NCBI RefSeq assembly: GCF_004403395.1
Contig: NZ_SOGN01000035.1
Coordinates: 248,001-312,000, forward strand
Direction: 5' to 3'
DNA: 64,000 bases
Origin: Cryobacterium cheniae
GTDB taxonomy: Bacteria > Actinomycetota > Actinomycetes > Actinomycetales > Microbacteriaceae
This document shows, one piece after another, positions 1 through 64,000 of the stretch. A model generated the notes under the pieces. The model was not told where the DNA came from. It did not search any database and worked only from the letters and a program-made list of their open reading frames with translations. Each line of letters begins with the position of its first letter. Positions within the stretch are counted from its first letter, which is position 1. Made by a program: the position numbers and the translations under genes.

Positions 1-1895
1 CCCGCACGGTCGAGGGGCAGTCCTATGGCATCCACTGCCGGGCGCCGATCGCCGCGCAGGACGACTGGACCCCACCCGTGCTGCCGGAGCAGGCTCCGGG
101 GCAGGCCGCCGGCGGGACCGCGGGTCTTTCGGGCGAGCAGATCGTGCTCGACGACAACGCCGAGGCCGCCGGCCACGAGTTCTACTCGCTCGGCAGCACC
201 GACGTGAGCGTCGACGAGAGCCGGCTGCTCTACGCCGTCGACACCGAGGGCGACGAGCGCTACACCCTGCGCGTGCGCACCATCGCGACCGGCGAAAACC
301 TTAGCGACGAGATCCCGAACACCGGCGAGGGAGCCCTGTTCGATCCGAGCGGGCGGTACATCTTCTACACGACCGTTGACGACGCCTGGCGGCCCGACAC
401 CGTGTGGCGCCACGAGGTGGGAACCGCGGCCTCCGCCGACGTGTCGGTCTTCCACGAGCCCGACGAGCGTTTCTGGGTGGGCGTCGGCCTCACCCGCAGC
501 CGCAGGTTCCTGTTGATCGAGGCCGGTTCGAGCGTGACCACCGAGACCCGGCTGCTCGATGCCACCGACCCGACCGGCGAATTCGCCGTTGTCTGGCCGC
601 GGCAGGACGGCGTGGAGTACGACGTGGAACACGCCGTACTCGGCGGCGAGGACCGTCTGCTGATCGTGCACAACGACCACGCGGTCAACTTCGAGCTGGT
701 CAGCGTCTCCGTCGCCGACCCGCGGGGTGCGAGGCGGATGCTGCTCCCCCACGACGAGGCCGTGCGTCTGGAAGGCGTCGACGCGTTCCGCGACTTCGTG
801 GTGGCCGAATACCGGCGGGACGGGCTCACCCGCGTGGCCGTGAGTGCCGTGACCGACGGCGGGGAACTCGATTTCGTCGAGCTCGCCTTCGAGGAACCCC
901 TGTACTCCGTGGGCACGTCGGCCAACCCCGAGTGGGAACAGCCGACCATCCGTCTCGGCTACACCAGCTTCATCACTCCGTCGACGGTCTACGACCACGT
1001 GGTCACCACCGGCGAGCGCTGGCTGCGGAAGCAGCAGCCCGTGCTCGGCCGCTACGACCCGAGCCTGTTCGTGCAGCGCCGCGAATGGGCGACCGCCGCC
1101 GACGGCACGCGCATCCCGATCTCCCTCGTCTACCGCAGTGACCTGGTCGCTCCGGGCGATCCCGCCCCGACCCTGCTCTACGGTTACGGCTCCTACGAGA
1201 TCAGCATCGACCCGTCGTTCAGCATCGCCCGGCTCAGCCTGCTCGACCGGGGCATGATCTTCGCGGTCGCCCACGTGCGCGGCGGCGGCGAACTGGGTCG
1301 GCTCTGGTACGAGAACGGCAAGAAGCTGCACAAGCGCAACAGCTTCACGGACTTCATCGACTGCGCCCAGCACCTGATCGATGCGGGCTACACCGTTCCC
1401 GACCGGCTCGTCGCCGAGGGCCGCAGCGCCGGTGGACTGCTGATGGGCGCCGTGGCGAACCTGGCGCCGGAGCTGTTCTCGGGCATCCTGGCCGGGGTTC
1501 CGTTCGTGGACGCGCTCACGTCGATCCTGGACCCGTCGCTGCCGCTGACCGTGATCGAGTGGGACGAATGGGGCGACCCGCTGCACGACCCCGAGGTGTA
1601 CTCCTACATGCGCGGCTACTCCCCCGTGGAAAACGTGCGCGACACGCACTACCCGCGGATGCTCGCCGTGACCAGCCTCAACGACACCCGGGTGCTCTAC
1701 GTCGAGCCGGCCAAATGGGTGGCCCGGCTGCGCGAGGTGGGAGCGGATGTTCTGCTGAAGACCGAGATGTCGGCCGGCCATGGCGGGGTCTCCGGCCGGT
1801 ACAGCCGCTGGCGTGAGACGGCGTTCGACTTCGCCTGGATCATCGATGCCGCGCGAGCGCATCCGTCGGGGGAAGCGGCGGTCAGCGCGGCATAG
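1..1895 (+). CDS. ptrB: Oligopeptidase B-like S9 serine peptidase (5' truncated)
   Basis: The reading frame is open from the window edge (first whole codon at 3), so the N-terminus is missing; about 630 residues are visible and the family usually has near 700. The first visible residues, RTVEGQSYGIHCR, match the oligopeptidase B N-terminal region, so the first in-frame start codon inside the window is not the real start. An N-terminal beta-propeller (to about visible residue 370) is followed by an alpha/beta-hydrolase domain. The triad is visible: Ser in GRSAGG (codon 1425), Asp in NDTRV (codon 1683) and His in AGHGG (codon 1779). Family role: cytoplasmic cleavage of short peptides after basic residues; the propeller excludes folded proteins. 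The next gene starts 12 nt after the stop, so the two may be cotranscribed. Confidence 0.93.
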   Translation, partial: RTVEGQSYGIHCRAPIAAQDDWTPPVLPEQAPGQAAGGTAGLSGEQIVLDDNAEAAGHEFYSLGSTDVSVDESRLLYAVDTEGDERYTLRVRTIATGENLSDEIPNTGEGALFDPSGRYIFYTTVDDAWRPDTVWRHEVGTAASADVSVFHEPDERFWVGVGLTRSRRFLLIEAGSSVTTETRLLDATDPTGEFAVVWPRQDGVEYDVEHAVLGGEDRLLIVHNDHAVNFELVSVSVADPRGARRMLLPHDEAVRLEGVDAFRDFVVAEYRRDGLTRVAVSAVTDGGELDFVELAFEEPLYSVGTSANPEWEQPTIRLGYTSFITPSTVYDHVVTTGERWLRKQQPVLGRYDPSLFVQRREWATAADGTRIPISLVYRSDLVAPGDPAPTLLYGYGSYEISIDPSFSIARLSLLDRGMIFAVAHVRGGGELGRLWYENGKKLHKRNSFTDFIDCAQHLIDAGYTVPDRLVAEGRSAGGLLMGAVANLAPELFSGILAGVPFVDALTSILDPSLPLTVIEWDEWGDPLHDPEVYSYMRGYSPVENVRDTHYPRMLAVTSLNDTRVLYVEPAKWVARLREVGADVLLKTEMSAGHGGVSGRYSRWRETAFDFAWIIDAARAHPSGEAAVSAA

Positions 1896-1907
1896 GGGCA
1901 CCGCCTC

Positions 1908-4900
1908 GTGAGAAGCACAGCCATGTCTGACGCCGGGTCTCCCCCGGCTCGGGCCAACTGGAAGCAGATCGCCGCACCCGCTACCGGAGCGGCGGATCCG
2001 GGCGCCGAACCGTTCGTGCCGATGGGCCTCCAGTTCGAGTTGCGCGAGCAGACTCCGCGCACGGGCGAACGCTGGCGGGGCGCGACGGCCCGGCCCGTCA
2101 CCGCTGTGCGGCCGGACAGCGGCGATATCCGTCTCGGGGTGCGCCCGGTCGTCCGCAGCGCCCGCGGCAACTGGGTGCACGCGCCGGGATCCTGGAACCA
2201 GCTGGCCTTCCACCGCAACCGGCTCAACCTCAACCCCGAGCACCACCGCTGGCTGAGCCAGCTCCTCGCCCTGCACCGGGCCGTGCGCGGCGTCTACACC
2301 AGCCAGGAAACGGACTGGCTCTACCTCGACGACTTCACCAGCCCCCTGTTGTGGACCCTTTTCGAGGAGGCGGCGGCGCTCGGCCTGCACCTCGCGGGCA
2401 GCAGGAAGGATGGCACCGTCCGCGTGGGCCGCGCAGCCCACGTGAGCCTCGACGCCAGCAGAGGCACCAGCACGGACGCCGGAACGGACGCCGGAACGGA
2501 CGCCGGCATGAACGCCGGCATGGACGACGCCGGCCTGCGCCTGACCACCCGGCTCCTGTTCGACGACGTGCCGCATCCCGCCGATCACGCCGGGGCCATC
2601 GGCGACCACGGCGTCTACGGCTATCAGCTCGGCCCGCGCCCGGAGTTTACGCTCGCCCCGACCACGGCACCGCTCAGCCCGGAGCAGCGCCGGCTGCTCG
2701 GCCGGCCGGCTTCCGCCCTCGTGCCCGGAGACGAGGTGGCCGAGTTCCTGACGGACTTCTACCCGACCCTGCGGCGCGCCCTGCCGGTGACCAGCACGGA
2801 TGGCTCCGTGCACTTCCCCCGGGCCGACCCGCCCCTGCTCGTGCTCACCGCGCAGTTCCGGCCGAAGCAGTCGCTGGAGCTCGCCTGGCACTGGGAGTAC
2901 CGCGAGGGCGCCCTGGTCGCCCGGCTGCCCCTGCTGCCGTCTCCCGGCCCCGACCACGGATCGGGAACCCGCGACGAGTCCGCCGAGCGGGTCGTCCACG
3001 AGCGCGCCACCCGGCTGCTCGAGGAAGCCGGCCGTGCCGATACGGCCCCGGCAGCGGCATCCGTCACCCTGCGCGGCGTCGACACGGCCGAGTTCACCGA
3101 GCACCTGCTCCCGCGGCTGGAGACGCTGCCCGGCGTGCGCGTGGACATCCGCGGCACCCGGCCCGATTACCGCGAGCTGACCGAGACGCCCGAGCTCACC
3201 ATCACCACGGTCGAAACGGACCAGCGGGACTGGTTCGACCTGGGCGTGATCGTCACGATCAACGGTCGGAGCGTGCCGTTCGGCCCACTGTTCAAGGCTC
3301 TGGCGAAGGGGCAGTCCAAGCTTCTGCTGGTCGACAACAGCTACCTGTCGCTGCGGCAGCCGGCGTTCGAGCGCCTGCACGAGCTGATCACCGAAGCCCG
3401 GGCCCTGCAGGAATGGGACACCGGCCTGCGGATCAGCCGCTACCAGGCCTCTCTCTGGTCCGACTTCGAGGACCTCGCCGACGACACCGAGCAGGCCGTC
3501 GCATGGCGGACGGCCGTGTCCGGGCTGATCGGCTTGTCCGGCAGCTCCGGCAGCTCCGACGAACCGGGTGCCCGGCCGACCCCGCTGCCCGCCGGACTGC
3601 GCGCCACCCTGCGCCCCTACCAGGCTCAGGGCTTCACCTGGCTGGCCTTCCTCTGGCGGCACCAGCTGGGCGGCATCCTCGCCGACGACATGGGCCTCGG
3701 CAAGACCCTGCAGACGCTCGCACTGCTGGCGCACGCGGCCGCGCAGCCGACCGACCCGGCCCGCCGGCGGCCGTTCCTGGTCGTGGCCCCGACATCCGTC
3801 GTCGCCACCTGGCGCTCCGAGGCCGCCCGCTTCACGCCCGGCCTCGACGTGCGGGTGGTCACGGCCACCGACGCGGCCGGCGGCATCCCGCTGACGGATG
3901 CCGCGGCCGGCGCCGACGTCGTCGTCACCTCCTACACGCTGTTCCGTCTCGACTTCGAGGCATACCAGGCTCACGGCTGGGCCGGCCTGATCCTCGACGA
4001 GGCGCAGTTCGTGAAGAACCGGGCCACCCGGGTTCACCTGTGCGCCCGCGACCTGCGGACGCCGTTCAAGCTCGCGATCACGGGCACGCCGATGGAGAAC
4101 AGTCTGCTCGAGCTGCACGCCCTGTTCGCGATCGTGGCACCGGGCCTGTTCCCCTCACTGCGGCGCTTCACGGAGGAGTACGTGCGCACGGCCGCGCGCG
4201 GGGACACACCCGAGGTGCTCCCCCGGCTGCGCCGGCGCATCCGCCCACTGCTGCTGCGCCGCACCAAGGAGATCGTCGCCCCCGAGCTGCCGCCCAAGCA
4301 GGAGCAGGTGATCGAGATCGAGCTGAACCCCCGGCACCGCGCGCTCTACGACACATTCCTGCAACGCGAACGACAGAAGCTGTTCGGGCTGATCGACGAC
4401 CTCGACAAGAACCGGTTCATCGTATTCCGCTCGCTGACCCTGTTGCGGCTGCTCAGCCTGGACGCGTCCCTGGTCGACGAGAAGTACGCCGGGGTGCCGT
4501 CCAGCAAACTCGACGCCCTCTTCGAACAGCTGGACGACGTCGTCGCCGAAGGCCACCGCGCGCTCGTCTTCAGCCAGTTCACGTCGTTTCTGAAGAAGGC
4601 GGCCGCTCGACTCGACGCCCGGGGCATCCCCTACTGCTACCTCGACGGATCCACCCTGCGCCGCTCCGCGGTGATCGACCGGTTCAAGACGGGTGCCGAA
4701 CCGGTGTTCCTGATCAGTCTGAAGGCCGGCGGATTCGGCCTCACCCTGACCGAGGCGGACTACGTCTTCCTGCTCGACCCGTGGTGGAACCCGGCCACCG
4801 AAACGCAGGCCATCGACCGCACCCATCGCATCGGCCAGACGAAGAACGTGATGGTCTACCGGATGGTCGCCACCGGCACCATCGAGGAGAAGGTGATGGC

Positions 4901-5018
4901 CCTGCAGAAGCAGAAGGCCGAACTGTTCGACCGGGTGCTCGGCGACGCGGCAGCGGAGGCGCCCGGGTTCGGCGGGGAACTCACGGCCGACGACATCCGC
5001 GGCCTGCTGGAGCGGTAG
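1908..5018 (+). CDS. SNF2-family DEAD/DEAH-type helicase (Swi2/Snf2 ATPase)
   Basis: A 1036-residue ATP-dependent DNA translocase of the bacterial SNF2 group. It has a long N-terminal SNF2-associated region (about 1-550), then a RecA-like ATPase lobe with Walker A ADDMGLGKT (about 590) and Walker B LDEAQ (about 695). The helicase C lobe carries LKAGGFGLTLTEA and AIDRTHRIGQ (about 965), the SNF2 motif VI. Family role: DNA or protein-DNA remodelling; the bacterial function is poorly known. GTG 1908 has AGGGG about 10 nt upstream; an in-frame ATG at 1923 with AGAAG upstream is an equally good start. Residues near 190-210 are a Thr-Asp-Ala-Gly repeat encoded by 12-bp DNA repeats, and a Gly-Ser linker (GLSGSSGSSDEP) precedes the ATPase core. 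Confidence 0.93.
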   Translation: MRSTAMSDAGSPPARANWKQIAAPATGAADPGAEPFVPMGLQFELREQTPRTGERWRGATARPVTAVRPDSGDIRLGVRPVVRSARGNWVHAPGSWNQLAFHRNRLNLNPEHHRWLSQLLALHRAVRGVYTSQETDWLYLDDFTSPLLWTLFEEAAALGLHLAGSRKDGTVRVGRAAHVSLDASRGTSTDAGTDAGTDAGMNAGMDDAGLRLTTRLLFDDVPHPADHAGAIGDHGVYGYQLGPRPEFTLAPTTAPLSPEQRRLLGRPASALVPGDEVAEFLTDFYPTLRRALPVTSTDGSVHFPRADPPLLVLTAQFRPKQSLELAWHWEYREGALVARLPLLPSPGPDHGSGTRDESAERVVHERATRLLEEAGRADTAPAAASVTLRGVDTAEFTEHLLPRLETLPGVRVDIRGTRPDYRELTETPELTITTVETDQRDWFDLGVIVTINGRSVPFGPLFKALAKGQSKLLLVDNSYLSLRQPAFERLHELITEARALQEWDTGLRISRYQASLWSDFEDLADDTEQAVAWRTAVSGLIGLSGSSGSSDEPGARPTPLPAGLRATLRPYQAQGFTWLAFLWRHQLGGILADDMGLGKTLQTLALLAHAAAQPTDPARRRPFLVVAPTSVVATWRSEAARFTPGLDVRVVTATDAAGGIPLTDAAAGADVVVTSYTLFRLDFEAYQAHGWAGLILDEAQFVKNRATRVHLCARDLRTPFKLAITGTPMENSLLELHALFAIVAPGLFPSLRRFTEEYVRTAARGDTPEVLPRLRRRIRPLLLRRTKEIVAPELPPKQEQVIEIELNPRHRALYDTFLQRERQKLFGLIDDLDKNRFIVFRSLTLLRLLSLDASLVDEKYAGVPSSKLDALFEQLDDVVAEGHRALVFSQFTSFLKKAAARLDARGIPYCYLDGSTLRRSAVIDRFKTGAEPVFLISLKAGGFGLTLTEADYVFLLDPWWNPATETQAIDRTHRIGQTKNVMVYRMVATGTIEEKVMALQKQKAELFDRVLGDAAAEAPGFGGELTADDIRGLLER
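2472..2534 (+). repeat. 12-bp tandem repeat inside the SNF2 gene
   Basis: Units of ACGGACGCCGG(A/C) at 2472, 2484 and 2496 are followed by two diverged units (2508-2534). They encode a low-complexity TDAG/NAGM run in the N-terminal part. The 12-bp period keeps frame, so copy number could vary by slippage without breaking the protein. Confidence 0.8.
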
Positions 5019-5051
5019 GCCTGCCGGAGGGTCAGGCCTGCCGGAGGGTCA
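5018..5051. repeat. 17-bp direct repeat spanning two convergent stop codons
   Basis: GGCCTGCCGGAGGGTCA occurs at 5018-5034 and again directly at 5035-5051. The first copy begins at the last base of the SNF2 stop; the second ends in the stop codon (TCA on this strand) of the convergent flavodoxin-like gene. Each unit can fold as a small GCCTG/CAGGC hairpin and may act as a weak bidirectional terminator (inference). Confidence 0.6.
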
Positions 5052-5573
5052 GGCGGACAGCTCCCGGGCGATCTCCGCCGCCCACTCGTCGATTGCGGCC
5101 CAGTTGCGGAAGTCGCCCTCGGGCAGCAGTTCGCGCCCGCTCGGGATGCGCCGCACGAGTTTGTCCCTGCGGCTGAGCACGTTCGGGTCGAGGGCGCCGA
5201 AGAACACCTGCATTCCGCGCGGCTGGAGCATCTGGCCGAACTCCTCGAACTGTTTCGGTTCGCTCTCCTTCCGCAGGTCCCGACCCTGGGTGTCCTTCCC
5301 CGCGGTGCCCAGCGGACCGCTGCTGAACAGCCACACCGGATGCGCCTTGATCAGGTCCTGGTGGCGCCGCACGAATGCGGTCGCATCCTTGCGCCACGAC
5401 CCCATGTAGGCGGAACTGCCGAACACGAAGGAGTCGTACTCGTCCACCTGGTCGACGGATTTGACCGGCCGGGCCACGGCATCCTGCCCGGCCTCGCGCA
5501 GTTTGCGGGCGATGCGCTCGGCGATGCCCTCAGTGGCACCGTACTTGCTCGAAAACCCCACCAGTGTCGTCAT
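5049..5573 (-). CDS. Flavodoxin-domain protein, HemG-like (menaquinone-dependent protoporphyrinogen oxidase family)
   Basis: 174 residues with a flavodoxin fold. The N-terminal strand and P-loop read MTTLVGFSSKYGATEGIAER, where SSKYGATE is the FMN-phosphate-binding loop. FGSSAYMGSW and WLFSSGPLG are typical of the HemG/flavodoxin_5 group. The frame is open further upstream, but homology starts at this ATG, which is preceded by GGAGG at a 6-nt spacing on the coding strand. HemG proteins oxidise protoporphyrinogen IX using FMN and quinone; small actinobacterial homologues are mostly uncharacterised, so the substrate is unproven. The gene is convergent with the SNF2 gene, and its 5' end faces the first GGDEF-EAL gene. 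Confidence 0.85.
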   Translation of the reverse strand: MTTLVGFSSKYGATEGIAERIARKLREAGQDAVARPVKSVDQVDEYDSFVFGSSAYMGSWRKDATAFVRRHQDLIKAHPVWLFSSGPLGTAGKDTQGRDLRKESEPKQFEEFGQMLQPRGMQVFFGALDPNVLSRRDKLVRRIPSGRELLPEGDFRNWAAIDEWAAEIARELSA

Positions 5574-5720
5574 GATTGCCTCCAGCTCGTCGGTCGTGCA
5601 GTTCAATCGTAGGGCGGTGCGGGGCGTCCTCCGGGCAGTATCACTCCCTTTTTCCGGGTCGATTGATGAACCCGCTCGCGACATTGCTAATGTAAGATTT
5701 TTTGACGTGGGGGGGATCTC

Positions 5721-8027
5721 ATGCAGCCAACTGCACGTGCACACTACGGTCGCCTCTTCAGCGGCTATTTCGCCAGGTCAGCCTCCGGGCTCGCCTGGCT
5801 GATGGCGGTGTTCCTGGGCCTTTACGTGATCGGGTTGCTCGTACCGGATGCGGGTTTCAACCCGTTCGTCGACGGCTGGCTGGCGTCGCTCCTGAAGTTG
5901 TCACTGGTCGCCGTGTGCTGGGCCGCCGTGGTACGGAAGCGGGCGCGGAGCCGAGCCCGTGTCGGTGCCGGCGGTCTGGCGCGATTCCGGCATCCCGAAC
6001 TCCTGCTCACTGCCGCAGCTGTCTCGATCATCTCGTTCGTCGATTCCTACTCCCTGGGGATTCTGATCTGGGGCGGAGCCGAGAAGGCGTCCCCGGTGAG
6101 CGAGGTCGGTTACCTCGCGTTCTTCGTCCTCATGCTCGCGGTGCTGGTCATCGTGGTGCGCCGCCAGATGCGGGGCATGGTCTGGTCGGTCGTGCTCGAC
6201 AGCAGCATCGGTGCGCTCGGCGCGGCCGCGGTGCTGGCTGTGCTGCTCGGCCCGATGGCGAACGCGCGGGGCGCGGCCGGGGCGAACGCGGCGATCACCG
6301 CCGCCGTCGCCTACCCTCTGTTCGACCTTCTGCTGGTTGCCGTCGTCGTGGCGCTCACCACCTCGCAGGGCCCGGTGGCCCGCCGCCGGTGGATCCTTCT
6401 CGTCTTCGGCCTGCTGGTGTTCACCTCCAGCGGACTCGTCTTCACGATACTCAAGACCAACTATGTCCTCGGCACTCCCCTGGACGCCGGCTGGGCCGTC
6501 GGTCTGTCTCTGATCGCGGTGTGGGCGGATGCCTCGTCGCGCCCCGATCTGGAGCACACCAATTCCACCAACGGCGTGGCGGCCCTGGCGCTGCCGGCAG
6601 TGTCGACTGCGGCCGGCCTGGGGGTACTCCTCCTCGCCAGTCAGACTCCGGTTCCCGCCGTTGCGGTCGGGCTGGCAGCAGCGACCATGGCCCTCGCGGC
6701 CGTCCCGCTGGTCTCCCGCCAGGTGGCCCTGCGGCGCCAGTCCAGGACCGACGAGCTGACCGGTCTGCCCAACCGGCGTGCGCTGTACTCCGAGGTCTCG
6801 GGGCGCTTGGCCGAAGACCGGAGCCGGAACCGCGCACTGCTCCTGCTGGATCTGGACCGGTTCAAGGAGGTCAACGACAGCCTCGGGCACGATGCCGGTG
6901 ACCGGTTGCTCATGCAGGTCGGCCGTCGCCTGCAGGGTGGCCTGCCGTCCGGCGACCTGCTCGCACGACTGGGCGGCGACGAATTCGCCATCCTGCTCGA
7001 ACACACCGACCAGGCGCAGGCCGAGGCCGTGGCCCTGGCCCTGCGCGACGCCCTGGCCCAGCCGTTCACCCTGGAAGGCATCTCCCTGCAGACCAGCGCG
7101 AGCATCGGCATCGCGCTCTACCCCGACCAGGGCGACGACCTGACCGCGCTGCTGCGGAAGGCCGACATGGCGATGTACAAGGCGAAGTCGGTTCGCAGCG
7201 GCCACCACGTCTATCGCAGCGCGGACAACCGCCACGGTGACGCCAGGCTGCGCACCGTGCAGGAGCTGCGCCTCGCCCTGACCGAGGATCAGCTGGTTCT
7301 GCACTACCAGCCGAAGATCTGCCTGAGGACCGGTTTCGTCGCCGGCGTCGAGGCCCTCGTGCGCTGGAACCACCCCGAGCGGGGCCTACTGTTCCCCGAC
7401 CAGTTCCTGACCCTGGTCGAAGAGACCGGTCTCATGCACGCGCTGACCCAGGAGGTTCTGCGCAAGGCGCTGGACCAGTCGGTGCTCTGGTCGGACCAGG
7501 GCCGCACCCTGACGATCGCGGTGAACCTGTCCGGCAGCTCCCTGGTCGACGCCGATCTGCCCGAACGGGTGGGCGCCATGCTGTCGGCCCGCGGGCTTCT
7601 GCCCACCGCGCTGATGCTGGAGATCACCGAGGACTTCCTGATGGCCGACCGGGACCGAGCCCGGGACATCCTGACCCGGCTGCGCGCCAGCGGGATCAAG
7701 ATCTCCGTCGACGACTTCGGCACCGGCTACAGTTCGCTCGCCTATCTCCGCGATCTGCCCATCGACGAGCTCAAGCTCGACCAGTCCTTCGTCTTCCCGA
7801 TGGCCGACGATGTTCGGGCTGCCGCGCTGGTGGCGTCCACGATCGACCTCGCGCACGGCCTCGGCCTGAAAATGGTCGCCGAGGGTGTGGAGAACGGCGT
7901 CGCCTACGACGAACTGGTGCGCTACGGATGCGATTACGCCCAGGGGTACTTCATGTCGCGCCCCCTCTCCGCCGCGGCACTCGATGAGTGGCTGACCGCC
8001 CGGCAGAGCGCGGCGACCCTGCCGTGA
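5721..8027 (+). CDS. Membrane GGDEF-EAL protein 1 (cyclic-di-GMP synthase/phosphodiesterase family)
   Basis: 768 residues. The N-terminal third is hydrophobic with about eight predicted membrane segments and no recognised sensor domain. It is followed by a GGDEF domain with intact RLGGDEF (GG at residue 418) and an EAL domain with EALVRW (544), LEITE, DDFGTGYSS (664), ELKLDQ and AEGVE, all consistent with a competent phosphodiesterase. The usual allosteric I-site (RxxD five residues before GGDEF) reads PSGD, so product inhibition is probably lost. ATG 5721 follows a GGGGGGG Shine-Dalgarno. The stop overlaps the GTG start of its paralogue, indicating translational coupling. Confidence 0.95.
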   Translation: MQPTARAHYGRLFSGYFARSASGLAWLMAVFLGLYVIGLLVPDAGFNPFVDGWLASLLKLSLVAVCWAAVVRKRARSRARVGAGGLARFRHPELLLTAAAVSIISFVDSYSLGILIWGGAEKASPVSEVGYLAFFVLMLAVLVIVVRRQMRGMVWSVVLDSSIGALGAAAVLAVLLGPMANARGAAGANAAITAAVAYPLFDLLLVAVVVALTTSQGPVARRRWILLVFGLLVFTSSGLVFTILKTNYVLGTPLDAGWAVGLSLIAVWADASSRPDLEHTNSTNGVAALALPAVSTAAGLGVLLLASQTPVPAVAVGLAAATMALAAVPLVSRQVALRRQSRTDELTGLPNRRALYSEVSGRLAEDRSRNRALLLLDLDRFKEVNDSLGHDAGDRLLMQVGRRLQGGLPSGDLLARLGGDEFAILLEHTDQAQAEAVALALRDALAQPFTLEGISLQTSASIGIALYPDQGDDLTALLRKADMAMYKAKSVRSGHHVYRSADNRHGDARLRTVQELRLALTEDQLVLHYQPKICLRTGFVAGVEALVRWNHPERGLLFPDQFLTLVEETGLMHALTQEVLRKALDQSVLWSDQGRTLTIAVNLSGSSLVDADLPERVGAMLSARGLLPTALMLEITEDFLMADRDRARDILTRLRASGIKISVDDFGTGYSSLAYLRDLPIDELKLDQSFVFPMADDVRAAALVASTIDLAHGLGLKMVAEGVENGVAYDELVRYGCDYAQGYFMSRPLSAAALDEWLTARQSAATLP

Positions 8028-10294
8028 CCGGCGACATCCGTGGACGGTTCCGCATCGGGGCGCTGACGCTCATGCTGCTGCTGGTCGTCGCCTATGCCGT
8101 CGGTCTCACCCTGAAGGGCGACGGCTTCAGCCCTCTGGTCGACGGTTGGCTGGCCATGCTGGCGCTGTGGGCACCCGTTCTCGTGGGCTGCGCGGCCGCG
8201 TACCGGGTGGGGCGCACGCAGATCGAGGTGGGTCTCGCCGCCGCCGCGCTGACCGCGAACGCCCTGGCGGACACCTACTCCCTCGTCACCGTGGATGCCG
8301 ACGGCAGGACACCGTTCCCCTCGCCGGCCGACATCGGCTACCTGCTGTTCTATCTGCTCCTGCTCTGCGCCCTGGCCGTGCTCGTGAACCGGCAGCTGCG
8401 CGGAACGGCCCGGTCCGTCCTCCTCGACACCGCCGTGGGCTCGCTGGGGGCCGCCGCCGTCCTGGCCGTCATCCTCAGCCCGGTCTTCGATACCGCCGCC
8501 GCGAACCCGCTCAGCATCGTCGCCGTCATCGCGGCCGCCTATCCGGTGCTCGACCTGCTGGTGGTGGCGGCGATCGCCGGGATCGTGGCGTCGCACGGAC
8601 CGGACGCCGGCAAGCGCTGGATGCTGCTCGTCGCCGGCCTGCTGATCTTCGCCGCCGCCGACACCGTCTTCGCCCTGCAGGGCGACACCTACATCGTCGG
8701 CACCCCGCTGGACGCGAGCTGGACCATCGGAGTCGTGCTGATCGCGCTCTGGGTGGACGGCACCGCCCTCCCCCGCCCGGTGCGGGATCACCGGTCGGCG
8801 GCCACGACCATGTCCGCTCTGGCCGTGCCGATGGTGTCGACCATCGCCGGGCTCGGGGTGCTGATCCTCGCCAGCCAGGTGACGGTCTCGGCCTTCGCCG
8901 TGGCACTGGCCGGTGCCACCATGGCGCTGGCGGTGGTGCCGCTGGTCGGCCGGCAGCGGGTTCTGAACCTGCTGGCCCGAACAGACGACCTGACCGGGCT
9001 GCGCAACCGCCGCGCGTTCAACGCGGATGTGCCGACCCGGCTGGCCGCGGTCGAGGGTAGGGAGAGCGCCCTTCTCCTGCTGGACCTGGACCGGTTCAAG
9101 GAGGTCAACGACAGCCTCGGCCACGACGTGGGTGACCGGCTGCTGATTCAGGTCGGCATCCGTTTGACCCGTCAACTGCGTGCCGGAGACCTGCTGGCCC
9201 GGCTCGGCGGGGACGAGTTCGCCATCCTGCTCACGGGCTCCGGACGGGAGGACGCCCTGACGGTGGCCGTCAAACTGCGTGCCGCACTCGCCGAGCCGTT
9301 CCAGCTCGAGGGCATCACCCTGCAGACCAGCGCCAGTGTCGGAATCTCCCTGTATCCCGACCAGGGCAGCGATCTGACCGCGCTGCTCCGCAAGGCCGAT
9401 ATGGCCATGTACAAGGCGAAAACGGGCCGCAGCGGCCATCACGTGTACGACAGCGTCGACGACAGCCACGGCGAGATCCGGCTGCGCACCCTGGCCGAAC
9501 TGCGTCTCGCCCTCACCGATGAGCAGCTGGTCGTGCACTATCAGCCGAAGGTCGACCTCGCCACCGGGGCGGTACAGGACGTCGAAGCCCTCGTCCGCTG
9601 GAACCACCCCGAGCGCGGCCTGCTGCTGCCCGATCAGTTCGTCCCGATCATCGAGGAAGCCGGGCTGATGCACGCGCTGACGCAGGTAGTGCTGCGGCAG
9701 GCGCTGGACCAGGCGGTGCTCTGGCACGCGCAGGGGCGTCCGCTGACCATCGCCGTGAATCTGTCGGCCAGTTCCCTGGTCGACACGGAGCTGCCGGATC
9801 GGATCGGCGCCATGATCAGCGCCCGCGGTCTGCCCGCATCGCTCCTGGCCCTGGAGATCACCGAGGAGTTCCTCCTCAACGACCGGGACCGGGCCCGCGG
9901 CATCCTGACCCGGTTGCGGGAGCAGGGCATCCGCATCTCCGTCGACGACTTCGGCACGGGCTACAGTTCGCTCTCCTACCTGCGCGATCTGCCCATCGAC
10001 GAGCTCAAACTCGACCAGTCATTCGTCTTCCCGATGGCCGGCGATGAACGCGCCGCAACCCTGGTGTCGTCGGCCATCGCGCTGGCCCACAGCCTGGGGC
10101 TGCGCATGGTGGCCGAGGGCGTCGACAGCGGCGCCGCCTACGACCAACTGCTCGGCTACGGCTGCGACTTCGCGCAGGGTTTCCACCTGTCCCGGCCGGT
10201 TCCCGCCGCCGAGCTGGACGCCTGGCTCGCCGACCGGCGGGTGGCGGATGCCGAGTCAACGCTCCTGCTTGCCGCGGAGCCGGCCGAGGTGTAG
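8024..10294 (+). CDS. Membrane GGDEF-EAL protein 2, tandem paralogue
   Basis: 756 residues from GTG 8024, whose last two bases overlap the previous stop (GTGA). An in-frame ATG at 7988 is possible but would give a 40-nt overlap and a non-homologous N-terminus. The architecture matches the upstream protein throughout: multispanning N-terminus, GGDEF (RLGGDEF, GG at residue 395) and EAL (EALVRW at 521, DDFGTGYSS, ELKLDQ). Unlike its paralogue it keeps a canonical RAGD I-site five residues before GGDEF, so it should bind c-di-GMP allosterically. The late EAL motif reads AEGVD instead of AEGVE. The pair probably arose by tandem duplication. Confidence 0.95.
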   Translation: MTGDIRGRFRIGALTLMLLLVVAYAVGLTLKGDGFSPLVDGWLAMLALWAPVLVGCAAAYRVGRTQIEVGLAAAALTANALADTYSLVTVDADGRTPFPSPADIGYLLFYLLLLCALAVLVNRQLRGTARSVLLDTAVGSLGAAAVLAVILSPVFDTAAANPLSIVAVIAAAYPVLDLLVVAAIAGIVASHGPDAGKRWMLLVAGLLIFAAADTVFALQGDTYIVGTPLDASWTIGVVLIALWVDGTALPRPVRDHRSAATTMSALAVPMVSTIAGLGVLILASQVTVSAFAVALAGATMALAVVPLVGRQRVLNLLARTDDLTGLRNRRAFNADVPTRLAAVEGRESALLLLDLDRFKEVNDSLGHDVGDRLLIQVGIRLTRQLRAGDLLARLGGDEFAILLTGSGREDALTVAVKLRAALAEPFQLEGITLQTSASVGISLYPDQGSDLTALLRKADMAMYKAKTGRSGHHVYDSVDDSHGEIRLRTLAELRLALTDEQLVVHYQPKVDLATGAVQDVEALVRWNHPERGLLLPDQFVPIIEEAGLMHALTQVVLRQALDQAVLWHAQGRPLTIAVNLSASSLVDTELPDRIGAMISARGLPASLLALEITEEFLLNDRDRARGILTRLREQGIRISVDDFGTGYSSLSYLRDLPIDELKLDQSFVFPMAGDERAATLVSSAIALAHSLGLRMVAEGVDSGAAYDQLLGYGCDFAQGFHLSRPVPAAELDAWLADRRVADAESTLLLAAEPAEV

Positions 10295-10344
10295 ACCGCC
10301 CTGAAAACGCACCCCGTTCGGCGGGGAGCGGATTGGGGATCCTG

Positions 10345-11040
10345 ATGATGCGCCGACGGGCAACACTGCCACGGGCAACACCCCGGCGGGCGACACGGCG
10401 ACGGATGCTGCTGGTACCCCTGCTCCTGATTCCGACGCTGGCTCTGGCAGCCTGCAGCCCCTGGGCGCTTTTTCCCACCGAGACCGCATCGCCGTCCGCC
10501 ACCGTAACGGCCACGGCGACCCCTGCTCCGACGCCGACGCCGACTCCCACCAGCACGGACATCTCCCCCGGCACTCCCCCGCCGGAGCCGCCGGTTCCCT
10601 ACCTGTACACGATCGGGGTGGGGGCGCATCCGTCGGACACGCCGCCCTACGACCAGATGAGCTTCCGATTCAAGGGCGGGTTCCCCGGCTACACCTTGGA
10701 GTTCGTACCCGAACTCGACGGGGACGCCAGCGGGCTGCCGATCCCCATGCCCGGCACCAACCGCATCCTGAGGGTCGTCTTCACCGTGGCGCAGGCGCAC
10801 ACCGAACAGGGTGAGTCGAGTGTCGTCTCGGCGCCGCCCGCTTTCATCGGCTCCGACGCGATCACCCGCTATGCCCCGGCCGGAGACTTCGAGGGCTACG
10901 TCACCTACGGGATCGGGGTCGGGCGCCCGATGGATACCGTGCCGCAAACCCCGGTGCGCGTCTACGAGGTCGAGAAGATCGAGCAGGGCGAGCACCTCTA
11001 CGTCGTGGCGATCCAGATCGACTCCACGCAATGGCGCTGA
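10345..11040 (+). CDS. Putative secreted lipoprotein of unknown function
   Basis: 231 residues. A basic N-terminus (RRRATLPR...RRATRRR) leads into a hydrophobic segment ending in a lipobox, LALAAC (Cys37), so it should be diacylglyceryl-modified and membrane-anchored outside the cell. A Thr/Pro/Ala-rich linker (about 45-85) precedes a globular part of unknown fold with several Tyr/Pro motifs and no family I recognise. The start is one of two adjacent ATGs (10345, 10348) after GGGGAT at 6-nt spacing; an upstream in-frame TTG at 10333 is less likely. It may be cotranscribed with the GGDEF-EAL pair 50 nt upstream. Confidence 0.75.
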   Translation: MMRRRATLPRATPRRATRRRMLLVPLLLIPTLALAACSPWALFPTETASPSATVTATATPAPTPTPTPTSTDISPGTPPPEPPVPYLYTIGVGAHPSDTPPYDQMSFRFKGGFPGYTLEFVPELDGDASGLPIPMPGTNRILRVVFTVAQAHTEQGESSVVSAPPAFIGSDAITRYAPAGDFEGYVTYGIGVGRPMDTVPQTPVRVYEVEKIEQGEHLYVVAIQIDSTQWR

Positions 11041-11116
11041 GCCGGCAGTCCTCGCGCGCTTTCGGGGCCTTCGCGCGCTTTGAGCCGAGGCCTGCAGCCC
11101 AGCTCACGGCTCAGGC

Positions 11117-11171
11117 TATGGAAGCCGGCGCACGGTAGAACGTGCGCCCCCGTCCACAGGGTGCGCCGCGG
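11117..11171. repeat. Palindromic repeat family 1, copy 1 (degenerate)
   Basis: GGAAGCCGGCGCACG (11120-11134), a 6-nt loop, then CGTGCGCCCCCGTCC. The right arm has mismatches relative to the copy near 60.94 kb, but the flanks (TAT before, ACAGGGTGCGCCGCG after) are shared. It is the main content of the 295-nt gap between the lipoprotein and the cation ATPase; no gene was found there. Confidence 0.7.
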
Positions 11172-11335
11172 GCGCGGCCACCGGGTCGGGCACCTCGCGA
11201 GGGTGGAGCGCCAACCGCCCGTGCCGGGAGGCGGGACCGGTGCGTGGGCAGACGGGGATCCCCGGCCCGGTTCTACACTGGGAGGAGCCGCGGGCCAGAC
11301 CGACCCGGCATTCCCGGAAACGAGGAACCCACCCG

Positions 11336-14161
11336 ATGGACGTGTCTGCTCAATCGGACGAACTGGACCCGATCGACCGCCTCGAGGTCGATCCCTCCAT
11401 CACCGAGGCCACCGAGATCGCCCGCCGGCTCGAGACCGATGCCACTCGCGGCCTCACCGGCGCCGAAGCCGCGCGCCGCCTCGCCGCCGACGGCCCGAAC
11501 GAACTGCGCGGCGTGCGCCCGGTACCGTTCTGGCGCCGGATCCTGACCCAGTTCAACGACCCGCTGATCTACCTGCTGCTGGTCGCCACCGCGGTGTCGC
11601 TCGGCGCCTGGCTGATCGAGGGGGCGTCCGGCCTGCCCGTCGACGCCATCGTGATCGCCGCGATCGTGGTGCTCAACGCTGTGCTCGGCCTGGTGCAGGA
11701 GGCGCGCGCCGACAACGCCGTGGCCGCCCTGTCGACCATGACCGCGGCATCCTCGACCGTCCTGCGCGACGGGCTGCTCACCACCGTGCCGAGCACCGAG
11801 CTGGTGCGCGGCGACCTGCTGGTGCTGGGCGAGGGCGACAGTGTGGGGGCGGATGCCCGCCTCACCGAGGCGAGCTCGCTGCGGATCGCCGAGGCCTCCC
11901 TGACCGGCGAGAGCGAGGCCGTCACCAAGAACCCGCGGGCCCTGGCCTCCGCGGCCGCCCTCGGCGATCGCCTGAACATGGTCTTCAAGGGAACCGCCGT
12001 CAGCCAGGGCGTCGGTCGCGGCATCGTCACCGGGACCGGCATGGACACCGAGGTGGGCGCCATCGCCACGATGCTCGACCGCACCGAGGCGAACCCCACC
12101 CCCCTGCAGACCGAGATCGGCCACATCGGCAAGCTGCTCAGCATCGTCGTGATCGCGATCGCCCTGGTCGTGATGCTCACCATCGTGCTCGTGCAGGGCG
12201 TGTCCACCCCCGCCGACTTCGTCACCGTGTTCCTGCTCGGGGTGTCCCTTGCGGTCGCGGCCGTTCCCGAGGGGCTGCCGGCGATCCTGTCGGTGATCCT
12301 GTCCATCGGGGTGCAGCGGATGGCGCGGCAGAACGCCGTGGTCAAGAACCTGAAGTCCGTGGAGACCCTGGGCTCCGCATCCGTCATCTGCTGCGACAAA
12401 ACCGGAACGCTGACCCGCAACGAGATGACGATCCAGCAGCTGCTGACCGCCTCCGGCCGGGTGGATGTGACCGGGGTGGGTTATCGTCCCGAGGGCGAAC
12501 TGATGCAGGGCGGTGCACCGCTCACCGACCCGGCGCTCCGGTTCGAGGCCCAGCTGGTGCTGGGCGTCGGCTCCCTCGCCGGCAACGCCCAGCTGACCGA
12601 GCAGGACGGTGAGTGGGAGATCCAGGGTGACCCCACCGAGGCCGCGTTCCTGGTGGCCGCGGCCAAGCTCGAGGGCACGACCGGGCACATGGCCCGGTTC
12701 GATCGTCTCGAAGAGATGCCGTTCACCTCGGAACGCAAGATGATGTCCACCCTGCACCAGGAGACCAGCGACGACAGCCTGCGCATCTTCAGCAAGGGCG
12801 CGCCCGACGTGCTCCTCGGGCGTTGCACCTTTCTGCAGGTCGGCGAGAGCGTCGTGCCGCTGACCGATCAGCAGCGGCAACGGATGCTGGCCGACATCGA
12901 GGCGCTCTCGGCCCAGGCCTTCCGCACCCTGGGTGTCGCCTACCGCCGCGCCGACGAGAACACGGCGCCGCTGGACGAGGCCGACGAGCAGGGCCTGATC
13001 TACGCCGGCGTCGTCGGCATCATCGACCCGCCCCGCGCCGAGGTGCCGCCGGCCATCCGGGAAGCCCACCGGGCGGGCGTGCGGGTGATCATGATCACCG
13101 GCGACCACCCCGCCACGGCCGCCCGGATCGCGAGCGACCTGGGGATCGTCGAACCGGGCGCGAGCGCGCTGGCGGGGGCGGACCTCGACCACCTCGACGA
13201 GGCGGGGCTGCGGGAGGCGGTGCGCGGGACATCCGTGTTCGCCCGTGTCTCCCCGCGCCACAAGCTGCGCATCGTCGACGCCCTGCAGGCCAATGGCGAC
13301 ATCGTGGCGATGACCGGCGACGGCGTCAACGACGCGCCGGCCCTGAAGTCCGCCGACATCGGCGTGGCGATGGGGATCACCGGCACCGAGGTGACCAAAG
13401 AGGCCGCGAAGATGATCCTGGTCGACGACAACTTCGCCACCATCGTCGCCGCGGTGCGGGCCGGCCGGGTCATCCTCGACAACATCAAGAAGTTCCTGCG
13501 CTACCTGCTCTCCTCGAACATGGGCGAGGTGCTCACCGTGTTCCTCGGCGTGCTCCTCGCCGGGGTGCTGGGACTGACCGGCGCCAGCAACGAGACCGTC
13601 GTGCTGCCCCTGCTGGTCACCCAGATCCTCTGGATCAACCTGATCACCGACTCCGGCCCGGCCCTGGCGATGGGCGTCGACCCGGAGATCGACGACGTGA
13701 TGGCCCGCCCGCCGCGCGGGATCCAGGAGCGCATGATCGACCTGCGGATGTGGTTGGGCATCATGACGACCGGCCTGGTGATGGCGGTCGTCACCCTCAC
13801 CACCATCGACCTGTTCCTGCCCGGCGGGCTGCTGCCGGAACTGGATCCCGGCACCGACGACCTCACCCTGGCCCGCACCGCGGGGTTCACCACCCTGGTC
13901 TTCGCCCAGCTGTTCAACACCCTCAACGCGCGCTCCGAACTGACCACCGCGTTCCACCGCCTGTTCGTCAACCCGTGGTTGTGGGGGGCGATCCTGCTCG
14001 CGGTCCTGCTGCAGGTGGCTGTGGTCGAACTTCCGCTCCTGCAAACCGCGTTCGGGACGACCTCGATGGACCCCTTGCACTGGGCCGTCTGCGCGGGCAT
14101 GGCATCCGTCGTGCTGTGGGTCGAGGAAGTCCGCAAGTGGATGCTGCGGGCGCGCGCCTGA
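11336..14161 (+). CDS. P2-type cation-transporting ATPase (Ca2+-ATPase/PMCA-like)
   Basis: 941 residues, the usual length for P2 ATPases. Visible: cation-ATPase N-terminal domain, actuator motif TGES (about 190), PEGLPA in M4, phosphorylation motif CCDKTGTLT (Asp354), hinge GDGVNDAPALK (about 661) and a C-terminal membrane domain with about six helices. PEGLP and the overall pattern place it with calcium/monovalent P2 pumps rather than the heavy-metal P1B class (no CPC in M4). Family role: ATP-driven export of Ca2+ or a related cation. ATG 11336 follows GAGGA at 9 nt; the frame is open upstream but without homology. Confidence 0.93.
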   Translation: MDVSAQSDELDPIDRLEVDPSITEATEIARRLETDATRGLTGAEAARRLAADGPNELRGVRPVPFWRRILTQFNDPLIYLLLVATAVSLGAWLIEGASGLPVDAIVIAAIVVLNAVLGLVQEARADNAVAALSTMTAASSTVLRDGLLTTVPSTELVRGDLLVLGEGDSVGADARLTEASSLRIAEASLTGESEAVTKNPRALASAAALGDRLNMVFKGTAVSQGVGRGIVTGTGMDTEVGAIATMLDRTEANPTPLQTEIGHIGKLLSIVVIAIALVVMLTIVLVQGVSTPADFVTVFLLGVSLAVAAVPEGLPAILSVILSIGVQRMARQNAVVKNLKSVETLGSASVICCDKTGTLTRNEMTIQQLLTASGRVDVTGVGYRPEGELMQGGAPLTDPALRFEAQLVLGVGSLAGNAQLTEQDGEWEIQGDPTEAAFLVAAAKLEGTTGHMARFDRLEEMPFTSERKMMSTLHQETSDDSLRIFSKGAPDVLLGRCTFLQVGESVVPLTDQQRQRMLADIEALSAQAFRTLGVAYRRADENTAPLDEADEQGLIYAGVVGIIDPPRAEVPPAIREAHRAGVRVIMITGDHPATAARIASDLGIVEPGASALAGADLDHLDEAGLREAVRGTSVFARVSPRHKLRIVDALQANGDIVAMTGDGVNDAPALKSADIGVAMGITGTEVTKEAAKMILVDDNFATIVAAVRAGRVILDNIKKFLRYLLSSNMGEVLTVFLGVLLAGVLGLTGASNETVVLPLLVTQILWINLITDSGPALAMGVDPEIDDVMARPPRGIQERMIDLRMWLGIMTTGLVMAVVTLTTIDLFLPGGLLPELDPGTDDLTLARTAGFTTLVFAQLFNTLNARSELTTAFHRLFVNPWLWGAILLAVLLQVAVVELPLLQTAFGTTSMDPLHWAVCAGMASVVLWVEEVRKWMLRARA

Positions 14162-14214
14162 CCCCGTTGCCGGCACCGCGCATCCGTTCTCGAAAAGTGC
14201 ATTAGCATCGGCAC

Positions 14215-14715
14215 ATGAGCGTGTCAGGACCGCCGGACCCCGCTGCCGAAAAGCCGGCCGCCACACTCCGCGGCACCGAAACGGATGTCCAGCGCCTCGA
14301 CCGCAACTGGCTGTCCCTGTTGCAGGAGCTCCGGGTCACTCAGACGGGCACCCAGATCGTGGGTGGCTTCCTACTCGCCCTCGCCTTCCAGCCGCGGTTC
14401 ACCGATCTCGACCGGTACCAGCTCACCGTGTATCTGATTCTCGTCGCCACGGCCGCCACCACCACCGTGCTGGCGCTCGGGCCGGTCAGCCTGCACCGGC
14501 TGCTCTTCGGGAAGCACGCGATGAAGCAGATCGTGCGGGTCGCCGATATTCTCGTGCGGGCCACGCTGGTCGGTGTCGCCGTGATCCTGTCCGGCACCAC
14601 ACTGCTGGTCTTCGATGTGGTGCTCGACCGAACGGCCGGTCAGCTGGCCGGGGCCGCGGTGCTGCTCGTCATCGTGGCGGTGTGGCTGATCCTGCCGCGC
14701 CTGGCGAAGCGCTGA
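14215..14715 (+). CDS. DUF6328-like small membrane protein
   Basis: 166 residues with a charged N-terminus (LDRNWLSLLQELRVTQTGTQ), then four hydrophobic segments (about 48-60, 70-92, 112-135 and 143-162). The LLxELRVxQxGxQILxGFLL stretch is typical of actinobacterial DUF6328 membrane proteins, whose function is unknown. ATG 14215 has no clear Shine-Dalgarno; a TAGCAT -10-like hexamer lies 7 nt before the ATG, so the transcript may be leaderless (inference). The gene follows the cation ATPase by 53 nt. Confidence 0.8.
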   Translation: MSVSGPPDPAAEKPAATLRGTETDVQRLDRNWLSLLQELRVTQTGTQIVGGFLLALAFQPRFTDLDRYQLTVYLILVATAATTTVLALGPVSLHRLLFGKHAMKQIVRVADILVRATLVGVAVILSGTTLLVFDVVLDRTAGQLAGAAVLLVIVAVWLILPRLAKR

Positions 14716-14717
14716 CC

Positions 14718-14800
14718 GGCACACACTGACTGGCACGCACTGACTGGCACACACTGACGCGCGCGCACTCACGCGCACACACTGACGCCGAACAGTGACG
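14718..14800 (+). repeat. 14-nt tandem repeats downstream of DUF6328 gene
   Basis: GGCACACACTGACT, GGCACGCACTGACT and GGCACACACTGACG lie head to tail (14718-14759), then two diverged (A/G)CACACTGACG-type units. This fills the convergent space before the nuclease gene. No good stem-loop was seen. Confidence 0.65.
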
Positions 14801-14825
14801 CCAGGCGCGCGTCGGCTGTGCTGCG

Positions 14826-15497
14826 TCAGCAGGTGCCCCACTGCCCCGCGCCGGCCGTGTTCGCGGCGTCCTCGGCCGCACGCAGCAGCGGGTAATGGGC
14901 GTCGTTCGGTGCGATGTTGAGCGACTCGGCAGCTCCGCCGGCGACGAGCTCGTAGTTGACGAATCGCCCATCCTCGGTCCAGAGGTAGAACAGGCTGCGA
15001 CCATACTGGTCGGTCGGATCCTGATCGGCGGCAACCCAGGTCCGGCTGCCCTCGGGAAGCAGAGTCCGCAGTTGCTCCGTGGCCTGGTCGCCGAAGCATT
15101 CGGCACGGTCCCCCACCTCCGGTGTATCGATTCCGAGGAGTCGCACCTTGACGTCATCCGTCGTCGCCACCAGGGCGTTCGGCTGGTCCGCGCGCAGAAA
15201 GAGCGTGTCGCCATCGTGCACATACTCCACCGTCATCGGGACTGCTCCACTCGGCGGCGCCGGGATGTCGGCTGGCCCTGTCTCGGCTGGCCCTGTCTCG
15301 GCTGGCCCGGTCTCGGCAGTGCCGTCCTCGGCGGTCGCCACCGGGTCGGTGCTTTCGCTCGCCCCGCCGAGCGGCGAACTCAGGAGGCTCTCGAACACGG
15401 GTGTGAGCAGCCCCGACTGCTGGGCCCAGGCGATGCCGAGCACGCCGAGAACGAGAACGCCGGCCAGCAGGCCCGAACGGCCCTGTCTTATCCCCAT
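14826..15497 (-). CDS. Secreted thermonuclease-family (SNase-like) nuclease
   Basis: 223 residues. A short basic N-terminus and hydrophobic segment (about 8-28) look like a signal peptide or anchor. A low-complexity linker follows with three AETGP repeats (61-75), then an SNase-like OB-fold domain (about 87-223). Catalytic residues are seen: Arg119 and Glu127 in VRLLGIDTPE, Arg167 in QYGRSLF, and Asp95/Asp97 for calcium. Family role: Ca2+-dependent cleavage of extracellular DNA/RNA. The Shine-Dalgarno GGAGG directly abuts the ATG, an atypical spacing; no better start is visible. Two cysteines (134, 223) could form a disulfide. Confidence 0.9.
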   Translation of the reverse strand: MGIRQGRSGLLAGVLVLGVLGIAWAQQSGLLTPVFESLLSSPLGGASESTDPVATAEDGTAETGPAETGPAETGPADIPAPPSGAVPMTVEYVHDGDTLFLRADQPNALVATTDDVKVRLLGIDTPEVGDRAECFGDQATEQLRTLLPEGSRTWVAADQDPTDQYGRSLFYLWTEDGRFVNYELVAGGAAESLNIAPNDAHYPLLRAAEDAANTAGAGQWGTC

Positions 15498-15538
15498 CCT
15501 CCGAGACTAGGGCAGAGTCGGCACCGCCGCCGGTCGGG

Positions 15539-16486
15539 CTACAGCGTGACGGTTTCCTCGACGGCGTGGAACCACGGCGGATACACGACGACCTTGGGCT
15601 TGTACGCCCCGGCGGCGAGGATGGCGCGCACGGCGTCGCGCACCTTGTCGTTGGCGACACCCACGAGGGTGACCAGTTCGAACGGGAACGACTCGGTGAC
15701 AAGCAGTTCCGCCTCCCGGATCTTCTGGGACTCCTGGTCGGCGCGCAGCGAACGGAGCATCCGGTCGGCGGTTTCGGGAGCGGCGCCGAACCGGGTCAGG
15801 GCCCCGGCGGCATCCCCGTTGGTCACCGCGACGGCCGCTGCGGAGGCGTCCTCGGCGGCGGCCTGGGCGTCGTGGAGCTTCTTGACCGTGCTGACCAGAA
15901 TGACGAAGTCATACGTCTCGGCACTGTGCGCCTCCGGCGACAGGCGCGGGTCGTTGGACGCCGTGAGGAGGCTGTCCCACAGGCGCGCATTGGGCGAGAG
16001 GAAGAACGGAACGAAGCTGGCGACGCTGGCGCTGTCGTCTCCGGCGACGAGCGCGGCACGCCGGGCCGCACGTTGGGGTGCCGACGACAGGTCAACGACC
16101 GGTCGGTCGGTCCAGGCGTCGCTCGCGTCGGCGAGCAGGCGTCCGCTGTTCAGGATGCCGGCCAGGTTACGAATGTGGGTGACGTGGTAGATCCGCTGCT
16201 CACCGACGTTGTCATGGGCGGTTTTCGTGCTCCTGACGGGCTTCACCGTGCTCGCTGCCCTGGCGGTGGCCGGTTTCGCGGCCGCGGTCTTCTCGCCCAG
16301 AGTGGGGTTGGGTCCGCCGAGGGTCACGGTGCGCGGTGACGGCGAGCTGCGCAGTGACGGTGCGCGCCCTGCGGACTTGCTCCGGCTGGTGCGGGTGGTC
16401 ACGCCCGGCACGATTTCGGGAGCGGCTTTCGGGAAACAGCTGGCGCAGAGGCCGCCCTCAAGTCCATGGATACATTCGTCGCTCAA
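15539..16486 (-). CDS. DarT-like (DUF4433) ADP-ribosyltransferase with N-terminal Cys/His motif, no DarG partner
   Basis: About 315 residues from TTG 16486 (AAAGG about 10 nt upstream); the frame is open to 16567, so the start is uncertain. The N-terminus has a compact metal-site-like motif, C-x-H-G-L-x4-C-x2-C (Cys5, His7, Cys14, Cys17), then a basic Pro/Ser linker. The C-terminal two thirds resemble the DarT/DUF4433 fold: IYHVTHIRNLAGILNSGRL, then the RAARR...FVPFFLSPNARL segment and REAELLVTES with the likely catalytic Glu. DarT enzymes ADP-ribosylate thymidine in single-stranded DNA and are normally neutralised by a macrodomain protein, DarG. No macrodomain gene is nearby. Activity and target are therefore unproven. 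Confidence 0.75.
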   Translation of the reverse strand: MSDECIHGLEGGLCASCFPKAAPEIVPGVTTRTSRSKSAGRAPSLRSSPSPRTVTLGGPNPTLGEKTAAAKPATARAASTVKPVRSTKTAHDNVGEQRIYHVTHIRNLAGILNSGRLLADASDAWTDRPVVDLSSAPQRAARRAALVAGDDSASVASFVPFFLSPNARLWDSLLTASNDPRLSPEAHSAETYDFVILVSTVKKLHDAQAAAEDASAAAVAVTNGDAAGALTRFGAAPETADRMLRSLRADQESQKIREAELLVTESFPFELVTLVGVANDKVRDAVRAILAAGAYKPKVVVYPPWFHAVEETVTL

Positions 16487-16673
16487 GCTGGAAAAACCTT
16501 TCGTGTGTGTGACCCCCACACTCTTCAAGTCCGATGCTCGAAGACCACATATCAACGGTACGGTCATTTCTGACCTCGTGGTGACCGTTGACGGGATTCG
16601 TTGGTCCCATTTCGGCCTGAACCCGAACCGACGGTGCCTTGCCGCTGCCGGTGAAGGATGCTACTACCGACGT

Positions 16674-18956
16674 ATGAGCAGCGTTGACGACATCAACGAG
16701 GACACGATCGAGGTCGGCAAGCCCAGGGAGTGGGCGGCGGGAGTGCCCGGCGTCACCCATGCGATGGGGCCGGCCTTCCGGCAGATGGGTGTGCCCCGCA
16801 GCCTGAAGGCACTGACCGCGATGAACCAGCGGGACGGCTTCGACTGCATGAGTTGTGCCTGGCCAGATCCCGAGCATCGCAAGACGTTCGAGCTCTGCGA
16901 GAACGGCGCCAAGGCGGTGGTTTGGGAGGCGACCCCGATCACGGTTCCCACGGAATTCTGGGCCGAGAACCCGATCAGCGAGCTGCTCACGAAGTCGGAG
17001 TACTGGCTCGGTATGCAGGGCCGCCTCGTGCAGCCGGTGCACAAGCCTGCCGGATCCGCGCACTACCGGCCGATCACCTGGGACGACGCGTTCAAGCTGA
17101 TCGGCGACACCCTCCGCGGGCTGGACTCGCCCGACCAGGCGGCGTTCTACACGAGCGGCCGCGCCTCCAACGAGGCTGCCTTCCTCTACCAGCTGTTCGT
17201 GCGGGCCTTCGGCACGAACAACCTGCCCGACTGCTCGAACATGTGCCACGAGTCGACCAGCCACGCGATGGCGGAGACCGTCGGGATCGGCAAGAGCACC
17301 ATCACCTACGCCGACTTCGCCCGGGCGGACCTGATCATCATCATGGGTCAGAACCCCGGCAGCAACCATCCCCGGATGCTCACGGCGCTGGAAGAGGCGA
17401 AGGCGGCCGGCGCCGCCATCGTCGCCGTCAACCCGCTCCCGGAAGCCGGGCTGATGCGCTACAAGAACCCGCAGAAGGTGCGGGGCGTCGTCGGTGCCGG
17501 CACCGTGATCGCCGACCAGTACCTGCAGATCCGGCTCGGCGGCGACATGGCGCTCATGCAGGCCGTCTCCCGGCGGGTTCTCGACGCCGAGGCCGCCCGG
17601 CCCGGAACCATCCTCGACCACGATTTCCTGCGGAAGAACTGTGTCGGGCTCGAGGAGCTGCGCACCCACCTCGCCCGGCTTGACGACGACGCCGTTTTGG
17701 CGGCCACGGGGCTGCGCGCCGCCGAGATCGACGAGCTGGCCGCCCGCTACCTGCGGGCAGAGAAGGTCATCATCACCTGGGCGATGGGGATCACCCAGCA
17801 CAAGAAAGCCGTGCCGACCATCCGGGAGATCATCAACCTGCTCCTGCTGCGCGGCAACATCGGCAAGCCCGGCGCGGGCGCGTGCCCGATCCGCGGGCAC
17901 AGCAATGTACAGGGCGACCGCACGATGGGCATCTGGGAGAAAATGCCACCGGCGTTCCTGGATGCCCTCGAACGGGAATTCGGGTTCGACCCGCCCCGCG
18001 CTCCCGGCCTGGACAGCGTGGGCTCCATTCGCGCCATGCAGGACGGCCGGGTCAAGGTCTGGATCGCCCTGGGCGGCAACCTGGTCGGCGCCATCTCCGA
18101 CACCGCCGTCGCCGAGGCCGCGATCCAGAAGACGGCGCTGAGCATGCAGATCTCGACCAAACTGAACCGGTCCCACGCCGTGGTCGGTGAGCAGGCGCTC
18201 ATCCTGCCCACCCTGGGCCGCACCGAGATCGACTGGCAGGCCACCGGCCCGCAGTTCGTGTCGGTGGAGGACACGGTGTCCGCCGTGCACTCCTCCACCG
18301 GCCTGCTCGAACCGGTGTCGGAGCAGCTGCTCTCCGAGGTGGCGATCGTGTCGCGCCTCGCCCGGGCCACGCTCGACGGCACCCCCTCGATCGGCTGGGC
18401 CGATTTCGAGAACGACTACGACATCATCCGTGACCACATCGCGCATGTCATTCCGGGCTTCGCCGACTACAACCAGCGGATCCGCCAGCAGGAGGGTTTC
18501 TACCTCCCCCATCCGCCGCGGGACCTGCGCACCTTCCCGACCCCGAGCGGCAAGGCCCTGCTCACGGTCAACGAACTGGAGCCGCTCGAACGCCCGCCGG
18601 GGCGCCTGCTCCTGCAGACGCTGCGCTCGCACGACCAGTTCAACACCACGATCTACAGCCCCAACGACCGCTACCGAGGGATCAAGAACGGCCGCAAAGT
18701 CATCTTCGTCAACCCGGAGGACATCGTGGAGCTGGGCCTGATCAGCGGCATGCTCGTCGATGTGCACAGCGAATTCAGCGACCACGTCGACCGCGTGCTG
18801 CGACGGTTCCGGCTCGTCGCCTACCCGAGCGCACGCGGCTGCGCCGCCGCCTACTTCCCCGAAGCCAACGTGCTGGTGCCCCTGGACTCCACGGCGGAGC
18901 ACAGCAACACCCCCGCCTCGAAGTCGGTGCTGGTGCGGCTGGAACCCTCGCGCTGA
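16674..18956 (+). CDS. FdhF/YdeP-family molybdopterin oxidoreductase
   Basis: 760 residues, typical for this formate-dehydrogenase-like family. The N-terminus has a Cys group CMSC (58, 61) with a further Cys75, suggesting an Fe-S site. The molybdopterin core follows (SNMCHESTSHAM, ADLIIIMGQNPGSNHPRM, RGHSNVQGDRTMGI), then a molydopterin-dinucleotide-binding C-terminal domain (LRSHDQFNTTIYSPNDRYRG). YdeP of E. coli is linked to acid resistance; substrates are generally unknown. No Fe-S or cytochrome partner subunits or FdhD are adjacent. Homology begins at ATG 16674; the best Shine-Dalgarno (GAAGGA) is about 15 nt upstream, an unusual spacing. The gene is divergent from the DarT-like gene. Confidence 0.9.
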   Translation: MSSVDDINEDTIEVGKPREWAAGVPGVTHAMGPAFRQMGVPRSLKALTAMNQRDGFDCMSCAWPDPEHRKTFELCENGAKAVVWEATPITVPTEFWAENPISELLTKSEYWLGMQGRLVQPVHKPAGSAHYRPITWDDAFKLIGDTLRGLDSPDQAAFYTSGRASNEAAFLYQLFVRAFGTNNLPDCSNMCHESTSHAMAETVGIGKSTITYADFARADLIIIMGQNPGSNHPRMLTALEEAKAAGAAIVAVNPLPEAGLMRYKNPQKVRGVVGAGTVIADQYLQIRLGGDMALMQAVSRRVLDAEAARPGTILDHDFLRKNCVGLEELRTHLARLDDDAVLAATGLRAAEIDELAARYLRAEKVIITWAMGITQHKKAVPTIREIINLLLLRGNIGKPGAGACPIRGHSNVQGDRTMGIWEKMPPAFLDALEREFGFDPPRAPGLDSVGSIRAMQDGRVKVWIALGGNLVGAISDTAVAEAAIQKTALSMQISTKLNRSHAVVGEQALILPTLGRTEIDWQATGPQFVSVEDTVSAVHSSTGLLEPVSEQLLSEVAIVSRLARATLDGTPSIGWADFENDYDIIRDHIAHVIPGFADYNQRIRQQEGFYLPHPPRDLRTFPTPSGKALLTVNELEPLERPPGRLLLQTLRSHDQFNTTIYSPNDRYRGIKNGRKVIFVNPEDIVELGLISGMLVDVHSEFSDHVDRVLRRFRLVAYPSARGCAAAYFPEANVLVPLDSTAEHSNTPASKSVLVRLEPSR

Positions 18957-18999
18957 CCGGAACACGCCCACCAGGACGTGCCCACCAGGACGTGCACAG

Positions 19000-19026
19000 G
19001 GCGCCCGATCCGCTGGACCGGGCGCC
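19000..19026. terminator. Hairpin between convergent fdhF-like and fmdA genes
   Basis: GGCGCCCG (19000-19007), an 11-nt loop, CGGGCGCC (19019-19026). It sits in the convergent gap, preceded by short GGACGTGCCCACCA direct repeats. No T-tract follows, as is common for actinobacterial terminators. Confidence 0.5.
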
Positions 19027-19076
19027 GTGTGCTCGAGGCTGGGCGGGGTGCCGTGCGCTGTGCCGCTAACTCAGCC

Positions 19077-20333
19077 TCACTTGTTGTTCGACCTGGGGGC
19101 TCCGATGCCCGGGTCGATCTGGTGCGGCCCGGCGGCGGAGGGGCGAACGTCGAAGTCGAAGATGGCCGTGGGGATGTAGACGGTGGAGCAGGAGTTCGGG
19201 ATGTCCACCACCCCTGACAGCCGACCTTCGATCGGTGCGGCTCCGAGGATGATGTAGGCCTGCTCCGGGCTGTAACCGAACTTCACCAGGTAGTCGATCG
19301 CGTGCAGGCAGGCCCGCTGGTAGGACAGGTGCGAGTCCAGGTAGCGCTGCTCCCCGTCGAGGGTCACCGAGGTGCCCGAGAACGCCAGCCACTCGCTGTA
19401 CCGAGGGTCCACGTTGCCGGGCATGAAGATCGCGTTCTCACTCACACCGTAGGTGTCCATGCCGCCCTTGAGGAGGTCCACCCGCAGGTCGATGAACCCG
19501 CCCATCTCGATGGCGCCGCAGAAGGTGATCTCGCCGTCACCCTGGGAGAAGTGCAGGTCCCCGAGGGACAGGTTCGCTCCGTCGACGAACACCGGGTAGA
19601 AGATGCGGGTGCCCTTGGACATGTTCTTGATGTCCTGGTTGCCGCCGTTCTCGCGGGGCGGTGCGGTGCGGGCGGCCTCGCCGGCCACCCGGTCGAACTC
19701 GGACGCGGCGAGGCTGCCGAGCACCGCGAACTGGGGTTCGGGCGGCAGCGCCAGCGGCGGAACCCGGTTCGGGTTCGTCTTGATCAGGTCACCCTCGCGC
19801 TTGTTCCACTTCGCGAGCAGCGCCGCCGACGGGGCCGTGCCCATCAGACCGGGGTGGATCAGACCGGTGAAGGACACGCCGGGCACGTGGCGGGAGGTCG
19901 CGATCTGGCCGGTGAAGTCCCAGATGGCCTTGTAGGCATCCGGGAACTGGTCGACCAGGAAGCCGCCGCCGTTGTTCTTGGCGAAGATCCCGGTGTAGCC
20001 CCAGCCCTGGCCGGCGAGTGGGCCGGAATCCTCCTGCGGAATGGGACCGACGTCGAGGATGTCGACGATCAGCAGGTCGCCCGGCCGGGCACCCGTGACG
20101 GCGAAGGGACCACTGAGTTTGTGCACCGTCATCAGTGGGGCGTTCAGGATGTCGTCGGCCGAGTCGTCATTGACGATCGCACCATCGAACCACTCCCGGC
20201 AGTCGACCCGGAACGATTCGCCCGGCTTCACCGTGGCCACCGGGGGGATCTCGGGGTGCCATCGGTTGTGGCCGACGAGCTCCTGGTCCTCGAACTTCTT
20301 GCTGGAATCGAGGGGGAATATTTTCTTGGGCAT
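19077..20333 (-). CDS. fmdA: Formamidase/acetamidase
   Basis: 418 residues, the expected length for FmdA/AmdA. The signature stretches are HNRWHPEIPP near the N-terminus, DGAIVNDDSADDI, GDLLIVDILDVG, PGVSFTGLIHPGLMGTAPS, FVDGANLSLGDLHFSQGDGE and the C-terminal DIPNSCSTVYIPTAIFDFD. It hydrolyses formamide (and related short amides) to formate and ammonia, so it supplies nitrogen. It is the last gene of an amiS-fmdB-fmdA operon: 35 nt after fmdB, which in turn follows amiS by 18 nt. The first FdhF-like gene next door could in principle use formate, but nothing in the sequence proves this. Confidence 0.95.
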   Translation of the reverse strand: MPKKIFPLDSSKKFEDQELVGHNRWHPEIPPVATVKPGESFRVDCREWFDGAIVNDDSADDILNAPLMTVHKLSGPFAVTGARPGDLLIVDILDVGPIPQEDSGPLAGQGWGYTGIFAKNNGGGFLVDQFPDAYKAIWDFTGQIATSRHVPGVSFTGLIHPGLMGTAPSAALLAKWNKREGDLIKTNPNRVPPLALPPEPQFAVLGSLAASEFDRVAGEAARTAPPRENGGNQDIKNMSKGTRIFYPVFVDGANLSLGDLHFSQGDGEITFCGAIEMGGFIDLRVDLLKGGMDTYGVSENAIFMPGNVDPRYSEWLAFSGTSVTLDGEQRYLDSHLSYQRACLHAIDYLVKFGYSPEQAYIILGAAPIEGRLSGVVDIPNSCSTVYIPTAIFDFDVRPSAAGPHQIDPGIGAPRSNNK

Positions 20334-20368
20334 GTCGTCTCCTGTACCTGGTCGGGCCGGACCGATTG

Positions 20369-20659
20369 CTAGGGCCGCGGCAGTTTCTGATGGAGCGGGT
20401 TGGACGTGTAGTGCTGGGTCTTGCCCGTGCGCACCCCGGGCTTCGTCGAATCGACGACGGTCGGTTCGTGCGCGCTGCGGGTGGCCGCGTCGATCAGCTG
20501 GAACGCCGACGAACCCGTCCGCGAGACATGAGGGGCGGTGACGCGCCGCCGGGCGTCACCCTGACAGGTCGGGCAGGCCGTGACATCCGGGGCCGTGCCC
20601 ATCGGAAGGATCAGCTCGAAGTCCGGGCAGTCTGCGCAACGGAACTCGTAGATGGGCAT
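20369..20659 (-). CDS. fmdB: FmdB-family zinc-ribbon protein
   Basis: 96 residues. MPIYEFRCADCPDFELILPMG opens the protein, with CADC and a second pair CPTC making the zinc ribbon typical of FmdB. FmdB was first described as a regulator of formamidase expression in Methylophilus; most homologues are uncharacterised. The C-terminal half (RTGSSAFQLID...KTQHYTSNPLHQKLPRP) is disordered-looking. Its place between the amide channel and the formamidase fits a helper or regulatory role. Confidence 0.92.
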   Translation of the reverse strand: MPIYEFRCADCPDFELILPMGTAPDVTACPTCQGDARRRVTAPHVSRTGSSAFQLIDAATRSAHEPTVVDSTKPGVRTGKTQHYTSNPLHQKLPRP

Positions 20660-20677
20660 GGAGTCTGTTTTCCCTTC

Positions 20678-21313
20678 TCAGGCGGGCCTGGTCGACGCCG
20701 CGGGTTCGGTCGTCGTCTGCGAGGAAACGGCGGCGTGCCCGAGCACCCACGCCACGCCCAGGGAGATCGCGCCGGCGAGCGCCACGATCAGCGCGTAGCC
20801 GGCGGTGGTCTCGTATCCGCCCAGCAGCAGCAGGAACGCGGGGATCGTTCCGGTCATGTGGCTGATGAAGATGGTGAACCAGCCGGTGGTGCGGGTCAGG
20901 GACTCCTTGCCGAGGCCCAGCACGAGGAAGAAGAGGAACCAGAGCACGGCCCAGATGAGCCAGATGACGCCGAAGACGGGGTCGTCCACCAGGGTGAACT
21001 GAATAACGCCGATGACCGTGGCGCAGAAGACCACGAACAGCGAGAACCAGCCGAGGCCTTCCCCGCTGATGCCCGTGAACTGCAGAATCGCCACATAGAG
21101 GTAGGTGAAACCGAACAGGTAGAGGCCCGCCGCCCCGAAGATGGTGGACTGGTCACCGTCGGCTCCCAGGATGATCAGCGTCGGAAAGATGACCTGCATC
21201 CCGCCGACGAAGAAGTTGAGGATTCCGGCCGACTTGCCCGGAATCGCCCCCACCAGCATCAGGCCGTTGATGAAGAGCACGGCCCCCACGTACAGCAAAC
21301 CCACTGCGCCCAT
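20678..21313 (-). CDS. amiS: AmiS/UreI-family amide or urea channel
   Basis: 211 residues with six or seven membrane helices and family motifs GLLYVGAVLFINGLMLVG, NFFVGGMQVIFPT and FAATYLYV-like FGFTYLYVAILQF. AmiS and UreI are hexameric membrane proteins passing short amides or urea. As first gene of the amiS-fmdB-fmdA operon it should import formamide or acetamide for FmdA. GGGAG lies 7 nt before the ATG and is part of a perfect leader hairpin. A near-consensus promoter lies about 80-110 nt upstream. Confidence 0.93.
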   Translation of the reverse strand: MGAVGLLYVGAVLFINGLMLVGAIPGKSAGILNFFVGGMQVIFPTLIILGADGDQSTIFGAAGLYLFGFTYLYVAILQFTGISGEGLGWFSLFVVFCATVIGVIQFTLVDDPVFGVIWLIWAVLWFLFFLVLGLGKESLTRTTGWFTIFISHMTGTIPAFLLLLGGYETTAGYALIVALAGAISLGVAWVLGHAAVSSQTTTEPAASTRPA

Positions 21314-21320
21314 CAGAGAA

Positions 21321-21336
21321 CTCCCGTGCTCGGGAG
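21321..21336 (-). promoter_or_regulatory. Leader hairpin containing the amiS ribosome-binding site
   Basis: On the coding strand CTCCCG-AGCA-CGGGAG forms a 6-bp perfect stem with a 4-nt loop. The 3' arm contains GGGAG, the amiS Shine-Dalgarno, 7 nt before ATG 21313. Folding would mask it. This suggests translational control but could be coincidental in GC-rich DNA. Confidence 0.45.
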
Positions 21337-21395
21337 CAGCCGCGAAGACGTTTCACAACCGCTCGGTTGGCGGAGAACGCGCTTGAACACTGGGC

Positions 21396-21424
21396 ACGCT
21401 AGACCGGGCCCCCGGGGGTGTCAA
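21396..21424 (-). promoter_or_regulatory. Sigma-70-type promoter of the amiS-fmdB-fmdA operon
   Basis: On the minus strand TTGACA (21424-21419), a 17-nt spacer and TAGCGT (21401-21396). The -35 is consensus and the spacing ideal. Transcription would start near 21389, giving a leader of about 75 nt. The spacer is a CCCCCGGGGGCCCGG run with dyad symmetry. An inverted repeat GTGAA-AG-TTCAC lies further upstream near 21459-21470 and could be an operator. Confidence 0.7.
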
Positions 21425-21585
21425 CGGCAGTCGGCGCGGAATCGTCCGGTCCGAGGGCCGTGAAAGTTCACGCTTGGAGTTGCCAATGTCCCTAGACATC
21501 TGTGGCGGGTCTGCCTAAACTTCAGATAGCGACTGCCCTTCTCTGGGCTGGGGAAATCGTCTTCAGAATCGATACTGAACTTCAC

Positions 21586-21696
21586 ATGAACTTCGACGAC
21601 CGACTGCTGCCGAGACCCACCTGCGCTTCCTGCTACGTCCCGATGGCGCCGGTCCCGGGCGGCTGGTGGTGCGATCGCTGCCAGGAATTCGCCTGA
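21586..21696 (+). CDS. Possible 36-residue zinc-ribbon microprotein
   Basis: ATG 21586 opens MNFDDRLLPRPTCASCYVP, ending with WWCDRCQEFA. Two CxxC pairs (CASC and CDRC) 15 residues apart are a credible zinc knuckle, and the WWCDRC ending is typical of short zinc-ribbon proteins. No strong Shine-Dalgarno is visible, and the ORF is small, so the call rests on the cysteine pattern. It lies alone between the amiS promoter and mscR. Confidence 0.45.
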   Translation: MNFDDRLLPRPTCASCYVPMAPVPGGWWCDRCQEFA

Positions 21697-21730
21697 CCGA
21701 TCGCGCGTCTTCGCCTCCCCGGGGATGGCG

Positions 21731-21746
21731 CAAAATCTCCGTCGAA
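21731..21746 (+). repeat. Solo arm of the long hairpin near 23.6 kb
   Basis: CAAAATCTCCGTCGAA is identical over 16 nt to 23637-23652, the right arm of the long palindrome downstream. No matching opposite arm is seen here, so this may be a remnant half-element. Confidence 0.6.
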
Positions 21747-21834
21747 GTGGTCACCCAGGGCGGGGGGCGGGGCGGTTGGGTAGTGTGGACGGGTTCCATC
21801 ACCGCCTGCCCGGGCACCAACCCAGAGGAGTCCC

Positions 21835-22929
21835 ATGTCGATCACCGTTAAAGGCGTCATCGCTCGATCGAAGGGCGCGCCGGTGGAGCTCGTCGACATC
21901 GTCATCCCCGAACCCGGTGCGGGCGAGGTCATCGTCGACATCGAGACCTGCGGCGTCTGCCACACCGACGTGCACTACCGCGACGGCGGCATCAACGACG
22001 AGTTCCCGTTCCTGCTCGGCCACGAGGCCGCCGGCCGGGTCAGCGTCGTCGGCGCGGGCGTCACGCACGTCGCCGTCGGCGACTTCGTCGTGCTGAACTG
22101 GCGCGCCGTCTGCGGTGACTGCCGCGCCTGCAAGCGTGCCGAGCCCTGGTACTGCTTCAATACCTTCAACGCCGCCCAGAAGATGACTCTGACCGACGGC
22201 ACCGAGCTCAGCCCGGCCCTCGGCATCGGCGCCTTCGCCGAGAAGACCCTCGTGCATGAGAAGCAGTGCACCAGGGTCGACCCCGCCGCCGACCCCGCGG
22301 TCGTCGGACTCCTCGGCTGCGGCATCATGGCCGGCATCGGCGCCGCGATGAACACGGGCAACGTGACCCGGGGCGACTCGGTCGCCGTGATCGGATGCGG
22401 CGGCGTCGGCAACGCGGCGATCGTCGGGGCCCGGCTCGCCGGGGCATCCGTCATCGTCGCGATCGACCGCGACCAGAAGAAGCTCGCCACCGCCCGGACC
22501 CTCGGCGCCACGCACACCATCGACTCGGCCGGACTCGATGAGGACGGCGTGGTTTCGGCCGTGCAGGGGCTGACCGGCGGCTTCGGCGCGGATGTCGTGA
22601 TCGACGCCGTCGGGCGTCCCGAGACGTGGCGGCAGGCGTTCTACGCCCGCGATCTGGCCGGCACCGTCGTCCTGGTGGGCGTGCCGACCCCCGAGATGAT
22701 GCTGGAGATCCCGCTGCTCGACGTGTTCGGCCGGGGCGGCGCCCTGAAATCGTCCTGGTACGGCGATTGCCTGCCCGAGCGCGACTTCCCGATGCTGACC
22801 GACCTCTACCTGCAGGGCCGCCTGCCGCTGGACGAATTCGTCAGCGAGCGCATCGGCATCGGCCACATCGAGGAGGCCTTCGCGAAGATGGCCCGCGGCG
22901 ACGTGCTGCGCTCCGTGGTCGTGCTCTAG
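21835..22929 (+). CDS. mscR: S-(hydroxymethyl)mycothiol dehydrogenase (formaldehyde detoxification)
   Basis: 364 residues, zinc-dependent medium-chain dehydrogenase. Catalytic zinc ligands include Cys39 (TCGVCHTD) and His63 (LGHEAAG); structural zinc cysteines are 93, 96, 99 and 107 ([15 protein letters not shown]). The NAD-binding motif is GCGGVGN. The sequence pattern matches the actinobacterial mycothiol-dependent formaldehyde dehydrogenase/nitrosothiol reductase. It oxidises the spontaneous formaldehyde-mycothiol adduct to S-formylmycothiol and can reduce S-nitrosomycothiol. AGAGGAG lies 5-6 nt before the ATG. The stop overlaps the next gene by one base. Confidence 0.94.
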
Positions 22930-23558
22930 TGGCGGCCCGCATCGAACACCTCGTCACCTCGGGCAGTTTCAGCCTCGACGGCGGCACCTGGGACGTGGAC
23001 AACAACGTCTGGATCGTCGGCGACGACGATGAGTGCGTCGTGATCGACGCCGCCCACGATGCCGACGCCATCCTCGCGGCGGTCGGCGACCGCAGGCTGG
23101 TCGGCATCCTCTGCACGCACGCGCACGACGACCACATCGGCGCCGTCGCCGGGGTGCAGGCCAAGCGCACCGCGCCGACCTACCTGCACCCGGACGACAT
23201 GGTGCTGTGGGATCGGGTCTACCCGGATGCCCCGCCGAGCCGCCCGCTCGAGAACGGCCAGCACATCCAGGTGGCCGGCATCGATCTCGAGGTGCTGCAC
23301 ACCCCGGGGCACTCCCCCGGCGCCGTCTGCTTCTACGCACCCGCGCTCGGCACCGTTTTCAGCGGCGACACCCTGTTCCACGGCGGCCCCGGCGCGACCG
23401 GCCGGTCGTTCAGCGACTTCCCGACGATCATCGCGTCGATCACGGACACCCTGCTGACGCTCCCGGCGAGCACCGTCGTGCTCACCGGCCACGGCGAGTC
23501 GACGACAATCGGCGCCGAGGCCGAGCACGTCGACGAGTGGATCGCCCGCGGCCACTAG
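22929..23558 (+). CDS. Metallo-beta-lactamase-fold hydrolase coupled to mscR
   Basis: 209 residues from GTG 22929, whose G is the last base of the mscR stop (TAGTG). Glyoxalase II-like metal motifs: HAHDDHIG (His64, His66, Asp68, His69), HTPGHSPG (His128), GDTLF (Asp147) and a late TGHGE histidine. In mycobacteria and relatives an MBL-fold hydrolase sits directly after mscR, which suggests it hydrolyses S-formylmycothiol to formate and mycothiol. That activity is inferred from context. A long hairpin follows the stop. Confidence 0.9.
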   Translation: MAARIEHLVTSGSFSLDGGTWDVDNNVWIVGDDDECVVIDAAHDADAILAAVGDRRLVGILCTHAHDDHIGAVAGVQAKRTAPTYLHPDDMVLWDRVYPDAPPSRPLENGQHIQVAGIDLEVLHTPGHSPGAVCFYAPALGTVFSGDTLFHGGPGATGRSFSDFPTIIASITDTLLTLPASTVVLTGHGESTTIGAEAEHVDEWIARGH

Positions 23559-23577
23559 GACTCACCTCGTCCGAACG

Positions 23578-23654
23578 AATTCGACGGAGATTCTGCTCTA
23601 AGCAGCCCGTTTGGGCTCAAGAACGGGTGTTTGACCCAAAATCTCCGTCGAATT
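23578..23654. repeat. Long nested palindrome A (possible bidirectional terminator)
   Basis: Outer arms AATTCGACGGAGATT (23578-23592) and AATCTCCGTCGAATT (23640-23654) match perfectly over 15 bp. An inner stem CCCGTT (23606-23611) / AACGGG (23622-23627) sits inside the loop. It lies between convergent genes, fitting a terminator role, but the length and nested form match three other elements in this window. Confidence 0.75.
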
Positions 23655-23681
23655 GGTTCAGCGCCGGGGGCACGCGGCGGG

Positions 23682-26600
23682 TCAGCGGCGCACGATCGAA
23701 CGCAGCAGCCGCACGACCACGGACAGGGATGCCATGTCGTCCTGGCCGAGGGCGTTGACCTCCTCGAACACGCTCCGGGCCCGTCCCAGTTGTTCCGCGT
23801 TGAGGGCCTCCCAGGCGAGCAGCCGGGCGTCGGCGTCGGCGGCATCCGTCTCAGTCAGCACGGCCCGCGTCATGTCGGCGACGGTTGCGTAGAGGTCGTC
23901 GCGGAGGGCGGCCCGGGCCAGGGCCTGCCAGCGGTCCTTCCGCGGCAGCACGGTGATGCGCTCCAGCAGGTTGTCCACCCGGAACCGGTCGTAGACCGTG
24001 TAGTAGACGCCGGCGACGTCGGCCAGCGGTTCGTCCACCTGGGCCGCGATCTGCGCCACGTCCAGCAGGGCGAACGCCTCGAAGAGTTCCGCCCACCGGC
24101 GACCGAGGTTCTCCGGCACGCCCCACTCCTGCGCCGTGCCCAGCAGGGACTGCACGCGCTTGAGGTCACCGCCCTTGAGGTAGTCCTCCAGGTGGGCGCG
24201 CATCAGGTCCATCTGCGGCTTGTACTGGGCGACCACCTCGCCCACCGGGCGCGACGCTCCCTGGTTGACCTGCCAGCGCACCGACCGGTCGAGCAGGCGA
24301 CGGATGTCCAGGTGGATCGCCGTCCAGTGCTCGGTCGGGAACGACGACGGCAGGGCGTTGACCTCGGCGACGAGCACGTCGATTTCGAAGATCTCCCGCA
24401 GCGCCACGAACGCCTTGGCGACCGTGGCCTGGTTCGCCGAGGTCTCCTCCATCGCCCGGAACGCGAAGGTCACGCCACCGAGGTTGATCATGTCGTTCGC
24501 GACGACGGTGGCGATGATCTCGCGGCGCAGCGGATGCGTGTCCAGCTCGGCGTCGAAACGCTCGGCCAGCTGCACCGGGAAGTACCGGCGCAGGGTGCGA
24601 CCGAACCAGGGGTCGTCGGGCAGGTCGCTGTCCCGCAGCGTCGTCGCCAGCTCGATCTTGGCGTACGCGGCCAGCACGGACAGCTCGGGGGAGGTCAGAC
24701 CCTGGCCCGTTTCGAGGCGTTCCCGCAGCGTCGCCGTCGTGGGCAGCGCCTCCAGCTCGCGTTTGAGGTCGCCGGAGGCCTCCTGCCAGTCCATCAGCCG
24801 CTCGTAGCTGGGGCTCCAGGTGGTCACCTTCGCGCGGTCGTTGAGCAGCAGGATGTTCTGGTCGACGTTGTCCTCGAGAACCAGCCGGGCCACCTCGTCG
24901 GACATGGAGGCGAGGAACTCCGCCCGCTCCGACTCGGCCAGTTTGCCGGCGGCCACCATCCGGTCGACGAAGATCTTGATGTTGACCTCGTGGTCGGAGC
25001 AGTCCACCCCGGCGGAGTTGTCGATCGCGTCGGTGTTCAGGATGACGCCCGTGAGGGCCGCCTCGATCCGCCCGAGCTGGGTCATCCCGAGGTTGCCGCC
25101 CTCACCGACGACCTTGACGCGCAGGTCCCTGCCGTCCACCCGGATGGCGTCGTTCGCCTTGTCGCCGACCTGGGCGGCCGTCTCGGTGCTGGCCTTCACA
25201 TAGGTGCCGATGCCGCCGTTGTAGAGCAGGTCGGCCGGGGCGGTCAGGATGGCGCGGAGCAGTTCCGGCGGGCTCAGGCTCACCGTGCCCTCCGGTAGTC
25301 CGAGCGCGGCGCGCACCTCGGCGGAGATCGGCACCGCCTTGGACTGGCGCGGGAAGACCCCGCCGCCGGCGCTGATCAGGCCGGAGTCGTAGTCCGCCCA
25401 GGACGACCGCGGCAGGGCGAAGAGGCGCCGGCGTTCCTGGAAGGAGCGCGCGGCATCCGGATTCGGGTCCAGGAAAATGTGCCGGTGGTCGAAGGCCGCC
25501 AGCAGACGGATGTGGTCCGACAGCAGCATGCCGTTGCCGAACACGTCGCCGGACATGTCGCCCACGCCGACGACCGTGAAGTCCTCGGACTGCGTGTCGA
25601 CGCCCAGCTCGCTGAAGTGGCGCTTGACCGACTCCCACGCGCCGCGGGCCGTGATGCCCATGGCCTTGTGGTCGTAGCCGATGGAGCCGCCGGACGCGAA
25701 CGCGTCGCCCATCCAGAAACCGTATTCGGCGGCGAGCCCGTTGGCGATGTCGGAGAAGGTGGCCGTTCCCTTGTCGGCGGCGACGACGAGGTAGGAATCG
25801 TCGTCGTCGTGGCGCACGACCCGGGCGGGCGGCACGAGCTGCTCCCCGTCCGCCGTCGTCACCAGGTTGTCGGTGAGGTCGAGCAGCCCCCGGATGAAGG
25901 TCTTGTAGCTCTCGATTCCCTCCGCCATCCAGGCCGCACGGTCGAGGGCCGGATCCGGCAGCTGCTTGGCGAAGAACCCGCCCTTGGCACCGGTCGGCAC
26001 GATCACGGCGTTCTTCACCGTCTGTGCCTTGACCAGGCCGAGCACCTCGGTGCGGAAGTCCTCCCGGCGGTCCGACCAGCGCAGCCCGCCGCGGGCCACC
26101 TTGCCGAACCGGAGGTGCACGCCCTCCACCTGCGGGGAGTACACCCAGATCTCGTATTTCGGCCGCGGGAACGGCAGCAGCTCGATCGAGGTCGGGTCGA
26201 GCTTGATGCTCAGGTAGGGCTTGTCCTGGAAGAAGTTCGTGCGCAGCGTCGACTCGATCAGGTTGATCAGGGTGCGCAGCACCCGGTCGGCGTCGAGCGT
26301 CGTGACCTGTTCCATCGCCGCCGTGAGTTCGTCCTTGACCTGCAGGCTGCGACGGATGCGCTCCGGCTCGGCCAGATCCGGATCGAACCGGGCCTCGAAG
26401 AGCGCCACCAGACCGCGGGTGACGGCGGGGTTGGCGAGCAGGGTGTCGGCGATGAAGCCGTAGGAGTTGGTGTTGCCGGCCTGGCGCAGGTATTTGGCGT
26501 AGCTGCGCAGGATGACGACCCGGTGCCAGGGCATACCCTCCGGCAGGACGAGGCGGTCGAGCCCGTCCGATTGGATGGCCCCGCTGACGGCGGCACCGAA

Positions 26601-28478
26601 TGAGTCGGCCAGGAGCTCACCGGTACTGATCGGGTCCACGCCCTCCGGGTAGTTCAGGCCCAGGTCGTAGAGGTAGAAGGCACGGCCGTCGGCGGTCTCG
26701 ATTTCGAAGGGCACCTCGTCGAGCACCTCGATGCCGAGGTTCTGCAGGAACGGCAAGATCTGGCTCAGACTCTTCGGCTCCATCATGTAGAGCTTGATCC
26801 GGGCATCCTCTTCAGCGATCTCCCCGGCGCTCGCGGGGAGGTAGACGTGCAGGCCGGGCCGGGCCGGGCCCAGGCCGGAACGGAGGGCCTCCTCGGCGGC
26901 GGCGGCGGCTGCCTCGAACCGGCCGATGTCCTGCAGGGCGTCTTCGATCTCGTAGTCGACCCGGTAGCTGGCGGGGAACGCCTCCGCCCAGACGTCGGAC
27001 AGGTGCTCGGCTTCCTCCAGCGGGCGGCTTTCCCGGAGCTGCTCGCTGAGGCCCTCCGACCAGGAGCGCACCGCCATCACCAGGCGGCGTTCCAGCGCGG
27101 CGGCGTCGACGGAGATGGCCGGGGCGTCCTTCTGCAGACGGATGCGGAAGAACAGCCGGGCGAGGGCGGATTCCGTCATGCGGGCCTCGAAGTCGACGGA
27201 CTCCGCGTTGAAGGTGACCCGCAGCTCCTCCTCGATGCGCAGGCGCACGGCGGTCGTGTAGCGGTCACGCGGCAGGTAGACCATGGCGGTCATGAAGCGG
27301 CCGTAGACATCCGGTCGTAGGAAGAGCCGGGTGCGGCGCCGTTCCTGCAGGCGCTGAATGGCGAGCGCGGTGGCCAGCAGGGTGGAAACGTCGATCTGGA
27401 ACAGCTCGTCGCGCGGGTAGGTCTCCATGATTCCCATCAGGTCCTTGCCGCTGTGCGATCCGGCCGGGAAACCGGCCTGGGTCATCACGGCGTCGACCTT
27501 GTCGCGCAGAATCGGAACGTCACGCACGGAACTCGTGTAGGCCGTGGCGGCGAACAGGCCGATGAAGCGGCGCTCCCCAGTGACCTTGCCGTCGGCGTCG
27601 AAAGTCTTGATGCCGATGTAGTCGAAGTAGGCCGGACGGTGAACGCTGGACCGGGAATTCGCCTTGGTGATCACCAGGGCGGCGCGTTCGCGCGCCTTCT
27701 GGCGGCCGGCATCCGTCAGGTGCTGCACCTGGTGGCCGTCCTCCTCGGAACGCAGCAGCCCCAGGCCGCTGCCCTCCCGGATAGCGAGCACGTCTTCGCC
27801 CTCGACGGTCTTCAGGTCGTACTCGCGGTAGCCGAGGAAGGTGAAGTTGTCCCCGCCCAGCCAACCCAGCAGCTCCTGTGCCTGGCTGATGTCCTCGATG
27901 CCCTCGGCGTGGGCCACGTCGTCGAGCGCTTCGGCGATCTCCTGGGCCTTGCGGGTCATCGCCGGCCAGTCCTCCACGGCGGCCCGCACATCGCCGAGAA
28001 CCTTGAGCAGGCCGTCGCGGATCCGGGTCTGGGCCTCGTCGGAGGCGCGGTCGATCTCGACGGCGATCCAGGATTCGCGCTGGGAGGCGTCGTCTTTCGC
28101 GGCGGTGCCCGACACCCGGGCCGCGCTCTGGAGCTCGTGGGTGTCGCGGTTGCGGGCCACGACCAGCAGGGGGTGCACCACCAGGTGGATGGCGGCGTGC
28201 TGGCGCACGATCTCCGCGGTGACCGAGTCCACCAGGAACGGCATGTCGTCCATGACGATGTAGACGACGCTGCCGTCGGATTCGTTCTCGATCTCGACGC
28301 GGGCGGTCCCCGGCATCCGGTCGTGGGCGATCTGCCAGTGGCGCACGGCCCGCGCGCGGAGAAGCTCCATAGTGTAGTGCTGGCGGTCTTCGCCGGCGAG
28401 ATGCTCGTAGTAGTCGAGGATGAAAGCGTCGAGCGTGTCTTGCGGGGGCAGACCCGCACCGGTGGACTCAGACGTCAT
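23682..28478 (-). CDS. gdh: NAD-dependent glutamate dehydrogenase, 180-kDa class
   Basis: 1598 residues, matching the large GDH-180 enzymes of actinobacteria (about 1600). It catalyses NAD-linked oxidative deamination of glutamate to 2-oxoglutarate. The N-terminal half carries the regulatory region (VVYIVMDDMPFLVDSVTAEI, ALAIQRLQERRRTRLFLRPD). The catalytic part has VARGGLRWSDRREDFRTEV, PTGAKGGFFAKQLPD, GDMSGDVFGNGMLLS and the NCSDHEVNIK-like region DCSDHEVNIKIF. Homology begins at ATG 28478, with GGAGG about 10 nt upstream on the coding strand; the frame runs open upstream without homology. It is divergent from the quinone oxidoreductase gene. In mycobacteria such enzymes are held inhibited by GarA/OdhI; that gene is not in this window. 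Confidence 0.95.
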   Translation of the reverse strand: MTSESTGAGLPPQDTLDAFILDYYEHLAGEDRQHYTMELLRARAVRHWQIAHDRMPGTARVEIENESDGSVVYIVMDDMPFLVDSVTAEIVRQHAAIHLVVHPLLVVARNRDTHELQSAARVSGTAAKDDASQRESWIAVEIDRASDEAQTRIRDGLLKVLGDVRAAVEDWPAMTRKAQEIAEALDDVAHAEGIEDISQAQELLGWLGGDNFTFLGYREYDLKTVEGEDVLAIREGSGLGLLRSEEDGHQVQHLTDAGRQKARERAALVITKANSRSSVHRPAYFDYIGIKTFDADGKVTGERRFIGLFAATAYTSSVRDVPILRDKVDAVMTQAGFPAGSHSGKDLMGIMETYPRDELFQIDVSTLLATALAIQRLQERRRTRLFLRPDVYGRFMTAMVYLPRDRYTTAVRLRIEEELRVTFNAESVDFEARMTESALARLFFRIRLQKDAPAISVDAAALERRLVMAVRSWSEGLSEQLRESRPLEEAEHLSDVWAEAFPASYRVDYEIEDALQDIGRFEAAAAAAEEALRSGLGPARPGLHVYLPASAGEIAEEDARIKLYMMEPKSLSQILPFLQNLGIEVLDEVPFEIETADGRAFYLYDLGLNYPEGVDPISTGELLADSFGAAVSGAIQSDGLDRLVLPEGMPWHRVVILRSYAKYLRQAGNTNSYGFIADTLLANPAVTRGLVALFEARFDPDLAEPERIRRSLQVKDELTAAMEQVTTLDADRVLRTLINLIESTLRTNFFQDKPYLSIKLDPTSIELLPFPRPKYEIWVYSPQVEGVHLRFGKVARGGLRWSDRREDFRTEVLGLVKAQTVKNAVIVPTGAKGGFFAKQLPDPALDRAAWMAEGIESYKTFIRGLLDLTDNLVTTADGEQLVPPARVVRHDDDDSYLVVAADKGTATFSDIANGLAAEYGFWMGDAFASGGSIGYDHKAMGITARGAWESVKRHFSELGVDTQSEDFTVVGVGDMSGDVFGNGMLLSDHIRLLAAFDHRHIFLDPNPDAARSFQERRRLFALPRSSWADYDSGLISAGGGVFPRQSKAVPISAEVRAALGLPEGTVSLSPPELLRAILTAPADLLYNGGIGTYVKASTETAAQVGDKANDAIRVDGRDLRVKVVGEGGNLGMTQLGRIEAALTGVILNTDAIDNSAGVDCSDHEVNIKIFVDRMVAAGKLAESERAEFLASMSDEVARLVLEDNVDQNILLLNDRAKVTTWSPSYERLMDWQEASGDLKRELEALPTTATLRERLETGQGLTSPELSVLAAYAKIELATTLRDSDLPDDPWFGRTLRRYFPVQLAERFDAELDTHPLRREIIATVVANDMINLGGVTFAFRAMEETSANQATVAKAFVALREIFEIDVLVAEVNALPSSFPTEHWTAIHLDIRRLLDRSVRWQVNQGASRPVGEVVAQYKPQMDLMRAHLEDYLKGGDLKRVQSLLGTAQEWGVPENLGRRWAELFEAFALLDVAQIAAQVDEPLADVAGVYYTVYDRFRVDNLLERITVLPRKDRWQALARAALRDDLYATVADMTRAVLTETDAADADARLLAWEALNAEQLGRARSVFEEVNALGQDDMASLSVVVRLLRSIVRR

Positions 28479-28686
28479 TGAAAAGTAGCCTCCATCGAAT
28501 TTCCGGTTCCGCGTCGTTGCGGGCACCGTCGAGCCGGGGGCTTTCCGACGCGAACGTGGAGCCCCCTGTCCATCGTAGTTTCGTTCCCGTGTTCCGCCCT
28601 GCGCCCGGCGGCGGGTCCCCGAACCGGCGGCCGAGGTCCCGCCTTGATCGCCCACGACCCGGCTGCAGGATGCGCGGCTGGGCTGC

Positions 28687-28746
28687 GCGCGTGCTGCGCC
28701 GCTGCGCTGGTGGCGTGCCCCGCGCGGAGCGGCGCAGCATGCGCGC
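28687..28746. repeat. REP-like repeat family 2, copy a
   Basis: GTGCTGCGCCGCTGCGC, then TGGTGGCGTGCC, then an imperfect complementary arm GAGCGGCGCAGCAT. It closely matches the copy at 39.33 kb. It lies in the divergent promoter space between gdh and the quinone oxidoreductase. Confidence 0.75.
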
Positions 28747-28789
28747 GACACCCGAGACGGGAACACTCGACGCTCGTAGGATGGCGGGC

Positions 28790-29767
28790 ATGCGCGCGAT
28801 TTTGGTAGACGCCCCCGGCGGCCCCGACAGACTCACTCTCACCACGGTGGCCGACCCGTCGGTCGGGGCCAGGGACATCCGGATTCGGGTGGCCGCTGCG
28901 GGCGTGAACCGGGCGGATGTCGCGCAGCGCCAGGGCAACTACCCGTCGCCGGCCGGCGCGCCCGAATGGCCGGGACTCGAAGTCTCCGGCGTGGTGGTCG
29001 AGACCGGCGCCCGGGCCTCGCAGTTCGCGGTCGGCGACCGGGTGTGCGCCCTGCTCGCGGGCGGCGGCTACGCCACCGAGGCCGTGGTGCACGAGGATCT
29101 GGCGCTGCCGGTGCCCGACTCCGTCGACCTCGTCGAGGCTGCCGGGCTGCCGGAGGCGCTCGCCACGGTCTGGTCGAACGTATTCCTCTCCGCTGGCCTG
29201 GCCGCCGGCGAGACGCTGCTCGTGCACGGCGGCGCCAGCGGCATCGGCACCACCGCCGTTCAGCTGGGCGTGCTGGCCGGCGCCCGGGTCGCCGTGACGG
29301 CCGGCTCGGCGGACAAGCTCGCGGTGTGCCGCAGCCTGGGCGCGGAAATCCTGATCAACTACCGTGAGCAGGACTTCCCGGCCGAACTCACGGCCGCCAC
29401 CGACGGGCACGGCGCCGACGTGATCCTCGACATCATCGGCGGCTCCTACGCGGCCCGCAATGTGGCGGCCCTCGCGGTCGACGGCCGCATCATGGTGATC
29501 GCCAACCAGAGCGGCGAGAACGCCGACTTCAACCCGTTCCACCTGATGCAGAAGCGCGGCCGGTACTGGGGCACCACGCTCCGGGCCCGCCCGTTCGAAC
29601 AGAAAGCCGCGATCATGCGGGCGCTCCGAACGGATGTCTGGCCCTGGCTGGAATCCGGCCGCTTCCGTCCGGTGATCGACAGCCGTTTCCGGTTCGACCA
29701 GGCCGCGGACGCCCACCGCCGGCTGGAGGCATCCGTTCACGTGGGCAAGATTCTGCTGGTGCCCTGA
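28790..29767 (+). CDS. NAD(P)H:quinone oxidoreductase (zinc-independent MDR, PIG3/QorA-like)
   Basis: 325 residues. MRAILVDAPGGPDRLTL opens the groES-like domain (AAGVNRADVAQRQGNYP), with the nucleotide-binding motif LLVHGGASGIGTTAVQL around residue 145. No zinc-binding Cys pattern is present, so this is a quinone/crotonyl-CoA reductase-type MDR enzyme. NQSGENADFNPFHLMQKRG and GTTLRARP are typical of the TP53I3/PIG3-like group. ATG 28790 follows AGGA at 8 nt; ATG 28781 is in frame but leaves no room for the ribosome-binding site. Role: NADPH-dependent one- or two-electron reduction of quinones, physiological substrate unknown. Confidence 0.92.
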   Translation: MRAILVDAPGGPDRLTLTTVADPSVGARDIRIRVAAAGVNRADVAQRQGNYPSPAGAPEWPGLEVSGVVVETGARASQFAVGDRVCALLAGGGYATEAVVHEDLALPVPDSVDLVEAAGLPEALATVWSNVFLSAGLAAGETLLVHGGASGIGTTAVQLGVLAGARVAVTAGSADKLAVCRSLGAEILINYREQDFPAELTAATDGHGADVILDIIGGSYAARNVAALAVDGRIMVIANQSGENADFNPFHLMQKRGRYWGTTLRARPFEQKAAIMRALRTDVWPWLESGRFRPVIDSRFRFDQAADAHRRLEASVHVGKILLVP

Positions 29768-29839
29768 GGCCGGCTGAGCGCCCCGCGTGTCCTGCTAGCG
29801 TGAAAGCCGTTGCCTCCCCACCCGATTGGAAACGCCCGC

Positions 29840-30040
29840 ATGAAGAACTGGTCCTTCACCACCTGCGCCGTCGCCGGGTTCAGTTTCAGTGCCTTCGGCG
29901 TGGCCCTGATCATTCTCAATGCGGTGACGGCCAACGCGTTCCTCACCGCCCTGCTCTGGACGGCGGGCGTGGCCCTCCTCATCGGCGGATCCCTGTCGGT
30001 GCGCGCCCACCTGCTCTGGAGCCGCGGCGACACCCGGTAG
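29840..30040 (+). CDS. Small two-helix membrane protein
   Basis: 66 residues from ATG 29840 (TGGA about 7 nt upstream). Two hydrophobic segments (about 6-30 and 35-53), a short loop and a basic C-terminal tail (VRAHLLWSRGDTR). No family is recognised. It lies 72 nt after the quinone oxidoreductase in the same direction and is convergent with the EEP hydrolase gene. Confidence 0.65.
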   Translation: MKNWSFTTCAVAGFSFSAFGVALIILNAVTANAFLTALLWTAGVALLIGGSLSVRAHLLWSRGDTR

Positions 30041-30055
30041 ACGCGGCCCGTCAGC

Positions 30056-30802
30056 CTAGATTGTGAAGTCACCGCCGGAGGCGCGTTCGGTCTCGGCGAG
30101 GCTGGATCGGACATCCGTGGCGTTCACCGGCTCATCGCTGTAGGTCGAGGTGACCAGGATCGGCAGGTGGTCGGAGGTGCCGATCGGCAGCGTCTCGACG
30201 CTGTCGATGGTCAGTCCGATGGAGGTGGCCAGGTCGAAGTGCCCGCGGAAGAACTTGTAGCGCGTGTAGGTGCGGGTGTCGCTGAGGGTGAGGTCGTAAC
30301 CGGACTGGGTGACCTGGTCGCCGAGGTGGCCCTTGAAGATCGGGTAGTTGTAATCGCCCACCATCAGGGTCGGCAGGCCCGGACCGAGCTGGTGCAGCTC
30401 TTCGTGCGCCGTGCGGATCTGGTTGCGCCGCAGGGAGTTGCGGGCGGTGAGCGGCGCGGCATGGAACGACGCGACGACGAGCTCGCGGTCCGCGACGAGG
30501 TCGGTCAGCCGGGTTCCGATCAGGCGCTCATGTGCGGGGGTCAGCAGCCGGTCGTGCAGGGACTTCTTGAGAGCGAAGGTCTTGGTGTGCTCGTTGGTGA
30601 ACCGGTCCTTGCGATAGTAGATCGCCAGGCCGAGGCGGTTCCGCACGGTGGAGTCGGCGAGGTGCAGCAGACCGATCTCCGCGGGGAGCTCCAGAGTGTC
30701 GCATTCCTGCAGGCACAGGACATCCGGATCGTAGTTCTCGGCCAGGGCGATGAGCTCTCCACTGGCACGATTCTTGCGGAGGTTATAGCTGATGACTTTC
30801 AC
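30056..30802 (-). CDS. Endonuclease/exonuclease/phosphatase-family hydrolase
   Basis: 248 residues of the Mg2+-dependent EEP superfamily. Motifs in order: YNLRKN (metal site region), LCLQE (catalytic Glu), SFHAAPL (His), GDYNYP (the GDxN motif) and TSDHLPI (SDHxP). The family includes AP endonucleases, DNase I-like enzymes and lipid or nucleotide phosphatases, so the substrate cannot be set from sequence. No signal peptide is visible, so it is probably cytoplasmic. Confidence 0.88.
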   Translation of the reverse strand: MKVISYNLRKNRASGELIALAENYDPDVLCLQECDTLELPAEIGLLHLADSTVRNRLGLAIYYRKDRFTNEHTKTFALKKSLHDRLLTPAHERLIGTRLTDLVADRELVVASFHAAPLTARNSLRRNQIRTAHEELHQLGPGLPTLMVGDYNYPIFKGHLGDQVTQSGYDLTLSDTRTYTRYKFFRGHFDLATSIGLTIDSVETLPIGTSDHLPILVTSTYSDEPVNATDVRSSLAETERASGGDFTI

Positions 30803-30922
30803 GACTGACCTTTTTCAGACTCGACCCGACTCGATGAACACTCACCCAGCCTACGTTTTCGACGCCCAAATGCTACATCGGCAGGGTGAATTCTCGGCGG
30901 CGCGCATGGAAGACTCGGGGGC

Positions 30923-31489
30923 ATGATGCAGGATGCGACGGGCACAGCGACGGCCGCCGTGGAGTCGGTCAGCCGCGACTCGCGGCACGCGTTCAGCAAG
31001 CCGACGGTGCCGGAGATCCGTCTGATCAAGGGATTCGGGGTGGAGGGCGACGCCCATGCCGGAGCCACGACGCAGCACCGCTACCTGGTCGTGAAGGATC
31101 CGACCCGGCCGAACCTCACCCAGGTGCACTTCATGCCCGCCGAACTCTTCGACGAGCTGCGCGGGGCCGGCTTCGAGGTCTCCCCCGGCGAGCTGGGCGA
31201 GAACATCACCACCCGCGGGCTGGACCTGTTCGGCCTTCCTCTGGGCGCCCGGCTGCGGCTCGGCGCCGACGCCGTCGTGAAGATCACCGGGATGCGCAAC
31301 CCCTGCTCGCTGATCAACGGGTTTCAGAAGGGGCTGATGAAGACCCTGATCGGCACGGCTGAGGACGGTCAGGTGATCCGCAAGGCGGGGATCATGGGCA
31401 TCGTCGTCACCGGGGGAACGGTCGCTCCCGGCGACCCGATCCGGGTTCAGCTGCCGGTCGGGGAACAGCGACCGCTCGGCGTGGTCTGA
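30923..31489 (+). CDS. MOSC-domain protein
   Basis: 188 residues. MOSC features: KGFGVEGDAHAG near the N-terminus, GELGENITTRGLDL, GARLRLG and the conserved cysteine in GMRNPCSLIN (Cys128). MOSC proteins handle sulfur for metal-sulfur cofactors or bind molybdenum cofactor, as in YiiM-like enzymes reducing N-hydroxylated compounds. GGGGG precedes the ATG pair (30923, 30926). The nearest molybdoenzyme gene is about 12 kb away, so there is no local link. It is 110 nt upstream of the heliorhodopsin gene, with no clear sign of cotranscription. Confidence 0.9.
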   Translation: MMQDATGTATAAVESVSRDSRHAFSKPTVPEIRLIKGFGVEGDAHAGATTQHRYLVVKDPTRPNLTQVHFMPAELFDELRGAGFEVSPGELGENITTRGLDLFGLPLGARLRLGADAVVKITGMRNPCSLINGFQKGLMKTLIGTAEDGQVIRKAGIMGIVVTGGTVAPGDPIRVQLPVGEQRPLGVV

Positions 31490-31599
31490 GCGCTCGGTCG
31501 GCGCCCCGCTCGGCCGCCGTCTGAGCGCCGTGGCGCCTCCGAGACGGCAATCGGTGACCCTGCTATTCTCGGCCTCACCCGCCTGTGAAGGAGTTCCCG

Positions 31600-32400
31600 A
31601 TGGCACGCAAAAACTACACCACAGATCAGAAGATCTCCCGCCTCCGGGTCTACAACATCGTGGCCGGCTCGCTGCACCTCGTGCAGGCCCTCGGATTCGC
31701 GTATGTGCTCACTCTGCTGAGCACGCAGGTGACCTTCCCCGTCACCGCCGATTACCTGTCGGGTCCTCCCGGCGTGCCGCTGCCGCCCGAGCGGGTGACC
31801 CTGTTCGACGTCAACGTGGGTATCGGCGTCGTCTCCTTCCTGGCGCTCTCGGCCGTCTTCCATTTCCTGATCTCATCGCCGAAGTTCTTCCCCCGCTACG
31901 CGGCCGGCCTCAGAGCCGACCGCAACTACTTCCGCTGGGTGGAGTACTCCCTGAGTTCCTCGATCATGATCTGGCTGATCGCGCAGATCACCGGCATCAC
32001 GGATATCGCGGCCCTCTTCTCGATCTTCGCCGCCAATGCCGCCATGATCATGTTCGGGGCACTGCAGGAGAAGTACGAGACCCCCGGCAACGGCAAGTTC
32101 CTGCCCTTCATCTTCGGGTCGATGGTGGGCGTGGTGCCGTGGATCGTCATCCTCATCTACTTCATCGGCCCCGGCTCGACCAGCGAGGCCGAACCGCCGG
32201 CCTTCGTCTACGGCATCATCATTTCCCTCTTCCTGTTCTTCAACACCTTCGCCGTCAACCAGGTGCTGCAGTACCGCCAGATCGGCGGCTGGCGCGACTA
32301 CCTCCGCGGCGAGCGCGCCTACATCACGCTGAGCCTGGTCGCCAAGACCGCGCTGGCCTGGCAGGTGTTTTCCGGGGCGATCATTCCGGCCCTCACCTAG
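31600..32400 (+). CDS. Heliorhodopsin
   Basis: 266 residues with seven hydrophobic helices. Heliorhodopsin hallmarks are visible: Lys249 in helix 7 (SLVAKTALAWQ), the retinal Schiff-base lysine, and Glu115 in helix 3 (RWVEYSLSSS), the counterion. The spacing between them equals that of the reference heliorhodopsin 48C12 (Glu107, Lys241), and His88 matches its His80. Heliorhodopsins are inverted (N-terminus inside) retinal proteins with no known pump activity. The start is ATG 31600 after GAAGGAG; an in-frame GTG at 31585 is less likely. No carotenoid cleavage or carotenoid biosynthesis genes lie in this window, so retinal must come from elsewhere. Confidence 0.93.
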   Translation: MARKNYTTDQKISRLRVYNIVAGSLHLVQALGFAYVLTLLSTQVTFPVTADYLSGPPGVPLPPERVTLFDVNVGIGVVSFLALSAVFHFLISSPKFFPRYAAGLRADRNYFRWVEYSLSSSIMIWLIAQITGITDIAALFSIFAANAAMIMFGALQEKYETPGNGKFLPFIFGSMVGVVPWIVILIYFIGPGSTSEAEPPAFVYGIIISLFLFFNTFAVNQVLQYRQIGGWRDYLRGERAYITLSLVAKTALAWQVFSGAIIPALT

Positions 32401-32530
32401 GAGCACGGGGAGGTCACCTCGGGCGGCCGCCCGACCGGGGACCCACGGTGGGGACTACATTGGGCGCCGTCGCCCTCGGCCGAGGCCGGCACCCGTTGTC
32501 ACGATCGCAACTTCAGTCGAGGAGCACCCG

Positions 32531-32986
32531 ATGAAAGCCGAACGAATCGAACTCGAACCGCGCACCCTGATGGGCGTGCGTGAGACACCCCGGATGGACG
32601 AGCTGACCGAATTCATGGGACGGGCCTTCGGCACCGCCGCCACCGAGATCGGCAAGCAGGGTGCCCACCCGGCCGGCCCGCCGATCTCGATGTACCACGG
32701 CGCTCCCACCGACATCGTCGACGTCACCGCGGGTTTCCCGGTGGCACAGCCGGTCACACCGACGCCCGGCGTGGTGATCGAGACGCTGCCGGGCGGCCCG
32801 GCGATCGAGGCCATCCACACCGGGCCGTACGACACGCTCACCGAGACCTATGCCGAGCTCACCGTCTGGGTCGCGGAGCAGAAGCTCGACCTCGCACCCG
32901 AAATGTGGGAGGAGTATGTGGTCGGCCCCGACACCGAACCGGACCCGGCCAAATGGCAGACCCGGATCGTTTTCCCGCTGAGCTGA
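32531..32986 (+). CDS. GyrI-like effector-binding domain protein
   Basis: 151 residues made up of one AraC-effector-binding/GyrI-like domain: MKAERIELEPRTLMGVRET at the start, MYHGAPTDIVDVTAGFPV in the middle and VIETLPGGPAIEAIHTGPYDTL, the typical beta-strand/loop where small molecules bind. No DNA-binding domain is attached. Stand-alone members bind or hydrolyse small hydrophobic compounds. ATG 32531 has GAGGAG about 6 nt upstream. It lies 130 nt after the heliorhodopsin gene in the same direction; a functional link is possible but unproven. Confidence 0.88.
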   Translation: MKAERIELEPRTLMGVRETPRMDELTEFMGRAFGTAATEIGKQGAHPAGPPISMYHGAPTDIVDVTAGFPVAQPVTPTPGVVIETLPGGPAIEAIHTGPYDTLTETYAELTVWVAEQKLDLAPEMWEEYVVGPDTEPDPAKWQTRIVFPLS

Positions 32987-33047
32987 GCGGGGCTCGGGAC
33001 ACTGACCGCGCCGCCGGCTCCCACGACGACGGCTCCCACGACGACGG

Positions 33048-33929
33048 CTACAGCGGCGAGGGGCGCCTGCTCGCGGCGCGGCCGCTGGCGCCGCGCCCGT
33101 CGAGGAACTCGAGCACGTCCGGCATGAGGCGCGGGTCGGTCAACACCGACATGTGGCCCTTGCCGGGGTAGAGGATCAGGCGGCCGTTGGGGATGCCCGC
33201 CGCCGTCTCACGGAACAGCTCGGGGGTGTAGAAAGCGTCCTGGTCGCCGCCGATCACCAGGGTGGGCGCTTCGATCTCGCCGAGTCGATCGCGCAGGTCC
33301 AGGGCGTCTTCGGCGCGAATGGTGGTGATCAGGTCGGGGCTGGCCTTGCCGTACATCAGGGGTCCCATCAGCCAGCCCATGCCGGCTGCCAGCCGACTGC
33401 GGGGCTTGTCGCCGATGGCGCTGAAAATCACCCGGCCGGCCTGCCGCGGACGCCCGGCGAGCACCTCCTCGGCGACGCGCCGCATGACCTTCTTGCCGTT
33501 CGGCCCGAGGGAGCACGCCGCGCAGACCAGGATCAGCCGCTGCACCACATCGGGGTGGTCGGCGGCCAGCTGCAGGGCAATGCTCCCGCCGGTCGAGGTG
33601 CCGATCACGTCGACGGGCCCCGGGAACTCCAGGCGCAGGGCGTCGGCGTAGTCCCGGGCGATGTCGGCCATGCCGGCGTTCGGGTCGAGGCCCGGGCGCG
33701 GGGTCAGCCTGAGCACACGGTGCGTGCCCGCCACCGGCATCAGCAGCTGGGCGGCCATCATGCGATCGACGCCGACCGTCGGTTCGTAGTTCTGGGTGAG
33801 GCCCGGGATGGCCACCAGCGGCAAGCCCGTGCCGAACCTCAAGTAGGGCATCCCGCCGAGGAGGGTGCCGGTTCGCCGTGCCAGGGAACGCTCGTCGGTG
33901 GCGTTCTTCGTCTTCATCGTGGGGGGCAT
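33048..33929 (-). CDS. Alpha/beta-fold hydrolase
   Basis: 293 residues. The nucleophile elbow is GTSTGGS (Ser112), the acid lies in GGDQDAFYTPE and the histidine in GKGHMSVL near the C-terminus. The oxyanion region is VAIPGLTQNYEP. Substrate unknown; the sequence resembles esterase/lipase-type cytosolic hydrolases. AAGGG lies 8 nt before ATG 33929; a downstream ATG (33917) is possible. Confidence 0.87.
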   Translation of the reverse strand: MPPTMKTKNATDERSLARRTGTLLGGMPYLRFGTGLPLVAIPGLTQNYEPTVGVDRMMAAQLLMPVAGTHRVLRLTPRPGLDPNAGMADIARDYADALRLEFPGPVDVIGTSTGGSIALQLAADHPDVVQRLILVCAACSLGPNGKKVMRRVAEEVLAGRPRQAGRVIFSAIGDKPRSRLAAGMGWLMGPLMYGKASPDLITTIRAEDALDLRDRLGEIEAPTLVIGGDQDAFYTPELFRETAAGIPNGRLILYPGKGHMSVLTDPRLMPDVLEFLDGRGASGRAASRRPSPL

Positions 33930-34288
33930 CGAAGGGACCCTTTCGTCTCATGGATTGTTCCGGATGCCGTCAGCCGGCTCCGCGGCAACCGGTGGTGACA
34001 GTACCCGCGCCCCGAAGCCCCCGGAAGCGTCCAGCCGGTTTCGGACCGCTGGTGCGGGTCGGCCGGTGGTTTCGGCATCCGTTCGGGGTTCATGACGGCC
34101 GTCCCAACCTGAGGCGCACGAGCAGAACGTGATGTTCGAACCAATCGCTGCCGGCATAAAGAGAGGTTCCGCACCTGTGAAGGCCCTGTCCGGCTGCCGT
34201 GTCGCGTGACGAACAGGCCGCAGGATGCGTCCTAGTTGGTGAGACCCCCCCGTGCCGGAAGGCACCCGCTCCCAATCGAACGGACCCC
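33930..34288. other. 359-nt divergent intergenic region without a confident gene
   Basis: The space between the divergent hydrolase and lipid-kinase genes must hold both promoters. Short ORFs here look like chance reading frames. GTTCGAAC (near 34133) is an 8-bp palindrome; no consensus -35/-10 pair is clear. Confidence 0.5.
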
Positions 34289-35302
34289 ATGACGAGCACC
34301 GCTGTGAACCACGATGACCTGACCGATGACACGACCGCCCCCAAGCTCGCCGCGGTCGTCTACAACCCCGTGAAGGTCGACATCGACGACCTCCGGGGCG
34401 CCGTCGAGGCCGAGCAGACGGCCGCCGGCTGGCCGGAGACCCTCTGGTTCGAGACGTCGGCAGAGGACCCGGGGCAGGGGCAGGCCCGCCAGGCGCTGGA
34501 AGCCGGGGCATCCGTGATCATCGTGGCCGGCGGCGACGGCACCGTGCGCGCCGTGGCGGAGGTGGTGCACGGCACGGATTGCGCCGTGGCGCTGCTGCCG
34601 TCGGGCACCGGCAACCTGCTCGCCCGCAATCTGCAGCTGCCCCTCGATGACGCCGCGCTGTCCCTGCACACCGCGTTCGCCGGCCAGGACCGGGCGATCG
34701 ACGTGTGCCTGATCGACATCGAGCGGGCGGACCGGACGATCGACCGGCACACCTACCTGGTGATGGCCGGACTCGGCCTCGATGCCAAAATGCTCGCGAA
34801 CACCGACGACGCGCTCAAGGCGAAAGCCGGTTGGCTGGCCTACGTGAAGGCGCTGGTGGCCGTCGGCAAGGACGACAGCGAACTGCGATTCCGGTACCGG
34901 CTCAACAAGCAGCCCGAGCAGTCGCTGCGGGCGCACACCATTATGGTCGGCAACTGCGGGTCGCTGCCGGCCAGCATCGAGCTGATTCCGGACGCGGCCC
35001 TCGACGACGGCCTCTTCGACGTGGTCGTGCTGAAGCCGGAGGGCTTCGGCGGCTGGCTGCAGATTATGACGAAGGTGATCTGGGAGAACGGCGTGCTCAG
35101 CCGCACGAAGTTCGGGCGCAAGCTGCGCACCGGGGAGGTCGACGCGCTCAACTACGCCACCGGCACGGAACTCGTGCTGCGGCTGCACGGCCCGGAGGAG
35201 ATCGAACTCGACGGTGACGGGTTCGGCACCGCCGTGGCGCTCAAGACCTGGGTGGAGGCCGGCAGTCTCACCGTGCGCGTGCCGAGCGACGCCGCCGCGT
35301 AG
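34289..35302 (+). CDS. Diacylglycerol kinase-family lipid kinase
   Basis: 337 residues. The catalytic DAGK domain has GGDGTVRAVAEVV (81-93), the nucleotide-binding glycine/aspartate loop, and LPSGTGNLLARNL. C-terminal motifs IELIPDAALDDGLFDVVVL and IELDGDGFG are typical of DgkB/YegS-like soluble lipid kinases. Family role: ATP-dependent phosphorylation of diacylglycerol or related lipids. ATG 34289 starts MTSTAVNHDDL and is chosen because upstream codons lack homology; the ribosome-binding site is weak. Convergent with the lytic-transglycosylase gene across a long hairpin. Confidence 0.92.
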   Translation: MTSTAVNHDDLTDDTTAPKLAAVVYNPVKVDIDDLRGAVEAEQTAAGWPETLWFETSAEDPGQGQARQALEAGASVIIVAGGDGTVRAVAEVVHGTDCAVALLPSGTGNLLARNLQLPLDDAALSLHTAFAGQDRAIDVCLIDIERADRTIDRHTYLVMAGLGLDAKMLANTDDALKAKAGWLAYVKALVAVGKDDSELRFRYRLNKQPEQSLRAHTIMVGNCGSLPASIELIPDAALDDGLFDVVVLKPEGFGGWLQIMTKVIWENGVLSRTKFGRKLRTGEVDALNYATGTELVLRLHGPEEIELDGDGFGTAVALKTWVEAGSLTVRVPSDAAA

Positions 35303-35380
35303 GCCGCGCGCGGCATCCGTCACCGGTCTCCTCCGCTCACCCCGCCTCTTCTCCCGGCTCTCCTTCCGAGGCGCGGGAGG

Positions 35381-35440
35381 TGCGCCGTCACGCGCGTGGC
35401 AGGCCACCCGCGCAGCGGCGCAGTACCCGCGCTCCGCTGG
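35381..35440. repeat. REP-like repeat family 2, copy c (inverted orientation)
   Basis: CGCGTGGCAGGCCACCCGCGCAGCGGCGCAGTAC-type sequence is the reverse complement of copies a and b, with several substitutions (read from the complementary strand it contains ACTGCGCCGCTGCGC). It lies between the convergent lipid-kinase and lytic-transglycosylase genes. Confidence 0.6.
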
Positions 35441-35487
35441 AGCGGCGGCGCAGGTGCGGCCGAAACTTCCTCGCCCCCTCACGCCAG

Positions 35488-35550
35488 CGCCGAGCCGTGA
35501 GTTTCGCCCCTTTTCTGTCGAAGAACGGGGTCGAAACTCACGGCTCGGCG
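35488..35550. repeat. Long nested palindrome B (possible bidirectional terminator)
   Basis: Outer arms CGCCGAGCCGTGAGTTTCG (35488-35506) and its exact reverse complement (35532-35550), 19 bp with no mismatch. An inner CCCC/GGGG stem encloses TTTTCTGTCGAAGAAC. It lies between convergent genes. The AAGAACGGG segment in the loop also occurs in palindrome A. Confidence 0.8.
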
Positions 35551-35604
35551 CGGTTGTGCGGACGTGCGAGGATCAGAGGATCAGGCGATCAGGGGATCAG
35601 GGGA

Positions 35605-36531
35605 TCAGTACCAGTTGTTGGCCTGCGAGTGTGCCCAGGCGGCGCACGGGGTGCCGTAGGAGGAGGCCTTGATGTAGCCGAGGCCCCAGGCGATCTGAGT
35701 GGTCGCGTTGGTGGCCCAGTCGCTGCCGGCCGTCGCCATTTTGTTGCCGGGCAACGCCTGCGGGATGCCGGTGGCACCGCCGTTGGAGTTGACGGCGTCG
35801 AACTTCCACTCCGATTCCTTCTGCCACAGCTGGTTCAGGCAGGAGAACTGGTCGGCGCCCCAGCCGTACTGGGACGCGGCCATGGCCTGAGCCGTGGCGC
35901 GTGCGCCCGCGGGGGTGTTGCCGCCGGCCAGGGACTGGGCTCGGGCGGCTTCGGCTGCGGCGGCCTGAGCGGCGGCTTCGGCGGCGGCGGCCTGGGCGGA
36001 GGCGGCGGCCTCGGCGGCGGCCACGGCGGCCACCCGGTCGGCTTCGATCGATGCCGCGGTGACGGCGGCCGTCTCGGCCTTGGTCTGGGCGGTCAGATCG
36101 GTGATCTGGTCGAGAGGCAGGATCTCGTAGCCGGCGAGGGAGCTGGCGACCGCGGCGAGGCTGGAGGCATCCACCTTGTCCTTGGTGGCGGCGAGGACCT
36201 GGTTGGCCTCATTCAGGGTGATGGAGGCCGAGTTGTCGGCGTGCGCTTCGGCGACCACGTCGAAGGCGCCGAGCTGCTCGCGGTGCAGGCCGGTGCTGTC
36301 GGCGAGCTCGGACGTGGCCGAGACGCGGGACTGGGTGGCCGCTGCGGACTGACCGGCGAAGCCGGCGCCGACGGCGAGGCCGGTGATGGCGAGCACGCTG
36401 CCGGCGATGATCGCGATGCGGTGCGGGCGTTTGATCGTGGTGGTGCTGGTGCTGTTGCTGCTGGGAGTGCTGTTGCTGCGCTTGTTCTGGGCGTCGAATC
36501 GAGTGCGGAGTTCTTCGGGTGTTTCAGGCAT
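35605..36531 (-). CDS. Secreted lytic-transglycosylase-like protein (SLT/aggregation-promoting-factor C-terminus)
   Basis: 308 residues. A Ser/Thr/Asn-rich cytoplasmic head is followed by a hydrophobic segment (RIAIIAGSVLAITGLAVGAG, about 38-57), an extracellular helical and then Ala/Glu/Gln-rich coiled region (about 145-200), and a C-terminal lysozyme-like domain: QYGWGADQFSCLNQLWQKES, with the probable catalytic Glu in KES, and GIPQALPGNKM. Such proteins cleave or bind peptidoglycan at the cell surface. It should be secreted or anchored by the N-terminal helix. ATG 36531 is supported by the topology; its ribosome-binding site is poor, and the frame is open upstream. Confidence 0.85.
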   Translation of the reverse strand: MPETPEELRTRFDAQNKRSNSTPSSNSTSTTTIKRPHRIAIIAGSVLAITGLAVGAGFAGQSAAATQSRVSATSELADSTGLHREQLGAFDVVAEAHADNSASITLNEANQVLAATKDKVDASSLAAVASSLAGYEILPLDQITDLTAQTKAETAAVTAASIEADRVAAVAAAEAAASAQAAAAEAAAQAAAAEAARAQSLAGGNTPAGARATAQAMAASQYGWGADQFSCLNQLWQKESEWKFDAVNSNGGATGIPQALPGNKMATAGSDWATNATTQIAWGLGYIKASSYGTPCAAWAHSQANNWY

Positions 36532-36743
36532 TGAGGAGGCTGGACTTCCGTGTGACGCAAGCCCGCGCGCGTGAGCGCACCGGCTCACTGAGCATCGGAT
36601 CTGCGCTCTCGGAGTGCGGCGCAGATGAAACGACAATCATGCCTCAGGTTTCTGAACAAACGCTCAGTTAACCTGCGAAAGTCATGGCAGTAGGGGCTTG
36701 ACACCGGATTCGCCAGGCTCTATGGGGTCGGCGGGGTCCTGGC

Positions 36744-37298
36744 TCAGCCCTGCGCGCCCTTCCGCTTGCGGAAGGCGATCATGTTCATGCGGCTGCCGCA
36801 CCGGGCGCTGCAGAATCGTTTGGACCCGTTGCGGGATAGATCCAGGATGAGGCCGGCGCAGTCGTCCGCCCCACAGATCCGCAGCCGCTGCATCTCATCC
36901 ATCCGGATGACGTCCGTCAGGGCCAGCGCGGCCTCCACGCGCATCCGTTCACCGAGCGGAGCGTCGGGCGTCGTCGCGTGCATGTGCCAGTCGGACCCGT
37001 CGTGCCGGGCGAGATACGGCAGGGCGTGCGCGTCGGCCAGCATCTTGTTGACCTGGATCACGGCAGCGTCCCGTTCGAGGCTCCAGACGAGCCGCACCTG
37101 ATCGCGGGCGCGCAGCACATCCCGCCGCTCGTACTCGTCCCCGTCGATGCGTCCGGAAAAGGGATACCCCGCAAGGAAATCCGCCAGTTGCTCGAGCGTC
37201 GCGATCTCGTCGGTGCCGCTCCGGGAGGCCGCCGGGTCGGTATTGCCGAGCTCAACGGCAAAATCCAGCGCCTCCTCGGTGTCATGGGCAAACTGCAT
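36744..37298 (-). CDS. CGNR zinc-finger protein, putative transcriptional regulator
   Basis: 184 residues. The N-terminal ABATE-type (stress-sensing, DUF1470) domain begins MQFAHDTEEALDFAVELGNT, and the C-terminal CGNR zinc finger reads CGADDCAGLILDLSRNGSKR then FCSARCGSRMN, with four zinc cysteines. The motif CGNR appears as CGSR here. Such proteins are predicted transcription regulators. TAGGAG lies 6 nt before ATG 37298. It is divergent from a DMT exporter across 81 nt carrying an inverted repeat, a usual arrangement for a regulator and its target. Confidence 0.88.
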   Translation of the reverse strand: MQFAHDTEEALDFAVELGNTDPAASRSGTDEIATLEQLADFLAGYPFSGRIDGDEYERRDVLRARDQVRLVWSLERDAAVIQVNKMLADAHALPYLARHDGSDWHMHATTPDAPLGERMRVEAALALTDVIRMDEMQRLRICGADDCAGLILDLSRNGSKRFCSARCGSRMNMIAFRKRKGAQG

Positions 37299-37326
37299 GT
37301 TGACTCCTAACGGACCCTGCCGTAGC

Positions 37327-37357
37327 GTTATGGTCGTCATCAATTGTAGACCGTAAC
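37327..37357. promoter_or_regulatory. Inverted repeat between CGNR regulator and exporter genes
   Basis: GTTATGGTC (37327-37335), a 13-nt spacer, GACCGTAAC (37349-37357); one mismatch over 9 bp. The midpoint lies between the two divergent start codons, so it is a candidate operator for the CGNR protein. Confidence 0.5.
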
Positions 37358-37379
37358 ACTGGACGCCGGAGGAGCAGTC

Positions 37380-38363
37380 ATGGTGAAGATCTCCTCCACG
37401 TCGGCCGGCCTGGCGGTGGCGGTCCTCGGGTCGCTCTCGTTCGGCACCTCCGGCGCGTTCATCAAGCCGCTCCTCGAGGCGGGCTGGTCCCCGACCGCTG
37501 CCGTCACCGCCCGGGTGGTCATCGGCGGGCTCGTTCTGCTGCCGGTCGCCCTCGTCTCGCTGCGCGGCCGCTGGCACGCGCTGTGGCGGGCGCGCTGGCG
37601 GGTGATCGTGATGGCCATCGTCGGCGTCGTCATCACGCAGGTTTTCTACTTCGCCGCGATCCAGACCATTCCCGTCGCCACGGCACTGCTGATCGAACTT
37701 CTCGCGCCGCTGCTCCTGGTCGGCGTCGCGTGGGCGACGACCCGGCGCATCCCGCGCGCGCTGGTTCTGATCGGCTCGGTTTTCGCCGTCGGTGGGCTGC
37801 TGCTCGTGATCGGCCCGGGTGCCATTCGCGCCGTTGACCCGGTCGGCCTGATGTTCGCGTTCTGCGCCATGATCGGCTGCGCGACCTACTTCGTCGTGGC
37901 GGCCCGTCCCAGCGACGGGCTTTCGCCGGTCGCGTTCGCGGCCTCGGGTCTCGTGCTGGGCGGCCTGATCCTGGGTCTGCTCGGTGTCACCGGCCTTCTG
38001 CCGCTCACCGCGACGTTCGGCGACCTGCCGCTCGCGGGCATCGAGTTGCCGTGGTGGGTGCCGTTGGTCATCGTCGCGGTGGTCAGCACCGCGATCGCCT
38101 ATGTCGCCGGCATTACCGCGGCCGAGGCCCTCGGGTCACGGCTGGCCTCCTTCGTGTCCCTGCTCGAGGTCGTCTTCGCGGCTCTGTTCGCCTGGCTCCT
38201 GCTCGGTGAACAGCTCATGCCCCTCCAACTCCTCGGCGGCGCGTTGATCCTGGGTGGCATCGCGGCCGTGCGCGCCGCGGGCTCTACGGACGAATTCCCC
38301 GCCACCTCACTCGAGAAGCTGGAATCACCAGCGTTCGGAGCACAGGTTCTCGAGACCCGCTGA
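37380..38363 (+). CDS. EamA/DMT-family transporter (RhtA-like)
   Basis: 327 residues with ten hydrophobic segments arranged as two EamA repeats (about 10-140 and 150-295). GTSGAFIKPLLEAGWSP and LLIELLAPLLLVGVAW in the first repeat and SFVSLLEVVFAALFAWLLLGEQ in the second are typical. RhtA/YdcZ-type members export amino acids or metabolites; the substrate here is unknown. CGGAGGAG is ideally placed before ATG 37380. The C-terminal 30 residues form a hydrophilic tail. Confidence 0.92.
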   Translation: MVKISSTSAGLAVAVLGSLSFGTSGAFIKPLLEAGWSPTAAVTARVVIGGLVLLPVALVSLRGRWHALWRARWRVIVMAIVGVVITQVFYFAAIQTIPVATALLIELLAPLLLVGVAWATTRRIPRALVLIGSVFAVGGLLLVIGPGAIRAVDPVGLMFAFCAMIGCATYFVVAARPSDGLSPVAFAASGLVLGGLILGLLGVTGLLPLTATFGDLPLAGIELPWWVPLVIVAVVSTAIAYVAGITAAEALGSRLASFVSLLEVVFAALFAWLLLGEQLMPLQLLGGALILGGIAAVRAAGSTDEFPATSLEKLESPAFGAQVLETR

Positions 38364-38410
38364 CTCGTGCGACGTCCCTTGGCCGCAAGGCTGAGGCGCC
38401 GGCGATCGCC

Positions 38411-38749
38411 CTACGCAATCCCCAGCTGCACCAGCAGCCGTGGGAAGTCCGTGACGAGGGTGTTCCAGACGATCTGGTAGTCGGTGTTCGCGTAATCGTT
38501 CGCAAGATAGTTGCGCATGGCCTGCAGCTCGGCCCAGGCGACCTCCGGGTGCCGGTCCCGATATCCCTCCGGCAACCGCTCGACGGCGGCCTGCAGGTCG
38601 ATCACGATGGCCTTGGCCGCGAGCTGCTGGGTACGATCGGCCCGGTCGAAGAAGACCTCCCGGCCGCGAGCCGTGATGAGGTTTGCGTGACGGACCAGAT
38701 CACGGATGTCGGCGAGCAGCGCATCCGTTCGGTCGAATTCGTGAGTCAT
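38411..38749 (-). CDS. hepT: HepT-like HEPN toxin (DUF86) with altered catalytic motif
   Basis: 112 residues, all-helical, the size of HepT. The conserved HEPN motif in this family is R-x4-H-x-Y; here it reads R79-NYLA-N84-D-Y86, so Asn replaces the catalytic His, while Arg79 and the tyrosine (modified by the antitoxin in characterised systems) remain. WNTLVTDFPRLLVQLG is the usual C-terminus. HepT toxins are RNases held in check by AMPylation by MntA. This one may be inactive or differently active. It follows its partner gene by 28 nt. Confidence 0.85.
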   Translation of the reverse strand: MTHEFDRTDALLADIRDLVRHANLITARGREVFFDRADRTQQLAAKAIVIDLQAAVERLPEGYRDRHPEVAWAELQAMRNYLANDYANTDYQIVWNTLVTDFPRLLVQLGIA

Positions 38750-38777
38750 CAGGTCTCGATCCCGTCGCCTGGGCCGT

Positions 38778-39230
38778 TCACAGTGGCACGGCTTCGGCGA
38801 CAGCCCGGTCGCGAATGGCGCCCTCGGCCCGGTCGCTCATCACGTCGACGTGCACGCCGAGGAGCTGTTCGAGGTCGAGGACGAGCCCGACCGCATCGAG
38901 GATGGAGGCGCCCGGGTCGAAGGTGACGAGGAGGTCGATGTCGCTGCCGGCGGCATCCGTTCTCCGGGCGACGCTGCCGAAGACCCGCACGTTGCCGGCC
39001 CGGCGGCGGCCGGCGAGTTCGAGCACGGTGTCTCGGTTGCGACGCAGCACGGCCGATGGCAGCAGGGCGGTGGCCGCCAGGATGAGGGCGAGGGTCTCGG
39101 GTCGCGGCCGCACACAGCCGGACTCATAGGCGGAGAGATTCGACTGAGCCACTCCGGCGCGCGCGGCCAGCTGGCTCTGCGAGAGTCCGGCCCGGACGCG
39201 CGCCTCGAGAATGCGGGTTGACGTGCTCAT
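38778..39230 (-). CDS. mntA: XRE helix-turn-helix fused to MntA-like nucleotidyltransferase (antitoxin)
   Basis: 150 residues. The N-terminal XRE-type HTH (ILEARVRAGLSQSQLAARAG, about 7-55) is followed by a minimal nucleotidyltransferase domain with GSVARR...GSDIDLLV, giving the GSx10DxD signature (Gly85, Ser86, Asp97, Asp99). MntA antitoxins neutralise HepT by transferring AMP to its tyrosine. The fused HTH suggests the antitoxin also autoregulates the operon. The gene precedes the HepT-like gene in the same transcript; no other DNA-binding gene is present. Confidence 0.88.
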   Translation of the reverse strand: MSTSTRILEARVRAGLSQSQLAARAGVAQSNLSAYESGCVRPRPETLALILAATALLPSAVLRRNRDTVLELAGRRRAGNVRVFGSVARRTDAAGSDIDLLVTFDPGASILDAVGLVLDLEQLLGVHVDVMSDRAEGAIRDRAVAEAVPL

Positions 39231-39333
39231 GGCGGGAGTATAGCCCTCAGAAAAATTGGCGCCACGGACCGCCCGAAGTCATGACCCGGACCGCTCCGCA
39301 CGCCGCAGCCGCAGCAGCAGCGGCCGAGCGCGG

Positions 39334-39383
39334 GTGCTGCGCCGCTGCGCTGGTGGCGTGCCACGCGCGCAGCGGCGCAGCAC
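39334..39383. repeat. REP-like repeat family 2, copy b (perfect)
   Basis: GTGCTGCGCCGCTGCGC (39334-39350) and its exact reverse complement (39367-39383) surround a 16-nt loop TGGTGGCGTGCCACGC. This is the best-preserved of three copies in the window and lies upstream of mntA. Confidence 0.8.
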
Positions 39384-39490
39384 CAGCGCGTGGCCACTAC
39401 CGGCACCGCAACGCGCAGGTGACAGGGATGACTCACCTGTAGCGCAATGAACAGGTCAGTTGCCGCTGATCACACCGACTCTCAGTGCAT

Positions 39491-39574
39491 AACTCCTGCA
39501 AATCGGGGAGAGCTCCCTCACGTTCCGCGTGATTCCGCGGGTGAAAGACTCGACCGGCAGAATTTGCAGGAGTT
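39491..39574. repeat. Long palindrome C
   Basis: AACTCCTGCAAAT (39491-39503) and ATTTGCAGGAGTT (39562-39574), 13 bp with no mismatch, enclose 58 nt with a small CACG/CGTG stem. Architecture resembles palindromes A, B and D, but this one lies between divergent transcription units, so it is not simply a terminator. Confidence 0.7.
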
Positions 39575-39627
39575 GTGCTCACCCCGCGTCTTCGTTCAGT
39601 CGTTCCTGGTCGATTGCGACAAGGTCC

Positions 39628-39874
39628 TACCGCGGGCGGGCCAGTCGAATCGGACCCTTCGTGGTCGACGGATCGACCACGGCGCCGCCCTGCGTGATCC
39701 AGCCGGAGGTCGGTCGCGGTGACGCACTGTGCGCGGCACGCGGTTCTTCACCGAATCCCAGCTGTCGGCCCACTTCGCGCGCCACTCGATGCGGCGCCCG
39801 CACGAGGCGCAGGTCTTGTCCGCCCTGTCACGGGCGGGGTCAGACTCGGCGGATTTGCGTTGACGGTGGGCCGT
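39628..39874 (-). pseudogene. Degenerate copy of the DUF2256/DUF3253 gene at 42.7-43.1 kb
   Basis: The reading frame still encodes KTCASCGRRIEWRAKWADSW, nearly identical to the intact protein, and the C-terminal end of the DUF3253 part. Differences that disable it: the start is ACG instead of ATG; about 8 nt are missing around the CSTAC cysteine pair, causing a frameshift; and about 160 nt covering most of DUF3253 are deleted. Flanking sequence is rich in repeats (palindrome C, REP copy b), hinting at a role in the duplication or deletion. Confidence 0.8.
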
Positions 39875-40043
39875 GCCTTCAATCAGGGCGTGACGAATCC
39901 GGCCCGCATCCGTCTTAGTAGTGACGGATGCCCCCGCCCCGCGACCCCCGCGACCGCTCAGACCGCTCAGTCCGCCCAGACCGCCCAGACCGCCCGAATC
40001 TGCAGGACGCACAAGGCAAGCCCCCGACCCCGAAGGAACCCCC

Positions 40044-40877
40044 GTGACGAATACTGACCGTTCGAGTGCCGAACGCCGGCGCGTGACCGCCGCGAACCCC
40101 CGTAGCCGCAACGTCGAAGTGGACGGGCATGAGTTCACCGTGCACTCCATGTCGAGCACCTCGCGCGCGCCGGAGGCGGAGGTGCCGACCTACCTGTTGG
40201 TGCACGGGATCGGGGCGTCGCACCGCTATTACCGCCGGATGCAGCAGAGCCTGGCCGTCACCGGGCACACGCATTCGCTCGATCTGCCCGGCTTCGGCGG
40301 CACCCGCAGGCCCGAGCGACCTATCCCGGTCGAAGAATACGGCACCCTGCTCGGCCGGCTTCTGGATCAGCTCGAGGTGCCGCGGGCGGTCCTGGTCGGC
40401 CATTCGATGGGTGCCCAGTTCGTCACGGAGCTGGCCCGGCAACGCCCGGACATCGCCTCCCACCTGGTTCTGATCGGCCCCGTCACCGATCCCCGCCGGG
40501 CGACGGCCGTGAAACAGGCGATGGGCCTGACCCGGGACTCGGTCAAGGAACCGCCGGCAGGCAAGCTGATCGTCTTCCGCGATTACCTCAAGTGCGGTCC
40601 GCGCTGGTTCTCGAGCGAACTCGCCCAGATGCTCGACTACCGCACCGACCTGTCTCTCCGCGAGGTGCGCTCCCCCACCCTCGTGATCCGCGGCGCCAAC
40701 GACCCGGTCTCGGGCCACGTCTGGTGTGAATCGCTGAGCGCCGCCGTGCCGAACGGGCAGCTCGTCGAGGTCGAGGGGCACCGCCACCTGGTGCACCACA
40801 CCGCTGCTGCGCAGGCTGCCGCCCACATCGAGGGGCACGTCCGGCGGCATCCGTCGATCACGCACCCGGCCGCATGA
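40044..40877 (+). CDS. Alpha/beta-fold hydrolase 1 of a coupled pair
   Basis: 277 residues from GTG 40044 with AAGGA 6 nt upstream. Oxyanion motif LLVHGIGASHRYY, nucleophile elbow VGHSMGAQF (Ser121), acid in RGANDPVSG and histidine in GHRHLVH. This is a typical cytosolic esterase/hydrolase; substrate unknown. Its stop overlaps the ATG of the next hydrolase (ATGA), so the two proteins are probably made together and may work together. Confidence 0.9.
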   Translation: MTNTDRSSAERRRVTAANPRSRNVEVDGHEFTVHSMSSTSRAPEAEVPTYLLVHGIGASHRYYRRMQQSLAVTGHTHSLDLPGFGGTRRPERPIPVEEYGTLLGRLLDQLEVPRAVLVGHSMGAQFVTELARQRPDIASHLVLIGPVTDPRRATAVKQAMGLTRDSVKEPPAGKLIVFRDYLKCGPRWFSSELAQMLDYRTDLSLREVRSPTLVIRGANDPVSGHVWCESLSAAVPNGQLVEVEGHRHLVHHTAAAQAAAHIEGHVRRHPSITHPAA

Positions 40878-41701
40878 GCCGCCGGCGGCCGAGTCGCCGG
40901 GTCCCCGGTCTCCGCATGAGTCGTCGGCGGCTGCGGCTCCGCCTGCCGGGACTCCGACTGCTGCGACGCCGGCTGCGCCAGGCCCGGTGGTGGCTGCTCG
41001 ACTACCTCTACGCGTGGATCGGGCAGACCCGGGCCTTCCTCTCCCGCGCCCGACCGGCGGACTTCCGCTCCGGTCACAAAGCCCCGATCGTCATCATCCC
41101 CGGGGTGTACGAATCCTGGCAGTTCATGCGACCGCTGATCCAGACTCTGCACGGCCACGGACATCCGGTGCACGTGGTGGCGGCGCTGGGCCGCAACCGG
41201 CGTTCTCTGGCGGATGCCGCCGCGACCGTGGCCGCCTACCTCGAGCGGGAGAACCTGACCGGTGTCATCATCGTGGCGCACAGCAAGGGCGGCCTGATCG
41301 GCAAACAGCTGATGACGACCGAGGACCCTGACCACCGGGTGAGCGCAATGACCGCGATCAGTGCTCCCTTCGCCGGCTCCCGCTATGCGCGCTACTGGGT
41401 CGTGCCGAGCATCCGTGCCTTCGCCCCCGCCAACGTGGCCCTGCACGACCTGGGTCTGGACCACCGGGTCAACGACCGGATCGTGTCCATCTACGGGGTG
41501 TTCGACCCCCACATCCCCGAGGGCAGTGAACTGGTCGGCGCCCGCAACATCCGGCTCCACGTCGGCGGGCACTTCCGCATCCTCGGCGACCCGGCGACCG
41601 TGCGGGCTGTTCTCGACACGGTGACGGATGCCACGGCGCCCTTTACCCGAATCACCGGACCCGGAACAGTGCGGCGAGTGCCGGATTCTCGATCTCGGTA
41701 G
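40874..41701 (+). CDS. Alpha/beta-fold hydrolase 2 (lipase-like) with Arg-rich N-terminus
   Basis: 275 residues, start overlapping the previous stop by 4 nt. The first 40 residues are strongly basic with a partial repeat (RRxPGLRxxRRRLR twice), perhaps binding anionic lipid or nucleic acid. The hydrolase core has VIIPGVYESW, the nucleophile elbow VAHSKGG (Ser137), which is typical of triacylglycerol-lipase/PGAP1-like folds, and HVGGHFRIL near the C-terminus with the likely histidine. Substrate unknown. Confidence 0.85.
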   Translation: MSRRRPSRRVPGLRMSRRRLRLRLPGLRLLRRRLRQARWWLLDYLYAWIGQTRAFLSRARPADFRSGHKAPIVIIPGVYESWQFMRPLIQTLHGHGHPVHVVAALGRNRRSLADAAATVAAYLERENLTGVIIVAHSKGGLIGKQLMTTEDPDHRVSAMTAISAPFAGSRYARYWVVPSIRAFAPANVALHDLGLDHRVNDRIVSIYGVFDPHIPEGSELVGARNIRLHVGGHFRILGDPATVRAVLDTVTDATAPFTRITGPGTVRRVPDSRSR

Positions 41702-41779
41702 CGAGAAGGCGGCCGGCCTACCCGACCCAGCCGACCGCGCACCCCTCTGCGCAGGCGAAGCTCGGCCGAAAGAGCAGCC

Positions 41780-42001
41780 CTACTCGTCGTCGTCGTCGTC
41801 GAGGCGGAAACCCACCTTGAGCGTCACCTGGAAGTGCTGGATCACGCCGTCCTCCACGTGGCCGCGGGTGGCGACCACCTCGAACCAGTCGACGTTGCGC
41901 AGAGTCTTCATCGCGCGTTCCAGCCCGTTCCGGATGGCCGCGTCCATGCCCTCCGGTGACGTTCCGACGATCTCCGTGACACGGTAGGTGTGGTTCGCCA
42001 T
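41780..42001 (-). CDS. Dodecin
   Basis: 73 residues. MANHTYRVTEIVGTSPEGMD, then NVDWFEVVATRGHV with the tryptophan that stacks on the flavin or coenzyme A, and a strongly acidic tail (DDDDDE). Dodecins are dodecameric flavin-storage/buffer proteins. Convergent with the hydrolase pair. Confidence 0.93.
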   Translation of the reverse strand: MANHTYRVTEIVGTSPEGMDAAIRNGLERAMKTLRNVDWFEVVATRGHVEDGVIQHFQVTLKVGFRLDDDDDE

Positions 42002-42213
42002 GGCCTGATTCCTCCAACTCGAGTTTGTTCTCTCAACCGCGTCTCGGTCTCGAGTGCCCCGACCATAGCCCGCGAGGGTCGAGTGTTCAACGTCAGGCCG
42101 AGGCGCGAACCGCGGTCTTCAGCGAGTCGACAATGGCGGTCGCGGTGGTCTCGGCCTGCTGGATTACGGCGTCTGGCGAGGATGCTTATCGGCGGGAGGA
42201 GAATGGAACCATC

Positions 42214-42588
42214 ATGAGAACTCTCCTCAACGTCATCTGGCTCGTGTTCTCGGGCTTCTGGTTGTTCCTCGGCTACCTGCTGGCGGCGGTGATCATGTTC
42301 GTGCTGATCATCACCATCCCCTGGGGAATCGCGGCGGCGCGGATCGGCGTCTACGCGCTCTGGCCGTTCGGCAAGACCGTGGTCGCCACACCCGGCGCGG
42401 GCGTCGGTTCCTTCCTCGGCAACGTCGTCTGGGTGGTGCTGGCCGGCTTCTGGATCGCCATCGGACATTTCTTCTCCGGCATCGCGCTCTGCGTCACCAT
42501 CATCGGAATCCCGTTCGGGATCGCCAATTTCAAGCTGATCCCGGTGGCGCTGATGCCGCTCGGCAAGCAGATCGTCGACATCCCGTAG
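42214..42588 (+). CDS. YccF-family inner-membrane protein
   Basis: 124 residues with four hydrophobic segments in two similar halves (FSGFWLFLGYLLAAVIMF and LAGFWIAIGHFFSGIALC, each followed by ITIPWGIA or IIGIPFGIA). This duplicated pattern is the YccF/DUF307 signature. Function unknown. ATG 42214 is chosen by topology; GGGAGGAG lies about 12 nt upstream. A GCTTAT -10-like hexamer occurs near 42184. Confidence 0.88.
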   Translation: MRTLLNVIWLVFSGFWLFLGYLLAAVIMFVLIITIPWGIAAARIGVYALWPFGKTVVATPGAGVGSFLGNVVWVVLAGFWIAIGHFFSGIALCVTIIGIPFGIANFKLIPVALMPLGKQIVDIP

Positions 42589-42662
42589 GGTTCACCGGTG
42601 GTGCGGTAGACACCGCACCGCTTTGACGGATGCGCAGGTCACCTCGCCGAACCAGCAGAACC

Positions 42663-43073
42663 CTACCGCGGCCGCCGCAACCGAATCGGACCCTTCGCGG
42701 TCGACGGCTCGACCACGGCCCCGCCCTGGGTGATCTGCAGTTCGCCGCGGGCGACCAGGCGGCGGGCGGCTCGGCGGGCCGGCTCCATCAGCTCGTTCCA
42801 CCCCTCGCCGCCGACCGCTTTCGCCGCTTCGGACGGGCAGATCGTGGCATCCGTCGCCCGCGCACTGAGCAGTGTGGTGATGCTCTCTTCCAGCCGGAGG
42901 TCGGTCGCGGTGACGCCGTGCGCGCGGCACGCGGTCGAGCAGTACTTCACCGACTCCCAGTTGTCGGCCCACTTCGCACGCCACTCGATGCGCCGCCCAC
43001 AGGAGGCGCACGTCTTGTCCGCCCGGCCCTGTTCGGGGTCGGAATCGGCGGGTGTGCGTTGACGGTGAGCCAT
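42663..43073 (-). CDS. DUF2256/DUF3253 zinc-ribbon protein (intact copy)
   Basis: 136 residues. The N-terminal DUF2256-like zinc site is KTCASCGRRIEWRAKWADNW then YCSTACRAHG (Cys22, 25, 45, 49). The C-terminal DUF3253 winged-helix-like part (LRLEESITTLLSARATDATI...GGEGWNELMEPARRAARRLV) follows. No biochemical function is known. A disrupted copy lies 3 kb away. ATG 43073 is positioned by homology. Confidence 0.85.
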   Translation of the reverse strand: MAHRQRTPADSDPEQGRADKTCASCGRRIEWRAKWADNWESVKYCSTACRAHGVTATDLRLEESITTLLSARATDATICPSEAAKAVGGEGWNELMEPARRAARRLVARGELQITQGGAVVEPSTAKGPIRLRRPR

Positions 43074-43102
43074 ACCCTCTATCCTGCGGGATTGCGGGCC
43101 GG

Positions 43103-43170
43103 CGAGAGTCGCCGTTCGCGCCGAGCGTCGCCGTTCTAGCGGCGATTCTCGGCAGCAACGGCGACTCTCG
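43103..43170. repeat. Long nested palindrome D (possible terminator)
   Basis: CGAGAGTCGCCGTT (43103-43116) and AACGGCGACTCTCG (43157-43170), 14 bp perfect. The loop holds a second stem, CCGAGCGTCGCCG (43121-43133) against CGGCGATTCTCGG (43140-43152), with two mismatches. It lies upstream of the DUF2256 gene and downstream of the PTS operon, which may end here. Confidence 0.75.
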
Positions 43171-43356
43171 AGCCGCAGAACGCTGGCCACCGTAGAACCG
43201 GGCTCAACGCGCGGAAGCTGCTTGCCCTGCTGCCTGAGGCGCCTGACTCCCCGGGGTACGCTCGCGGCCCCACCGCCGGCAGGCCCTGTCCCGCACAACG
43301 CCGGAGGGCGACCCCGCGAACGGGGCCGCCCTCTGGCGAATCAGGAGCCGGTGAAG

Positions 43357-44883
43357 CTAGACGGCCTCGGCCGAGGCTTCCCGCTCTGCCTTGCGTCGCG
43401 CCTTCTCGGCGTCGAGAACGGCCTTCTCGGCCGCCTTCTCTTCGGCGATCCAGACGTCACGCTTGGCCCCGGGCACCCAGCCCGTGTCCACAACGCGGAT
43501 CTGGAAGACGATCGCGACGCTGACCAGCACCACCGCGATGAGGATCGCCAGGACGACCCCGAATCCGCCGCCCACACCGACGCTGACACCCACGAGGGTG
43601 CCGAACCAGCCGAAGTCGGCGTCACCGAAGGTGCTGTTGGCGAAGCCGAAGTCGCCGAGGACCAGCAGCAGGATGGCGGGCAGGATGGTGATGATCACAC
43701 CGTTGACGAAGCCACCGATCATGGCGCCCAGGCGTCCGCCGGTCGCGTTGCCGTAGACGCCGGCTCCACCACCGGTGAAGAAGTGCGGCACCATACCGGG
43801 GAGGATCAGTGCGAGCCCGAACATCGGGTTCAGCCAGATTGCGAGCACGCCCAGCGCGAGGAGGCCACCGGCGAACGAGCTCAGGAAGCCGATGAGCACG
43901 GCGTTGGCGCCGAACGGGAACACGATCGGGATGTCCAGCGCGGGACGCGCACCGGGGACAACCTTTTCGGCGATCCCCTGGAACGCGGGGACCAGCTCGC
44001 CGAGCACGGTGCGCACACCGTAGAGGATGATCGCGACACCCACACCGAACTGCAGGGCCTGGGCAAAGGCCGCCATGATGAACGCGCCGGCGTCGGCGGA
44101 GCCGAAGATGTCCAGCGCCTCCTGCAGCGGCAGGGCGATGAGGCCCCAGATGGCGAAGACCATGTAGATGAGAACCATCGACAGTGAGGTGGCGACCATG
44201 GAGTCGCGCAGGAACTTGAGGCCCTGCGGGAACTTGATCTCTTCGGTCGACTTGCTGCGGTGGCCGACGGCCTGGCCGGCCGCACCGGCGGCGATGTAGC
44301 CGAGGGTGCCGAAGTGGCCGATCGCGATGGTGTCGTTGCCGGTGATCTTCTTGGTCCACGGGTGCGCGAAAGCGGGCATGACCACCATGATCACGCCGAG
44401 CAGAAGAGCACCGATGACGACCACGAGCCAGCCGGCGCCGTCTCCGAATCCGACGGAGAGCACCACGGTGAGCATCGTGGCCATGAAGACCATGTGATGC
44501 CCGGTGAGGAAGACGTACTTCAGCGGGGTGAAGCGGGCCAGGGCGAGCATCACCAGGAACCCGAGGGTGAGCACGTAGGCGCTCTGGGCGCCGAACTCGT
44601 CCTGCGCGATGGCGGTGATGACCTCGTTGGTGGGGATGACGCCCTGGGCGCCGGTCACCGCGAGGATCAGTTTGCCCAGCGGGTCCAGGGAGCCCACCAC
44701 TACGCCGGCGCCGGCGCCGAGGATCAGGAAGCCGAGCGCCGCTTTGAGTGCGCCGCCGACCACCTGCCCGGCGTTGCGCTTGAGTGCCATAAGTCCGATG
44801 GCGGTGATTATGCCGATCAGATAGGCCGGAACATTGAGGATCTGTTGACCGATGAAGTTCAGTACGACGACGAGCCACTCCAT
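43357..44883 (-). CDS. ulaA: PTS EIIC component, UlaA/SgaT (ascorbate-type) family
   Basis: 508 residues, about eleven membrane helices. Family stretches: LNFIGQQILNVPAYLIGIIT, GFLILGAGAGVVVGSL and ITGNDTIAIGHFGTLGYIAAG; FFTGGGAGVYGNATGGRLGA near the end. It forms the membrane channel that moves a sugar inward while EIIB phosphorylates it. The C-terminus carries an extra Lys/Glu/Ala-rich tail (KAAEKAVLDAEKARRKAERE) likely to be helical. Last gene of an EIIA-EIIB-EIIC operon. None of the ascorbate-6-P catabolic genes (ulaD-G) is nearby, so the substrate is probably another sugar. Confidence 0.92.
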   Translation of the reverse strand: MEWLVVVLNFIGQQILNVPAYLIGIITAIGLMALKRNAGQVVGGALKAALGFLILGAGAGVVVGSLDPLGKLILAVTGAQGVIPTNEVITAIAQDEFGAQSAYVLTLGFLVMLALARFTPLKYVFLTGHHMVFMATMLTVVLSVGFGDGAGWLVVVIGALLLGVIMVVMPAFAHPWTKKITGNDTIAIGHFGTLGYIAAGAAGQAVGHRSKSTEEIKFPQGLKFLRDSMVATSLSMVLIYMVFAIWGLIALPLQEALDIFGSADAGAFIMAAFAQALQFGVGVAIILYGVRTVLGELVPAFQGIAEKVVPGARPALDIPIVFPFGANAVLIGFLSSFAGGLLALGVLAIWLNPMFGLALILPGMVPHFFTGGGAGVYGNATGGRLGAMIGGFVNGVIITILPAILLLVLGDFGFANSTFGDADFGWFGTLVGVSVGVGGGFGVVLAILIAVVLVSVAIVFQIRVVDTGWVPGAKRDVWIAEEKAAEKAVLDAEKARRKAEREASAEAV

Positions 44884-44928
44884 TGTGGGAGCTCCTTATT
44901 CTGTGAGAGGGGGTTGGTGGGAGGGGGG

Positions 44929-45201
44929 TTACTCGACTGCGGCGGTGAGCTTCTCGGTGATCTCTTCGAGATCGAAGAAGTTCTTAATGACGATGACCTG
45001 GGCGGGCACATCGCCGAGTTCTTCGGCCAGCTCCTCCGAGGTGAGCACGATCTCGGCCGTCTGCGCGGCACCGCGAGCCACGCCCATGTCGGCGGCCTCG
45101 ACATCCGCATCGATACCGAGCTTGGCGAGAACTTTCTCGGCGTTCATTTTCAGGAGCACTGAGGTTCCAATGCCCATTCCACAGACGGCGACGATCTTCA
45201 T
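44929..45201 (-). CDS. ulaB: PTS EIIB component, UlaB-like
   Basis: 90 residues. The phosphorylated cysteine is Cys7 in AVCGMGIGTSVLLKMN, the EIIB P-loop of the lactose/cellobiose/ascorbate group. DVPAQVIVIKNFFDLEEI is the conserved C-terminal part. It receives phosphate from EIIA and passes it to the sugar in EIIC. It lies between the EIIA and EIIC genes, in the same direction. Confidence 0.93.
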   Translation of the reverse strand: MKIVAVCGMGIGTSVLLKMNAEKVLAKLGIDADVEAADMGVARGAAQTAEIVLTSEELAEELGDVPAQVIVIKNFFDLEEITEKLTAAVE

Positions 45202-45264
45202 GGGGTGCCTTTCGATTGGGTGGGACGAGTGAGTTGATTCAGAAATGGATGTCGGTGGCGCGGT

Positions 45265-45726
45265 TCACGCAGCGGCGGCGGCGAGGTCGCCGAGCACGGC
45301 GCGCACCTCGTCGGCGGTGGCGGCCGCGGTCAGGCGCTTCATGGCGGCGCTGTCGGAGAGCACGGCGGCGAGCGCCTGCATCACCTGGAGGTGAGCGTCG
45401 TGGTCTTTGGCGGCCAGGCCGATCACGAGAGTGACCGGGTCGTTGGCGGCGTTGCCGAACTCGACGGGGGTGGCCAGGCTGACCCAGCTCAGGCCGCCGG
45501 TGAGAACCGCGGGCGAGGGGCGGGAGTGCGCCAGGGCGATCCCCGGGGCGATGACGATGTAAGGGCCGTGCTTCTCGATCGCGGCGATCATCTCGTCGGT
45601 GTAGGCGGGCGTGGTGGCCCCACCGGCCACGAGGCCGGCACCTGCGAGACGGATGGCGGCCCGCCAGTCGGCGGCCTCCGCCTGGGTCTCGATCGACGAG
45701 AGGGTCTCGGCCAGGTTCAGTGACAC
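45265..45726 (-). CDS. ulaC: PTS EIIA component (mannitol/ascorbate type)
   Basis: 153 residues of the PTS_EIIA type-2 fold. The active-site histidine is His67 in GIALAHSRPS; TDEMIAAIEKHGPYIVIAPG precedes it. Phosphoryl transfer from HPr to EIIB. First gene of the PTS operon; the leader upstream contains a palindromic sequence similar to that in front of the transketolase gene. HPr and EI are not in the window. Confidence 0.92.
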   Translation of the reverse strand: MSLNLAETLSSIETQAEAADWRAAIRLAGAGLVAGGATTPAYTDEMIAAIEKHGPYIVIAPGIALAHSRPSPAVLTGGLSWVSLATPVEFGNAANDPVTLVIGLAAKDHDAHLQVMQALAAVLSDSAAMKRLTAAATADEVRAVLGDLAAAAA

Positions 45727-45805
45727 GAATGAACTCCTTTGTTGTTTTCAGTGCAGGCCGTCCGCGAGGGCGACTTAGATGACTGTATAAGCCTAAGCGA
45801 CCTTT

Positions 45806-45827
45806 TGTCTACAAGTGCACCAAAGTT
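45806..45827. promoter_or_regulatory. Candidate ROK operator upstream of the PTS operon
   Basis: TTTGTCTACA...CACCAAAG is an imperfect palindrome (TTTGGTGCAC...TGTAGACAAA on the other strand), sharing TTTGT-TAC and CCAAAGT with the site at 47.13 kb. It would overlap the -35 region of the PTS promoter; a TTATACA -10-like sequence lies about 19 nt further downstream on the minus strand. Confidence 0.45.
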
Positions 45828-45868
45828 TTTCGACTGGACTCGCCAGACTCCGGATCAGGGGCGCGAGG

Positions 45869-47053
45869 TCAGCTCGCCGCGGTGCGGAGCGTGACGCCGG
45901 TTACGCCGCCCCGAGTGAGACGGCTAATGCGGTCGGCGTCGAACAGGGCATCCTGCGCGATGAGCGAGGCGCCCGTCACTCCGGCGATGTGGCCGAGCCG
46001 GGACTTCTCCACCACCAGCCCCTGCAGGGCGAAGTCCCGGGCACCGGCGAAGACGGCCTCCCGGATCGCGCCGAGGAAAGGCTCGCCGGCCTGGGCCAGG
46101 TTGCCGCCGACCACCACGGCCTGCGGGTTGAGCAGCCCCACCACGTGGGCCAGGCTCTGCCCGATCTGGGTGCCGGTCTCGGCGAGCAGCCGCAACACCG
46201 TGGGGTCACCGTCGTTCGCGAGTGCCACGATATCGCTGCTGGTTCGCACCCGGCGCCCCTGCCTGAGCAGCTCGCTGCGGATGACCGCGCCGCTGGCAAT
46301 GGTCTCGAGCCGCACCGTGCGCTCCCCATCGGTACGCACGGCGCTGAGCTCCCCGGCGCCGCCGCGGGAGCCGTGGTAGATCGCACCGTCGAGCACGAAG
46401 GCGAGTCCCACGCCGATGCCGGCCTTGAGCACCACGACGTCGCAGTACTCGCTCGCGCCGCCCCGGGCCTCGGCGAGCGCCATGATGTTCACGTCCCGGT
46501 CCACGGCGACGACGGCGCGGTCGTAGCGGCGGGCGAAGTAGTCCTTCACCAGCACCCCCTCCCACTGCGTGTCCACCTGCGGGCTGGCCAGCCGCCCGGT
46601 GATGAAGTTGACCGGGCCGGGCACGCCCACACCGATTCCCACAACGTCAGCACGGGTCTTGCCGAGCCGGTCGAGCATGTGATCGAAGACCTGGCCGGCC
46701 CATTCGAAGATCTCCGCCGGCCCTTCGCTCAGGCCGATGTCGGCCTCGTCTTCGCTGAGGATGGTGGTCACGAGGTCGGTGATGGCCAGCCGGGTGTGCG
46801 ATCCGCCGATATCCACGGCGAGCAGCAGACCGGCATCGGGGTTCACGGCGAACTCCTCGGGCGGCCGGCCGCCGCGCGAGTCGAGCTGTCCCACGCTCAT
46901 CACGATCGCGGCGTTCAGAAGTTCGTCGAGACGCCGGGCGAGGGTGATGCGCGACCAGCCGAGCTGCTCGATCAGGTCGGAGCGGGTGGTGGCACGGCCG
47001 GAGCGGATGAGGTCGAGCACCACACCCGAACCGGTGGACAGAGCGTGTGCCAT
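45869..47053 (-). CDS. ROK-family transcriptional regulator
   Basis: About 394 residues. An N-terminal winged helix (VVLDLIRSGRATTRSDLIEQ then LGWSRITLARRL) precedes a ROK sugar-kinase-like domain with the ATP-loop AVDIGGSHTRLAI and GELSAV. The usual ROK zinc motif (CxCGxxGC) is absent, so sugar sensing may differ. ATG 47053 has AGGA 5 nt upstream; another in-frame ATG 24 nt further up is less good. Placed between the PTS operon and the transketolase gene, divergent from the latter, it likely represses both. Inducer would be the sugar or its phosphate. Confidence 0.88.
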   Translation of the reverse strand: MAHALSTGSGVVLDLIRSGRATTRSDLIEQLGWSRITLARRLDELLNAAIVMSVGQLDSRGGRPPEEFAVNPDAGLLLAVDIGGSHTRLAITDLVTTILSEDEADIGLSEGPAEIFEWAGQVFDHMLDRLGKTRADVVGIGVGVPGPVNFITGRLASPQVDTQWEGVLVKDYFARRYDRAVVAVDRDVNIMALAEARGGASEYCDVVVLKAGIGVGLAFVLDGAIYHGSRGGAGELSAVRTDGERTVRLETIASGAVIRSELLRQGRRVRTSSDIVALANDGDPTVLRLLAETGTQIGQSLAHVVGLLNPQAVVVGGNLAQAGEPFLGAIREAVFAGARDFALQGLVVEKSRLGHIAGVTGASLIAQDALFDADRISRLTRGGVTGVTLRTAAS

Positions 47054-47123
47054 GGAATTCCTAACCTTCTGACGCATCCGCCCCGTATTGCGGACGATGC
47101 CGAACCAACTATTTGACTTAAGT

Positions 47124-47141
47124 ACATTTGTATACCAAAGT
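47124..47141. promoter_or_regulatory. Palindromic operator candidate in front of tkt
   Basis: ACATTTGTATACCAAAGT is an 18-bp near-palindrome centred on GTATAC (two mismatched base-pair positions per half-site). A TTGACT -35-like hexamer sits just upstream (47113). It lies in the divergent space between the ROK gene and tkt, so the ROK protein is the natural candidate to bind it. Confidence 0.55.
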
Positions 47142-47148
47142 ATCTCGC

Positions 47149-49197
47149 ATGGCTACCGAATCAAGTAATCCCTCGTCAACGATGACGCCTACCGAACTCG
47201 ACGCTCGCGCCGTCGCGAGCGCCCAGGCGCTGGCCGCTTACGTGGTTCAGGCGAAAGGACACGGACACGGCGGCACCGCCATGGCATTGGCGCCATTGTC
47301 GCATGTCTTGTTCTCCCGAGTTCTGCGCCACTCCCCCGCCCACCCCGACTGGCCCGCCCGAGACCGGTTCGTTCTTTCGGCCGGTCACGCCAGCCTTCTG
47401 CTGTACACCCAGCTGTTCTTCACCGGCTACGGCCTCACCCTGGACGACCTCGCCAAGAGCCGCACCCTCGGCTCGAAGACACCCGGGCACCCCGAGGTGC
47501 ACCACACCGTCGGCGTGGAAATGAGCACCGGCCCGCTCGGCCAGGGCGTCGCATCCGCGGTGGGAATGGCCATGGCCGCCCGGCACGAGAGCGCCGTGTT
47601 CACCCCCGGCCACACCCTGCTCGACCACACCACCTGGGTGCTGGCGGGCGACGGATGCCTGCAGGAGGGCGTCTCCGGTGAGGCGTCGAGCCTGGCCGGC
47701 ACCCTCGGCCTCGACAACCTGGTGCTGATCTGGGACGACAACGGCATCACCATCGACTCGGGCACCGACGAGACCTTCTCCGAAGACGTGCGCGCCCGGT
47801 ACCGGGCCTACGGATGGCGGGTGCTCGAGATCGACACCCCGAACGACCTTGACGCCATGGAGGCCACCCTCCGCTCGGCGGCGGAACGCACCGGTCGCCC
47901 TACCCTGGTCGCTCTCCGCACGGTCATCGGCGCCCCCTCCGTCAAGTTCGGCGGCACCTCCGCCGCTCACGCCGGTGGCTTCGGCGCCGACGAACTCGCC
48001 GCGGTGAAGACAACGTTGGGCTTCGCACCCGATGCTCCCCTCGAAGACCTCGTCAGCCCCGAGACCCTCGCGCACACCCGGGGCGCCCTCGCCCGCGGCG
48101 AGCAACTGCACAGCGACTGGGAGGCCGACCTGGCCACCTGGAGCACCGGCGACCCCGAGGCGGCGGCGCGCTGGACCGCTTTCCGCGGCGGCGAGTTCGA
48201 CAGCTCCGCCCTCGACACCGTGAACGTCGGCAGCGCCGGCGACACGATCGCCACCCGCAAGACCAACGGCGCCGTGCTCCGCGCGCTGCAGGGCTCAGTG
48301 CCGCTGTGGGGCGGCTCCGCCGACCTCGCCGGATCCACCACCGTGGAGGTCGACGGCGACCGGTTCTCCGCGGCCAACCCAGCCGGCGAATTCATCCGGT
48401 TCGGCATCCGCGAGCACGCCATGGCCGCCATCCTCAACGGCATCGCCCTGCAGGGGCCGTGGCGCCCGTTCGCGTCCACCTACCTGGTGTTCAGCGACTA
48501 CATGCGGCCGAGCATCCGTCTCGGAGCACTGATGGGACTCGGCGCGGTGTACGTGTACACCCACGACTCCGTCGCCGTCGGCGAAGACGGCCCCACCCAC
48601 CAGCCGGTCGAGCAGATCGCGTCACTCCGCACCGTTCCGGGGCTCGACGTGGTGCGCCCCGCCGACTCCGTCGAGGTCGTCGCCGCCTGGCGCCGCATCC
48701 TCGCCTCCCCCGACCGCCCGGTCGCCCTCGTCCTCAGCCGGCAGGACCTGCCCGTGCTCGAGAGCACCGACACCACCCCCGCCGGTGTCACGGCCGGCGG
48801 CTATGTGCGCTGGCAGCACGGCGCCGGAAACGACCTGGCCATCCTCGCCACCGGCAGCGAGGTTCACCTCGCGATCGACGCCGCCGTTCGGCTCGCCGAC
48901 GAGGGCCTCTCCGCCCGGGTCGTGTCGATGCCGTGTGTCGAGTGGTTCGCCGAGCAGAGCGCCGACTACCGCGAGTCCGTGCTGCCGGCGGCACTGCGTG
49001 CCCGCGTCGCCGTCGAGGCGGGCCGCGGCGATGCCTGGTACCGCTGGGTCGGCCTCGACGGGCGCGTCGTCTCGGTCGAGGAATTCGGCGAGTCCGGCAG
49101 CGGACCCGAGATTCTCCGCCGCCGCGGCATCCACCTCGACGCGGTCATCGCTGCCGCGCACGCCACCCTCGCCATACCCGCACTCGTCACCAACTAA
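47149..49197 (+). CDS. tkt: Transketolase (full length)
   Basis: 682 residues containing both the N-terminal thiamine-diphosphate domain and the central pyrimidine-binding and C-terminal domains. The ThDP motif is AGDGCLQEG (GDG 167-169). EMSTGPLGQGVASAVGMAMA and DSVAVGEDGPTHQPVEQ are typical. It exchanges two-carbon units between sugar phosphates. Cells normally carry a housekeeping copy elsewhere, so this one probably belongs to the sugar pathway of the adjacent PTS. ATG 47149 is preferred over a TTG at 47128, which lies in the palindrome. Confidence 0.92.
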   Translation: MATESSNPSSTMTPTELDARAVASAQALAAYVVQAKGHGHGGTAMALAPLSHVLFSRVLRHSPAHPDWPARDRFVLSAGHASLLLYTQLFFTGYGLTLDDLAKSRTLGSKTPGHPEVHHTVGVEMSTGPLGQGVASAVGMAMAARHESAVFTPGHTLLDHTTWVLAGDGCLQEGVSGEASSLAGTLGLDNLVLIWDDNGITIDSGTDETFSEDVRARYRAYGWRVLEIDTPNDLDAMEATLRSAAERTGRPTLVALRTVIGAPSVKFGGTSAAHAGGFGADELAAVKTTLGFAPDAPLEDLVSPETLAHTRGALARGEQLHSDWEADLATWSTGDPEAAARWTAFRGGEFDSSALDTVNVGSAGDTIATRKTNGAVLRALQGSVPLWGGSADLAGSTTVEVDGDRFSAANPAGEFIRFGIREHAMAAILNGIALQGPWRPFASTYLVFSDYMRPSIRLGALMGLGAVYVYTHDSVAVGEDGPTHQPVEQIASLRTVPGLDVVRPADSVEVVAAWRRILASPDRPVALVLSRQDLPVLESTDTTPAGVTAGGYVRWQHGAGNDLAILATGSEVHLAIDAAVRLADEGLSARVVSMPCVEWFAEQSADYRESVLPAALRARVAVEAGRGDAWYRWVGLDGRVVSVEEFGESGSGPEILRRRGIHLDAVIAAAHATLAIPALVTN

Positions 49198-49206
49198 GGA
49201 CAAACC

Positions 49207-49911
49207 ATGCTTTCCACCACCACCATGACCCCCAGCGCCGCTATGGTCGCCAAGTACATCGACCACACCCTCCTGAAGCCCGAGGCCACCGCCGATGACG
49301 TGACCGCGCTCATCGCCGAGGCCGTCGAGCTCGGCACCTACTCGATCTGTGTCTCCCCGTCGATGCTGCCGCTCCGCATCCCCGCCGGCGCCGACCTCAA
49401 GGTCGCGGTCGTCTGCGGTTTCCCCAGCGGCAAGCACCACTCCGCGATCAAGGCCGCCGAGGCCGACCTCGCCATCGAGCAGGGCGCGGACGAGATCGAC
49501 ATGGTCATCGACATCGGTGCCGTCAAGGCCGGCCGGTTCGCCGAGGTGCAGGCCGACATCGCCGCCGTGCGGGCCGGCGTCCCGGCACCGACGGTGCTCA
49601 AGGTGATCATCGAATCCGCTGCGCTGACCGATGCCGAGATCGTCGGCGCGTGCCAGGCATCCGTCGCTGCGGGAGCCGACTTCGTCAAGACCTCCACCGG
49701 TTTCCACCCCGCCGGCGGGGCGACCGTGCACGCTGTTCGCCTGATGAAGCAGACCGTCGGCGACCGGGCCGAAGTCAAGGCCTCGGGCGGGGTGCGCAGC
49801 TTCGATGACGCCCTGGCCATGATCGACGCCGGCGCCACCCGCCTCGGTGTCTCCGGCAGCGCCGCACTGCTCTCCGGTGCGTCTTCGGCCGAACCTGCCG
49901 GCAGCTACTAA
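49207..49911 (+). CDS. deoC: Deoxyribose-phosphate aldolase
   Basis: 234 residues, the usual DERA size. [13 protein letters not shown] opens the barrel, CGFPSG and [12 protein letters not shown] follow, and the Schiff-base lysine is Lys161 in FVKTSTGF with Lys191 in KASGG. It cleaves 2-deoxyribose-5-phosphate to glyceraldehyde-3-phosphate and acetaldehyde. It begins 10 nt after tkt in one operon; with the UlaABC-type PTS and ROK regulator it outlines a catabolic pathway yielding triose phosphates. Closely related aldolases accept other substrates, so the exact reaction in this operon is open. Confidence 0.93.
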
Positions 49912-49963
49912 CCGTCGGCTGGGCTCGCACATTGCATCGTGTGCGAGCCCAGCGCGCATGTTC

Positions 49964-50998
49964 CTACTGACCCACCGAAACGTCGATCAGCACCTTCCCG
50001 ACAACGCCGCTCTCAACCAGGGCATGCGCATCCGCCGTGTGCGCGAGGTCGGTGCGGTGCAGCGGCAGCCCGGCCTCCTCCCCCACGCTCAGCGCGCCAT
50101 CGACCAGGGCCGCGTTGATGTCCTCGGCCGCCGCCCGAATCACGTCGGCGCCCACCGTGTAGAGCAGCACGAACTGGTAGCGCACGTTGAGGCTGAAGTG
50201 CTGGCGCACGTCGAGCGTCACCTGGTCGCCGCCGTTGTTGGCATAGACCGCGATCGACCCGCGATTACGGATGACGGCAAGGTCGAGCAGCGCATTCTGG
50301 GCCGGTGCGACCTCCACGATCAGGTCCACCCCCTCCGGTGCGATCGCCCGGATGTGGGCGACGACGTCCGGGTCGGTGTAGGTGAGCACATGCTGCGCGC
50401 CGGCCGCCGTGGCGAGCGCCTCTTTCGCCGGACCGCTCACAGTCGTAACAACGGATGCCCCCGCCCACCGAGCCAGCTGGATCGCCGCGTGCCCGACCGC
50501 ACCTGCTCCGCCGGCCACGAGCACGACCTTGCCGGCCAGGGCGCCCGGGTGCAGCCTCCGCGGTCCGTCTTCGGCCACCGTCAGCGCGCGGTACGCCGTG
50601 ATCGCCGGCACTCCGAGGCTCGCGGCCTGATCGAAGCTCGCATTCGCCGGCAGCAGGAAGACGCGCTCCGCGGGAAGCACCGCGTACTCCTGGGCCGAGC
50701 CGCTGTTCGCGCGCTGATACGCGGCGAGCGCCAGCCACACCCGGTCGCCCACGCTGACGTGCTCCACGCCGGTGCCGACCGCCTCGACGATGCCGGCACC
50801 GTCCTGCCCGGGCACGACGTCGTCGAACGCGAGCGCCTGGCCCGGTGCCGAGCCGCGGCGCGACTTCCAGTCGGTGGGGTTCACGCCGCTGACCACGATC
50901 CGCACCCGCACCTCGTCGTCTCCAGGTTCGGTCACCGGCCGATCGACGAGCTGGAGCACGGACGGGTCACCGGTCTGGCTGTACACAATTGACTTCAT
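49964..50998 (-). CDS. Zinc-independent NADPH:quinone reductase-like MDR protein
   Basis: 344 residues. MKSIVYSQTGDPSVLQL, VSGVNPTDWKSRRG and the Rossmann motif VLVAGGAGAVGHAAIQLAR (near 165-183) identify an MDR quinone/enone reductase. No zinc ligands. Convergent with deoC, so it is not part of the sugar operon. Substrate unknown; detoxification of quinones or alpha,beta-unsaturated carbonyls is typical. Confidence 0.9.
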   Translation of the reverse strand: MKSIVYSQTGDPSVLQLVDRPVTEPGDDEVRVRIVVSGVNPTDWKSRRGSAPGQALAFDDVVPGQDGAGIVEAVGTGVEHVSVGDRVWLALAAYQRANSGSAQEYAVLPAERVFLLPANASFDQAASLGVPAITAYRALTVAEDGPRRLHPGALAGKVVLVAGGAGAVGHAAIQLARWAGASVVTTVSGPAKEALATAAGAQHVLTYTDPDVVAHIRAIAPEGVDLIVEVAPAQNALLDLAVIRNRGSIAVYANNGGDQVTLDVRQHFSLNVRYQFVLLYTVGADVIRAAAEDINAALVDGALSVGEEAGLPLHRTDLAHTADAHALVESGVVGKVLIDVSVGQ

Positions 50999-51107
50999 GT
51001 CAGGGGTAACGCTGGCGGGGGTGGAATGTTTCCCTGCCTTTCAACCCGCCAAGCCAACCGAACAGTGATGCGACGCCATATGCTCGTGCTGCCGATAGCG
51101 TGAGCAG

Positions 51108-52139
51108 ATGAACTACATCGGCGTTGACCTCGCCTGGGGCGAAGGCACAGCTACCAAAGCGGCCAAGGAGACTGGGCTCGTTCGCATCGATTCCTCTGGC
51201 ACTGTGCTCGACGCAGGCTGGGCACGGGGCATCGACGCGGTAGTCGAGTGGCTTGTCTCAAACAGCGCCGCCGGAGATGTAATCGCAATTGACGCACCGC
51301 TGGTCGTCGCGAATGCAACCGGCATGCGTGAATGCGAGCGCGAAGTGGCACAGCGCTACGGTCAGTGGCAGGTCTACGCAAACCCCTCGAATCTTGGGCG
51401 CCCGTGGTTCGGCGGCGTCACCCTTCGACAGCGGCTCGAGCAAGTCGGTTTCGTCTACACGGATGGTCGCACGCCCCCTCGTCCCGACACGGTCCAGTTC
51501 TTCGAGTGCTATCCGTACACGACCTTGGTCGGCGCACCCGAGCTCGGATACGAGGTTGAGCGCCCCCGGTACAAGCGTTTCAATCCGGCGCTACCGAGTC
51601 CGGCCGCGCGGCGCCACTTCCGCGCCTCGGAGTGCGATGAGCTCCTGCGGCGGATGCTGCGCCTCACCGATGTGAGCCCTGCCCTCGATCTGCGCTCGCA
51701 CCCAGTCACAGCAGCGCTAATCGACGACGAGTCACCGCTCAATGATGCTGCATACAAGCACAGAGAAGACCTCCTCGACGCCGCGCTCTGCGCGTGGACC
51801 GCCGCACTGTGGGCGCATTTCGGATTGGAACGGTGCCAAATCCTCGGCGAACTGGACGCACCGGACACCGAAGGACGCATTCCAGTCATCATCGCTCCCG
51901 CCCGGCCGGAGCAACGGTTGGGCGGGAAAGTCGCTCGACCGAAACGGAAGAATGTCGGCGCAATGCGCTTGGTCGAGCCTCAGCTGGCGCAGGTCGACGG
52001 CGCGACGACTGCAACAGCGCTGCTCACCGTGGCCGCCAGCGTCCTCGCCCTTGACCACGTCGAAGACCCGGACTCGAAAGCGTTCGAGAGCGCACTCGCG
52101 GCGGTCCTTGCTACGATCGCCGGGCTCAAGGCCTGCTAG
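51108..52139 (+). CDS. DUF429-family RNase H-like protein
   Basis: 343 residues. MNYIGVDLAWGEG at the N-terminus and IAIDAPLVV with GMRECEREVAQRYG are the DUF429 marks; the fold is RNase H-like with Asp residues in strand 1 and after strand 4. FFECYPYTTLVGAPELGYEV and HREDLLDAALCAWTAALWA complete the pattern. No activity is established; some members are predicted nucleases. The base composition is visibly more AT-rich than the flanks, marking the start of a probable acquired segment. Confidence 0.85.
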   Translation: MNYIGVDLAWGEGTATKAAKETGLVRIDSSGTVLDAGWARGIDAVVEWLVSNSAAGDVIAIDAPLVVANATGMRECEREVAQRYGQWQVYANPSNLGRPWFGGVTLRQRLEQVGFVYTDGRTPPRPDTVQFFECYPYTTLVGAPELGYEVERPRYKRFNPALPSPAARRHFRASECDELLRRMLRLTDVSPALDLRSHPVTAALIDDESPLNDAAYKHREDLLDAALCAWTAALWAHFGLERCQILGELDAPDTEGRIPVIIAPARPEQRLGGKVARPKRKNVGAMRLVEPQLAQVDGATTATALLTVAASVLALDHVEDPDSKAFESALAAVLATIAGLKAC

Positions 52140-52226
52140 CTCTAATCCCAGGAATCCCTAAACACACTGTCGCCCGAAACCAGATAAACAGCCTCTAACC
52201 TGCACAATGCCTTCGCCCAGGGTCGA

Positions 52227-52232
52227 TATAAT
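52227..52232 (+). promoter_or_regulatory. Consensus -10 (TATAAT) of the SRA-HNH gene
   Basis: A perfect TATAAT, rare in this GC-rich window, lies 20 nt before ATG 52253. No good -35 is visible. The transcript would start about 14 nt before the ATG. Confidence 0.5.
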
Positions 52233-52252
52233 GTGTGGCGGGGGGCTTCGCT

Positions 52253-53167
52253 ATGAGTAGATTTTTTGGAACACCGGCAGGGGTCAAAGTCGGCCAATTC
52301 TTTATCGACCGCCGCGAGCTTCACGAAGCATTCGTCCATCGCCCAACTCAAGCCGGTATCAGCGGCACCAAGTTGGAGGGCTCCGACTCCATCGTCATTT
52401 CTGGCGGCTACGTCGACGACGAGGATCATGGCGACTACATCATCTACACCGGCCACGGCGGTAAGGACCCCAACAGCAAGCGTCAAATCGCGGATCAGTC
52501 TCGGGACGCTTCGGGCAACGCTGGTCTCATCACTAGCCATGCCCAAGCTCTGCCCGTTCGTGTCGTTCGAGGAAAACACAAGGGTTCTCCGTTTGCGCCC
52601 CCGGCGGGCTACATCTATTCAGGGCTCTACTTGGTCACCCAATGGTGGATGGAACTGGGTCGGGATGGCTTCCAAATCATTCGCTTCCGCCTCGAGCGAA
52701 TCGATGAACAAGTCCCGCTTGAGCCGCAATCGTTGAATGTGCCCGACCCCGAATTTGCCACGACCATCGTGTCCCGCCGGATTAGAGACTCGCAGCTGGC
52801 GCGTGAGGTGAAGAAACTCTACGACTATCAGTGTCAGGTGTGCGAGCACGCAGTCCCGACCTCGAACAATGTCTTCTATGCCGAGGGCGCTCACGTCCGG
52901 CCGTTGGGGCGGCCCCATCTTGGCCATGATGCTCTGAGTAACATTCTGTGTCTCTGCCCGAATCACCACTCCCAGTTCGATCTTGGTGGACTCGTCTTGA
53001 CTGACGCGATGGAGGCCATTGAAACACGGACAATGACGCCGGTTGCCAGTCTCTCTTTCCGAAAACGTCACGTCGTCGAAACCTCGAATGCCAGCTACCA
53101 TCGGGCCCTCTGGCTGGGGGCGCGTGGCGTGTCCAGCGATCTGCGCTTGCTGCAGCCGTCAGCGTAG
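52253..53167 (+). CDS. SRA (YDG)-HNH modification-dependent restriction endonuclease (type IV, McrA-like)
   Basis: 304 residues. The N-terminal SRA domain (about 5-150) has the EAFVHRP start, GDYIIYTGHGG and the NAGLITSH/LPVRVVRG segment that flips and reads modified cytosine. The C-terminal HNH nuclease (about 185-250) has CQVCEHAV (Cys194, Cys197), GAHVRP (His214), ALSNILCLCPNHHSQFDLGG. The domain order matches actinobacterial SRA-HNH enzymes that cut 5-methylcytosine- or hydroxymethylcytosine-containing DNA. It is stand-alone, as type IV enzymes are, and no methyltransferase is nearby. AT-richer than the rest of the window. Confidence 0.9.
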   Translation: MSRFFGTPAGVKVGQFFIDRRELHEAFVHRPTQAGISGTKLEGSDSIVISGGYVDDEDHGDYIIYTGHGGKDPNSKRQIADQSRDASGNAGLITSHAQALPVRVVRGKHKGSPFAPPAGYIYSGLYLVTQWWMELGRDGFQIIRFRLERIDEQVPLEPQSLNVPDPEFATTIVSRRIRDSQLAREVKKLYDYQCQVCEHAVPTSNNVFYAEGAHVRPLGRPHLGHDALSNILCLCPNHHSQFDLGGLVLTDAMEAIETRTMTPVASLSFRKRHVVETSNASYHRALWLGARGVSSDLRLLQPSA

Positions 53168-53315
53168 GGCGAGGGATAGCGTCCCCAACAAGCGGTCGTA
53201 CGGCACGCCCAGCGTCAGCCGTAGGAATGGTAGTCAGCGACAGCAGTACAAAGCCAATGCCTTCAGGTTGATTTCCTCCGGACCCGCTGACGACCAACGT
53301 GTTCGGTTTGGGGAC

Positions 53316-54158
53316 TCAATTGGGCATCAACGCCAACATGACTGGAATTGCCGCCCCAGCGGCAGCAAGGAAGAGAATCCAGCTGCCCACTCTCCGCGCG
53401 ACCTTCCACTTACCACGGACCTCCTGCCGATTCTCAATGTCCAGGAGGATCGAAGAGAAGCCGTCCAGGACAGCCCCCGGCTCGACGTTCTCGACAGTGT
53501 CGTCGCTCCAAGTCTCCGGTCGACCTGCCGCCGCGGTGATGAGTTCAACGGTCGCCTCATCCAAGATTTGAGGACGTTCGCGAAGCCACGCGAGCACGTT
53601 CTCGCTGTGCACAAGCTTGACGGCGATGGGCGAGATCGGCACTGTCACCTCCCCCGGATCGACCAAAGCTAGGACCGCGTAGCAACTGACTTGCAGCCCT
53701 GCTCCAATGCTCAGGGCATTCGTCGCAAGCTCCGCCAGCGCCTCGACGGAAGGGAGAACGGATACTGCGGCTCCACCTACGCGCATCGCGCGGCCGCCCA
53801 CCCAGACGTCCTTACGAAACATGGTCCAGCTCGTGATCGCAAATACACCGCCGGGCCCGACCACCACGTGAGAGATTGCGTCGTCCGCGCCCCGAACGGG
53901 AAGATCGTGAAACACGGCCCAGCGTGGCCCCAATTCCATCAGGGAATCAGCGACTGATTTCCGCGCCATTGCGTGCCAAAACACGGCGTACTTGGTGGTA
54001 TCCCGGAATATGTGCCGACCGAAGAAACGCTGGATCCGCGATCGCGTCCCCTGAGCCACCCGGATATCCACTAGGTGCATGATGAGCTCCTGACCGCCTA
54101 CTCGGTCGTGCATAGTCGAATCGTTCGTTTCAACCGCGTCAGTCTCCATCGCTTCCAT
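53316..54158 (-). CDS. NERD-like membrane protein with lost catalytic residues
   Basis: 280 residues, paralogous to the intact NERD protein at 57.3 kb. The core HVVVGPGGVFAITSW aligns with HIVIGPGGIFTINTK of the paralogue, but the acidic residues become Ala94 and Ser96, the catalytic Lys becomes Trp111, and the earlier Glu is Ser68. So nuclease activity is very unlikely. The C-terminus keeps a hydrophobic helix (about 255-278). GGGGGA lies just before ATG 54158. Convergent with the SRA-HNH gene, AT-rich, probably part of the same acquired segment. It may be a structural or decoy partner rather than an enzyme. Confidence 0.78.
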   Translation of the reverse strand: MEAMETDAVETNDSTMHDRVGGQELIMHLVDIRVAQGTRSRIQRFFGRHIFRDTTKYAVFWHAMARKSVADSLMELGPRWAVFHDLPVRGADDAISHVVVGPGGVFAITSWTMFRKDVWVGGRAMRVGGAAVSVLPSVEALAELATNALSIGAGLQVSCYAVLALVDPGEVTVPISPIAVKLVHSENVLAWLRERPQILDEATVELITAAAGRPETWSDDTVENVEPGAVLDGFSSILLDIENRQEVRGKWKVARRVGSWILFLAAAGAAIPVMLALMPN

Positions 54159-54513
54159 TCCCCCAATACGTGGTGGGAGGGCAAAACAATCGACCCCCTT
54201 GGTAGATTTTGCCTCAGCCAGCAGCTAGGTACACGCCCCCAGTGCGGCCGAACCGCGCCCTACGCCCGCCACTCCCGCACGTCAACCTCCCGCAGCCAGG
54301 CCACGAACCTGTGGTTGCACAGCGCCGACGATCCCCGCTGCTCCCGGATGAGCGCGATCGCGTCAGTGGACGAAGGCAACTGGCGCTGCACCAACTCCGC
54401 TTGCAAGTGTGAGTGGGGGCGGGCGTCGTAGGCTTTGGGCACGTCGGAGGGCTCAGTCGAGGTACCCGTTTCCGAAAGAACCTGAGCCAACCAAATCGTT
54501 CGCCGTTTTCACG
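54159..54513. other. 355-nt region with no confident gene
   Basis: It holds the 5' side of the NERD-like gene and the 3' side of the nucleotidase. A minus-strand frame at 54260-54490 (TTG start, ending REVDVREWRA) with SSTDAIALIREQRGSSALCN reads somewhat like protein but matches nothing I recognise; it may be the 3' remnant of a lost gene at the island boundary. Confidence 0.45.
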
Positions 54514-55056
54514 CTATCTAGCTCTGGCCGAAGCGCGCAGGTCAGTCCCGACATCCGCCATCGGGGTCTGAGCCCGCTCCAGCAGGTACTCGGTGACGGA
54601 TGCCCAGCTCGGGAACGCCGCTCCTGGGCCGAACTGCAGCCACTCCCCCTCGAACTCGCCAGCGCCGTTGGCCGAGCGGTCGTCGACGAGGAAGTCGCCG
54701 CGGTTGAGGTTCTTGTGGTGAGAGAGGATCAGCCGCTTGTAGGCCACGCTCTCGCTCGTCAGGCCCAGGTGCTCCTGCACCCACAGCACCTTGTCGTGCC
54801 AGGCGGAGGCGTTGTGCCACGGCGCGGTGGACAGAGTGTAGGTGTCGAAGTGCTGGGCCAGCTTACGGTAGGCCTCCAGGGCATCCGGCAAGGGGTCCAT
54901 CAGGCCGAAGATGCCGGGGGCATCGTCGTAGTGGCCCTCGTATTCGATCTGGTCCCGCGCGCTCAGCCGCGCGATGCCGCTCGGGAAGTCGACGAGCGTG
55001 TTGTCGAGGTCGATGTAGAGGATCTTCTTGGGTGCGGGCGGTTCGTGGTGCGTCAT
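54514..55056 (-). CDS. 5'(3')-deoxyribonucleotidase-like HAD phosphatase (NT5C family)
   Basis: 180 residues. HAD motif I is DLDNTLVDF (nucleophile Asp16, acid Asp18); motif II is YTLSTAPWHNAS; the lysine and late acidic motif are KNLNRGDFLVDDRSANG. ALEAYRKLAQHFDTYTLS is typical of NT5C, which dephosphorylates deoxynucleoside monophosphates. Last gene of a three-gene minus-strand operon after a Cys-phosphatase and a chaperone-like protein; gap to the preceding gene 26 nt. The substrate may be a nucleotide produced by the same pathway the divergent Nudix regulator senses. Confidence 0.88.
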   Translation of the reverse strand: MTHHEPPAPKKILYIDLDNTLVDFPSGIARLSARDQIEYEGHYDDAPGIFGLMDPLPDALEAYRKLAQHFDTYTLSTAPWHNASAWHDKVLWVQEHLGLTSESVAYKRLILSHHKNLNRGDFLVDDRSANGAGEFEGEWLQFGPGAAFPSWASVTEYLLERAQTPMADVGTDLRASARAR

Positions 55057-55082
55057 TGCGGTGCTCCTTGGATCGGGTGTCT

Positions 55083-55868
55083 TTACGGCAGGTAGGGGCC
55101 CAGAACGCGGGCCGTTGTGAGGGCGAGCCTGCGGTCGATGTACTCGTAGGCCGGCATCAGCTCGGTCGCGCCCATCACCGTGTGGATCACTCCGGCCGCA
55201 TCGAAGATCGCGATCGGCTCGAGGTTGCGCAGCAGCGCCCAGAACGGCTGGAAGAAGTGGATGCCGCGTCCGGTCGCCACAACCAGCTGGAGCGCCGCTC
55301 GCGCGTACGCATCGCGCGCCTCGAGCGCGGTCGGGAACGACCGGAAATACGGGCAGTCGGGTTCGTCAGTCGGCATCATCGGGGCAGGCACTGCGCACCA
55401 CTCGTGCCGGTCGTCGACCGCGGTGGCGAGCGCACTGGCGATCACCCGGTACGTCAGCGACCGCGGCGTGGTGACCGGGGTGGCCTTCGGGATGCCGAGG
55501 CCGGTCGCCACCTCGATGCGCTTGACGGTCTCGTGCGGGCTGATGGCGGCCATCATCTCGATCCAGCTGATGCGGGTCACGACGCCGTTGACCAGGTACT
55601 TGCAGCCGCCGACGAGATCCCACTGGATGCTCATGCCGTCCTGCTCATCATGCACGATCACCAGGCGGCCGTCGCCGGGGACCTCGTGGCCGGAAACACG
55701 AAGGTGCGGATGCCGCCGCACCAGTTCGCTCGCGATCCACCACACCTGCGCGGTGAGGAAGCGGTCGGCGGGCGGGTTGTACTCCTCGAAGCCGTCTCCC
55801 CCGCCTTCGCCATCGTCGTCGTTGGTCACGAAGTTGTTGCCGGAATCGTTTGATGCCGCGTCGCTCAT
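55083..55868 (-). CDS. Uncharacterised protein, possible TY-chaperone-like fold
   Basis: 261 residues; acidic disordered N-terminus (SNDSGNNFVTNDDDGEGGGD), then an alpha/beta protein. The stretch VWWIASELVRRHPHLRVSGH resembles the opening of actinobacterial YbjN/CesT-like (TY-Chap) domains, and DGRLVIVHDE the following strand, but this is a low-confidence likeness without a search. The second half (VIASALATAVDDRHEWCAVP...LEARDAYARAALQLVVATG) is not recognised. The start overlaps the stop of the phosphatase gene (ATGA), so the two are coupled. Confidence 0.65.
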   Translation of the reverse strand: MSDAASNDSGNNFVTNDDDGEGGGDGFEEYNPPADRFLTAQVWWIASELVRRHPHLRVSGHEVPGDGRLVIVHDEQDGMSIQWDLVGGCKYLVNGVVTRISWIEMMAAISPHETVKRIEVATGLGIPKATPVTTPRSLTYRVIASALATAVDDRHEWCAVPAPMMPTDEPDCPYFRSFPTALEARDAYARAALQLVVATGRGIHFFQPFWALLRNLEPIAIFDAAGVIHTVMGATELMPAYEYIDRRLALTTARVLGPYLP

Positions 55869-56458
55869 GCTGTTGTCTCCTCGGTGGTCACGTGTGCAGC
55901 GGCATCCGTCTGTGGGAATGGTTCGGTGCCGGTGGCGCTCAGCCGGACAATCGCCTCGCGCAGAAACCGCTTCGGCGCCGCCGCGGGCAGCGCTGACACG
56001 ACCTCGGCGAGCGCCCGAGCGATTGGCACGCCCCGGTGCAGGGCGGCATAGAGCGCTGCGACCGACGGGGTGCGGCTCTGTGCCTGCGCGCAGTGCAGCA
56101 GCACCGTGTGGCCCTCCGCCCGCAGCGCGGCGATCGCGTTCACGGTGTCGACGAGCACGACGTCGAGATCAGGGTTTTCCGCGGGGTCATCCTTGTCGAT
56201 GAGTCGCACCTGCAGGTGATGACGGATGCGCGCCGGCACCTGCCTGCTGCCCACCCGGCAGAGCGAGACCACCGCGTCGATCTCGGCCGGCAGAGCATCG
56301 AGGGCTCCGGCCGCGCCGAGCCAGATGTTGTCGTCGTGGGGGTGGCGGATCAGGGTGGAGACGTCACCGAGGTAGGCATAGTCGAAGCGTTCCGGACGTG
56401 TGAGAGTCATGCCTACCCCCTGGCGTTCTCCATCTGCGGATGCACGGTATTGGTTCAT
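55865..56458 (-). CDS. Dual-specificity/tyrosine-phosphatase-like protein (CX5R)
   Basis: 197 residues. The signature loop is LLHCAQAQSRTPSVAALYAA, with Cys123 as nucleophile, Arg129 and Ser/Thr after it (HCx5R). RLIDKDDPAENPDLDV upstream supplies the likely general-acid Asp. Such enzymes remove phosphate from phosphotyrosine/threonine, phosphoinositides or 5'-triphosphates; substrate unknown. AAGGGGA is 5 nt before ATG 56458; a downstream ATG (56410) with GGGGG is an alternative. First gene of the operon, divergent from the NrtR-like regulator. Confidence 0.85.
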   Translation of the reverse strand: MNQYRASADGERQGVGMTLTRPERFDYAYLGDVSTLIRHPHDDNIWLGAAGALDALPAEIDAVVSLCRVGSRQVPARIRHHLQVRLIDKDDPAENPDLDVVLVDTVNAIAALRAEGHTVLLHCAQAQSRTPSVAALYAALHRGVPIARALAEVVSALPAAAPKRFLREAIVRLSATGTEPFPQTDAAAHVTTEETTA

Positions 56459-56468
56459 CTGGTCCCCT

Positions 56469-56520
56469 TTGATTCAGGTCTTGATTCGATCAGACTTGAT
56501 CTATTCCCAACATAGATCAA
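56469..56520. promoter_or_regulatory. Palindromic operator region between phosphatase and Nudix regulator genes
   Basis: TTGATCTAT (56496-56504), 7 nt, ATAGATCAA (56512-56520): a perfect 9-bp inverted repeat. Two further TTGAT half-sites precede it (56469, 56481), at spacings of 12 and 15. It is AT-rich in otherwise GC-rich DNA and lies between two divergent start codons, a strong operator candidate for the regulator. Confidence 0.7.
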
Positions 56521-56538
56521 CCCTGCGACAATTAGCTA

Positions 56539-57165
56539 GTGACCACGTATCGAGACAGTGCAAAGAGACTCCTGACCGACTATCCGCGCCCGTCGGTGGC
56601 GGTGGACACGGCGGTGCTCACGGTGAAGGACGGCGCCCTGTGTGTGGCGCTCGTGCGGAATGACACCGGCTGGCGCCTTCCCGGTACGTTCGTGCACGAG
56701 CGGGAGGCGCTGGCGGAGGCTGTGCTGCGGTCCCTGCGCGACAAGGCCCGGATCGAGGGGCTGCGCCCGCGCCAGTTGCACGTCTTCGATGACCCCGACC
56801 GGGATAACCGGGGCTGGGTGATGTCGGTGGCGCACCTCGTGGTGGTGCCGGAGGCATCCGTCGCCCAGGTCGACCTGACGCCCGTGACCGAGGTGCATGG
56901 CACGGTCTACGACCACAAGAAGATCATCGAGATGGCGGTGGACACCCTGCGTGCCTCGTATCGCGCGTTCGCCGACCCCGAGCGGCTGCTCGGGCCGGAG
57001 TTCACGCTGCTCGAGCTGCTGCGGCTGCACTCGGCGATCGCGGGCGAGCCGCTCGGCAAGGACACGTTCCGCCGGCACATGCTGGGGCAGCTGGTGGAGA
57101 CGGATGCCTACCAGCAGGGCGTCGTCGGCAAGCCGGCGAAGCTGTTCCGGCACGCGGCGGGGTGA
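56539..57165 (+). CDS. NrtR-like Nudix-wHTH transcriptional regulator
   Basis: 208 residues. An N-terminal Nudix fold (about 15-140) with AVDTAVLTVKDGALCVALVR is followed by a C-terminal winged helix (about 155-205, GPEFTLLELLRLHSAIAG). The Nudix box is degenerate: REUxEE reads RSLRDK, so hydrolysis is unlikely. This is characteristic of NrtR regulators, which bind ADP-ribose and control NAD metabolism genes. The GTG start at 56539 is supported by homology. The adjacent divergent operon is the probable target together with its own promoter. Confidence 0.88.
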   Translation: MTTYRDSAKRLLTDYPRPSVAVDTAVLTVKDGALCVALVRNDTGWRLPGTFVHEREALAEAVLRSLRDKARIEGLRPRQLHVFDDPDRDNRGWVMSVAHLVVVPEASVAQVDLTPVTEVHGTVYDHKKIIEMAVDTLRASYRAFADPERLLGPEFTLLELLRLHSAIAGEPLGKDTFRRHMLGQLVETDAYQQGVVGKPAKLFRHAAG

Positions 57166-57297
57166 GGCGGCCTTCGCCTGGCAGCGCCGTGAGATTCCGA
57201 CCGGACGGACCCCGCTGACCACAGACTCAGAAATGGTGCGCGTGTGATGCATGCAAGGTTTCGACGAGCACTGCGGTTTCGCTCACAACCTGCCTGA

Positions 57298-58116
57298 TCA
57301 TTGCGGCCCGCCCGTCAGGACGGCGCCGAGCACGGCCGGCAGCAGCAGCCACGCGCCGAAGGCTGCCGCGCAAAGTGCGAGTGTGCCGCTGAAGCTCCAC
57401 ACTCTCCGCCGCGATCGCGCCGCGAGAACCTCGGCATCGAGCGCGTTGAAGCGAGCCAGCACGTTCTCCGTCGGCGGGAACAGCGGGGCCGGCCACGTCG
57501 CCGGATCGTCGATGACCGCGGCGAGCTCCGCCAGGTCACCGGCGTTCAGAACCACGGGATGCTTCACGAGCCAGCGACGCAGGGCAGCGGCGGTTGTGAC
57601 TTTCACCTGATCCGGCTGCACCTTGACGGTCAGCGACTTGGGGTTGACCAGCGCGAGAACGGGTTGCGCGGCCGGGAGCAGCGGCATCCGTTCTCTCAGC
57701 AGTTTCGTGACCCGGCCGGCTTCGTATTCAGCGTTGCGGATGTAGGGCTGCTTCTGGCCGGACACCATCAGGCCCCGCCCGGCCACCCAGACGGTCTTGC
57801 CCGCGTGGTGTTTCGTGTTGATGGTGAAGATGCCGCCCGGGCCGATGACGATGTGGTCGATGTCCGAGCCCTTCTTGCCGATCGGCAGGGCGTGGAAGGA
57901 CGTCCACTCCAGGGGCAGAGTCGCGAGGATCTGGCCGACCACGATCTCGCCTTTGGCACCCAAATACCAGCTGACGCTGTCGCTGCGCAACGGAGAGTTG
58001 CCGCAGAACCGCGCGAACGTGCTGCGCGGTGGCGTATCGGCGTGCTGCCGCAGCAACTCCTCGATGACCGCCTGGGCCGCGAACTGCTGCCTCATTGTTT
58101 GCGCGTGAATAGTCAT
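57298..58116 (-). CDS. NERD nuclease-domain membrane protein (intact motifs)
   Basis: 272 residues. The NERD core keeps GAKGE (Glu57), SDIDHIVIGPGGIFTINTK with Asp85/Asp87 and Lys102, so it is probably catalytic (restriction-endonuclease-like fold). A C-terminal hydrophobic segment (about 240-265) suggests membrane anchoring. NERD proteins occur with defence and DNA-processing genes but are poorly known. The paralogue at 53.3-54.2 kb has lost all of these residues. Convergent with the Nudix regulator gene and divergent from the NYN gene. Confidence 0.87.
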   Translation of the reverse strand: MTIHAQTMRQQFAAQAVIEELLRQHADTPPRSTFARFCGNSPLRSDSVSWYLGAKGEIVVGQILATLPLEWTSFHALPIGKKGSDIDHIVIGPGGIFTINTKHHAGKTVWVAGRGLMVSGQKQPYIRNAEYEAGRVTKLLRERMPLLPAAQPVLALVNPKSLTVKVQPDQVKVTTAAALRRWLVKHPVVLNAGDLAELAAVIDDPATWPAPLFPPTENVLARFNALDAEVLAARSRRRVWSFSGTLALCAAAFGAWLLLPAVLGAVLTGGPQ

Positions 58117-58285
58117 GGTTCCCCCGTTCCCCCGCGTTGAATCTAGCGGTTGGTGTGGTCTGGTGTCGCGTGGGCGGCATCCCCAGAACGGGCTCGCAAC
58201 GCCGGCTACCCATCTCTGAGAGACTGACTGGCGGGGGGGACTGGCGCGATGCTCGTCACCGGCATCGACCTATGAGGAGCACCGG

Positions 58286-59287
58286 ATGGCTGAGCAGTCC
58301 CGCGAACGAGTCGGCGTCTATTTAGACTTCGACAACATTGTCATCTCGCGCTACAACCAGCTGCACGGCAAGAACCAGTTCGCCAAAGACAAGGCGCGCA
58401 ATCACGTGTCGTCGAACCCGAGGGCCGACGCTGAGGTGACCGCGCGCATCCACCAGGCCATGATCGATGTGGGCGCCGTGCTGGACTATGCGTCGTCGTT
58501 CGGGTCAGTCGTGGTCAGTCGCGCCTACGCCGACTGGTCGGCGGCGGTCAACGCGAGGTACCAGCGCCAGCTCACCGACCGCGCTGTCGACCTGACGCAA
58601 CTGTTCCCGACCGTCTCGTCGCTGAAGAACGGCGCGGATATCCGGTTGGCCATCGACGTCGTCGAGGACGTGTTGCGGCTCACCGACCTCACCCACGTCG
58701 TCATCGTCGCCGGAGATTCCGACTACGTCCCGCTCGCCCAGCGCTGCCGGAGGCTGGGCCGCTACGTCATCGGCATCGGCGTGTCCGGCTCGACGAGCAG
58801 TACGCTCGCGGCCGCCTGCGACGAGTTCGCCGACTATGACTCCCTGCCCGGGGTCACGAGTGCGGCGACGCTGATTTCGATGTCGACCCCCTCGGCCCCG
58901 ACCCCGCCAGCGCCCCCGCCAGCGCCCCCGATCCCGCCGGCCAAGGAGGTTCCAGCCAAGAAGACGGATGCCGCCGCATCCGTGGCTCCGCTTCCTCTCG
59001 TTTCGGCCGCGGTGCCCGCACTCACAACCGATGCCACGCCCACGCCCACTGCCCGGAAGGCGGCGACTCCGCTGCTCCTGCGAGCGATGGAGCTGCTGGC
59101 GAAGAACGACCAGGAGTGGCAACACGCATCGGCGCTGGAGCTCCAGATGAAACGAATGGACCCTTCATTTCAGGAGCGGGCGCTCGGCTTCACCCAGTTT
59201 TCTGATTTTCTGAAATCTCGGTCTTCGGTCGTTGAGGTCGAGCAGAAAAGTCCGGCCAGCCCGGTCCTGCTGCGCCTGCGCGGCTGA
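58286..59287 (+). CDS. NYN-domain RNase with C-terminal OST-HTH/LOTUS-like domain
   Basis: 333 residues. The LabA/PIN-like NYN domain (about 8-190) has YLDFDN (Asp14, Asp16), NGADIRLAIDV and VAGDSDYVPLA (Asp144, Asp146), the acidic metal site of NYN nucleases. A Pro/Ala-rich linker (about 200-250, APPPAPPIPPAKE) joins a C-terminal LOTUS-like domain (LLLRAMELLAKNDQEWQHAS to about 320). LOTUS/OST-HTH domains are proposed to bind RNA. Function probably RNA cleavage or decay; target unknown. Confidence 0.9.
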   Translation: MAEQSRERVGVYLDFDNIVISRYNQLHGKNQFAKDKARNHVSSNPRADAEVTARIHQAMIDVGAVLDYASSFGSVVVSRAYADWSAAVNARYQRQLTDRAVDLTQLFPTVSSLKNGADIRLAIDVVEDVLRLTDLTHVVIVAGDSDYVPLAQRCRRLGRYVIGIGVSGSTSSTLAAACDEFADYDSLPGVTSAATLISMSTPSAPTPPAPPPAPPIPPAKEVPAKKTDAAASVAPLPLVSAAVPALTTDATPTPTARKAATPLLLRAMELLAKNDQEWQHASALELQMKRMDPSFQERALGFTQFSDFLKSRSSVVEVEQKSPASPVLLRLRG

Positions 59288-59329
59288 GCCGGGCGGTCTC
59301 TCACCAGCGTCGTGAGGGATTGCCGCAGC

Positions 59330-59833
59330 TCAGAACACGAGCCCATGCCGCTGCATCAGGGGCATGGTGGCCTCGAAGTCGACCTCGCCGCCATATTCGG
59401 CCGCCAGCGGCGGGAGCGTCGCCGGGTCGTACTCGCCACCCGGTTCGGCCAGCTGGCGGAAGAGCTGTTCGATTCCGCCCGGCACGATCAGCTCGAGCAC
59501 CCGCAGCGGCTCTTCGCCGGCATTCCAGAAGGTGTGCCAGCGACCCCTCGGCTTGAAGACCAGGTCGCCCGGCGAGGCAACGACTTCGTCGCCGTCCTCG
59601 AAGACGCCGAGCCGCCCGGCAAGGACGAGACTGTACTCGTCCTCCCGACTGTGCCGGTGGATCGGTGCCGCGAGGGTGCGCGGCGCCAGCAGGTGTTCCA
59701 CGACCGCGATGGCTCCACCCGAGTCAGCACTGTCAAGGATGTACCGGTCCAGAGCGCTGGCGTCTCCGGTCGACTCGATGGCGCGGGCAGTCTTGATGCG
59801 GATGCCGGCCGACCCGGCTCGGTTCACGTTCAT
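59330..59833 (-). CDS. Cupin-domain protein
   Basis: 167 residues with one cupin barrel: HRHSREDEYSLVLAG (metal-ligand motif 1) and GDLVFKPRGRWHTFWN (motif 2, with the histidine). FEDGDEVVASPGD joins them. Such small cupins are enzymes or sensors; no substrate is evident. The downstream gap to the next gene (59834-60090) contains short direct repeats of ATGCCCGCACG and no gene. Confidence 0.88.
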   Translation of the reverse strand: MNVNRAGSAGIRIKTARAIESTGDASALDRYILDSADSGGAIAVVEHLLAPRTLAAPIHRHSREDEYSLVLAGRLGVFEDGDEVVASPGDLVFKPRGRWHTFWNAGEEPLRVLELIVPGGIEQLFRQLAEPGGEYDPATLPPLAAEYGGEVDFEATMPLMQRHGLVF

Positions 59834-60090
59834 GATTCCTCCTCCTGGTGTCGGAGTGCGGCGTCAGCGGGTCTAACGCGTACAGTTCGAACGCTAGGCC
59901 GCCCCGCGGCGTTTGGATATGCCGGTGTGACCTCTACTCGACCGGGACCATGCCCGCACGATGCATGCCCGCACGATGCCTGCCTGCCTGCCATGTTCAT
60001 GGTCCCGGAGCCCGACTGTCGGTGGCCCCTGAGACCCTGAACTGCTTCCGACTACCACCGACCGGGAGCATCACGGCCTGGAGGCACACG

Positions 60091-60876
60091 ATGACCACCC
60101 GCAACGAAACCGCGCTGTTCCGGCTGATCGACAACTCGGCGACGACACCCGTGATCCTGCACGCACCGCACGGCGGACGCTTCATTCCGGCGGAGTACCT
60201 GCACTCCTACGTCATCTCCCCCGCCGAGTTGGAGGCGGAGAAAGACGTCATGACCGACCACTTCACCGACGAGCTCGTCGCCGCCATCACGGGCGCGAGC
60301 GCGGTCATCAACGGCCTGTCCCGGTTCGCGGTCGACGTCGAACGGTTCCCCGACGACACCGAGGAGATGAACGCGGTGGGCATGGGTGTGCTGTACACGC
60401 ACGGCTCCCGGCGCCAGGAGATCCGGCGGGTGTCCGCCGACGACGAGAAGCCGCTGATGGACTACTTCGAGGCCTACTCGGCTCGGTTCACCGAACTCGT
60501 GGACGCGACTCTGGCCGTGCACGGGCGAGCCGTGATCTTCGACGTGCATTCCTACCCGGAAGCCGAGCTGTCGTATGAGCTGCACGGCGGCGGCTACCGG
60601 GCACCGCTCTGCGTGGGGTCAGAGCCGTTCCACGCATCCGTCGACCTTCTGGCCACGGTCGACGGATGCTTCCCTCACCTCGACACGCACGCGAATGCGC
60701 CCTTCGCGGGGTCGTATGTGCCGCTCAAGCACTACCGCACCGATGCGCGTGTGAGTTCGGTGATGCTCGAGATTCGCCGGGACGTGTACATGGATGAGGC
60801 CACGGTGACTCGGAAGCCGGAGGGGTTCGCCTCGCTGCAGGGGTCGTTGCAGCGACTGGTAGATCTGGTTCGTTGA
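60091..60876 (+). CDS. N-formylglutamate amidohydrolase-like enzyme
   Basis: 261 residues. FGH-type motifs: VILHAPHGGRFIP, the SRFAVDVERFPDD core, IFDVHSYP and LEIRRDVYMDE. Zinc-dependent hydrolysis of N-formyl amino acids (HutG-like) is the family reaction; no other histidine-utilisation genes are adjacent, so the substrate may differ. GGAGG lies 6 nt before ATG 60091; the frame is open further upstream but without homology. Confidence 0.88.
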   Translation: MTTRNETALFRLIDNSATTPVILHAPHGGRFIPAEYLHSYVISPAELEAEKDVMTDHFTDELVAAITGASAVINGLSRFAVDVERFPDDTEEMNAVGMGVLYTHGSRRQEIRRVSADDEKPLMDYFEAYSARFTELVDATLAVHGRAVIFDVHSYPEAELSYELHGGGYRAPLCVGSEPFHASVDLLATVDGCFPHLDTHANAPFAGSYVPLKHYRTDARVSSVMLEIRRDVYMDEATVTRKPEGFASLQGSLQRLVDLVR

Positions 60877-60940
60877 GGTTGGCCATCGCTCCGAGTGCGC
60901 GGGGCGCGCGTGGCCCAAACGGCGCGGTCGGGGCGCACGG

Positions 60941-60995
60941 TATGGAAGCCGGCGCACGATAGAACGTGCGCCGGCTTCCACAGGGTGCGCCGCGA
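60941..60995. repeat. Palindromic repeat family 1, copy 2 (perfect; likely terminator)
   Basis: GGAAGCCGGCGCACG (60944-60958), loop ATAGAA, CGTGCGCCGGCTTCC (60965-60979), no mismatch, followed by ACAGGGTGCGCCGCG as in copy 1 at 11.12 kb. It lies between the convergent FGH-like and mmpL genes and so may end both transcripts. Confidence 0.75.
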
Positions 60996-61011
60996 CATCC
61001 GGCAGGCGACC

Positions 61012-63261
61012 TCAGCCTCGTCCCGTCGCAACGAGCGGCTCGGGCTCGGGCGCGGGCGCGGACACCGGCCCGACCTCCGTCTCCGCGTCCGCCTCCACCT
61101 CCACCGACGGCCGGCGCTTCGTGCGGCCCCAGGCGCCGCGGCCCGCGATCGCGAGCAGGGCGGGCACGAGCACCAGCATCACGACGAGCGCGTACACGGC
61201 GACGGCCATGGCCAGGCCGAATCCGAACATCGTCACGGTGCGCTGGTCGTTGAGAATGAAGCTGCCGAAGACGACGACCATGACGGATGCCGCGGCCAGG
61301 ATCACCCGGGCCGTCGCGGCCAGGCCGTCGCGCACCGCCCGGTCGGCGTCTCCGGTGCGGGCGAGTTCCTCCTTGACGCGGCTGAGCAGGAACACGGTGT
61401 AGTCGGTGGACAGTCCGAACAGCACCGCGAAGAGCATCACCGGGACGAACGATTCCACCGGGCCGGAGGCGACCCCGAGCAGGTTGGCGGGCCACCAGCC
61501 CCACTGAAACACGGCGACGACGGGTCCGTAGGCGGCGCCGACCGCGAACAGGTTCATGATGACGGCCATCGCCGCGATGAACGGCGCCCGGAACTCGATC
61601 AGCAGAACGATGAAGGCCAGCACGACGACGATCAGGATGAACCAGCCGATCTGGGCCAGGAGGGTGTCGGCCAGGTCGATGCTCGTCGCGGTCGCCCCGC
61701 CGACGTGCGCGGCCGCATCCGGTGCCGCGGCCGGCAGCACGGTGTCACGCAGGTCGTGCACCAGGGTTTCGGTGGCGGCGTCGTCCGGTGAGCTGGTGGG
61801 GATCACGGTGAACAGCGCGGTCGTTCCGTTCTCGGCCAGCCGCGGGGGTGTGACCGCGCTGACGCCATCCGTTGCCGCCAGCTGGGACTGCACGGCCATG
61901 CTCGCGGCCTGGTTCTCGGCCGGCGCGGAGTCGGCGCCGAAGTCGACCGTGACCAGGAGCGGGCCGGCCCAGCCGGCACCGAAGCCGTCGACGATGAGAT
62001 CGTAGGCCTTGCGCTGCGTGGTGTCGGCAGCCTGGGATCCGCCGTCGGCGGTGCCGAGGCGGAGCGACAGCAGCGGCAGGGCCAGGATCGCCAGCACGAG
62101 CACGGCGGCGAGCGCCGAGATCCAGCGACGACGCTGGATGTCGCCGACCCAGCCGCGCCAGCCCGAGGCGGGCTGCGGGTGGGAGGTGCTCGCGGCATCC
62201 GTCGCGGCATCCGTCCCGGCCGTCTTCTTGCGGAGCTTGCGCACCCGCACGCGGTCCAGGTTGGTGCCGAAGATGGCCAGCAGCGCCGGCAGCAGGGTGA
62301 CGGCGGCGAGCATCGTGGCGCTGACCACGAGGGCGCTGGCGAGCCCGAGGGAGGAGACGAACGGGATGCCGATGGCGTAGAGGCTGAGGATGGCGATGAT
62401 CACCGTGGCGCCGGCCACCAGAACGGAACGACCGGCGGTGGTCATGGCCGCTTCGATGGATGCGTTCGGGGCCAGGCCCTGGGACATCCCCTCGCGGTGC
62501 CGGGTGACGATCAGCAGGGCGTAGTCGATGCCCACGCCGAGGCCGATCATGGCGGCCACGATCGGGCCGGACGTGCCGATGGTGACCGTCGAGGCGATCA
62601 TGGAGATCGAGGCGAGCCCGACGCCGAGGGCCATCAGTGCGCTGACCAGGGTGACCAGCATGGCGAACAGGGAGCCGAACACGAGCAGGAGAACCAAGGC
62701 CGCCGCGAGCAGCCCGTAGATCTCGCTGCCCGACGGACCGGTCTCGGCCTGCGCGGCGGGGCCGCCGAATTCGACCTGCGCCCCCGCATCCTGCACGCCG
62801 TCGAAGGCGGCCTGGGCGTCGGCGAGGGTCTGGGCGGGGATGTCCTTGGCCCGCTCGGTGAACTGGATGGTCACCATCGCGGTCGACCCGTCTTCGGAGA
62901 TCATCGGCTGGGGCGGGCCGTAGGGCGAGCGCACGGCGGCGACACCGTCGAGCGCGGCCAGCTCGGCCACGGCCTCCTCCACCGCGGTGCGGGTGGCCGG
63001 GGAGGTGACGGGCTCCGCGGCATCCGTGCTGTGCACGATGGCCTGCATGCCGTCGCCGGACAGTTCCGGGAACTGCTCGCGCAGGGTGTCGTAGGCAGCC
63101 TGCGAGTCGGTGCCGGCGAGGGTGAGGTCGTTGCTGAAGGTGCCGCCGATCGCCCGGCTGCCGAACAGGGCGCCGAGGAGAAGCACCAGCCACAGTCCGA
63201 CCACGATCCAGCGGTAGCGGGTTGATATACGAGCGAGTGCAGAGAGCACGGAGAGTCCCAT
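61012..63261 (-). CDS. MMPL-family RND transporter
   Basis: 749 residues with twelve predicted membrane helices in two halves, each preceded by an extracytoplasmic loop (about 40-190 and 400-540). GLGVGIDYALLIVTRHREGM and FGLSTDYTVFLLSRVKEELA are the MMPL transmembrane motifs with the proton-relay Asp-Tyr pairs. Family role: proton-driven export of lipids or hydrophobic drugs. It lies 71 nt downstream of a tetR gene in the same direction. The C-terminal tail is acidic/proline-rich (PSVEVEADAETEVGPV). Confidence 0.92.
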   Translation of the reverse strand: MGLSVLSALARISTRYRWIVVGLWLVLLLGALFGSRAIGGTFSNDLTLAGTDSQAAYDTLREQFPELSGDGMQAIVHSTDAAEPVTSPATRTAVEEAVAELAALDGVAAVRSPYGPPQPMISEDGSTAMVTIQFTERAKDIPAQTLADAQAAFDGVQDAGAQVEFGGPAAQAETGPSGSEIYGLLAAALVLLLVFGSLFAMLVTLVSALMALGVGLASISMIASTVTIGTSGPIVAAMIGLGVGIDYALLIVTRHREGMSQGLAPNASIEAAMTTAGRSVLVAGATVIIAILSLYAIGIPFVSSLGLASALVVSATMLAAVTLLPALLAIFGTNLDRVRVRKLRKKTAGTDAATDAASTSHPQPASGWRGWVGDIQRRRWISALAAVLVLAILALPLLSLRLGTADGGSQAADTTQRKAYDLIVDGFGAGWAGPLLVTVDFGADSAPAENQAASMAVQSQLAATDGVSAVTPPRLAENGTTALFTVIPTSSPDDAATETLVHDLRDTVLPAAAPDAAAHVGGATATSIDLADTLLAQIGWFILIVVVLAFIVLLIEFRAPFIAAMAVIMNLFAVGAAYGPVVAVFQWGWWPANLLGVASGPVESFVPVMLFAVLFGLSTDYTVFLLSRVKEELARTGDADRAVRDGLAATARVILAAASVMVVVFGSFILNDQRTVTMFGFGLAMAVAVYALVVMLVLVPALLAIAGRGAWGRTKRRPSVEVEADAETEVGPVSAPAPEPEPLVATGRG

Positions 63262-63320
63262 CCCGATTCATCGAGTCCGGCAGCGCAGTTCGGGCTGCTG
63301 AACCGAGACTAGATGAAATG

Positions 63321-63334
63321 AGACAGCGTTGTCT
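63321..63334. promoter_or_regulatory. TetR operator candidate overlapping the tetR stop codon
   Basis: AGACAGCGTTGTCT is a palindrome with arms AGACA/TGTCT and a 4-nt centre. It lies at the end of tetR and just upstream of mmpL, so it would let the regulator control mmpL from an internal promoter. Confidence 0.5.
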
Positions 63335-63989
63335 AGTTTTTGGCCTCGGTGTTCTTGGCCTCGGTGTTCTTGGCCTCGGTGTTCTCGGCCTCGGTGTTCT
63401 CGGACTCGGAGCCGCCTGTCGCGATCCCGCCGACCAGGGTGCGGAAGATGAGGTCGGACACGTCGACGTCGGACTGCTTCGTGGTCGGCGCGGCCCGCAC
63501 CGCCGCAATCAGCAGGGAGGCCATGGCCGTGACGATCCATTCCGGTGACAGGTCGGAACGGATGTCGCCCTCGAGCTGACCGCGCTTGACGACCTCCACG
63601 ACGGGGGCGAGCACCTGGTCGCGCTGGGTGAGGAATCGCGGGCTGGAGTCCGAGGCCTTCATCAGGATGATGCGGAAGCGCATCCCGTGCTTGCCCAGCG
63701 CGCCGATGACGCGCCCGAGCACCTCTAGGGCGTTCCCGTCATCGAGGCGACAGGCGAGGAGGGTCTCCGACGCGCGGGTCAGGGCCTCCGCCTGGATCGC
63801 CTTGAGCAGCGTCTGCCGGTTGCTGAAATGGCGGTAGAGGGTGGCGCGGGTCAGATTCGCCGCTTGCGCGACATCCGCCATGGAGGAGTCGGGGTCGCGG
63901 GCAAGCACATCGGCCGCCGCAGCGAGAAGAGCCCGCTGATGGCGTTCCACGTCGATGCGCGGGACGGCTGGCTGTTTGGGGCTGGGCAT
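63333..63989 (-). CDS. TetR-family regulator with C-terminal repeat tail
   Basis: 218 residues. The N-terminal TetR helix-turn-helix reads MADVAQAANLTRATLYRHFSN (two segments of about 38-58). The ligand domain (about 75-195) is followed by a low-complexity tail made of five NTEAK-like units (SENTEAENTEAKNTEAK...), encoded by 15-bp DNA repeats at about 63337-63410. AAAGG precedes ATG 63989. It probably represses itself and the mmpL gene downstream. The inducer is unknown. The gene is complete within the window. Confidence 0.9.
   Translation of the reverse strand: MPSPKQPAVPRIDVERHQRALLAAAADVLARDPDSSMADVAQAANLTRATLYRHFSNRQTLLKAIQAEALTRASETLLACRLDDGNALEVLGRVIGALGKHGMRFRIILMKASDSSPRFLTQRDQVLAPVVEVVKRGQLEGDIRSDLSPEWIVTAMASLLIAAVRAAPTTKQSDVDVSDLIFRTLVGGIATGGSESENTEAENTEAKNTEAKNTEAKN
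63337..63411 (-). repeat. 15-bp tandem repeat encoding the TetR tail
   Basis: On the plus strand five units of TTCT(T/C)GGCCTCGGTG in a row, the last one diverged. The period is divisible by three, so unit number could change without loss of frame. Confidence 0.75.
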
Positions 63990-64000
63990 GGTGCCTTTCC

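Follow-up and report, generated by a model that had tools for sequence, protein, structure and literature searches.

A canonical heliorhodopsin in Cryobacterium cheniae and a conserved clade of Microbacteriaceae heliorhodopsins lacking the retinal lysine

Introduction

The closest described relative of the protein considered here is the heliorhodopsin 48C12 (PDB 6su3, 6su4, 6uh3). In simulations of its M state, protonated His80 forms a salt bridge with Glu107, after which the cytoplasmic side fluctuates and opens (PMC9726877). Surveys have selected for the retinal-binding lysine: Bulzu et al. retained only sequences with the SxxxK motif (PMC8612252), and a rhodopsin survey demanded the lysine of TM7 (PMC9601134). 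Paralogues that retain the rhodopsin fold without this lysine are already known among type-1 proteins, as Rh-noK or lysine-less type-1 rhodopsins and as FArhodopsins (PMC10308929, PMC7714340), and about 600 Rh-noK were counted among 5,558 microbial rhodopsins "including HeRs" (PMC7714340). They are like the lysine-less heliorhodopsin clade reported below in this respect and differ from it in their type-1 descent and opposite membrane orientation. Gluopsins are animal type-2 proteins, and the yeast opsin-related proteins are fungal type-1 proteins. Both have an opsin fold without the lysine, as the clade does (PMC9368030 for the gluopsins, PMC7714340 for the yeast proteins), and the comparison suggests no common origin of the loss. 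CryoRhodopsins occur in genera that also harbor the clade (Cryobacterium, Subtercola) and have a buried arginine as their family mark; they differ in forming a clade of ordinary microbial rhodopsins with the lysine in place, and their arginine lies in helix B, close to the cytoplasmic face (PMC12227055). At the level of titles and abstract openings we found no published description of a lysine-less heliorhodopsin clade, and its members may have been counted before, within the Rh-noK set of PMC7714340. The novelty of the present analysis rests in this clade, which lies outside the window, and not in the window gene.

Results and Discussion

The window is a stretch of 64,000 nucleotides from C. 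cheniae, and its heliorhodopsin gene has the following features.

31600..32400, + strand: canonical heliorhodopsin gene, 266 aa, ATG start with GAAGGAG ahead of it
31861..31863, + strand: codon of H88, His80 of 48C12 by alignment; Arg in 35/54 lysine-less relatives
31942..31944, + strand: codon of E115, the counterion, Glu107 of 48C12 by residue-by-residue alignment
32344..32346, + strand: codon of K249, the Schiff-base lysine, Lys241 of 48C12 by alignment

A first-pass annotation had recognized a heliorhodopsin here, with Glu115 and Lys249 spaced as Glu107 and Lys241 of 48C12, and both points were borne out. The protein matches two curated models at full length, Pfam PF18761 (E 1.2e-97, 326 bits against a cut-off of 26.7, positions 1-241 of 242) and the NCBIfam heliorhodopsin equivalog NF038020 (E 8.7e-104, 346 bits, cut-off 100), and its top sequence match in the PDB is 48C12 (E 1.1e-88). 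Alignment equates H26, H88, R112, and E115 with H23, H80, R104, and E107 of 48C12, and E238, S245, K249, and W254 with E230, S237, K241, and W246; the glutamate and the lysine stand 134 residues apart in both proteins, ungapped in between. The SxxxK motif of helix 7 (S245-K249) and the helix-3 glutamate (E115) are both present. A predicted model of moderate quality (pLDDT 80.5, from a 15-row alignment) has seven long helices and a beta hairpin, and the N-terminus is placed inside by the charge rule only, Arg plus Lys being more numerous inside than outside in 63/63 lysine-bearing rows, the window sequence (L001) included. The two proteins thus share the compared key residues, the E/K spacing, and near-full length, and no difference of consequence was found between them. 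The Pfam match is far stronger than chance would give, and by its sequence the gene is a canonical heliorhodopsin, one more member of a known large family. Its product would have seven helices, the N-terminus inside, retinal on K249, and E115 as counterion, and retinal binding, a photocycle, and sensing may be expected of it. Scanning the window for Rfam families and tRNAs returned no matches.

A search of the same genome returned two heliorhodopsins, the second of them at C39:34175-34906 with 128.7 bits.

C39:34127-34909 (= L033:10128-10910), outside the window: lysine-less heliorhodopsin gene, 261 aa

This copy retains RWVEYS and reads LVTLGTTLLAGQ where the window protein reads LSLVAKTALAWQ, and threonine replaces the helix-7 lysine (row L002). 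It matches PF18761 at E 2.5e-37, the sole Pfam family matched at E up to 1, and NF038020 with 131 bits (cut-off 100). In sequence, and in fold as judged from a close homologue's model, it belongs to the heliorhodopsin superfamily; it lacks the helix-7 Schiff-base lysine of heliorhodopsins sensu stricto, and it is not of the type-1 (PF01036) descent of the Rh-noK proteins. The gene is solitary: one neighbor, a DNA-alkylation-repair gene, is divergent from it, and the other, an FAD oxidoreductase gene, is oriented toward it. Its nearest relatives in named genomes are from Cryobacterium (76-86% identity).

Such copies recur across the family. A PF18761 search of 299 Microbacteriaceae genomes found 60 with a heliorhodopsin, 19 of these with a low-scoring copy. 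A profile made from the 19 copies (A1), which had been collected via the Pfam profile with no motif filter, added four genomes, giving 23/299 lysine-less genomes. A scan of a species-genome collection led by the pattern VPWG[VI][IV]A[FL]x[QE] yielded 45 lysine-less loci from 12 named genera and MAGs, invariance at the pattern positions in that set being by construction. The genera are Cryobacterium, Agromyces, Frigoribacterium, Salinibacterium, Subtercola, Microbacterium, Microcella, Curtobacterium, Labedella, Frondihabitans, Amnibacterium, and Yonghaparkia; some of the MAGs are named to order or phylum level only, and one labelled Acidobacteria has an apparent counterpart (G209:C17) that the genome collection assigns to Microbacteriaceae. 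Altogether 119 distinct homologues were gathered, 63 with the lysine and 56 without (two of the 56 not covered at the site). L085, which a stop splits into two pieces, fell to a length filter of 150 aa, leaving 117 rows with Lys at the helix-7 site in 63, another residue in 53, and one uncovered (L120, at a contig end). The clade comprises 54 distinct sequences, with lysine in 0/53 that cover the site, and the 117-row tree shows a single change of the lysine trait, with support 100. Elsewhere in the phylum, the lysine was checked in the 29 highest-scoring of a further 107 genomes with matches, and 29/29 of these loci, from other families, have K, E, and H; when they were added, in a tree that omitted long-branched and near-identical rows, the lysine-less rows remained on one side of a branch. 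Both trees were quick searches with SH-aLRT support only and were not rooted by data. The A1 profile matched 26 of 396 genomes of the order, all matches being K rows except the lysine-less copy of the window's own genome, and in the family, order, and phylum samples every lysine-less copy detected belonged to a genome assigned to Microbacteriaceae. One truncated second piece (G094) was left unclassified in the counts. Separately, four relatives (L161-L164) have a second heliorhodopsin, another divergent paralogue, which bears the lysine, reads RWWEY in helix 3, and sits on a long branch.

At the lysine site the 54 clade rows hold T (15), A (7), G (7), F (5), P (5), V (4), S (3), L (3), M (2), R (1), and I (1), with one row uncovered. 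Helix cores are free of lysine in 53/54 rows, on which ground a relocated Schiff-base lysine was rejected as a rule, and the whole aligned domain is free of it in 34/54. H23, H80, E107, and S237 are kept in all 63 Lys rows; in the lysine-less rows position 23 is Leu or Met in 38/56 and Ser237 is retained in 15/56. The copies therefore share the fold of 48C12 and differ from it in lacking the helix-7 Lys, in having mostly Leu or Met for His23 and mostly Arg for His80, and in a variable Ser237. This erosion of M-state relay residues that are fixed in canonical rows counts against the explanation that we favor below. The clade has retained GIVPWG in helix 5, LNG after helix 3, Y143, T207, and L211, and in window numbering N131, G132, Y143, P180, W181, G182, A185, T207, and L211 are invariant or nearly so. 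For the lysine-less copy of Cryobacterium cryoconiti (L078:6001-6783) the predicted model is confident (pLDDT 92.7, pTM 0.88), and its best structure matches are to 48C12 (6su4_A, TM 0.87/0.89, Z 30.9, 1.9 A over 247 residues), with Z at most 21.8 against type-1 rhodopsins. Arg plus Lys are more numerous on the cytoplasmic side than outside in 52/54 lysine-less rows, suggesting that the inverted topology has been kept.

Position 80 is His in 63/63 canonical rows and Arg in 35/54 lysine-less rows, which divide into 35 with an acid at 107 and Arg80, nine with the acid and no Arg, ten with neither, and none with Arg and no acid. The acid has been lost about four times, and Arg80 is missing from every acid-less row. 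Counted on the tree, the link between Arg and acid is carried by two independent pairs on supported branches (four on all branches), with none opposite and some showing no difference, which is too few independent pairs for the association to reach significance. Two sets of rows fit an ion pair poorly: 7/8 Curtobacterium rows have an acid at 107 with Trp or Gly at 80, and two other lysine-less rows keep Glu107 with Ser or His at 80. The Curtobacterium subgroup (L100, L104, L105, L107, L108, L112, L115, L117) has Asp in place of Glu107, in the motif DPLLT.

The first-pass annotation had also stated that no retinal-forming gene lies within the window, and this holds for the whole assembly as far as two models reach. 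The BCD/Blh model has no match in any of the 71 contigs (the same model matches 19/60 related genomes), nor has RPE65 (control matches in 2/14). It does not follow that retinal is lacking. Of the related heliorhodopsin genomes, 41/60 are likewise without a BCD match, and the actinobacterium Aurantimicrobium minutum, which has crtYe/Yf and crtEb and neither blh nor diox1, contains retinal nonetheless (PMC7734400). The absence of a Blh or RPE65 match is a point against our preferred explanation, but a missing known retinal gene is no argument against a working protein, because A. minutum makes retinal without one. Contig C46 (L198:5603-11237) has idi, crtE, crtB, and crtI, identified by eye, together with two TIGR03462 lycopene-cyclase halves and a UbiA-type elongase; with its crtYe/Yf-like halves and elongase, this set reads by eye as a putative C50 carotenoid cluster. 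A PF01036 search of the genome finds a single type-1 rhodopsin, at C49:7607-8296. It is followed directly, on the same strand, by a photolyase-type FAD-binding gene (PF03441), the two lying within L052:7481-9610, and it has, as read by eye, an ordinary D-T-E pump motif, for which reason a CryoRhodopsin identity was tentatively set aside. With two types of rhodopsin, a C50 cluster, and no Blh or RPE65 match, the genome is a candidate for an unknown route to retinal.

The neighborhoods of the lysine-less genes show synteny at the level of the genus only, and no partner is conserved across genera among 68 loci, a set that includes the same contigs from two collections and rests on a crude GC3 method of gene calling. 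In the Microcella group a GT4 glycosyltransferase lies up to four genes upstream in 16/68 loci (10 at -1), and in Frigoribacterium an ABC-2 permease stands at -1 in five lysine-less loci. In Curtobacterium 7/8 loci have a GNAT gene at +1, and 7/8 have, up to three genes upstream, a photolyase-related gene (PF04244 in L108, the example tested), which is about 0.5 kb away where adjacent. A divergent DNA-alkylation-repair gene is found at 4/5 lysine-less loci of Cryobacterium. The Pfam names of these neighbors come from one tested example each.

We consider it reasonably probable that the window gene is canonical and retinal-binding and that its sister clade does without covalent retinal, with many members holding an M-like ion pair that joins positions 107 and 80. 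With no lysine in helix 7 and none in the helix core, a lysine-less protein would be unable to form the usual Schiff base, and it is on this ground taken to work without covalent retinal. The ion pair is suggested for many members because His80 has mostly become Arg and the counterion acid has been kept. A fixed Arg80 would mimic the charge of protonated His80, and a 107-80 pair like that of the simulated 48C12 M state would give a permanently "lit" or a structural form. We infer that the lysine-less heliorhodopsins are retinal-free and possibly locked on. We speculate further, and quite tentatively, that an old, conserved Microbacteriaceae clade gave up retinal and that most of its members fixed a buried acid-Arg pair, becoming chromophore-free, constitutively "lit" regulators; this fuller account we hold to be doubtful.

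Lysine-less heliorhodopsins might instead be sensors of a noncovalently bound ligand (retinal, an apocarotenoid, or some other lipid), a role already suggested for other lysine-less opsin-fold proteins; we likewise regard this proposal as rather doubtful. The helix-5 VPW, invariant in 19/19 A1 members, could speak for it, as could the company these genes keep. A type-1 rhodopsin is present in 19/23 lysine-less genomes versus 65/276 others (Fisher 2e-8, kinship ignored) or, in a fairer version by genus that still ignores kinship, in 9/10 versus 18/75 (9e-5), and BCD scores above cut-off in 12/19 lysine-less versus 6/41 canonical-only genomes (Fisher 5e-4, kinship ignored). These associations are confounded by kinship, however, and many other residues are variable. 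Since 33/41 canonical-only genomes also have a type-1 rhodopsin, both forms of heliorhodopsin occur mostly in rhodopsin-bearing bacteria. Moreover, three of the 19 lysine-less genomes (G004, G153, G282) have neither BCD nor another rhodopsin, indicating that the lysine-less protein can persist without a known retinal protein. The 4/23 lysine-less genomes without a type-1 rhodopsin show that the link to retinal proteins is not strict, which also counts against our preferred explanation.

It is unlikely that the lysine-less copies dimerize with the canonical heliorhodopsin or the type-1 pump and so tune it, the role that has been proposed for Rh-noK proteins next to proteorhodopsin (PMC10308929). 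Beyond that precedent, such a role would draw on the same 19/23 genomes with a type-1 rhodopsin and on the 7/23 that also have a canonical copy (lysine checked in five; score only in G139 and G189). Against it, 16/23 have no canonical heliorhodopsin and 4/23 no type-1 rhodopsin to pair with, and in the genome of the window the canonical, lysine-less, and type-1 rhodopsin genes lie on three separate contigs.

The lysine-less copies are under purifying selection, somewhat relaxed, and it is very unlikely that they are canonical genes decaying into pseudogenes. They do evolve more quickly, with dN/dS of 0.25-0.36 in five comparisons of Cryobacterium lysine-less copies versus 0.12-0.23 in three canonical comparisons (the pair of the window gene with L073 was dropped for an unusable value, probably due to a wrong automatic start), and the Salinibacterium xinjiangense copy (L085:5989-6630) has an in-frame stop, so that the gene is broken unless the sequence is in error. 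However, all other gathered copies are open frames, single TGA flags at the gene end in the profile search having been checked against ORFs for G004 and G282, and a single old clade with 13 invariant columns across the 19 A1 members, dN/dS well below 1, and a confident fold does not resemble decay.

The first-pass annotation had further placed the window gene between a MOSC gene and a GyrI-like gene, all on one strand, and had raised the idea of a partnership. The coordinates and Pfam matches confirm the arrangement.

30923..31489, + strand: MOSC-domain gene, upstream (PF03473, E 8.2e-13), 110 nt from the heliorhodopsin gene
32531..32986, + strand: GyrI-like ligand-binding gene, downstream (PF06445, E 2.4e-13), 130 nt from the heliorhodopsin gene

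The two proteins and those of eight other window genes served as phmmer queries (E 1e-5), with heliorhodopsin anchoring the search. The loci searched were 35 other canonical ones from the family, flanked by about 8 kb in 21 cases and by at most 1.5 kb in 14. A MOSC or GyrI match was found beside 0/35 of them, three loci of the same genus included, and both were recovered in the window's own short locus. Near canonical loci the eight other neighbors gave sporadic quinone-oxidoreductase-type matches, a single dehydrogenase match (L066), and nothing else, and in an all-against-all run of the neighbors, noisy with antisense frames, no family among the matches listed occurred in more than 6/22 canonical loci. 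Coupling of the window heliorhodopsin to MOSC or GyrI in control of a local ligand- or sulfur-transfer function is therefore extremely unlikely: the genes do adjoin on one strand, and partner genes next to heliorhodopsins have been reported for other species (PMC11109279), but the pairing is absent from the other loci, both gaps exceed 100 nt, the main texts of PMC11109279 and PMC8612252 mention neither gene, and a crude scan that saw neither a promoter- nor a terminator-like site between the heliorhodopsin gene and its neighbors is uninformative either way.

Significance

The reading that we prefer, a canonical window protein beside a sister clade that works without covalent retinal, matters because the function of heliorhodopsins is still debated. 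The loss of the lysine with the fold, topology, and a set of invariant residues kept points to a role of the scaffold besides retinal binding, and the lysine-less clade offers natural loss-of-light controls. If many of its members are indeed locked by a 107-80 ion pair, the clade would show which surface carries the heliorhodopsin signal.
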